Assembly (NCBI GenBank): GCA_019232665.1
Contig: JAFANN010000002.1
Location: 1-39,413, forward strand
DNA length: 39,413 nt
From: Caulobacteraceae bacterium
Lineage (GTDB): Bacteria; Pseudomonadota; Alphaproteobacteria; Caulobacterales; Caulobacteraceae
Direction of reading: 5' to 3'
Numbering within the stretch: position 1 is the stretch's first letter; each line of letters opens with the position of its first letter. The position numbers and the translations under genes were made by a program. The notes beneath the pieces are model-generated. The model made no database searches. It was not told the origin of the DNA and saw only the letters and a program-made list of their open reading frames with translations. This document shows, in pieces, positions 1 through 39,413 of this stretch.

Positions 1-933
1 TCACGCCCCCGCGACGAGCTCCACTGCGCCCCTGGTGCGGATCGTCCAGCCCGACGTGCGCCAGGAGAGCAAGTACGACGCGGACATGTTCGCCAACATC
101 GTCCAGCGCTACGTCTCCCTGACCGCCAAGCCCTCGGCCGTGCGGCCCATCGTGGTGGTCTGGCCCGAAGGCGCGATCCCGGCGGCGATGGAGGACTATC
201 TCGCCCCCGGCGCCTGGCCGCGCGGAGCGATCGAGGGCGCGCTCGCGCCCGGCGAGACCCTGATCCTCGGCGGCTACCGCTTCGGCGCCTCGCCGACCGG
301 CGCGCCACAGACGTTCAACAGCCTCGCCGCCTTCCGCGATGGCCCTGGCGGCCTGCAGCTGGAGGCGCTCTACGACAAGTTCCGCCTGGTGCCGTTCGGC
401 GAGTTCATGCCGCTGGACAGCCTGATGAGCCGGCTGGGAGTCAAGCAGATGGTGCACGTGGGCGACGGCTTCTCGCCGGGCCCGCCGCCGACGCCGCGAC
501 GCCTGCCGGGACTTCCCGCGGCTCAGCCGCTGATCTGTTACGAGGACCTCTTCCCGGGCTTCACCAGCGACGGCGCCCGGACCGTGGGCTATCGCCCGGC
601 CTGGATCATCAACATCTCCAACGACGCCTGGTTCGGGACCGCCAGCGGGCCGCGCCAGCATATCAACATGGCCGCCTACCGCGCGATCGAGGAGGGCCTG
701 CCGATCGCCCGCGCCACGCCCACGGGGATCTCGGCGATGATCGACGCCTTCGGCCGCATCCGCCCCGGCGAGAGCCTCGGCGAGCATGCGGTGGGCGATC
801 TCGACGTGCGCCTGCCGCCGGCCCTCCCGCCCACTCTCTACGCCGAGATCGGCGACTGGGGCTTCTTCGTCCTGCTCGCGCTTTCCCTCGTCGGCGCGCG
901 CTGGCGGCGCCTGCGCCTGCCCAGGATCGCAGC

Positions 934-937
<4 letters not shown>
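1..937 (+). CDS. lnt: Apolipoprotein N-acyltransferase, C-terminal part (5' end outside window)
   Basis: Lnt transfers an acyl chain from a phospholipid to the free amino group of the lipid-modified cysteine, the last step of lipoprotein maturation in the inner membrane. The frame is open from the left edge, and the GTG at 35 is an internal Val in a stretch (LVRIVQPDVRQ) typical of the start of the periplasmic nitrilase domain, so the membrane-spanning N-terminal half lies upstream. The nitrilase-type triad is visible: Glu in VVVWPEGAIP, Lys in LYDKFRLVPFGEF and Cys in LICYEDLFP. A hydrophobic segment (GFFVLLALSLVGA) followed by a basic tail is the usual last membrane helix. The stop overlaps the probable start of trmB. 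Family assignment is very secure; only the start is unknown. Confidence 0.95.
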
Positions 938-3870
<2,933 letters not shown>

Positions 3871-3881
3871 GCGACCGGGCC

Positions 3882-4550
3882 ATGCATCGCGCCATCGCCC
3901 CACGCCGGTCCCCGGCTGGCCGGCCCGCGGCCTCGCGCACACCTCTTCGCCTGGGGCCGGGGCTGCGCGTGGGCCTCTATGGCGGCTCGTTCAACCCGCC
4001 GCACCTGGGTCACGCCCACGTCGCCGACTACGCCCGCCGCCGGCTGCATCTCGACCGGATCCTCTGGCTGGTCACACCGGGCAACCCGCTGAAGGACGAG
4101 GGGGAGCTGGAGCCCCTGGAGCAGCGCCTCGCGGACGTCCGCGCCCTTGCGGGCTCGCGCGACAGCGTGGTCACCGATCTCGAGCGGCATGTCGGCTCCC
4201 GCTATACCGTCGACACCGTCCGCTGGCTCAAGGCGCGCTATCCCGGCGTGCGGTTCGTCTGGATCATGGGGGCTGACAACCTCGCCGGCTTCCACCGCTG
4301 GAAAGGCTGGGTCGACCTGATGCGCGAGGTCCCCGTGGCGGTGGTCTCGCGGCCGGAAATGGCCCTGCGCAGCCGCTTCGCCCCGGCAGCCCGGCGCTTC
4401 GCCCCGGTCAGACTGCCGCTCGAGGCGGCCGCCCTGCTGCCGGATACGGCGCCGCCCGCCTGGGTGTACATCCCCGCGCCGTTCCGCTTCGTTTCTTCGA
4501 CCGCGCTCCGCAAATCGCGCCTGAAAAGCGGGCCGGCGCGTGCTATATGA
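3882..4550 (+). CDS. nadD: Nicotinate-nucleotide adenylyltransferase
   Basis: NadD joins nicotinic acid mononucleotide and ATP to give deamido-NAD in NAD synthesis. The product (222 aa) has the nucleotidyltransferase motif GSFNPPHLGH (residues 35-44, with the two catalytic histidines), WIMGADNLAGFHRW, and the C-terminal SSTALR motif (205-210; ISSTxIR type). About 28 residues precede the catalytic domain, rich in Arg and Pro, so the true start could lie slightly downstream, but ATG 3882 is the only good upstream start. It sits 11 bases after proB and before rsfS, a common alphaproteobacterial order. Confidence 0.94.
   Translation: MHRAIAPRRSPAGRPAASRTPLRLGPGLRVGLYGGSFNPPHLGHAHVADYARRRLHLDRILWLVTPGNPLKDEGELEPLEQRLADVRALAGSRDSVVTDLERHVGSRYTVDTVRWLKARYPGVRFVWIMGADNLAGFHRWKGWVDLMREVPVAVVSRPEMALRSRFAPAARRFAPVRLPLEAAALLPDTAPPAWVYIPAPFRFVSSTALRKSRLKSGPARAI
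4521..4549 (+). promoter_or_regulatory. Candidate sigma70-type promoter for rsfS-rlmH
   Basis: Inside the end of nadD there is CTGAAA, a 17-base spacer, then TATATG. Each hexamer matches the consensus at four of six positions. Transcription from here would start near 4556 and place the proposed rsfS start (4588) in a short leader carrying an AAAAGGA ribosome binding site. This is a pattern match only. Confidence 0.3.
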
Positions 4551-4587
4551 GGCGAGGCGATTACCGCCCTGCAAAAGGATTTCTACT

Positions 4588-4989
4588 CTGGCTTCCGAAC
4601 CTGTGACCTCTTCGATTTCCGTCCGCCCCGCTTCTGAAGCCACGGACGCCAAGCCTCTCGAAAAACTGATCCTCGACAGGCTCGACGACGAAAAGGCCCA
4701 GGACATCATCCTCATCGACATGGCCGGCCAGAGCTCGATCGCCGACGGGCTGATCATCGCCTCCGGCCGTTCGCACCGGCACGTGGGCGCCATGGCCGAT
4801 CACCTGCTGCGCGCGCTGAAAGACGCCGGATACGGCAAGGCCAGGATCGAGGGCCTGCCCTCGTGCGACTGGGTGCTGATCGACGTGGGCGACGTGATCG
4901 TCCACCTGTTCCGCCCCGAAGTGCGCAGCTTCTACAATATCGAGAAGATCTGGTCGGTGGATTCCGGCCACCGCGTGGCGGCGAACTGA
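4588..4989 (+). CDS. rsfS: Ribosomal silencing factor RsfS (Iojap family)
   Basis: RsfS binds ribosomal protein L14 on the 50S subunit and blocks joining with 30S, slowing translation when nutrients are short. The RsfS domain is complete: LILDRLDDEKAQDIILIDM, SSIADGLIIASGRSHRHV, GLPSCDWVLIDVGDVIVHLF and RSFYNIEKIW. The start is uncertain. The track uses GTG 4540, which overlaps nadD and falls within a possible -10 element. CTG 4588 has an AAAAGGA sequence seven bases upstream and gives a 133-residue protein; GTG 4603 is another option. Function is secure. It precedes rlmH with a four-base overlap. Confidence 0.9.
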   Translation: MASEPVTSSISVRPASEATDAKPLEKLILDRLDDEKAQDIILIDMAGQSSIADGLIIASGRSHRHVGAMADHLLRALKDAGYGKARIEGLPSCDWVLIDVGDVIVHLFRPEVRSFYNIEKIWSVDSGHRVAAN

Positions 4990-5459
4990 GCCTCCAGATC
5001 GTCCTGCTCTGCGTCGGGCGGCTCGGCGGAGCGCCCGAGGCGAAACTCGCGGTCGACTGGGCCTCGCGCGCCACCGCTGCCGGCCGCGCGATAGGGCTTG
5101 GACCCGTCGAGATCGTCGAGGTCGAGTCCCGCAAACCCGGCAAGTCGGCCGAGGCCGAGGCGCTGCTCGCCCGCCTTGGATCCGAAGACACCCTGATCGC
5201 CTGCGACGAGCACGGCCGCGCGCTGGCGTCCCGCGCTTTCGCCGCCAGCCTGGCGCGTCTGAGGGACGAGGGGATCCGCCGCGCGACCTTCGTCATCGGC
5301 GGGGCCGACGGCCTCGACCCCGAAGTCCTCGGGCGGGCGCGCGAGCGGCTCGCGTTCGGGCCGCAGACCTGGCCGCACGCCCTCGTGCGAGCCATGCTCG
5401 CCGAGCAGGTCTACCGCGCTGTCAGCATTCTCGGGGGTTCGCCCTATCACCGCGACTAA
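4986..5459 (+). CDS. rlmH: 23S rRNA (pseudouridine-1915-N3)-methyltransferase
   Basis: RlmH is a SPOUT-fold enzyme that methylates pseudouridine 1915 in helix 69 of 23S rRNA, acting on assembled 70S ribosomes. The C-terminal knot region is clear: FVIGGADGLDP, then PHALVRAMLAEQVYRA and GGSPYHRD at the extreme C-terminus. The track ORF at 4863 is extended by rsfS shadow. The homologous N-terminus (SLQIVLLCVGRL) begins immediately after CTG 4986, which overlaps the rsfS stop as CTGA; no ATG, GTG or TTG fits. The resulting 157 residues agree with the usual ~155. Coupled to rsfS. Confidence 0.93.
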   Translation: MSLQIVLLCVGRLGGAPEAKLAVDWASRATAAGRAIGLGPVEIVEVESRKPGKSAEAEALLARLGSEDTLIACDEHGRALASRAFAASLARLRDEGIRRATFVIGGADGLDPEVLGRARERLAFGPQTWPHALVRAMLAEQVYRAVSILGGSPYHRD

Positions 5460-5554
5460 AGGCCCGCAGCCCTGTTCAAGTGGCCGCAGGTATAGGATGC
5501 TTAGGCGGTAGGCGCGCCACATTCCCGGCGCCCCGTTCGGGCATGGCGTTGGTC

Positions 5555-6976
5555 ATGAAGAAATACATGCTGATCGGCGTGTCGGCATTCGTCCTCGGCG
5601 CCGGAACCATGGCCTACGTCAGTCAGCAGGCTGCGGCCCAGTCTGAATCGGCGTCCACCGACTACCACATGCTCCGGCTTTACGGCGACGTTCTGGAGTC
5701 GATCGTCGACCGTGACTATGTCGCGCCAGTCGATAACAAAAAACTGATCGTCGCATCGCTCAAGGGCATGCTGACGTCTCTCGATCCGCACTCCGACTAC
5801 CTGACTCCGGAAGACTATCAGGAGATGCAGGACCAGACCCGGGGCGAATACGGCGGCCTGGGCATCGAAATCTCCAGCGAGGACGGCGTGGTCAAGGTGA
5901 TCTCGCCGATCGATGGCACGCCCGCATCGCGCGCAGGCATCAAGCCCGGCGACTACATCACCGCGGTCAACGGCCAGAGCATCCTTGGCCTGTCGGTCAA
6001 CGACGCGGTCAAGCAGATGCGCGGCAAGATCGGCGAGCCGGTGACCCTGACCATCGCCCGCGACAAGACCGACCCCTTCGACGTCAAGCTGGTGCGCGAG
6101 GAGATCGTGCCCAAGTCGGTCACCTCCCGGATGGAGGGCGACTACGGCTACGTCCGGCTCTCGAGCTTCACCGAGCGCGCGACCGACGACACCAAGGCGG
6201 CGATCGAGTCCCTTAAGGCCAAGAACCCGCACATGAAGGGCCTGGTCTTCGACCTGCGCAACAACCCGGGCGGCCTGCTCGACCAGGCGGTCGGCGTGGC
6301 GGGCCTCTTCCTCGACGGGGGCGAGATCGTCTCCCAGCGCGGACGCGATCCCCACGACATCGAACGCTACAACGCCAAGCCCGGCGTGAAGCTGAGCGGC
6401 GTGCCGGTCGTGGTGCTGATCAACAGCGGCACGGCCTCGGCGGCCGAGATCGTCGCCGGAGCTCTGCAGGATCGTCACCGCGCCGAGATCGTCGGCCTCA
6501 CCAGCTTCGGCAAGGGATCGGTGCAGACCGTGATCCCGATCCGCGGCGGGCTGGACGGGGCGGTCAAGATCACCACGGCACGCTACTACACGCCTTCCGG
6601 CCGCTCGATTCAGCGCACGGGCATCCAACCCGACCTGGAGGTGGCCGCGACGCGCGAGCAGGCGCAGGAAGTCGCCGACGAGGCGTTCCAGTTCAGCGAG
6701 GCCAGCTTCAAGAACGCCCTCTCCAGCGACGAGGGCAAGGCGCGGGTCGGCCCGCACGAGCCCGCCGAGGAGCCGCCGGCCGCCTTCGACGAGAAGAAGG
6801 GCGACTTCCAGCTCGTCCGTGCCCTCGACGTTCTCAAGTATGGCTCCGTCGCCAACACGCCGAAGATGGAGAAGCCCAAGGCGACGCTCGCCGCGGCGGT
6901 CGCCCTGCACGCGGGCAAGGGCCAGGTCGTGAAGCCTGGCGCGACCGCGCCGAGTCCGGCCGAAAAGCCGAACTGA
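5555..6976 (+). CDS. ctpA: Carboxyl-terminal processing protease, S41 family
   Basis: This is a periplasmic serine protease of the CtpA/Prc type that trims or degrades envelope proteins from the C-terminus. The 473-residue product has an N-terminal signal or anchor (MKKYMLIGVSAFVLGAGTMA), a PDZ domain (about 85-170, with GGLGIEI and SRAGIKPGDYI), and the S41 catalytic core with Ser295 in SGTASAAEIV and Lys320 in SFGKGSVQT. A low-complexity Ala/Pro/Lys tail ends the protein. ATG 5555 is chosen because the signal sequence begins there; ATG 5543 is an alternative. In many relatives an envC-like peptidase gene lies between rlmH and ctpA; here only 95 bases separate them. Confidence 0.94.
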   Translation: MKKYMLIGVSAFVLGAGTMAYVSQQAAAQSESASTDYHMLRLYGDVLESIVDRDYVAPVDNKKLIVASLKGMLTSLDPHSDYLTPEDYQEMQDQTRGEYGGLGIEISSEDGVVKVISPIDGTPASRAGIKPGDYITAVNGQSILGLSVNDAVKQMRGKIGEPVTLTIARDKTDPFDVKLVREEIVPKSVTSRMEGDYGYVRLSSFTERATDDTKAAIESLKAKNPHMKGLVFDLRNNPGGLLDQAVGVAGLFLDGGEIVSQRGRDPHDIERYNAKPGVKLSGVPVVVLINSGTASAAEIVAGALQDRHRAEIVGLTSFGKGSVQTVIPIRGGLDGAVKITTARYYTPSGRSIQRTGIQPDLEVAATREQAQEVADEAFQFSEASFKNALSSDEGKARVGPHEPAEEPPAAFDEKKGDFQLVRALDVLKYGSVANTPKMEKPKATLAAAVALHAGKGQVVKPGATAPSPAEKPN

Positions 6977-6998
6977 CTTGGCGAGGGACAAGGCCGGG

Positions 6999-7514
6999 AT
7001 GGGCGGCGAGGATTTCGACCCTCCCTACCCGGAAGCGCTCGCGCGCTACCGTCCGAACGTCGGCGTCGTTCTGATCAATGGCCATGGCAAGCTCTGGTTG
7101 GGACGCCGGAGCGACTCGCCCGGACCCCGCAACTGGCAGTTCCCGCAGGGCGGAGTGGACAAGGGCGAGGACCTGCTCGCCGCCGCGCTGCGCGAGCTGC
7201 ACGAGGAGACCGGCGCGAGCTCGGCAGCTCTGATCGGGCGGACCAGCGAGTGGATGGCCTACGCTTTCCCGCCCTCCCACCGCCGCAGCCGCGGTTCCGG
7301 TCGCTGGATCGGCCAGAAGCAGATCTGGTTCGCGCTCCGGTTCACCGGCGAAGACACCGAGTTCGACCTCGCGGCGCACGACCCGCCGGAATTCGACGCG
7401 TGGCGCTGGGTTGGGCCGGAAGACGTGCTTCCCTACGTGGTCGAGTTCAAGCAGGCGACCTACGAGCGGGTGCTCGAGGCTTTCCGCCCGCTGATTACGC
7501 CTTCCCCTGCCTGA
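6999..7514 (+). CDS. rppH: RNA pyrophosphohydrolase (Nudix)
   Basis: RppH removes pyrophosphate from 5'-triphosphorylated RNA, opening transcripts to RNase E decay; related enzymes hydrolyse Ap5A. The Nudix box GGVDKGEDLLAAALRELHEETG is intact, preceded by WLGRRSDSPGPRNWQFPQ, and the RppH-type C-terminal part (GQKQIWFALRF, FDAWRWVGPEDVLPYVVEFK) is present. The track uses TTG 6978 just after the ctpA stop, but ATG 6999 is preceded by GAGGGA at about ten bases and yields 171 residues beginning in the region conserved in the family. Position after ctpA is usual in alphaproteobacteria. Confidence 0.92.
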   Translation: MGGEDFDPPYPEALARYRPNVGVVLINGHGKLWLGRRSDSPGPRNWQFPQGGVDKGEDLLAAALRELHEETGASSAALIGRTSEWMAYAFPPSHRRSRGSGRWIGQKQIWFALRFTGEDTEFDLAAHDPPEFDAWRWVGPEDVLPYVVEFKQATYERVLEAFRPLITPSPA

Positions 7515-7621
7515 CGCCGATTGACGCGGCGCAGCGTTGCATGTGTGCCGCGGCGGCCACATCGGTGTAGCTCTGCGACTCGCCCTGAAACGTCACCGGG
7601 GCCAGGAGGGTTTGGGTCCGA

Positions 7622-8392
7622 GTGAAACGATCGATCGTCATGGTCCACGGAGCGTTCTGTGGAGGGTGGGCTTTCAACCGCTTTCGACGACCCTTCGAGG
7701 CCGCAGGCTACGACGTGAGCGCGCCAGACCTGCCGGGGCACGAGGACTTCCCTCATCGCCGGCCCGTCGCCGGACTTTCCATGACCGACTACGCCGCGGC
7801 GATCGCCAAGGTCATCGACGCCCAGGAAAGCCCGCCTGTGCTTATCGGCCACTCGCTCGGGGGTCTGGTGGCCCAGCTCGCCGCGGCGCGCGCCCGTGTC
7901 GCTGGCCTCATCCTTCTCGCGCCATCGGCGCCCTGGGGCGTCACTGGCTCGAGCCCGGAGGAGGCGGCCTCCGCCGTCGGCCTCTACGCTCTGGGCCCCC
8001 TATGGGCGATGAGCGCGGTGGATCCTTCCAAGGACTTGGCGCGGCGATACCTCGTCGATCGCCTGCCGCGGGAAGGCCGAAAGTGGGTCTACGAGCGGTT
8101 GCGACCCGAGAGCGGCCGGGCCCTCTTCGAGACGCTCAACTGGTGGCTGGACCCGTTCGCCTCCACCCTTGTCCCGCCCCACAGCGTCGGCGCGCCCGTG
8201 CTGGGGATCGCCGGCGGCTCCGACGCCATCCATCCGGTGGCGACCGTGCGGGCCACGGTGAGCCGCCTTGGCGGCAACCTGAGCGTCGCCAAGGGCGCCA
8301 GCCACTGGCTCCCAGGCGAGCCCGGCTGGCAGGAGGTGGCGGAAGAATGCCTCGACTGGATCGAGGGCCTGGAGACCCGCGCGGCGGCCTGA
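7622..8392 (+). CDS. Alpha/beta hydrolase
   Basis: The product (256 aa) is a full alpha/beta-hydrolase fold. The oxyanion-hole motif VHGAFCGGW is near residue 8, the nucleophile elbow is GHSLGG, the acid is probably the Asp in GIAGGSDAIHP and the catalytic His is in KGASHWLPGE. There is no signal peptide, so it should be cytoplasmic. GTG 7622 starts directly before the first beta strand. The substrate cannot be told from sequence; it resembles the many esterase- or lipase-like hydrolases of this class. It faces the VOC gene with three bases between stops. Confidence 0.85.
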   Translation: MKRSIVMVHGAFCGGWAFNRFRRPFEAAGYDVSAPDLPGHEDFPHRRPVAGLSMTDYAAAIAKVIDAQESPPVLIGHSLGGLVAQLAAARARVAGLILLAPSAPWGVTGSSPEEAASAVGLYALGPLWAMSAVDPSKDLARRYLVDRLPREGRKWVYERLRPESGRALFETLNWWLDPFASTLVPPHSVGAPVLGIAGGSDAIHPVATVRATVSRLGGNLSVAKGASHWLPGEPGWQEVAEECLDWIEGLETRAAA

Positions 8393-8395
8393 GTC

Positions 8396-8764
8396 TCAGG
8401 GCCGCCAGTTGAGCTCGATGTTCACCCCGTTGAGGTCGCGCACGAACACCTGGCGCGCCTGTGATCCTGGGACATCGGTGAGGCGATAGGCGATCCCCGC
8501 CTCGTCCAGGCGGCGGACGACTCCCTCGAGATCGTCGATGCGGAAGGCGAAGTGGTCGAGGGCTGCGTCCGAGGACGGCCCTTTGGCCTCGGCAAGCTCG
8601 ACCAGGTGGACCACTGCGGTGTCGCCGGCATAGAGCCACGCGCCGCCGAAGGCGAAAGGCGGACGCCATCCTTCCGTCAGTCCCAGCACGTCGAGGAAGA
8701 ACCGCTTGGTCTCCTCAAGGCGTGGCGTTCCGATGTTGATGTGGTCGATGCCGCGGATGGCCAT
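8396..8764 (-). CDS. VOC-family protein (glyoxalase/dioxygenase fold)
   Basis: This 122-residue protein has the two babbb modules of the vicinal oxygen chelate superfamily. Likely metal ligands are His8 (GIDHINIGT), His71 (LDHFAF) and Glu117 (GVNIELNW). The pattern is closest to single-domain glyoxalase or extradiol-dioxygenase-like proteins, but the substrate is not evident. It is the last gene of a minus-strand run after the CBU_0592-type gene. Confidence 0.8.
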   Translation of the reverse strand: MAIRGIDHINIGTPRLEETKRFFLDVLGLTEGWRPPFAFGGAWLYAGDTAVVHLVELAEAKGPSSDAALDHFAFRIDDLEGVVRRLDEAGIAYRLTDVPGSQARQVFVRDLNGVNIELNWRP

Positions 8765-8782
8765 CAGGCGTTCCCTGCCAGT

Positions 8783-9028
8783 TCAGCGCCGCCGTTGTAG
8801 CGCAAGGCGAACCAGCCCGAAGGCCGCGATCGCCGCCCAGGCGGCCTCCACCAGCAAGGCCGAGAGATTGAAAGCCCGCAAGAGCGAAACGATGATCAGC
8901 CCCGACCCGGCCAGATTCATCACCAGCGAGGGAGCCCGCGTGGGGTCCAGGCGGCGAAGCTGCGCGCCGGCGTAGGCGACCAGGATCAGGCTCACGCCGA
9001 CCAGGCCGCACAGGTCCCACGCGCTCAC
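8783..9028 (-). CDS. Small CBU_0592-family membrane protein
   Basis: The 81-residue product consists of three hydrophobic segments (LCGLVGVSLILVAYAGAQL, SLVMNLAGSGLIIVSLL, LLVEAAWAAIAAFGLVRLAL) separated by short loops. The pattern of an AY-x-Q motif in the first segment, LN in the second and a W-x2-I in the third fits the CBU_0592-like membrane domain, whose function is unknown. It begins with GTG and lies 15 bases downstream of the secreted Pro/Ala-rich protein gene, so co-transcription is likely. Confidence 0.72.
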   Translation of the reverse strand: MSAWDLCGLVGVSLILVAYAGAQLRRLDPTRAPSLVMNLAGSGLIIVSLLRAFNLSALLVEAAWAAIAAFGLVRLALQRRR

Positions 9029-9043
9029 CCCGAGCGTCGCGTC

Positions 9044-9832
9044 TCAGCTCGCCGGGTGGTTCGAGTAGATGAGCGTCGAGGTGTCGCCGGAGCGGGTCTC
9101 GGGCGAGTTGTCCGCCTTGCGCGTCGTCGTCAGCACCATCGCCTCGTTGCGGCCGTTGGCGGAGTGCTCCCAGGAGCGGACGATGTACTCGCTGCCGTCC
9201 TCGGTGTGCTTGTAATTGCTCGCCAAGGTCCAATCGTGGCTAAACACGGCCCAGTTGTGCAGGGCCGTCACCAGATCCTTCGCCGGCTCGTCGATATTCA
9301 CTGCGTGCACAATCTGGACTTGGCAGTCGTTGGGGTTGGAGCCGGGCGGAAGCAGGGTGAACTGGAAGTTCGGGCCCTTGAGGACCCAGTTGTCGCCCGA
9401 CTTCTTGAACTTGTCGTTGCGCGCGTACTTGCCGAGGTCCTTGTCCCCGGCGGTCGCTGCGGGGATGCAGACGTCCTCGAGGACCTTCAGCGCGGCGATT
9501 GCCGCCGGATCGGTCGGCGGCGCCGGTGGCGCGGCAGGCGCAGCCTCAGCGGGTGCGGGTGGCGCCGGAGGCGTCGCGCCGGGGGGCTGGTTCCCGGGAA
9601 CGGTTGGAGGCGGCGGCGCGGCGGCGGGTGCGGCCGTCGAAGGCGTTGTCGGAGCAGCCTGCGGCGTCGTGGGAGCAGTCTGCGGCGTCGCCGGCGCGGG
9701 CTGGGCTGGCTGGGGCGCAGCGGCGGCGGGGGCGGCTGGAGCGGGGGCGGCCGGAGTTTCCGGCTGCGTCTGCGCCATGGCTAGAGGAGCCAGGCTGGCG
9801 GCGGCCATCAGGCTGGCGAAGGCGAGGCGCAT
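9044..9832 (-). CDS. Secreted protein with long Pro/Ala linker and conserved C-terminal domain
   Basis: The 262-residue product starts with a clear Sec signal peptide (MRLAFASLMAAASLAPLAMA, cleavage after AMA), followed by roughly 85 residues made almost wholly of Ala, Pro, Thr and Gln. The last ~155 residues form a folded-looking domain with two cysteines (VCIPAAT and NDCQVQI) that could form a disulfide, and motifs SNYKHTEDGSEYIVRSW and STLIYSNHPAS. I do not recognise a named family; similar layouts occur in hypothetical Caulobacterales proteins. A periplasmic or outer-membrane-associated role is an inference from the signal and linker only. Confidence 0.72.
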   Translation of the reverse strand: MRLAFASLMAAASLAPLAMAQTQPETPAAPAPAAPAAAAPQPAQPAPATPQTAPTTPQAAPTTPSTAAPAAAPPPPTVPGNQPPGATPPAPPAPAEAAPAAPPAPPTDPAAIAALKVLEDVCIPAATAGDKDLGKYARNDKFKKSGDNWVLKGPNFQFTLLPPGSNPNDCQVQIVHAVNIDEPAKDLVTALHNWAVFSHDWTLASNYKHTEDGSEYIVRSWEHSANGRNEAMVLTTTRKADNSPETRSGDTSTLIYSNHPAS

Positions 9833-9864
9833 CTTCCGAAGTCTTCCCTAATAAGTCTGGCCAT

Positions 9865-9893
9865 CGCGGCCCCCGCCGGTGCGGAGGACCGCG
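9865..9893 (-). terminator. Hairpin after the atp operon
   Basis: Read on the minus strand, CGCGGTCCTC can pair with the downstream GGGGGCCGCG through ten positions, including two G-U pairs, with a ten-base loop. It lies 42 bases after the atpC stop. No T tract follows, so intrinsic termination is possible but not certain. Confidence 0.35.
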
Positions 9894-9934
9894 GCTGTGT
9901 TGTCTAGCTCATCCGCCGCCGAGGGCAAATGGCG

Positions 9935-10200
9935 TCAGAGAACGACCTCGTCGGCCTTTTCGGCGAGAATCGTCAGGCCCTGGGGCGTCACATCGGCGAA
10001 TCCGCCATGCACTTCGAAGACCCGCTGGCCTCCATTGTTGTGCACGTGGACCCGCCCCTCCTTGAGGGTGGTCATGAACGGCGCATGGCCGGCCAGGACG
10101 CCGAAGTCGCCTTCCGCGCCCGGAGCGTCCACCCGGTCGACCTCGCCGGCGAAGAGTTCCTTCTCCGGTGAGACGAGGGCGAAGTGGAGCTTCTCGGCCA

Positions 10201-10201
<1 letters not shown>
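9935..10201 (-). CDS. atpC: F1 ATP synthase epsilon subunit (short form)
   Basis: Epsilon connects the gamma stalk to the c-ring. The product (88 aa) contains the N-terminal beta-sandwich domain (LHFALVSPEKELFAGEVD, APGAEGDFGVLAGHAPFMT, VFEVHGGFADV) and ends at LAEKADEVVL, so the C-terminal two-helix domain that inhibits hydrolysis in many bacteria is missing. ATG 10201 overlaps the atpD stop by one base (TGATG); the TTG at 10204 in the track is not needed. The stop is a normal TGA and nothing downstream looks like the lost helices, so this appears to be a natural short form rather than a frameshift. Confidence 0.95.
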
Positions 10202-11736
<1,535 letters not shown>

Positions 11737-12609
11737 TCAGAGCGCCTCGGCGCCGGAGATGATCTCGATCAGCTCCTTGGTGATCTGCGCCTGACGCGTG
11801 CGGTTCTTGATCAGGGTGAGCTTGGCGATGAGTTCGCCAGCATTGCGGGTGGCGTTGTCCATGGCGGCCATCTGGGCCGCGAAGAAGCCGGCCTGGTTCT
11901 CCATGAGGGCCGCCAGGATTTGGGTAGTGATGTTGCGCGGGAGAAGGGTCTCGAGGATCGCCGACTCCTCGGGCTCGTACTCGTAGGCGGCGCCCTTGAG
12001 ATCGAGGCTGGGACCTGCGCCTTCGACCTGCGCCGGGACCAGCTGCTTGAGCGTAGGCACCTGGCTCACCGTGGAGGCGAAGCGGTTGTAGACCAGGGTG
12101 ACGACGTCGACTTCCCCGGCCTCGAAGCGCTTGATCACAAGGTTCGCAACCTCCTGCGCCTTCTCGAAGGTCGGTGAGGCGCCCGCCTCGAGCGAGGCGA
12201 CCATGCGTTCGCCCACGATCCGGCGCAGCTGGTCGCGCGCCTTGCGGCCGACCGTGATCACCTTCACTTCGCGGCCTTCGGACGTGCGAGCGGCGATGTG
12301 GTCTCGCGCCATGCGGACGATCGAGGAGTTGAAGCCGCCGGCCAGGCCGCGGTCGGCCGTCGCGACGACGACGAGTTCGCGGCGGGACGAGCCCGTTCCG
12401 GCGAGCAGCGGCGGCGCCCCCGCGCCGGAAACTCCGGCGGCGAGGTTGGCGATCACCGCGGCCATGCGCTCGGCGTAGGGCCGGGCGTTCTCCGCCGCGT
12501 CGCGGGCGCGGCGCAGCTTCGAGGCCGCCACCATCTGCAGCGCCTTGGTGATCTTCTGCGTCGCCTGCACGCTGGCGATGCGGCTACGGATTTCCTTCAG
12601 GCTGGCCAT
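11737..12609 (-). CDS. atpG: F1 ATP synthase gamma subunit
   Basis: Gamma is the central rotor shaft of F1. The 290-residue product begins [35 protein letters not shown], the typical N-terminal coiled-coil helix, has GLAGGFNSS in the Rossmann-like domain, and ends with the conserved C-terminal helix [15 protein letters not shown] and [22 protein letters not shown]. Length and ends are normal. It is 31 bases downstream of atpA and 18 bases upstream of atpD. Confidence 0.98.
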
Positions 12610-12640
12610 GACCGGCTGGTGGCTTTCCTTCGGGCGAGCG

Positions 12641-14188
<1,548 letters not shown>

Positions 14189-14743
14189 TTAGGCTCTCTT
14201 CAGGGCGTATTTCAGGGAATCGAGCCTCGACTTGAGCGAGGCGTCATAGAGGCGCGAACCGACGCGGACCTTCACGCCGCCGAGGATGGCGGGGTCGACC
14301 CGCGCCTCGATTTCCGGGTCCTTGCCGATGGCCTGGCGAAGGGCGGACTTGAGGGCGGCGGTCTGGGCGTCGGTGAGCGGAATGGCGGTGGTGACGTGAG
14401 CCGACACCAGGCCGCGGCGCTCGGCGGCGAGGCGCTGGAAGGCGGCGACGATTTCGGCCAGGGCGCTCGTGCGGCGATTGGCCGCCAGAAGGCCAAGGAA
14501 CTTGGCGGTGAGCGGCTGGACCTTCGCGCGCTCGGCGACCGCCGCGAGTCCCTTGCCCTTTTCCTCGGAGGAGAACCGGGGGGAGAGCAAAAGCCGTCGC
14601 AGATCAGGGCTCTGGCGCAGGAGCTCGGAGAGCCCCTTCAGGTCCGCCTCGACGGACTCCAGCGCATGGTTCTCGACCGCAAGATCGAAGAGCGCCTGCG
14701 CGTATCGCGCGCCCACATCCGTCGCCCTGGAGTCGTCAGCCAC
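14189..14743 (-). CDS. atpH: F1 ATP synthase delta subunit
   Basis: Delta links the F1 head to the peripheral stalk formed by the F0 b subunits. The 184-residue product has the helical N-terminal domain (ARYAQALFDLAVENHALESVEADL) and the C-terminal region with the conserved GGVKVRVGSRLYDASLKSRLDSL motif. It is the first gene of atpHAGDC. The F0 genes atpIBEF are not in the window; in alphaproteobacteria they usually lie elsewhere. Confidence 0.96.
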   Translation of the reverse strand: MADDSRATDVGARYAQALFDLAVENHALESVEADLKGLSELLRQSPDLRRLLLSPRFSSEEKGKGLAAVAERAKVQPLTAKFLGLLAANRRTSALAEIVAAFQRLAAERRGLVSAHVTTAIPLTDAQTAALKSALRQAIGKDPEIEARVDPAILGGVKVRVGSRLYDASLKSRLDSLKYALKRA

Positions 14744-14874
14744 GTTAAGTTCCGTCCGGTGTCATTTGCAGCGCCCGTCCCAGGAAACCCAGTCAGGCGG
14801 GAAGGCCTTGATCGCGCTCGAAAAATCGGGGCGTTCGGAGCGTCTCGGCGGTCCCCTCGCCGAAGGCCGCGGGC

Positions 14875-14903
14875 CTGATACCATGTGAACCTGGGGCTCG
14901 CAA
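14875..14903 (-). promoter_or_regulatory. atpHp: Candidate promoter of the atp operon
   Basis: On the minus strand TTGCGA is followed after 17 bases by TATCAG, about 132 bases upstream of atpH. Spacing is ideal and each hexamer is a fair match. A leader of about 125 nt would result. No better pair was seen between 14744 and 15013. Confidence 0.4.
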
Positions 14904-15013
14904 CCAAGGCTGCTGGGGCTTGTTGCGGGCCCGAAAGAAACCGGCCGCTCGATCTTCGACAGCGGGGTCGGGGAGGAACGGCCGGAGCCGCCCAAACACT
15001 GACGGAGATGAGA

Positions 15014-15457
15014 ATGAGCGACGCTGCAGGGGCCATCGATCCCACCCGCGCCCAGTTTGACGCCTTCAAGGCGCTTCCACGCGATACGCCGATCCACATG
15101 CTCAATCTGATCCGCCTCAAGCCGCTGGCCGATTACCCGGAGGGTCATACCAATCACGGGCGGGGCATGAGCGGGCTGGAGGCCTACCGCGAATATGGCC
15201 GGACCAGCGCCGAAGTCTTCGCCCGGGTCGGGGGCCGGCAGGTCTGGGCCGGACGGCCGGAAACCATTGTCACCGGACCGCCGGAGGAACGTTGGGACCT
15301 TGCCTTCATCGCCGAGTACCCCAGCGCCGGCGCCTTCCTGGCGATGGTCACCGATCCGGAGTACCGCGAGCACGTCAAGCACCGCACCGCCGGCGTGGCG
15401 GACAGCCGGCTGATCCGCTTGGCGCCCGTGACCCCGGGCGCCGGCTTCGGCGAATAG
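15014..15457 (+). CDS. DUF1330 family protein
   Basis: The 147-residue product matches the DUF1330 family, small dimeric alpha/beta-barrel proteins of unknown role. Recognisable stretches are DTPIHMLNLIRLKP, GLEAYREYGRTSAEVFARVGG, WDLAFIAEYPSAGAFLAMV and DPEYREHVKHRTAGVADSRLI. The track ORF starts at 14885, but ATG 15014 is preceded by GGAG at six bases and begins just before the conserved part. The gene diverges from atpH and converges with the deacetylase gene, 14 bases away. Confidence 0.8.
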   Translation: MSDAAGAIDPTRAQFDAFKALPRDTPIHMLNLIRLKPLADYPEGHTNHGRGMSGLEAYREYGRTSAEVFARVGGRQVWAGRPETIVTGPPEERWDLAFIAEYPSAGAFLAMVTDPEYREHVKHRTAGVADSRLIRLAPVTPGAGFGE

Positions 15458-15471
15458 GGTAGCCGGCCGGC

Positions 15472-16230
15472 TCAGGTCCTGAAGCGGATGGGCCCAAGTG
15501 CGTTGCGCACGGGAAAGACGTCGAAGCCGGCCTCGGCCACGGCGTCCACCGCCGCCTGAAGGAGTTCAGGCGTGCAGCCGAACGGGCTGGGTGTCGCGCT
15601 CACGTCATGCGTGTAGAAGATCAGCCAGGAACGCGGCGTCGCCGATTCCCGCACGACCGCCCTCAGCCGCTCGGCGTCGGTGGTTCCCGAATAGATGCTG
15701 AGGGCGCGCAGGGCGCCCAGGTCGGCGATATCGCGGTTGATCCCGGCGGAGGTGGTCCGGCAGGCTGCGAAGCGATCCTGCATGAACAGCTTGGTGCGCA
15801 GGTCGATATCGCCGAAGGGGAAGGCGAAGGTCGTCATGCGCACATCCCCGAGCGCTTCTCGGAGGAAGGCGGCGTTGGACTCCAGCTCTGACTCGAGCCG
15901 CGCTCGGCCAAGGTCGGGAGCGTGCACGTGCGAGGCGGTGTGACAGCCGATCTCGTGGCCGTAGTCGGCCAGGCGCACGACGTCGTCACTGTCGTAGTAG
16001 TCGATGCCGTCCTCGGTGAGGCCCTGGAACCTGGCGCTCAGGTAGTAGGAACCCCGAAAGCCGCGCCGCTCGAGGATCGCCGCGCCCGAAGTGGCGGCAG
16101 ACTTGGGGAAGTCGTCGAAGGAGAAGCTGGCGATCGGCCGCTGATTGACCATCCGGACAGTTCGTGTGCTCACGGCCGAGGCCGAGACACGCCGGGCAAG
16201 GTTGCGCAGTCTCGTCTGAAGGGCGGCCAT
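15472..16230 (-). CDS. Polysaccharide deacetylase (NodB homology, CE4)
   Basis: CE4 enzymes remove N- or O-acetyl groups from sugars in polysaccharides using a metal held by Asp-His-His. The 252-residue product has motif 1 as FSFDDFP (Asp39, Asp40), motif 2 as CHTASH (His97, His101), the FAFPFGD region and a C-terminal FYTHDVS. Motif 1 is SFDDFP instead of the commoner TFDDG. No signal peptide is visible, so a cytoplasmic sugar-intermediate substrate is possible. It starts five bases after the HAD-IIIC stop and its ribosome site lies inside that gene, so the two are coupled. Confidence 0.85.
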   Translation of the reverse strand: MAALQTRLRNLARRVSASAVSTRTVRMVNQRPIASFSFDDFPKSAATSGAAILERRGFRGSYYLSARFQGLTEDGIDYYDSDDVVRLADYGHEIGCHTASHVHAPDLGRARLESELESNAAFLREALGDVRMTTFAFPFGDIDLRTKLFMQDRFAACRTTSAGINRDIADLGALRALSIYSGTTDAERLRAVVRESATPRSWLIFYTHDVSATPSPFGCTPELLQAAVDAVAEAGFDVFPVRNALGPIRFRT

Positions 16231-16235
16231 GAAGG

Positions 16236-18092
16236 TCAGGCGACGGCCACGACCGCGGGTGTCGCTGGGAACGCCTTGTCGACGATGGCGACGACGTCAT
16301 GGTCGGGCAGGTCGGAAAGGCCAGGCGACTGGAGAACCTCCGCTTCACCCGAGGGGGAGAAGCGCATCTCGTCGAGGACCTGCCGGGCGGACTGGTTACG
16401 CCCCGAGAAGCGATAGCTGACCGTGACGTGCGACCTGCCCGATCGCGCCGCCTGTTCGATCAGCCAGCCGAAGAAGGCGTGGTCCACCTTCTTGTGCTGG
16501 ACCCGGCAGCTCATGAAGAAGTTGCCGACGTGAAAGGTCTTGGGATTGACCACGGCGAAGCCGATCACGCCGTAATCACCGAACCGGTCCGAGCAGGAGA
16601 GCACGAGACCCACGTCCTCCGCCTTTCCGGAGGCCAGGGCCTCCACATCCTCCCGGGAAGACGAGCGGCCGGCGTAGTTGAGCTGGTTCGTCCTCTGCGA
16701 GAGTTCGAATACCCGAGCAATGTTGGCGTCGGTGATCTTGTCGATCGTCAGGACCAGCTGGCACGACTTCAGGAATTCGATGAAATCGCCCCCGGACTGT
16801 TCGAGCGCGGATTCCCGCACTTCCTCGACCTTGTACATCGAGCGCCGGTTTCGGGCCTCGTCCGTCACGGGCGCGTCCAGTTCGGGCAGTCCCAGCAGAT
16901 CGCCGATGACGTCGTCGGAGACCACGCGCACGTCTTCGTGGACCGATTGGACTTCCGCACGCTCGAACGGTTGGTCGTCGATGAACAGGAAACTGTTCTT
17001 GTGGATGTTGAGCCGCGCGGCGATACGGTCGATGGCCTCGCTCTTTGGCCTCCAGGCGATCTGGGGCGCGAGGAAATACTCGTCGAGGCCAAAGTGGGCC
17101 AGCGCCGCCATGGCGTCGTCGGCGTTGTTCTTGCTGGCGATCGAATGAAGGATGCCGCGGCTATCGAGCGCCTTAATCGCGGCGACCGCCACCGGGTTCA
17201 GTTCGAGCTTCTCTAGCCCGTCCTCGATGAGCGTGCCGCGCCAGAGCGTGTTGTCGAGGTCCCAGACGACGCACTTGACCTTCTTCGCCGGCTTGGCGGC
17301 CGCGGCCGGCTCGCTGGAAGGCGTCGCTGCCGGGCGCGATCCCGCCGTCGCCTGGTCAGACCAGCGCACGAACTGGAGCTGGGTGAAGACGAACTCGCTC
17401 TCAGCCGGCGGTGACACAGGTTCGACCTGGAACAGCAGGGGACCTTGGAGATCGACCAGGGCCGCAATCTCCGCTGCGTCGACAGAGAGACGGTTGTAGC
17501 CGGGCTGGACCGTCACGTGCCGCTGGAAATACCGCCCTGTGGACACCTCGGGCTTCACGGTGAGCGTGAAGACCGTCTCCTGCGGCGCGCCGCTGACACA
17601 CTCCATCAGGAAGGCGTCGAGGGCTGTTGACCCGACACGGTCGGCTATGTGGGTCTTGACGCGGTTCCAGCCGATCGCGGCGACATCCCGCGCCCTGTGC
17701 GGCCCGGCGATCGCCCCGATCAGCCCAGCGACAGCGTCGTCCGCAGCGGCGAGGGTGCGCGCGCGGCCGACTGGCAGGGCCCTGGCGCGACCGGAGGCCT
17801 CGAGCTTGCCCCACTGGCGGAAGGCGACGCGTAATCCGCGCACGTCGGATGCGCCGTTCGTCCTGACCGCTTCGAGCCCGCGGTCGAACCGCCGACACTT
17901 CAGATCGCGTCGCGGGGTGTAGAAGGCGCAAGTCGAGTAACAGGAGGGCATCACGCACTCTGTGCAGTGTTCGCCCCAGACAAGCGCAGATTGTCCGGCG
18001 ATCGAGTGTCGTGTTTCGAGCACTTGTTTCAAGACTTGCGGATCCAGCTCAATCTGAGCTGTACGGGTTTCACCGATGACGGTCTGCCGCAT
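16236..18092 (-). CDS. HAD-IIIC phosphatase / FkbH-like protein with N-terminal cysteine cluster
   Basis: The product (618 aa from ATG 18092) has four parts. First is a cysteine cluster at residues 43-66, GEHCTECVMPSCYSTC followed by a fifth Cys in LKCRRF (C-x2-C-x4-C-x3-C-x10-C). Next is a beta-rich region to about 245, then an Ala/Pro linker, then a HAD-IIIC phosphatase domain with WDLDNTLW (Asp278, Asp280), SIASKNN and FLFIDDQ, and finally the FkbH-type GNAT-like domain (ELSQRTNQLNYAGRS, VQHKKVDHAFFGWLIEQA, VSYRFSGRNQSAR). FkbH-like proteins load glyceryl-type units onto carrier proteins; a role in making a polysaccharide substituent is inferred from the deacetylase next door. The track start (TTG 18149) is less likely; ATG 18092 has AAGGA upstream. 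Confidence 0.82.
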   Translation of the reverse strand: MRQTVIGETRTAQIELDPQVLKQVLETRHSIAGQSALVWGEHCTECVMPSCYSTCAFYTPRRDLKCRRFDRGLEAVRTNGASDVRGLRVAFRQWGKLEASGRARALPVGRARTLAAADDAVAGLIGAIAGPHRARDVAAIGWNRVKTHIADRVGSTALDAFLMECVSGAPQETVFTLTVKPEVSTGRYFQRHVTVQPGYNRLSVDAAEIAALVDLQGPLLFQVEPVSPPAESEFVFTQLQFVRWSDQATAGSRPAATPSSEPAAAAKPAKKVKCVVWDLDNTLWRGTLIEDGLEKLELNPVAVAAIKALDSRGILHSIASKNNADDAMAALAHFGLDEYFLAPQIAWRPKSEAIDRIAARLNIHKNSFLFIDDQPFERAEVQSVHEDVRVVSDDVIGDLLGLPELDAPVTDEARNRRSMYKVEEVRESALEQSGGDFIEFLKSCQLVLTIDKITDANIARVFELSQRTNQLNYAGRSSSREDVEALASGKAEDVGLVLSCSDRFGDYGVIGFAVVNPKTFHVGNFFMSCRVQHKKVDHAFFGWLIEQAARSGRSHVTVSYRFSGRNQSARQVLDEMRFSPSGEAEVLQSPGLSDLPDHDVVAIVDKAFPATPAVVAVA

Positions 18093-18172
18093 GCTCGGAT
18101 CGTCCTTGCTGCTCAATCCGGACGGCGCGAACAGTAGAATTTCTACCAATCATCAAGCACCAGTCGCGAATT

Positions 18173-18201
18173 TATATATCCTCCGGCCGGTCTTACGGCA
18201 A
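18173..18201 (-). promoter_or_regulatory. Promoter of the HAD-IIIC/deacetylase unit
   Basis: On the minus strand TTGCCG, a 17-base spacer and TATATA (continuing AAATT) form a strong sigma70-type match in the only AT-rich patch of this intergenic region. The predicted start near 18166 leaves a leader of about 73 nt to ATG 18092, and only 17 nt to the TTG at 18149, which supports the downstream start. Confidence 0.55.
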
Positions 18202-18264
18202 GGGTGCGGCGCCGTCCGGTCCGGGTCCTGTCACCCAACGCGCCGGCGGCGTTTTTGGTCGCGG

Positions 18265-18290
18265 GGAACCTTTGCAGGGAACGGGACATT
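18265..18290 (+). promoter_or_regulatory. Possible EcfG-type general stress promoter before the ferritin-like gene
   Basis: GGAACC, 16 bases, then CATT resembles the alphaproteobacterial general-stress (EcfG/SigT) promoter form GGAACC-N16/17-CGTT, with one mismatch in the -10 part. It would start transcription about 32 bases before ATG 18329. A ferritin-like gene is a sensible member of that regulon. Confidence 0.33.
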
Positions 18291-18328
18291 CGAGCCTCGG
18301 GCGAACCCTGAGATCCGGAGATACCGCG

Positions 18329-18913
18329 ATGACGCAAGCCGCCGGCAATGCCGGGACGAGCGACAAGCCGTTCCTGAGCGACGTGATCAGCCTGCGGGAG
18401 CGGGCCCGCAAGAGCCTCGAGGACGGGGCGGTCACGAGCGCCTATCGGGGCGATCCGAAGAAGGCCGTGGACATCCTGCAGTCGGTGCTGGCTACGGAGA
18501 TCGTCTGCGTCCTTCGCTATACGATGCATTCGATCGCGGCGACCGGCATCTCCAGCGAGGGTCCGAAGGCGGAATTCCTCCAGCACGCGAAGGAAGAGCA
18601 GGAGCATATGATGGCCGTGGCCGAGCGGATCACCCAGCTCGGCGGCGTTCCGAACTTCGACCCCGAAGGCCTCGCGACGCGATCGGCGTCACAATACGGC
18701 ACCGTGGGCAACCTCGTGGAGATGATCCGGGAGAACCTGATCGCCGAACGGATCGCCATCGAGCACTACCAGGAGCTGATCCGCTATTTCGGGGACGACG
18801 ATCCCACGACCCGGCGGATGCTCGAGTGGATCCTGTCGGTGGAGGAGGAACACGCCGACGACATGCACGACCTGCTGGTGGCTCATGAGGGAAAACCGCC
18901 GCTCGAACGGTGA
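18329..18913 (+). CDS. Ferritin-like/bacterioferritin-type di-iron protein
   Basis: The 194-residue product is a four-helix ferritin-like domain preceded by ~45 residues of polar sequence. The di-iron carboxylate pattern is visible: Glu57 (LATEIVCVLRY), Glu90-x2-His93 (KEEQEHMM), Glu140 (ENLIAERIAIEHY) and Glu172-x2-His175 (VEEEHADDM). These features fit bacterioferritin or related ferritin-like proteins that store iron or detoxify peroxide. I see no obvious haem-ligand Met that would prove classic bacterioferritin. The track ORF starts at 18272; ATG 18329 with CCGGAG upstream is better. It is transcribed away from the HAD-IIIC gene. Confidence 0.82.
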   Translation: MTQAAGNAGTSDKPFLSDVISLRERARKSLEDGAVTSAYRGDPKKAVDILQSVLATEIVCVLRYTMHSIAATGISSEGPKAEFLQHAKEEQEHMMAVAERITQLGGVPNFDPEGLATRSASQYGTVGNLVEMIRENLIAERIAIEHYQELIRYFGDDDPTTRRMLEWILSVEEEHADDMHDLLVAHEGKPPLER

Positions 18914-19013
18914 AAAACCGCTCCCGCGGCGCCGCGACCGGTTGCCAGACAGAGCCGCTCCGGTATGAGAGGCCCGCCTTGGGGGCAGCCCTCCGCTTCC
19001 TAGATAAGGACCC

Positions 19014-19352
19014 ATGAAAGATCCGTTGAAGACCGGCTTCGCCGATCGCCTGACCGCGCAGGCTGAGGCGAAAAAGGCCATGCTTGCCAAATTCAAACCG
19101 AAACCCACGGTCCAGGCCGAGGTGTTCGAAAGCCGGGAAGACATCCGGCAAAAGGAACTCGAGACCGTGCGCGCGGCGCGGGCCGAGGCCAAGGAGCTGG
19201 CGAGGCAGGCGGCCGAGGCCAAGCGCCTCACCGACCTCGAGATGAAGCGTGGCGAGCGCAAGCAGCGCAAGGCCACGACAAAGGCCGAGCAACGGGCAGC
19301 CCGCGAGGCCAAGGCGGCTGCGCGTCGCACCCTCATGCGACCAAGCTCCTAG
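19014..19352 (+). CDS. DUF6481 family protein
   Basis: The 112-residue product is very rich in Ala, Lys, Arg and Glu and is predicted by eye to be one long charged helix. The start KDPLKTGFADRLTAQAEAKKAMLAKFKPKP and ESREDIRQKE match the DUF6481 family found in many alphaproteobacteria; function is unknown. ATG 19014 follows AAGGA. The TAG stop is the first bases of intergenic repeat copy A. It could be co-expressed with the ferritin-like gene 100 bases upstream. Confidence 0.75.
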   Translation: MKDPLKTGFADRLTAQAEAKKAMLAKFKPKPTVQAEVFESREDIRQKELETVRAARAEAKELARQAAEAKRLTDLEMKRGERKQRKATTKAEQRAAREAKAAARRTLMRPSS

Positions 19353-19464
19353 AGCACGCCCCGTTCAGGCGGAGTCACATGAACGGGATCAACGTGCTCT
19401 AGATTCAAGAGCTTGAGCGCGTTATCATCGCAAAACCAGTTCCCACTTTTGCGGAACGCGCTCT
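19351..19464 (+). repeat. Intergenic two-hairpin repeat, copy A
   Basis: This 114-bp element has two nested dyads. The left half begins AGAGCACG and ends CGTGCTCT, with inner arms GTTCA/TGAAC. The right half begins GAGCGCGTT and ends AACGCGCTC around a core containing AAACCAGTTCCCACTTTT. It is about 87% identical, gap-free, to copy B at 27436-27549 in the same orientation. It lies between the convergent DUF6481 and TauD genes and overlaps the former's stop codon. Confidence 0.85.
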
Positions 19465-19471
19465 GACAGCT

Positions 19472-19491
19472 GGCCTCGCGGAAGCGAGGCC
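19472..19491. terminator. Hairpin between convergent genes
   Basis: GGCCTCGC-GGAA-GCGAGGCC is a perfect eight-base-pair stem with a four-base loop, just downstream of repeat copy A and 30 bases from the TauD stop. There is no long T tract on either strand, but the position between convergent genes fits a bidirectional transcription barrier. Confidence 0.5.
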
Positions 19492-19521
19492 TTCAGACAA
19501 TCCAGCAGATCGCCGGTCGCC

Positions 19522-20541
19522 TCACTGAGTCATGTCGAGGCGGCTGATCACCTTCTGTCGCGCCCAGTGGCTGGAGATGTTGTTGCGGAAATAGCGCGGG
19601 CGGTCCTCGAGGACCTCAGTCTCCAGCCACAAGCGCTTGAGATGACGTACCCTGCCGGCCGCACGATCATCCGTATACGGAGCACGGCCATGCAGAACGT
19701 GGTAGTTGTTGATGAACTGCATGTCGCCCGGCCGAAAATCCATGAAGACGCTGTAGGCCCCGCTCTCGGCCCGATCGTGCATCCAGTCTAGCGCCTCGAT
19801 CGCCTTATCCGTCAGCCTGGGCGCGTCCGGGTGACGTTGCGAGGCGCGGATGTAGGCGCCGATCAGGCGGACGAACAGCCGGCCGCCGCATTCGGTGAAG
19901 ACCGGGACCTCGTACCAACCCTTGGCGCCGGGAGCCTGTTCTCCCCGCATGTCATAGGGCTGCGGCTTGTAGAGCTCTTCAGCGAGATCGGGACGCTCGC
20001 GCACCAGGTCGTTGTGCAGGGCGACCGAGTTGCAGACGGCCGAGGCGCCGCCGCTGGCGCCGCCGGCAAGGCACATCAGGCCCACGAGATCGGAGCCGTC
20101 GCAGTGGAACTCCAGGCCGATCTGGCCCAGTTCGTTGCCGCGCGCGGTCGGGTCGCCCGGAGCCTTGCCCTGGTCGGTCACGTCGCCGAGCAGGTGACCG
20201 TAGTGGTTCTGCGGCCAGGGTTTTCCAAGGTGGGCGCCAATCCCCCAGTAGGCGAGGCACATCTCGTCGTTCGACCAGCGTTCGCGAGGCAGGCCGCGGA
20301 GGAGGACGAATCCCCGCCCGTTCATCAATTCGCCCTCGATCTTCTGCAGGCGCGCGCCCAGCGTGGGCAGAGGGAAGTCCGCCTTGCCGATGTCGAGGAA
20401 ATCCTCCGAAACGTCGCGGGCGTGCGCGATCGCGGCGTCCAGTTCCGCAACCTCAGTTGCCGAGAGCACCTCGGTCCAGGCTCCAGGATCGGCGACGTCG
20501 CCGGCCCGCCACTCGCAGTTCGGCTCGAGAATACTGGCCAT
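19522..20541 (-). CDS. TauD/TfdA-family Fe(II)/2-oxoglutarate dioxygenase
   Basis: These enzymes hydroxylate small organic substrates with Fe(II), O2 and 2-oxoglutarate. The 339-residue product shows the iron-binding facial triad His146-x-Asp148 (EFHCDGSD) and distal His284 (NNYHVLHGR), with a 2-oxoglutarate-binding Arg in RVRHLKRLWL about 15 residues on. FVLLRGLP near residue 78 is also typical. The substrate is not evident. It starts 12 bases after the amidohydrolase gene (GGGGGAG ribosome site), so it is probably the second gene of a catabolic operon. Confidence 0.85.
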   Translation of the reverse strand: MASILEPNCEWRAGDVADPGAWTEVLSATEVAELDAAIAHARDVSEDFLDIGKADFPLPTLGARLQKIEGELMNGRGFVLLRGLPRERWSNDEMCLAYWGIGAHLGKPWPQNHYGHLLGDVTDQGKAPGDPTARGNELGQIGLEFHCDGSDLVGLMCLAGGASGGASAVCNSVALHNDLVRERPDLAEELYKPQPYDMRGEQAPGAKGWYEVPVFTECGGRLFVRLIGAYIRASQRHPDAPRLTDKAIEALDWMHDRAESGAYSVFMDFRPGDMQFINNYHVLHGRAPYTDDRAAGRVRHLKRLWLETEVLEDRPRYFRNNISSHWARQKVISRLDMTQ

Positions 20542-20553
20542 TCCGCTCCCCCG

Positions 20554-22287
20554 TTATTCCGCCGCCATCGCGACAGGCGCATGGGTCCCGCCGCGGAGGA
20601 GACGTCCCGGCAAGGCTCCGGTGGGGTCGCCATCCCGATAGGTGATCTGGCCGGCGACGATCGTCGCCGAATAGCCGCTCGCGCGCTGGATCAACCGGCG
20701 CCCGCCCGCGGGCAGGTCATAAGCCACCTTGGGCGCGTGCAGGGCGAGGCGCTCGTAGTCGATGACATTGATGTCCGCCCGGTATCCGGGACCGAGGACC
20801 CCCCGGTCGTGGAGGCCCACCGTCCGAGCCGTGTCTCGGGTCTGCATGCGGATAACGTCGGCCAGGGGAATCCGTGGCCCGCGTGTTCGATCACGTGTCC
20901 AATGGGTCAGCATGGTCGTTGGGAAGCTGCCGTCACAAATCATGCCGACATGGGCGCCCCCGTCGGAGAGGCCCGGAACGCTGTCCTTGTGGACGATCAT
21001 CTCGCGAACGGCGTCAAGAGAGCCTTCGACATAGTTGAGGAATGGCACATAGAGCATGCCTCGCCCTTCGTGGCTGAGCATGTGGTCGAGAGCGACGGCC
21101 TCGGGCCGCGCCCCGCGCGCGTTGGCTACGGCCGCGACGGTGCTCTCCGTCCCGGGCTCGTAGTCGGGCCGATCGGCCGCCAAGAGGTGCATTCGATTCC
21201 AGGCGCTGAACATCGGCCGGCCGGACTCCTCCGGCGGCGCTGCGAACAGGCGCTCACGGAAATGGGGATCGCGCAGCGCCGCCACGCGCTCGGCCAACGG
21301 CTGGGCCGCGATCTCGCGATAGACCGGCCAGCGGCTGAACGGGTTGACCGTCAACTCGAGCCCGAGAAGCACCCCGACCGGCCGGGCGGCAACCTGTGCG
21401 CGCATCGGCAGTCCCGCGGCGACCGCGTCCTCGAGCGCGTGCAGAAGGACCTGATAGCCCTTCGGGTTATGTCCGCCCTGGGCAAGGGTGAAGGAGAGCG
21501 GCCGTCCGCTCCGCTCGGCGATCCGTCGGAGCATGGCGAATTCAGCCTTGGGATCGGCGAAGTCGGAGACCACCTGGACGACGCCCTTGCCGGCGGCGGC
21601 AAGGCCGAGCGCGATGCCCGTCAGCTCGTCCTCCCCGGCCGTGAGCGTAGGTGTGGGATGGCCGTCGCTGGTGCGGTGGTTGAGGGTGCGTGAGGTGGAA
21701 AAGCCGAGCGCGCCGGCGCTGGCGGCCTTTTCCGCCAGGGCGGCCATGGCCGCGATATCGGCGGCGGTCGCTGGTTCGCGGTCGACGCCTCTCTGCCCCA
21801 TCACGAAGACGCGCAGCGCGGCGTGCGGCAGCTGACTGCCGATATCGACGTCGAAGCTCCTCGCCGAGAGGGCGTCGAGATAGTCGGGATAACTTTCCCA
21901 GTTCCACGGAAGACCTTCGACGAGGACCGGGAAGGGGATGTCCTCGACCCCCTCCATCAGCTTGATCAGCCTCTCGTGGTCGCCGGTCTTGCAGGGAGCG
22001 AAGCCAACGCCGCAGTTGCCCATGACGACGGTGGTGACGCCGTGCCAGGAGGAAGGCTGCATCCGGCCATCCCAGGTCGCCTGGCCGTCGTAGTGCGTGT
22101 GGATGTCGACGAATCCGGGCGTGACGATCTGGCCGCGCGCGTCGATCTCCTCAATCCCTGACGCCGTGATCTTGCCGACGGCGACGATGCGTCCATCCTT
22201 GACGGCAACGTCAGCCTCGCGGCCGGCGCCGCCCTGACCGTCCAAAACCTCGCCGCCGCGAATGACGAGATCGTAGGCGCGCTCCAT
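20554..22287 (-). CDS. Amidohydrolase, N-acyl-D-amino-acid deacylase-like
   Basis: The 577-residue product belongs to the metal-dependent amidohydrolase superfamily, closest in pattern to D-aminoacylases. It has the metal motif DIHTHYDGQ (His63, His65), the metal-bridging-type cysteine in [13 protein letters not shown], and [13 protein letters not shown] with the catalytic Asp. The N- and C-terminal small beta domain is present ([11 protein letters not shown] ... [14 protein letters not shown]). The track starts at 22323, but ATG 22287 has a strong GGGAGG site. N-acyl-D-amino acids are the family substrate, though many members act on other amides. Paired with the TauD-type dioxygenase downstream. 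Confidence 0.87.
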
Positions 22288-22301
22288 CACCGCCTCCCTT
22301 T

Positions 22302-22315
22302 CAAACGTCTGTTTG
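22302..22315. promoter_or_regulatory. Candidate TetR/PsrA-type operator
   Basis: CAAAC-GTCT-GTTTG is a perfect five-base dyad with a four-base centre, placed 15-28 bases before the amidohydrolase ATG. It fits the form (G/C)AAAC-N2-4-GTTT(G/C) known for the TetR-family regulator PsrA. No regulator gene is adjacent. Confidence 0.4.
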
Positions 22316-22400
22316 GCCGGCATTCTGCGGCCGGGGAGGGGGTGGGCGTCAAGGACGATTCACGACCGTTCGCGGACGGCCGCAGTCTGATGGAGACGAG

Positions 22401-23558
22401 TTACGCCTGGGCCTCAGTGCCGGTGACTTCGTTCCAGAAGCGGCGGGCCTTCTTCAGGAAGCCAGTGGAGCGGGGATTGTGCTGCTCGCTGCAGCAGGCC
22501 TCCAGCTCGCGCAGCAGGGCCTTCTGCTTGGCCGAAAGGCGGGTCGGGGTCTCGATGAAGAGCTCGACCACGAGGTCGCCGCGATCGCGCGAGCGAAGGG
22601 ACGGCATCCCCCTGCCGCGCAGGCGCACGGTGCGGCCCGTCTGGGCGCCCTCGGGGATCTTGATCTTGATCTTCTTTTCGCCGCTGCAGTTCTCGCCGCC
22701 GAGCAGGCAAGGGGCGTCGATCTCGCCGCCCAGGGCGGCCGTGGTCATCGGCACGGGCACCGAGCAGAGCAGGTCCAGCCCGTCGCGCTCGAACAGCTCG
22801 TGTGGTCGCACCGAGACGAAGATGTAGAGATCGCCGCGCGGGCCCCCGCGAACGCCTGCGTCGCCCTCGCCCGAAAGCCGGATACGCGAGCCGTCGTCGA
22901 CGCCGCCGGGAATGCGCACGTCCAGAACCCGTTCACGCCGGACCATCCCGTGACCGGCGCAGGTCTGGCACGGATCAAGGATCAACCGGCCGGCTCCGCC
23001 GCATCGGGGGCACGTGGATTCGACCGCGAAGAATCCCTGACTGCGGCGCACGCGTCCCACGCCGTTGCAGGTGGCGCATGTCGTCGGATGAGTGCCCGGT
23101 TTGGCGCCCGAACCCTCGCAGGCTTCGCAGGTCATGGCGGCGGGAACCTTGATCTGCACCTGATCGCCCGAATAGGCCTGCTCCAGGGTGATCTCGAGAT
23201 CGTAGCGCAGGTCCTGGCCGCGGGCCGGCCCGTGGCTGCGTCCGCGGGCGAACATGTCGCCGAAGACGTCGCCAAAGACGTCGTTGAAGATGTCGTGGAC
23301 GTCGGCGAATCCGGCGCCGCCCTGCCCGTTCATTCCGCCAAGGCCGGCATGGCCGAACCGGTCGTACATCTGGCGCTTGTTCGGGTCGGACAAGACCGAA
23401 TAGGCCTCGTTGATTTCCTTGAACCGCCCGGCGGCCTCCTCGCAGCCCCCGTTGCGGTCGGGATGGTGTTCCATGGCGAGCTTGCGGAACGCCGATTTCA
23501 GGGCGGCGTCGTTGCAACCCCGCTCGACCCCCAGAACCTCGTAATAGTCTCGCATCAT
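22401..23558 (-). CDS. dnaJ: Chaperone DnaJ (Hsp40)
   Basis: DnaJ delivers substrates to DnaK and stimulates its ATPase. The 385-residue product has a J domain with the HPD triad (EHHPDRNG), a Gly/Phe-rich stretch, and four zinc-binding repeats CEACEGSG, CATCNGVG, CPRCGGAG and CQTCAGHG. The C-terminal substrate domain carries an extra cysteine pair in APCLLGGENCSGE where the usual sequence is a short IEVPTLDG-like loop. Two adjacent ATGs (23558, 23555) are possible starts. It follows dnaK by 96 bases on the same strand. Confidence 0.97.
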   Translation of the reverse strand: MMRDYYEVLGVERGCNDAALKSAFRKLAMEHHPDRNGGCEEAAGRFKEINEAYSVLSDPNKRQMYDRFGHAGLGGMNGQGGAGFADVHDIFNDVFGDVFGDMFARGRSHGPARGQDLRYDLEITLEQAYSGDQVQIKVPAAMTCEACEGSGAKPGTHPTTCATCNGVGRVRRSQGFFAVESTCPRCGGAGRLILDPCQTCAGHGMVRRERVLDVRIPGGVDDGSRIRLSGEGDAGVRGGPRGDLYIFVSVRPHELFERDGLDLLCSVPVPMTTAALGGEIDAPCLLGGENCSGEKKIKIKIPEGAQTGRTVRLRGRGMPSLRSRDRGDLVVELFIETPTRLSAKQKALLRELEACCSEQHNPRSTGFLKKARRFWNEVTGTEAQA

Positions 23559-23611
23559 CAGATGTCTTTATGCCGTTGAGATCGTTTCGCCCGTCGATCC
23601 TTGCATAGCAT

Positions 23612-23644
23612 CCGCTCCCGGGGCGGCGAGCGTCCCGAGAGCGG
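23612..23644 (-). terminator. Hairpin in the dnaK-dnaJ intercistronic region
   Basis: On the minus strand CCGCTCTCGGG and CCCGGGAGCGG can form an 11-bp stem with one G-U pair and an 11-base loop, starting 11 bases after the dnaK stop. There is no T tract. It could be a partial terminator or an RNA-stabilising structure that lets dnaK exceed dnaJ. Confidence 0.45.
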
Positions 23645-23654
23645 ACGAGGGTTG

Positions 23655-25559
<1,905 letters not shown>

Positions 25560-25745
25560 GAATCTCTAATCCGCTCCTAAATCTGGCAAGCGGCGGCGCT
25601 GGCCTTCGGGTTATGAAGCGCCACTGTTTGCTGCCGCTCCCTCTATGGCGACGTAACCTTCGGACGCGTGTCCGCGAAGCTATCGACGCCGCGACTGGCT
25701 CTTGTCGGCGCCCGCCTCCACATGGGGCGAGCGACCGTGGCTCCG

Positions 25746-25773
25746 ATATGGGATGGGGCCTGAACGTCGCAAG
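25746..25773 (-). promoter_or_regulatory. Candidate heat-shock (sigma32) promoter for dnaK
   Basis: On the minus strand CTTGCGA, 13 bases, then TCCCATAT resembles the sigma32 form CTTGAAA-N12-14-CCCCATnT. It lies about 180 bases upstream of the dnaK ATG in the 250-base gap shared with alkB. I saw no convincing sigma70 promoter closer to dnaK. Confidence 0.45.
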
Positions 25774-25809
25774 GGCGCCTGAATTGCCTCGGGCGCGCGC
25801 GATGGACGC

Positions 25810-26478
25810 ATGATGGAGATGTCTGCAACGCCTTCCCGCCGAACTGTTGCGCCCCAGGGATTTCGGCTCTGGCCTGGCCGCATTTCTCCGCGCGCTCAAA
25901 CGGACCTCGTCGAGGAGGTCCTGGCCCTGGCCCAGGCGGCGCCGTTCATGCGTCAGACGACGCCAGGCGGGCGGCAAATGAGCGTCGAGATGACGAGCTT
26001 CGGCCAGCTTGGCTGGATCACCGACGAGCGCGGCTATCGCTACTCGGCTGTCCATCCCAGGACCGGCCGGGCGTGGCCGCCGATGCCTCAGTCGCTGCTC
26101 GACCTCTGGATGGAGCTCGCCGACAGTTCGATGCCGCCGGACGCCTGCCTGGTGAACCTCTATCGCGGCGACGCGCGCATGGGCCTGCACCAGGATCGCG
26201 ACGAGGCCGATTTCGCTTTCCCGGTTCTGTCGGTTTCGCTGGGGGATACGGCCATCTTCCGGATCGGCGGCGTCGACCGGCGCTCGCCGACAGCCTCGAT
26301 CCGTCTGGCGTCCGGAGATGTGTGCGCGTTGTCCGGCGAGGCGCGCCTCGCCTTCCACGGGATCGATCGTGTCCTGGAAGGCTCGTCTCGCCTCATCCCC
26401 GGAGGGGGACGCATCAACCTGACGCTGCGCAGGGCGGCTCCGCGCCCGGCTACGGCTTGCGCGGCCGCCTGCGACTGA
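25810..26478 (+). CDS. alkB: Alkylated DNA repair dioxygenase AlkB
   Basis: AlkB reverses 1-methyladenine and 3-methylcytosine in DNA by oxidative demethylation with Fe(II) and 2-oxoglutarate. The 222-residue product shows His127-x-Asp129 (GLHQDRDEA), distal His183 (AFHGIDR) and the 2-oxoglutarate-binding Arg201 and Arg207 (RINLTLRRA). The substrate-side segment SYSAVHPRTGRAWPPMP-like region is also typical of bacterial AlkB. Several ATGs (25810, 25813, 25819) could be the start. It is transcribed away from dnaK and 53 bases ahead of the dienelactone hydrolase gene. Confidence 0.93.
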   Translation: MMEMSATPSRRTVAPQGFRLWPGRISPRAQTDLVEEVLALAQAAPFMRQTTPGGRQMSVEMTSFGQLGWITDERGYRYSAVHPRTGRAWPPMPQSLLDLWMELADSSMPPDACLVNLYRGDARMGLHQDRDEADFAFPVLSVSLGDTAIFRIGGVDRRSPTASIRLASGDVCALSGEARLAFHGIDRVLEGSSRLIPGGGRINLTLRRAAPRPATACAAACD

Positions 26479-26531
26479 GCCATTCAAGACCAAAGCCGGG
26501 ACGAACAGTCCACAGGCATCGGGAGGCGACG

Positions 26532-27413
26532 ATGGTTACACTGACCCGTCCGGAGGGATCGTCACCGGAAGATCTCGACCTCACCCGACGCGGCGTTGCC
26601 GCCGTCTTTTTCAGCGGCTACGCCGTCGCCGCCCTCTCGGCGGAGGCGGAGCCGATCCACACCGACGAGGCGGGGCTGGTCATAGAAACGGTGAGCTATC
26701 CCTCGCAGGGTTTCACCCTGCCGGCGTACCTCGCCAGACCCGAGGGAAGAGGGCCGTTCCCTGCCATCGTGGTCGCTTCGGAGATCTTCGGCGTCCACGA
26801 TTACATCAAGGACGTCTGCCGGCGGCTAGCGAAGCTCGGCTATGTGGCGCTCGCACCCGCTTTCTTCGTCCGGGTCGGCGATCCCGCCCCGCTGTCGGAC
26901 ATGGCGGCGATCATGAAAATCGTCCAGGCCGCTTCCGACCAGCAGGTGATCGGGGATGTCGACGCCTCCATCGCGTGGCTGAAACGCCAGCGGTACGTGA
27001 AGGCGCGAGAGATCGGGATCACCGGGTTCTGCTGGGGCGGCGGAGTCACCTGGCTGGCCTGCGAGAGCTTTCCGGACCTGAAGGCCGGTGTCGCCTGGTA
27101 CGGCAAGATGGTCCGGCCTCCCGGCGCGCCAAACGATCCGACCCGTCTGTGGCCGGCCGAGATGGCGACCCAGCTTAAGTGTCCGGTGCTGGGGCTATAC
27201 GGCGCCAAGGATAGGCTTGCCGAGGGCGTTCCGACGATGCGCGCGGCCCTCGCCGCGGCAGGCAAGACCGACAGCGAAATCGTCGTCTACCCCGACGCTG
27301 GCCACGGTTTTCACGCCGACTACCGGTCCAGCTACAACGCCGCGGACGCGGCCGACGGCTGGCGTCGGATGCTCGCCTTCTTCGCCGCCCATGGGCTGTC
27401 GCCCAAGGGGTAA
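26532..27413 (+). CDS. Dienelactone hydrolase family protein, probably exported
   Basis: The 293-residue product has the DLH-type catalytic set: nucleophile Cys in GFCWGGG, Asp in YGAKDRLAEG and His in DAGHGFHADY. The family hydrolyses dienelactones and related esters. The N-terminus LDLTRRGVAAVFFSGYAVAALSAEA looks like a twin-arginine signal, common in one branch of these hydrolases. The track ORF (26073) is a false extension across alkB; ATG 26532 has a strong GGGAGG site. Repeat copy B begins 23 bases after the stop. Confidence 0.85.
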   Translation: MVTLTRPEGSSPEDLDLTRRGVAAVFFSGYAVAALSAEAEPIHTDEAGLVIETVSYPSQGFTLPAYLARPEGRGPFPAIVVASEIFGVHDYIKDVCRRLAKLGYVALAPAFFVRVGDPAPLSDMAAIMKIVQAASDQQVIGDVDASIAWLKRQRYVKAREIGITGFCWGGGVTWLACESFPDLKAGVAWYGKMVRPPGAPNDPTRLWPAEMATQLKCPVLGLYGAKDRLAEGVPTMRAALAAAGKTDSEIVVYPDAGHGFHADYRSSYNAADAADGWRRMLAFFAAHGLSPKG

Positions 27414-27435
27414 AAGCGGCTGGGGCCGACGCGCT

Positions 27436-27549
27436 AAAGTACGTCCCGCTCAGGCGAAATCGCCTGAATGGGATCAACGTGCTCTAGCTTCAAGAACTTG
27501 AGCGCGTTCTCATCGGAAAACCAGTTCCCACTGTTGCGGACCGCGCTCT
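27436..27549 (+). repeat. Intergenic two-hairpin repeat, copy B
   Basis: This is the second 114-bp copy of the element at 19351-19464, same orientation, with 15 differences and no gaps by eye. The segment GGGATCAACGTGCTCTAG and TTGAGCGCGTT are identical in both. It contains an extra inner dyad, CAGGCGAAATCGCCTG. It fills the space between the convergent dienelactone hydrolase and dnaA genes and ends six bases from the dnaA stop. Confidence 0.85.
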
Positions 27550-27555
27550 GGCGCG

Positions 27556-28998
27556 TCAGGCCCCGAGCTTGCCCAGGAGCGACTCGAGGTCGCGGGCGAG
27601 CTGAACGTCGGTAGCGCGAAGGGCGTCGATCCGGCGCACCGCGTGCAGGACCGTGGTGTGGTCCCGCCCCCCAAAGCGGCGGCCGATGTCGGGCAGCGAG
27701 CGGGTGGTGAGCTGCTTGGCCAGCCACATAGCCGCCTGACGCGGACGCGCCACAGCCCGCGTGCGGGTCTCGGAAATGAGGTCCGCCTGGCGGAGGCCGA
27801 AGTGCTCGGCCGCCGCCTTCTGGATCTCGTCCACGGTGACGCGCCGCTCGCCCGCGCCTTTGAGGTTCGTCCGTAGCAGCCGCTGCGTCGCCTCGAGTGT
27901 GAGGGCGCCGATGTCCGCCCCGGCTTGGGCGACGAGAATGTTGAGCGCCCCCTCCATTTCCCGGACGCTGTCTGCGAAGCGATCGACCAGGAACGCCGTC
28001 ACCTCGGGGCGCATCTGCGGGTTGCAGCCGAGATGGCCGCAGAGGACTTGCAGCTTGCGCGCCAGGATGCCCAGCCGCAGGGATCGGTCCGCCGGTTCGA
28101 CCCCGCAGACGAGTCCGGCGCAGAGGTGCGAGCGTAGGCGCGCGTCAAGTTCCGTCATCGCGCCGGCGGGACGGTCCGCGGTCAGGACAATCCGACGGTC
28201 ATTCTCCATCAACGTGGTCAATGTGTGGAAGAATTCGTCTTGGGTCGATTGTTTTCCGGCAACGAATTGAATGTCGTCGATCAGTAGAAGGTCGGCATTC
28301 CGAAGTTCATCTTTGAACGGGCCGGTCTGGCGATCCATGATCGCCCGCACGAAGCTGGACATGAAGCGCTCGGCGCTGAGGTAGACCACCTTCTTGTTCG
28401 GCGCGTTGCGGAGAGCCTCCCAGGCCAGGGCCTGGATGAGATGGGTTTTCCCAAAACCATACGGTCCGTGGAACAGGACCGGATTAAAGTGCCCGTCCGC
28501 CCACGAGGCCACGCGGCGCGCGACCGTGCAGGCGAACTCATTGGAGGGGCCGACCACGAATGTGTCAAACGTGAAACAAGGGCGTAGGGGCATTCCCACG
28601 CGGCCTCGGTCCGTTTCCGGCGCGACGACGCTGGGCTCGACCTTCTCATTGGCCGCCGACGGTTCGGCGACGGTCTCTCCGCCCTCGAAATCGCGGCGGC
28701 AGGTCAAGGCGAGTTCGCGCCCCTCGGGGTCATACCGCAACCACAGCTCCGAAATTCGCCGCCAGGCGTTGCGGCGGACCCAGTCGCGCGCCACCCCGGT
28801 GTGGGCCACTAGCCAGGCGCGGCCATCCGGCCCCGTCCGCAGGGCCGCGGGGGCCAACCAGGAACCGAAAGCGTCGTCACCAATCTCTGATTTCAGGAAA
28901 TCGCTCGCCTTGAGCCAGACCGCCGCAGCCGGCGTGGGCTGCTCCGAAGGCATTGGTCGCGCAACGATGTTGTTCATGCCCATCTTGCCCCTAGACAT
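27556..28998 (-). CDS. dnaA: Chromosomal replication initiator DnaA
   Basis: DnaA is the AAA+ ATPase that binds DnaA boxes and opens the origin. From ATG 28998 (480 aa) it has the N-terminal helicase-interaction domain (VWLKASDFLKSEIGDDAFGSWL), a variable linker, Walker A GPYGFGKT (178-185), Walker B LLLIDD (237-242), sensor I LTADRPAG, sensor II REMEGALNIL, and domain IV with the DNA-binding signature GGRDHTTVLHAVRRI. The track starts at 29070, but the first 24 residues look like leader, and ATG 28998 has GGGGA five bases upstream; ATG 28983 is also possible. In Caulobacter it is the master regulator of S-phase entry. Confidence 0.97.
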   Translation of the reverse strand: MSRGKMGMNNIVARPMPSEQPTPAAAVWLKASDFLKSEIGDDAFGSWLAPAALRTGPDGRAWLVAHTGVARDWVRRNAWRRISELWLRYDPEGRELALTCRRDFEGGETVAEPSAANEKVEPSVVAPETDRGRVGMPLRPCFTFDTFVVGPSNEFACTVARRVASWADGHFNPVLFHGPYGFGKTHLIQALAWEALRNAPNKKVVYLSAERFMSSFVRAIMDRQTGPFKDELRNADLLLIDDIQFVAGKQSTQDEFFHTLTTLMENDRRIVLTADRPAGAMTELDARLRSHLCAGLVCGVEPADRSLRLGILARKLQVLCGHLGCNPQMRPEVTAFLVDRFADSVREMEGALNILVAQAGADIGALTLEATQRLLRTNLKGAGERRVTVDEIQKAAAEHFGLRQADLISETRTRAVARPRQAAMWLAKQLTTRSLPDIGRRFGGRDHTTVLHAVRRIDALRATDVQLARDLESLLGKLGA

Positions 28999-29262
28999 AC
29001 TTTCCCCACCCCCGCCGGCTGGACCAACGGGACCGTATTGGCGTCCGGGTTCACCCCGTCGCCATTTCACACACTAGGACGCACTCCACCGCCGCGGCGG
29101 ACGCATATCGCCCCCCGCATCGTTTCGTCCGTACAAAGCCGAAAGCGCTGAGAAGTTCAGGTTACGCCGGGGGCTCTCGAAAGCAAGCACTCAAATCTGC
29201 AGCGGGCGCACGATTTCATAGTTGACAACGCGAAGCCGCGATGGGGCCAAGGAAAACCCGCG

Positions 29263-29291
29263 CTATCACATTTGGTGCGCCAAATTGTCAC
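29263..29291 (-). promoter_or_regulatory. dnaAp: Candidate dnaA promoter with dyad in the spacer
   Basis: On the minus strand GTGACA, 17 bases, then TGATAG. The spacer consists almost wholly of the dyad ATTTGG-N4-CCAAAT (29270-29285), which would be a natural operator. It lies just after the rpsT terminator, the expected place for the dnaA promoter. Confidence 0.4.
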
Positions 29292-29302
29292 GAAGTTTTT
29301 CA

Positions 29303-29339
29303 GAAAACAAAAGCGCCGGGGACAGGGCCGCCCGGCGCT
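29303..29339 (-). terminator. Intrinsic terminator of rpsT
   Basis: On the minus strand AGCGCCGGG, a ten-base loop and CCCGGCGCT form a perfect nine-base-pair stem followed by TTTTGTTTT, a classic Rho-independent terminator 47 bases after the rpsT stop. It separates rpsT from dnaA. Confidence 0.88.
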
Positions 29340-29385
29340 CGAAATCTGAAAAATATGCTTGGAATTCAAGAAGATGTGCGAACCG

Positions 29386-29664
29386 TCAAGCGGTTGGCGA
29401 AATCTGCGACTTCTTCAGTTGACGGTGCAGTCGGGCCACTTTGCGGGCGCCGGTGTTGCGATGGACGACCCCCCTGCCGACGGCTCGCATCAGCTCCGAT
29501 TGAGCGACCACGAAGGCAGCCTGAGCGGCGCCTTTGTCGCCGCTCGCAATCGCTTCTTCGAACTTGCGCAGATAGGTCCGAACGCGCGAGCGACGCGCCT
29601 TGTTGACCTCGGTTCGGCGGGCGATTTTGCGTGCGGCTTTCTTGGCGCCGGGATTGTTGGCCAT
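29386..29664 (-). CDS. rpsT: 30S ribosomal protein S20
   Basis: S20 is a primary 16S rRNA-binding protein of the small subunit. The 92-residue product starts [27 protein letters not shown] and contains [17 protein letters not shown] and [18 protein letters not shown], the usual S20 three-helix pattern. It is monocistronic, with its own promoter upstream and a strong terminator downstream, and lies upstream of dnaA as in Caulobacter. Confidence 0.97.
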
Positions 29665-29732
29665 GCGTCCTGTCGTGGATCGAAGGGCTTTCGGCCAAAC
29701 CTGGCGAAGACCCTAAAAAATTCGGAGGCGCG

Positions 29733-29761
29733 GATATAGGGGACGTTGCCGCAGCGGTCAA
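29733..29761 (-). promoter_or_regulatory. rpsTp: Promoter of rpsT
   Basis: On the minus strand TTGACC, exactly 17 bases, then TATATC is the best sigma70-type promoter match in the window. It lies between the mutM stop and rpsT and gives a leader of about 60 nt. Confidence 0.7.
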
Positions 29762-29787
29762 TCATGGTTTCCCCGAGGCGCCCGGCG

Positions 29788-30651
29788 TCATCTCTGGCAG
29801 GTCGCGCAGAAAAAAGTGGACCGACCCGAGTGGACTTCGCGGCGGACCCGCCCCTTGCACCCTGGCGTCGGACAGCCTTCCCCCTCCCGGCCGTAGACCC
29901 TGAATTCGTGCTGGAAGTATCCCATGGCCCCCGAGGCGTCCGCGTAGTCCCGAAGGCTCGAGCCACCGGCTTCGATCGCCGCATCGAGCACCCCACGGAC
30001 CGCGCTCGCCAGGCGCTCCAGCCGAATCAAAGCGATATGGCCCGCGGGCGCGGAGGGGGCGATGCGCGCGCGGTGGAGAGCTTCGCAGACATAGATGTTG
30101 CCGAGGCCGGCGACGATCGTCTGGTCGAGGAGAAGAGTTTTCACAGCCTGACGACGGCCCTCGAACGCCTCCAGGAGATGAGGACCGTGGAACTGGTTGC
30201 CGAGCGGCTCGGGACCCATGGCCAAGAACGTGGGATAGGTGACCTGGGCGTCGCCGCTCACGAGGTCCATGAAGCCGAAGCGACGGGGATCGAAGTAGGT
30301 GATCAGGGCTCCCGCGTCCGTCTCGAACACCAGGTGGGCGTGACGCGCGTCAGCGGCCGCGGCCTGGACGAAGGCGCCGGGCCGTCGTCGCACCTCGCCG
30401 CCTTCGACCTGAAAGCGGCCGGTCATGCCCAGGTGCATGATCAGGGTCTCGCCGGTGCTGAGCGGCGCGACCAGGTACTTGCCCCGACGGTCGAGGCGTT
30501 CGATGCGCGCGCCTGTCAGGCGTGCGGCGAACTTGTGGGGAAGCGGGAAGCGCAGGTCCGGACGACGCGCCTCCACGCGCGCCAGACGCGCGCCGGCGAG
30601 GCAAGGCTCCAGGCCTCTCCGGACGGTCTCGACTTCGGGCAGTTCAGGCAT
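29788..30651 (-). CDS. mutM: Formamidopyrimidine-DNA glycosylase
   Basis: MutM (Fpg) excises 8-oxoguanine and other oxidised purines. The 287-residue product begins MPELPEVETVRRGLEP, giving the catalytic N-terminal Pro and Glu after Met removal. It has the conserved Lys region RRGKYLVAPL, the helix-two-turn-helix segment LLLDQTIVAGLGNIYVCEALHRARI and a C-terminal zinc finger (CPTPGCKGRVRREVHSGRS, then FFCATCQR). It is divergent from ubiE with a 160-base gap that shows no clear site. Confidence 0.98.
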   Translation of the reverse strand: MPELPEVETVRRGLEPCLAGARLARVEARRPDLRFPLPHKFAARLTGARIERLDRRGKYLVAPLSTGETLIMHLGMTGRFQVEGGEVRRRPGAFVQAAAADARHAHLVFETDAGALITYFDPRRFGFMDLVSGDAQVTYPTFLAMGPEPLGNQFHGPHLLEAFEGRRQAVKTLLLDQTIVAGLGNIYVCEALHRARIAPSAPAGHIALIRLERLASAVRGVLDAAIEAGGSSLRDYADASGAMGYFQHEFRVYGREGEGCPTPGCKGRVRREVHSGRSTFFCATCQR

Positions 30652-30811
30652 GGCGCGGCGTAGCCCAGTTCAGGGCGGAAGGAGAAGGGCTCTCGTGTGA
30701 GGCCGGGGCCGACGCCGGGAGGTTGGCCTCGCCGGCTGGGACGCTTACACGGGTCGGTCCGCGGCGAGGTCTTCGATCGGAATCGCCGCAACCTGGATTG
30801 GAGCCCGGCCG

Positions 30812-31570
30812 ATGAATCCGACCGCCGCGACGTTCGGCGACCGCGATGTCGATCCCGAAGAGAAGCCGCGGCTGGTGCGGAGGGTCTTCGAGAGCGTCAC
30901 GGGCCGCTACGACCTGATGAACGACCTGATGAGCGGGGGCGTCCACCGGCTCTGGAAGGACGCGACCGCCGCGCGGCTCAATCCCCAACCTGGCGAGACG
31001 GTTATCGACTGCGCGGGGGGAACGGGCGACATGGCCCGGCGCTTCGCCCGGCTGATGCGCGCGGCGAGAACCAGGCGCGGCGGCCTGCCTGGGCGCGTGG
31101 TCGTGGTCGACTACACCGAGAGCATGGTCCGCTCGGGGCTCGAGCGCGGCGGGGCGGAGGAGATCCTATGGAGCGTTGGCGACGCCCAGCGCCTTCCGCT
31201 CCCCTCTGCGAGCACGGACGCCTACTGCATCGCCTTTGGGCTTCGGAACGTAACGCAGATTTCTTCGGCTCTCGCCGAGGCGCGCCGGGTGTTGAAGCCG
31301 GGAGGCCGTTTCCTCTGCCTGGAGTTCTCCAAGCCGACGACCGGCGCACTGGCGCGTCTCTACGACGCATATTCATACCAGGTGATCCCGCGCCTTGGCG
31401 CCATGGTCGCTGGCGACCGGGAGTCCTACGACTATCTCGTCGAGAGCATCCGGCGATTTCCCGACCAGATGCGATTGGCGGAACAGATGGGGGAGGCGGG
31501 GTTCTCGCGCGTTAGCTTCACCAATTTCAGCGGCGGCGTGTGCGCCCTGCACCAGGGCTGGGCGATCTGA
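30812..31570 (+). CDS. ubiE: Ubiquinone/menaquinone C-methyltransferase
   Basis: UbiE methylates the ring carbon of the ubiquinone precursor (and demethylmenaquinone in some bacteria). The 252-residue product has [26 protein letters not shown], the SAM motif [67 protein letters not shown] and the C-terminal HQGWAI. It is six bases ahead of ubiB, the usual pairing. Confidence 0.97.
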
Positions 31571-31576
31571 TCCTCG

Positions 31577-33088
31577 ATGACCCCGTTGTCGTCATACGTC
31601 CGGCTCGTGGCGGCCGGCTGGCGGCTTGCCAGGGCCGACGCTCTGATCCCCCGCGAGATCGAGCCGATGCTGCCCCCCTGGCCACGGACGCTGGCGGGCG
31701 TGATCAGACTCGTGGCGGGTCCGCAGGCGCGGGCGGGGCGGCCGGGCGAGCGTCTCGCCGCTGCGCTCGAGACGATGGGACCGGTCGCGATCAAGCTGGG
31801 TCAGTTCCTCTCGACCCGCGCCGACATATTCGGCGCCCAGTTTGCCGACGACCTTAGTCGTCTGAAGGATAGCCTGGCGCCCTTCCCGACGCCGCAAGCG
31901 GAGCGGTTGGTGGAGCAGGCCCTCGGCCATCCGATCGGAACCCTGTTCGAGAGCTTCGGCGATCCTGTCGGCGCCGCCTCGCTGGCGCAGGTGCACGCCG
32001 CCACCTTGCCCGGGGGGCGGCGCGTGGCGGTGAAGATCCTGCGGCCGAAGATCGAGGCTCAAGTGGCCTCCGACACTCGTGCTCTCTACCTTGCAGGGGA
32101 GCTCGCGCAGCGGTTCGTCCCTGGCGCAGCACGGCTAGAGCCGCGAGCCTTCGTCGCCACCATCGCCCGAGCCCTGCAGCTGGAGCTGGACCTGCGTTTC
32201 GAGGCCGCCGGGGCCGACGAGCTTCGCCACGCGATGGACCACGATGGCTTTATGCGCGCCCCCCGGGTCGTGTGGGAGCGCACCGCCCGGCGCGTGCTCA
32301 CCCTTGACTGGGCCGGTGGCGAGTCCCTGTCGAACCCGGAAGCCATCGAGCGGGAGCATGTGGATCGCCCCAGGCTGGCGAGCGACCTGATCCGCGGCTT
32401 CCTCGCTCAGGCGCTCGATCACGGCGTCTTCCACGCGGATCTGCACGAGGGGAACCTGTTCATCGACGCCGAGGGCCATCTGGTGGCAGTCGATTTCGGG
32501 ATCGTCGGCCGGTTGGGAGCGCCGGAGCGTCGGTACCTGGCCGAGATCCTGTGGGGTTTCTTGGAGCGTGACTATTCGCGCGTGGCCGAAGTCCACTTCG
32601 CCGCCGGCTATGTCCCGCCCCACCACGATCGGGCCGCCTTCGCCCAGGCCCTGCGCGCCGTGGGCGAGCCGATCTTCGGACGCCCCGCAGCGGACGTCGC
32701 CATGAGCCGTCTGCTCACCCAGCTATTTGACATCACCGCTCTATTCGACATGCGCCTGCGACCGGAGCTTGTTCTGCTCCAGAAGACGATGGTGACGGTG
32801 GAGGGCGTCGGACGGCGCATCCATCCCGGTCTCGACATCTGGGCGGCCGCCGAACCGGTGGTGCGCCGCTGGATCATGCGCGAGCTCTCGCCTGCGCGCC
32901 GCCTCCACGCCTTGGCCGAGGATGCGCGACGGGCGATCACCCACTTCGCCGAACGCCGGGTGGAATCGGTGTTCGAACGGCCGCGCGGGAGCCGAGAGAC
33001 ACTCCCCAGGTTCGAACTGTGGAGCTTCCTCACGGGGGTTCTGGTTGCGGCTCTCGCGTTCGCAGCGGGCGTACTCATAGTTCGCTAG
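31577..33088 (+). CDS. ubiB: Ubiquinone biosynthesis ATPase/kinase-like protein UbiB
   Basis: UbiB is an ADCK/COQ8-type atypical kinase-like ATPase needed for ubiquinone synthesis. The 503-residue product has the KxGQ motif (AIKLGQFLSTRADIFG), the Ala-rich nucleotide loop (GAASLAQVHAA), the Lys in RVAVKILRP, the catalytic FHADLHEGNLF and the metal-binding VAVDFGIVG. A hydrophobic C-terminal helix (FLTGVLVAALAFAAGVLIV) should anchor it in the inner membrane. It follows ubiE closely. Confidence 0.97.
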   Translation: MTPLSSYVRLVAAGWRLARADALIPREIEPMLPPWPRTLAGVIRLVAGPQARAGRPGERLAAALETMGPVAIKLGQFLSTRADIFGAQFADDLSRLKDSLAPFPTPQAERLVEQALGHPIGTLFESFGDPVGAASLAQVHAATLPGGRRVAVKILRPKIEAQVASDTRALYLAGELAQRFVPGAARLEPRAFVATIARALQLELDLRFEAAGADELRHAMDHDGFMRAPRVVWERTARRVLTLDWAGGESLSNPEAIEREHVDRPRLASDLIRGFLAQALDHGVFHADLHEGNLFIDAEGHLVAVDFGIVGRLGAPERRYLAEILWGFLERDYSRVAEVHFAAGYVPPHHDRAAFAQALRAVGEPIFGRPAADVAMSRLLTQLFDITALFDMRLRPELVLLQKTMVTVEGVGRRIHPGLDIWAAAEPVVRRWIMRELSPARRLHALAEDARRAITHFAERRVESVFERPRGSRETLPRFELWSFLTGVLVAALAFAAGVLIVR

Positions 33089-33108
33089 GCCCGGTCCTTG
33101 GGAGCGAT

Positions 33109-33131
33109 CCGCTCCGATTGCCTCGGAGCGG
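33109..33131 (+). terminator. Hairpin after ubiB
   Basis: CCGCTCCGA-TTGCC-TCGGAGCGG is a perfect nine-base-pair stem with a five-base loop, 20 bases after the ubiB stop and before the convergent lipoprotein gene. There is no T tract, so it may serve as a bidirectional terminator-like structure. Confidence 0.5.
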
Positions 33132-33156
33132 CGCTCACACTTCGCCGGAAAGCGGT

Positions 33157-33684
33157 CTAGCTCTGCTGAGGGTCGCCTGTTCCGCCGTTCGCCGGTTGGG
33201 CCTGACGGGTCTTCTGCTGCGTCCAATAGGCGACCCCGGTCTTCGGCTTGAACATGGTCCGGGGCGCCCCGTTTCGTGCGATGACCGCGAAGACGTTGGA
33301 CTTGGCGTCATAGAGCAGTCTGTCTCCGTTTGGCCGGTCGAGGCTCTCCACCCCGTTCGGGGGATGGTCGACGAAACGGTGGACGTCCGAGACGTATTCC
33401 GCCTCGCTCCGGGCGCCGAAGTCCCCGCCGTTGCGAGTGAACTGATAAAGGGCGTTCTCCTCGGCAGTGTGGGTGCGGTTGGCCGCCCACATCGGCTTGC
33501 CGCCGATCTGAGGAACGGGCGCGTCGCGAGGATCCGGCGAACGCGATGATCCGGCCGAGGCGTAGGCAGGAGCCGTTGCGACCCCCACAGCGCTGCTGGC
33601 GGCCACGGCCGATGGTTTTCCATTGCAAGCCGTCAAGGCGGCCGAGGCGAGGGCTAGGGCGCTCGACAGGCGCAGAACGTTCAT
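33157..33684 (-). CDS. Putative lipoprotein, function unknown
   Basis: The 175-residue product starts MNVLRLSSALALASAALTAC, a lipoprotein signal with the lipobox LTAC. After a Ser/Ala/Pro-rich spacer it has a compact domain: KPMWAANRTHTAEENALYQFTRNG, YVSDVHRFVDHPP, DRLLYDAKSNVFAVIARNG and TMFKPKTGVAYW. This pattern occurs in other alphaproteobacterial hypothetical proteins, but I know no function. The track start 33735 is upstream of the signal; ATG 33684 has GGAGAAAAG in front. It is divergent from coaBC. Confidence 0.75.
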   Translation of the reverse strand: MNVLRLSSALALASAALTACNGKPSAVAASSAVGVATAPAYASAGSSRSPDPRDAPVPQIGGKPMWAANRTHTAEENALYQFTRNGGDFGARSEAEYVSDVHRFVDHPPNGVESLDRPNGDRLLYDAKSNVFAVIARNGAPRTMFKPKTGVAYWTQQKTRQAQPANGGTGDPQQS

Positions 33685-33787
33685 GGCTTTTCTCCGATAT
33701 TGCTGATTAGGTGCAAGCGCGACTGAACTCAACAAATCGCAAAGTTTGCAGTTTGTCTAGGGGGTCGCGTTCGTCTAAACGCCGGGC

Positions 33788-35005
33788 ATGTCCGGGAACG
33801 ACCTCAGCCACGCAGCCCCACGGCGGGTCCTGCTGATCGTCGGCGGGGGAATCGCGGCCTACAAATCTCTGGAGCTGGTCCGACTGCTGCGTAAGGCGGA
33901 CGTGGCGGTCACACCCGTCCTGACCAAAGCCGCTGAGCGGTTCGTCACATCGCTCAGCCTCTCCGCCCTGGCCGAGAGCGAGGTCCGCACTGAGCTCTTC
34001 TCTCTCGCCGACGAGGCGAAGATGGGTCACATCGAGCTCTCACGCTCGGCGGACCTGGTGGTGGTGGCGCCCGCGACGGCGGATCTGATGGCCAAGGCCG
34101 CCAATGGCCTGGCCGACGATCTCGCGTCGACCGTCCTGCTCGCCACCGACAAACCGGTGTTTATGGCGCCGGCGATGAACGTGCGGATGTGGCTGCACCC
34201 GGCGACGCAGCGTAACCTCGCGACCCTCGCGGTCGATGGCGTGCGGATCGTAGGCCCCGACGAAGGATCGATGGCTTGTGGCGAGTTCGGTCCTGGCCGT
34301 ATGGCCGAGCCACCAGTGATCGCTCAGGCGATCTTCGAGGCCCTGAAGCCGGCCCCCCGTCCGCTCGCAGGCCGCCACGTGCTTATCACCGCCGGCCCGA
34401 CCGCTGAGCCGATCGATCCCGTGCGGGTGATCACCAACCGTTCGAGCGGCAAGCAGGGCTACGCCATCGCCGGAGCCCTGGCCGGGCTGGGGGCGCGTGT
34501 GACCCTTGTTTCTGGGCCTACCTCCCTGCCACCGCCGCCTGGAGTTGCGCGGGTGGATGTGGAGACAGCCCTGCAGATGAAAGCGGCGTGCGACGCGGCC
34601 CTGCCGGCCGACGTGGCGGTTTGCGTCGCGGCGGTGGCCGACTGGCGTCCGGACCATGCGTTCAAGCTGAAGCTCAAGAAAGGACCAGGCGCCCCGCCCT
34701 CTGTGGCCCTGGTGGAGAATCCTGACATCCTCGCAGGCCTTTCAGCCAAGGGACCGCAGCGCCCCCGCCTCGTGGTCGGTTTCGCGGCCGAGACCAACGA
34801 CCTGGAGGCGAACGCGCGGAGCAAGCTCGAGCGCAAGGGCTGCGACTGGATCGTGGCAAACGATGTGAGCGGAGAGGGGATCATGGGCGGCGACCAGAAC
34901 GAGGTGCTGCTGGTCACGCGCGAGGGGACCGAGCGGTGGGCGCGCGCAGCCAAGACGGGCATCGCCGCGCGGCTGGCCGAGCGGATCGCGGCGGCGCTCG
35001 CCTGA
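33788..35005 (+). CDS. coaBC: Bifunctional phosphopantothenoylcysteine decarboxylase/synthase
   Basis: CoaBC (Dfp) makes 4'-phosphopantetheine from 4'-phosphopantothenate, cysteine and CTP, two steps of coenzyme A synthesis. The 405-residue product has the flavin-dependent CoaC half with His81 ([13 protein letters not shown]), APAMNVRMW and Cys164 ([12 protein letters not shown]), then the CoaB half with [25 protein letters not shown], the LKLKK motif and the C-terminal [20 protein letters not shown]. The stop overlaps the dut start by one base. Confidence 0.97.
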
Positions 35006-35457
35006 TGGTGGAGATCGCGATCCGCCGGCTGGCCCATGCCGAGGGCCTGCCGCTTCCCGCCTATGAGACGGCGGGCGCGGCCGCCATGGACCTGCGGGCG
35101 GCGGTGGAGGGGGATTCGCCCTTCACCCTGTCGCCTGGCGCGCGCGCGGCCATTCCAACGGGATTCTGCATCGCCCTGCCGGAAGGCTACGAGGCGCAGG
35201 TGCGGCCAAGGTCGGGCCTGGCGCTCAAGAGCGGGATCACCTGCCTGAACAGCCCGGGGACTGTCGACGCGGACTACCGCGGCGAGATCAAGGTGATCCT
35301 CGCCAACCTCGGGACCGAGCCCTTCCACATCCGCCGGGGCGACCGCATCGCCCAGATGGTGGTCGCCCCCGTCACCCACGCCAGCTGGCGCGAAATGGAG
35401 ACGCTGGACCCTACCGCGCGCGGGGAAGGCGGCTTCGGATCGACCGGCGCCGCCTAG
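35005..35457 (+). CDS. dut: dUTP diphosphatase
   Basis: Dut hydrolyses dUTP to dUMP, keeping uracil out of DNA and supplying thymidylate synthesis. The 150-residue product has all five trimeric dUTPase motifs: [38 protein letters not shown] and [12 protein letters not shown] 35005 overlaps the coaBC stop (TGATG), so the track start at 34936 is not needed. The coaBC-dut pairing is common. It converges with dapB, four bases away. Confidence 0.97.
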
Positions 35458-35461
35458 TACC

Positions 35462-36244
35462 TCAAAGCCCCAGAACTTCGCGCATGCCGTAGAGACCCGC
35501 TGGTTTGCCGTGGACCCACAGGGCGGCGGTGAGAGCGCCGCGGGCGAAGAGGGCCCGATCGCGGGCGGAATGAGAGAGGGTGATCGTCTCTTCCTCGCCG
35601 GCGAAAAGGACGGCGTGCTCGCCGACGATTCCGCCGCCCCGGAGCGAGGCGAAACCGACACCGCCGCGCGGCCGCGCCCCAGTGACGCCGGAGCGGGCAG
35701 CCAGGGCGTGCGCGTCCAGCGTCTCGCCGCGTCCGTGCGTGGCGGCCTCGCCAAGCAGGAGCGCCGTGCCGGAGGGCGCGTCGATCTTTCGCCGGTGATG
35801 GGCCTCGAAGATTTCGATGTCCCAGTCAGCGGCGGGAAGCCGCCTTGCCGCCTCCTCCACCAGGGCGGCCAACAGGTTCACCCCAAGAGAGAAGTTGCCT
35901 GCGCGCACGATGGCGATCTGTTTGGCGGCCTGGCGCACCTGTGCGTCCTCGGCGGGCGTGAAACCCGTAGCGCCGATGACGAGGGCCGGTCCACCGTGCC
36001 CGGCCGCCGCCGCGGCGAGGGCGGCGCTGGCCGAGGCGGTGCTGAAATCGACGATCACGTCGCAGGCGGCGGCCGCCGCGGGGAAGTCGGCCAGGGGCAT
36101 TTCGTGCGCGGCGTCATCCGCGGCTCCGGGACGGTCAAGCCGCGCGGCGAGGCGGACGTCGTCGCGGCCGGCGACGAGCGTCTCGACCGCACGACCCATC
36201 CGCCCGAGCGCCCCCGCCACGCCGATCCGTATCGCCTCAGTCAT
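35462..36244 (-). CDS. dapB: 4-hydroxy-tetrahydrodipicolinate reductase
   Basis: DapB is the NAD(P)H-dependent reductase of the diaminopimelate/lysine pathway. The 260-residue product has the dinucleotide-binding GVAGALGRMGR, VIVDFSTA, the IGATGF loop and the active-site signature EAHHRRKIDAPSGTAL (His149, His150, Lys153). The track start (36334) reads into repeat 1 of the flanking intergenic region; ATG 36244, directly before the Rossmann motif, is the real start. It is the last chromosomal gene before the phage genes. Confidence 0.96.
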   Translation of the reverse strand: MTEAIRIGVAGALGRMGRAVETLVAGRDDVRLAARLDRPGAADDAAHEMPLADFPAAAAACDVIVDFSTASASAALAAAAAGHGGPALVIGATGFTPAEDAQVRQAAKQIAIVRAGNFSLGVNLLAALVEEAARRLPAADWDIEIFEAHHRRKIDAPSGTALLLGEAATHGRGETLDAHALAARSGVTGARPRGGVGFASLRGGGIVGEHAVLFAGEEETITLSHSARDRALFARGALTAALWVHGKPAGLYGMREVLGL

Positions 36245-36291
36245 CGCGCGCCCCTTTTGTGGTGGGCGAGGCATACGACGCCAAGCAGAGG

Positions 36292-36330
36292 CTTGACAGC
36301 CGGTCGAGATAATGTTGCAATATGAAAACT
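36292..36330 (+). repeat. 39-bp direct repeat 1 at the chromosome/phage boundary
   Basis: This copy runs from CTTGACAGCC to TGAAAACT. It contains a perfect TTGACA, a 17-base spacer and TGCAAT, so it reads like a plus-strand promoter. The -10 part overlaps the near-palindrome AT-g-TTGCAA-t-AT. It matches repeat 2 at 36 of 39 positions. Confidence 0.75.
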
Positions 36331-36482
36331 CCAAACATGTGCATGCGCCGCGGGCGGCTTCAACGCCCAGGCAATGGAGTCACTCACCAAATTTCCTTCA
36401 ATGAGCGGCCGGTCAAAGCGGCCGCGGCCGCATGTTCGGCGGAGTGGGGTGACGGAAGCTGGCGGCCGCCGCGAAAGTCGGC

Positions 36483-36521
36483 CTTGACGGCCGGCCGAGA
36501 TCATGTTGCAATATGAAAACT
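36483..36521 (+). repeat. 39-bp direct repeat 2, directly before the terminase gene
   Basis: This second copy starts 191 bases after the first and has TTGACG in place of TTGACA; the last 20 bases (ATGTTGCAATATGAAAACT part) are unchanged. It ends nine bases before the terminase GTG, so a promoter here would give a very short leader. The 285-base gap 36245-36529 holds these repeats and nothing else I can name. Confidence 0.75.
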
Positions 36522-36529
36522 GACGAGGT

Positions 36530-38020
36530 GTGGGTTTGGCGGCTCCGACGAACCCCGCCCCAACTCAGAAGCGCTCCGGCGGCGGATCAGAGACTGATGC
36601 GCTCGAAGACGCGGACCCCCCGGCGGCTTGGGAGCCCCAACCTGGCCCGCAGAGCGCGTTTGTCGCTTCGACGCTGTTCGAGGTGATCTATGGCGGGGCT
36701 CGTGGCGGTGGAAAGACCGACGCGGCGCTGGGCGAATTCGCGAGGCACGCCGAGGCTCATGGCAAGGCGGCCAAGGGTCTGCTGGTGCGGCGCACACGGG
36801 TGGCTCTCGTCCCGACTATCGAGCGGGCGCGGGAGATCTACGGCGCCATGGGCGCCACCTGGCAGGAGCAGAAGTCGCGCTTTGTCTGGCCGAACGGCGC
36901 CATGCTTTATGTACGCTACCTCGACCGGGACCAGGACGCCGACGCCTACCAGGGCCACGACTACACGCGGGTCTATGTCGAAGAGTTGACGCAATTTGCA
37001 AGTCCGCGGCCGATCGACAAGCTCAAGGCGACCCTACGCAGCGCCGCTGGCGCGCCCTGCGCATTCCGCGCAACGTGCAATCCAGGCGGACCGGGTCATG
37101 CGTGGGTAAAAGCCCGCTATATCGATGCGGGCCCCTACAACATTATCGAGGAGAACGGCCTATCCCGCGTCTTCATTCCGGCTCGGCTGAGCGACAATCC
37201 GCGGCTGAGCGAAGCTGACCCACTCTATGTCGAGCGTCTGCGCCAGTCCGGCTCCGCCGAACTGGTCCGCGCGTGGCTGGAAGGCGACTGGAATGTCATC
37301 GAGGGCAGCTTTTTCGACAAATGGAGTGGGCGCAATGTCGTGCGTCCCTTTGCCGTGCCCGAGCTTTGGACCCGGGTGCGCTCGCTGGACTGGGGCTATG
37401 CAGCTCCTTTCAGCGTCGGCTGGTGGGCGGTGGCCTCTGATGACACCACCGCCGATAGCGACGTTGGCCCCCTGGTCATTCCACGCGGGGCGCTGGTGCG
37501 CTACCGCGAGTGGTACGGCTCGACCGGACGGCCCAACCAGGGCCTGAGGCTGGAGGCCGAGGCGGTCGCCAACGGCATCGTCGAGCGCGAGCGCGGCGAG
37601 AAGATCCACAATGCGGTGGCTGACCCCGCCATCTTCAGCACGCAGGGTGGCCCCTCCATCGGCGAACGGCTGCGCGTGGCGGGCGTCTGGTTCAGACCCG
37701 CGGACAACACGCGCGTCGGCAAGGCCGGCGCCCTGTCGGGGTGGGATCAGATGCGGGCGCGGATCGCGGGCCAGGGGAAGGGACCGATGCTATTTGTCTT
37801 CGATACCTGCCGCGACTTCATCCGCACCGTGCCGGTGCTGCAGCACGACCCGGACCGGCCAGAGGACCTCGACACCACGGCCGAGGACCACGTCGCTGAT
37901 GAGGCGCGCTATGCGTGCCTCTCGCGACCGCTGACCGCTGGGCCGCCAGTCGTCCCGTCCAATCCGCGCGACCTGTGGGGACGGGCCGCTAAGCCGCCGG
38001 TCAACTGGAAGGTCGCCTGA
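36530..38020 (+). CDS. Phage terminase large subunit
   Basis: The terminase large subunit drives phage DNA into the prohead with its ATPase and cuts it with its nuclease. The 496-residue product has Walker A GGARGGGKT (55-63), a Walker B-like strand RVYVEELTQF with Glu-Glu where Asp-Glu is usual, and the coupling motif TCNPGGPGH. The RNase H-like nuclease follows with acidic residues in SLDWGYAAP (Asp287), AVADPAIF (Asp365) and TTAEDHVADEARYA (Asp453, Asp457). All parts are intact. GTG 36530 follows GACGAGG; a Pro/Ser-rich stretch of about 40 residues precedes the ATPase. Confidence 0.93.
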   Translation: MGLAAPTNPAPTQKRSGGGSETDALEDADPPAAWEPQPGPQSAFVASTLFEVIYGGARGGGKTDAALGEFARHAEAHGKAAKGLLVRRTRVALVPTIERAREIYGAMGATWQEQKSRFVWPNGAMLYVRYLDRDQDADAYQGHDYTRVYVEELTQFASPRPIDKLKATLRSAAGAPCAFRATCNPGGPGHAWVKARYIDAGPYNIIEENGLSRVFIPARLSDNPRLSEADPLYVERLRQSGSAELVRAWLEGDWNVIEGSFFDKWSGRNVVRPFAVPELWTRVRSLDWGYAAPFSVGWWAVASDDTTADSDVGPLVIPRGALVRYREWYGSTGRPNQGLRLEAEAVANGIVERERGEKIHNAVADPAIFSTQGGPSIGERLRVAGVWFRPADNTRVGKAGALSGWDQMRARIAGQGKGPMLFVFDTCRDFIRTVPVLQHDPDRPEDLDTTAEDHVADEARYACLSRPLTAGPPVVPSNPRDLWGRAAKPPVNWKVA

Positions 38021-38022
38021 AG

Positions 38023-39413
38023 ATGCAGGGATCGGCGTCAGGCATGGATACGAGGCGGGACCGCGCTCGCTCGCTGGCCCAGCGTCAGCGCGACGCCGGC
38101 GGCGAGCCTGCTGACCGACCCGCCCAGCCCTCACAGGATGCGTCCGGCGGAATCACTTCCGGTCCGGCGGAGAGCGCGGCGACCGAGCTTCCCGACCTCA
38201 ACCGACTCAAACGGTACTTCACCGAACACGAACAGCTGACCTATGAGGCGCGGCGTAATAGCCTGACGTCCATAGACTATTACGACTCCGACCAGTTCAC
38301 ACGCGAGGAGCTGGCCGAGCTGCACGCCCGTGGCCAGCCGGCGATCGTGATCAACCGCATCAAGCCGGCGATCAACGGCATCATCGGGGTCACCGAGCGG
38401 GGCCGATCCGATCCGAAGGCCTGGCCACGCAATCCCGTCGACGCGGACAGCGCCGACGTGGCGACCGACGTCCTGCGCTACATCGGCGACTACAATCGCT
38501 TCCGCCGCATCAAGCAGGATGTGTTCCGCGACATCCTCGTGCCTGGCACCGGCGCGGCTCTGATCGGCGCCGACGCGGACAGCCAGGTGACGATCACCCA
38601 GATCCGCTGGGAGGAATTCTTCTTTGACGCCCGCAGCCGGCGCCCGGACCTCAAGGACGCGCGGTATCTCGGCGTCGCCAAGTGGATGTACGCCGATGAC
38701 GTGGTCGCCCTTTATCCCGGCCGCGCGCGGGAGGTGGAACTCAGCGTGGAAAACACGCCGCTGGGCGGCGGCGGGATTGTTCCAGATCAGAGCTTCCAGG
38801 ACCGGCCGCTGAACGGGCCGGGCACTGGCGGAGCCTGGATCGATCCCAGGCTCCGCCGCCTGCTGGTGGTGGAGATGTACTGGCGCGACGGCGGTGTGTG
38901 GAACCGATCGGTGTTCACCGGAACGGACATCCTCGAGCATGGGCCAAGCCCGTATCTCGACCACAAGGGCCGGCCAGATTGCCCGATCGAGGCCCAGAGC
39001 GCTTATGTCCGCCGCGACAACGGCCGCTACGGCGCGGTGTGGGATATGATCGGGCCGCAGGACGAGATCAACAAACGCCGCGCCAAGAGCCTGCACCTGC
39101 TCACCGTCACCAGGCTGGAAGCCAAGGATCCCAGCGCCGTGAACATCGACGCGGACGTGGCGCGCAAGGAAGCGGCGCGGCCGGACGGGGTGCTGCCGCT
39201 CGGCTGGGGCATCGCGCCGAACACCGCCGAGTTCCAGGGCAACATGGAGATGATGTCCGAGGCCAAGGCCGAGATCGAGCGGATGGGCCCCAACCCGGCT
39301 GTGCTCGGCCGCAACAGCGAGGACTCCTCGGGCCGGGCCCTGCTGGCGCGCCAGCAGTCGGGCCTGGTGGAGATGGCGAACCTCTACGGCGCGCTGGAGG
39401 ACTGGGAGCTGCG
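38023..39413 (+). CDS. P22-type phage portal protein (3' end outside window)
   Basis: The plus-strand frame from ATG 38023 is open to the right edge (463 codons) but is missing from the ORF track because it has no stop in the window. After a polar N-terminal stretch it reads YFTEHEQLTYEARRNSLTS, QPAIVINRIKPAINGIIGV, FRRIKQDVFRDILVPGTGAA, ITQIRWEEFFFDARSRRPD, MIGPQDEINKRRAKSLH and MGPNPAVLGRNSEDSSGRAL. These are the marks of the P22-like portal family, the dodecameric ring through which DNA enters the capsid. It starts two bases after the terminase stop. Confidence 0.88.
   Translation, partial: MQGSASGMDTRRDRARSLAQRQRDAGGEPADRPAQPSQDASGGITSGPAESAATELPDLNRLKRYFTEHEQLTYEARRNSLTSIDYYDSDQFTREELAELHARGQPAIVINRIKPAINGIIGVTERGRSDPKAWPRNPVDADSADVATDVLRYIGDYNRFRRIKQDVFRDILVPGTGAALIGADADSQVTITQIRWEEFFFDARSRRPDLKDARYLGVAKWMYADDVVALYPGRAREVELSVENTPLGGGGIVPDQSFQDRPLNGPGTGGAWIDPRLRRLLVVEMYWRDGGVWNRSVFTGTDILEHGPSPYLDHKGRPDCPIEAQSAYVRRDNGRYGAVWDMIGPQDEINKRRAKSLHLLTVTRLEAKDPSAVNIDADVARKEAARPDGVLPLGWGIAPNTAEFQGNMEMMSEAKAEIERMGPNPAVLGRNSEDSSGRALLARQQSGLVEMANLYGALEDWEL

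Follow-up and report, generated by a model that had tools for sequence, protein, structure and literature searches.

Two nearly identical sequences of 39 bp lie between the chromosomal gene dapB and the gene for the large terminase subunit (terL) in the DNA of a Caulobacteraceae bacterium, which raises the question of what they do at this boundary between host and phage-type genes. The window, i.e., the whole stretch of 39,413 nucleotides that was analysed, ends with its contig within a P22-like portal gene, and no integrase was found between dapB and terL (Table 1). Judging from comparative sequence data, the repeats are likely to be an on/off switch placed before the capsid and packaging genes of a Caulobacteraceae phage family, with the same operator also present at scattered phage-type genes and at the likely host repressor gene.

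Table 1. Coordinates of the repeat pair and the neighbouring genes in the window
Feature	Position	Strand	Description
Putative operator-promoter, distal 39-bp copy	36292..36330	+	TTGACA, CCGG box, dyad TTGCAATATGAAA; aligned with 26 further sites
Putative operator-promoter, proximal 39-bp copy	36483..36521	+	Immediately 5′ of terL
Putative operator dyads, TTGCA-ATA-TGaAA	36315..36327 (distal), 36506..36518 (proximal)	+	Identical in both copies
Unconserved spacer, no conserved gene	36331..36482	+	One weak match among compared loci
terL, large terminase subunit	36530..38020, start codon uncertain	+	Terminase_6N, PF03237; phrog_979 and phrog_2
P22-like portal gene, cut by contig end	38023..39413	+	PF16510, 6e-77; contig of 39413 bases
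dapB, chromosomal neighbour	35462..36244	-	PF01113, PF05173; relatives' dapB loci without dyad

The first-pass annotation had described two direct repeats between dapB and the terminase gene, each with TTGAC(A/G), a 17-nt spacer, and TGCAAT, and both descriptions were confirmed. The copies are identical at 36 of 39 bases (92%) and start 191 bp apart. After positions 35000–37800 had been shuffled 60 times with dinucleotides preserved, the highest number of identical bases in any ungapped 39-mer match was on average 26 and at most 28, versus the 36 observed. The dyad that had been drawn as AT-n-TTGCAA-n-AT had to be corrected, because the palindrome conserved across relatives is TTGCA-N3-TGCAA, a 13-bp element with an A+T middle that is centred a few bases downstream. 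The element reads TTGCAATATGAAA in both copies in the window and differs at one arm base, i.e., matches nine of the ten arm bases of this consensus; two dyad matches were observed in the window, versus 0.16 expected. Throughout the host's own genome (3.83 Mb, 375 contigs), no further copy of the repeat was found at up to three mismatches, and the pattern TTGACN{17,20}TTGCANNATG did not occur beyond the window pair. A genome-wide set of full 39-mers in this host was ruled out, as the core had no other copy. Scanning the window for Rfam families and tRNAs gave no matches.

The repeat is not restricted to this genome. Ten related genomes of the Caulobacteraceae carry an extended unit, CTTGAC-N2-CCGG-N9-TG-TTGCAATATG(c/a)AAACT, 5′ of either the P22-like portal gene or terL, and the alignment of 27 sites from 20 contigs yielded the consensus ggCTTGACg.CCGGcCgagaataTGTTGCAATATGcAAacTg, in which the presence of TTGAC at all sites follows from its use as a selection requirement. 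Individual copies of TTGAC-N2-CCGG-N9-TG-TTGCAATATG differ at some bases. The terL upstream regions of same-genus relatives carry the TTGAC box followed by the dyad at a fixed distance, and the unit lies upstream of the portal gene in eight of the nine portal-bearing genomes; in the host's own genome, it instead precedes the adjacent terL. When 2.9 million viral contigs were searched for exact occurrences of this core, nine contigs were retrieved, all with the site 96–372 bp upstream of the portal gene (eight) or terL (one) of the same family. Paired units were also found at five other loci, where they are 122 bp (L351), 178 bp (L354), 185 bp (L370), 176 bp (genome G009), and 255 bp (genome G004) apart, compared with 191 bp in the window. 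When the window stretch was compared with all collected loci, the alignment was limited to units of approximately 40 bp. These results support the earlier proposal of a paired, co-regulated promoter and operator module before the packaging genes, given that the unit recurs, often paired, 5′ of the relatives' terL and portal genes and forms an island of conservation within unconserved DNA. The outcome that had been named as refuting it, a repeat unique to this site with both copies already upstream of dapB in prophage-free relatives, was not obtained: the repeat occurs elsewhere, and the dapB regions of the relatives carry no copies. The suggestion that the module drives something short between the copies fared less well: the intervening 152 bp gave one weak match, and its 64-amino-acid ORF matched no Pfam family.

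The first-pass annotation had also considered a duplication at integration, in which case the pair would be a recent local copy without function, as the 92% identity might lead one to expect. However, the distal copy is closest to the distal promoter of locus L070, whereas the proximal copy is similar to the proximal promoter at locus L162 of G004, TTGCAATATGAAAACTGACGA, and in both cases the flanking sequence continues likewise, which argues against a fresh local duplication. Furthermore, the unit is retained in about 20 contigs whose intervening DNA is unconserved, and single and paired copies recur in unrelated contexts away from dapB, which already refutes such a duplication and makes it extremely improbable. 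It is also very unlikely that the repeats are packaging sites (pac/cos-like or bound by TerS) instead of promoters. Although the sites occur at the starts of terS, terL, and portal genes, often with a TerS-like gene nearby, the unit is present in multiple copies at different gene junctions, where it invariably points the same way as the genes and has TTGAC at a fixed distance, and the dyads also occur far from packaging genes, at the promoter of an XRE-family gene described below.

A sigma-70-type promoter consists of −35 and −10 hexamers separated by 16–18 bp. No sigma-70 site was reported by the promoter scan of the repeats, and TGCAAT is a weak −10; a better −10, CAATAT, is available in the class with the CCGG box, at a spacing of 19 bp. 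This 19-bp distance, together with the CCGG box, suggests that the structural promoters may also need an activator. In G004 (L162), and probably in L338 too, an ATG inside the repeat looks like the start codon of terL. If terL starts at that ATG, transcription would have to begin there or further upstream, which appears not to fit TGCAAT as the −10, so a tension remains on this point. In the window, an ATG within the proximal repeat (36513) opens a frame of 57 amino acids (36513–36686) in a different phase from terL, in contrast to the corresponding ATG in G004, which is in phase; a frameshift or an altered terL start is possible in the window.

The dyad is not limited to the structural genes. 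The exact palindrome occurred 83 times in 16 same-genus genomes (0–19 per genome), versus eight times for the reversed control pattern, and among 60 family-wide genomes it was sparser outside the genus, where its middle was more often G+C. The genes beside the dyads included nine TerS-like genes, two portal genes, a 13-member unknown family of 200–270-amino-acid proteins, and an unknown family of approximately 110 amino acids. The two TerS-like genes tested matched phrog_11494 and phrog_51, and some dyad loci had no nearby phage cluster. The spacing TTGAC-N15-dyad was common outside the structural class, and N17 with a CCGG box was found within it.

Several of these dispersed loci have features of their own. 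The 200–270-amino-acid family is multi-copy, with no Pfam match for the two members tested, and its TTGAC often directly abuts the dyad (CTTGACTTGCATATTGCAA). Its loci are L205, L207, L208, L209, and L212–L214 in genome G015, as well as L216, L226, L241, L243, L245, L246, L249, and L260, and several copies lie at contig ends, as if recently amplified. A gene of approximately 110 amino acids near the XRE gene has pairs of dyads 34–35 bp apart, and a dyad pair 34 bp apart was also present in another genus (G081:C483). In the host's own genome, an orphan TerS-like gene (L314, 1797–2190; G000:C178) has a perfect dyad across its start region.

The candidate for a protein acting at the dyad is a small XRE protein (HTH_31, HTH_3), which adjoins dyads in genomes G006, G001, and G010. 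The protein is 104–158 amino acids long, contains only the helix–turn–helix, and was identified in 13 of the 16 genomes, with a single match in each except G014, which has two, and in a largely conserved chromosomal setting. All 12 loci examined had a dyad with at most one mismatch in the 320 bp preceding the XRE gene, and in eight it lies at −82 to −84; the background in those loci was 0.1 dyads per kb. In some of these loci (within L276–L287), operator-like sites occur near −82, −48, and −14 relative to the XRE start, approximately 34 bp apart. The dyad shows two features of an operator of an XRE (Cro/C1) protein, namely its presence in the regulator's own promoter and its conservation at several targets.

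The XRE gene was not found in the host's own assembly (G000). Nevertheless, contig C235 (15,843 bases; right end of L313) stops inside the divergent gene that flanks the XRE gene, and contig C279 (left end of L315) starts 66 bases ahead of the dyad that belongs to the gene on the other side of the XRE gene; by synteny, the host's XRE gene is placed in the assembly gap between these contigs. The divergent gene, which shares a control region with the XRE gene, matched DUF6456 weakly in six of 11 members (best E value, 0.054), and DUF6456 is the annotation of GafA homologues (PMC9638019). As no protein in the 16 genus genomes exceeded the curated DUF6456 cut-off, at which the control, Caulobacter vibrioides, was positive, a GafY-like identity of the divergent gene is a lead only, and the weak matches did not support the possibility that it encodes a true DUF6456/GafA protein. 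PDB profile searches with the XRE protein and its divergent partner returned nothing useful.

The observed sequence conservation, fixed spacing, orientation, and target-gene context, together with the presence of the dyad in the promoter of the XRE gene itself, are what we would expect if the repeats were tandem operator-promoters of a phage-derived terL/portal/scaffold/capsid gene set, repressed at the dyad by the chromosomal XRE protein, and we consider this reading probable. Each unit would comprise a −35-like TTGAC box, a CCGG box within the spacer, and the 13-bp dyad TTGCA-N3-TGCAA over the −10 and start region. The small Cro/C1-type repressor, supplied from its conserved chromosomal locus, is predicted to bind the dyad and occlude the start region, and would thereby keep terL and the portal gene off. 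Once repression is lost, the packaging and capsid genes would be turned on, perhaps with the help of an activator for which the CCGG box is the target. The two tandem units might tighten the control or permit looping.

A different controller is conceivable, in that the repeats may be ordinary prophage late promoters under a phage-encoded repressor or activator, with the chromosomal XRE protein being merely a motif-sharing relative or a captured phage repressor. Mobile temperate members of the family do exist, since a tyrosine integrase gene precedes terL and the portal gene in two related viral contigs, L339 and L341, and the divergence of the portal does not follow that of DapB (rho 0.13, nine genomes), as expected for mobile phages. 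However, the dyad also occurs at loci without a phage cluster and at the XRE locus in conserved synteny, and neither the window nor most relatives have a repressor gene next to the promoter; we therefore regard phage-encoded control as rather unlikely. The evidence on domestication is divided. We can propose, although only tentatively and as an improbable case, that the genus keeps its own domesticated system resembling a gene transfer agent, composed of a P22-like capsid and portal cluster and separate TerS and TerL genes dispersed over the chromosome that are tied together only by the 13-bp operator and one chromosomal XRE protein with a divergent GafY-like partner, the repeats in the window being two of its switches. 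The portal is single-copy in nine of 16 genomes, terL is under purifying selection (median dN/dS about 0.25) and lies apart from the portal gene in most genomes, the candidate regulator is chromosomal, and terL is located beside a class I lysyl-tRNA synthetase gene in G002, G009, G011, and G015 (family checked in two), all of which favour domestication. On the other hand, L339 and L341 carry integrases, a close relative with 95% portal identity has a 22-kb virion gene cluster, and vertical inheritance of the portal was not supported by the DapB comparison. Because the evidence for domestication stands on both sides, we confine our claim to an operator-promoter of phage-derived genes.

The predicted arrangement of an XRE repressor at tandem dyads has several known counterparts. 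The lambda-type Cro/C1 operators of temperate phages are palindromic, overlap promoters, and are used in multiples. The sites described here are likewise palindromic, lie over putative promoters, and occur in multiples, approximately 34 bp apart in some XRE promoters, but they are spread over numerous dispersed loci, and the gene for the candidate repressor lies on the chromosome, unlinked to the structural genes. Another counterpart is the RogA–GafYZ circuit, which controls the gene transfer agent of Caulobacter crescentus (PMC9632790, PMC11150451). Its HTH repressor is encoded on the chromosome, outside the cluster of phage-derived structural genes that it silences, and also represses an activator gene; here, the divergent gene with the weak DUF6456 match shares the control region of the XRE gene. 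The two systems differ in that RogA has an S24-like domain, whereas the XRE protein here is HTH only, and in that the structural genes here are of the P22-like portal and Phage_capsid_3 type. Repression of gafYZ by RogA involves GGAA-N4-TTCC repeats in a promoter region (PMC9632790); this site was absent from positions 36245–36530 of the window and from the 12 XRE promoters. The XRE proteins RtrA, RtrB, CdxA, and CdxB and TgrL of phage phiCbK also repress gafYZ (PMC10688885). Like the present candidate, they are small members of the XRE family; encoded by Caulobacter and its phage, they act on promoters as repressors of the activators of phage-like genes. However, TgrL is only about 31–35% identical to the XRE protein here over 55–78 residues and has a different recognition-helix region. 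The dyad might coincide with the motif of the Rtr proteins. The best annotated relative of terL was that of Pseudanabaena phage Pam5 (ON014757; 49.6% identity over 92%), in which terL is near the record start but the host belongs to a different phylum. Our literature search found nothing on orphan terminases or domesticated prophages in the Caulobacteraceae.

The repeats yield an operator that can be used in searches, as well as a candidate repressor, for a set of phage-derived genes for which, to our knowledge, no regulator has been described, in a family in which one gene transfer agent has already been studied well. Should the XRE protein be the switch, the deletion of one small gene ought to reveal whether the scattered genes produce particles and which DNA these contain.

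In several relatives, the malic enzyme gene is the divergent neighbour upstream of dapB; in the host's own genome, it lies beside a Trm112-like gene on another contig (L186, 1–360; G000:C212), apart from dapB, and the dapB region is therefore rearranged or split in this genome. For the same reason, a prophage inserted exactly between dapB and the malic enzyme gene was not supported. The terL copies adjoining the lysyl-tRNA synthetase gene (L151, 14708–16162, G015:C100; also L158, L159, and L160) have no portal gene alongside, and the portal frame of G003 (L156, G003:C142) is broken by one in-frame TGA.
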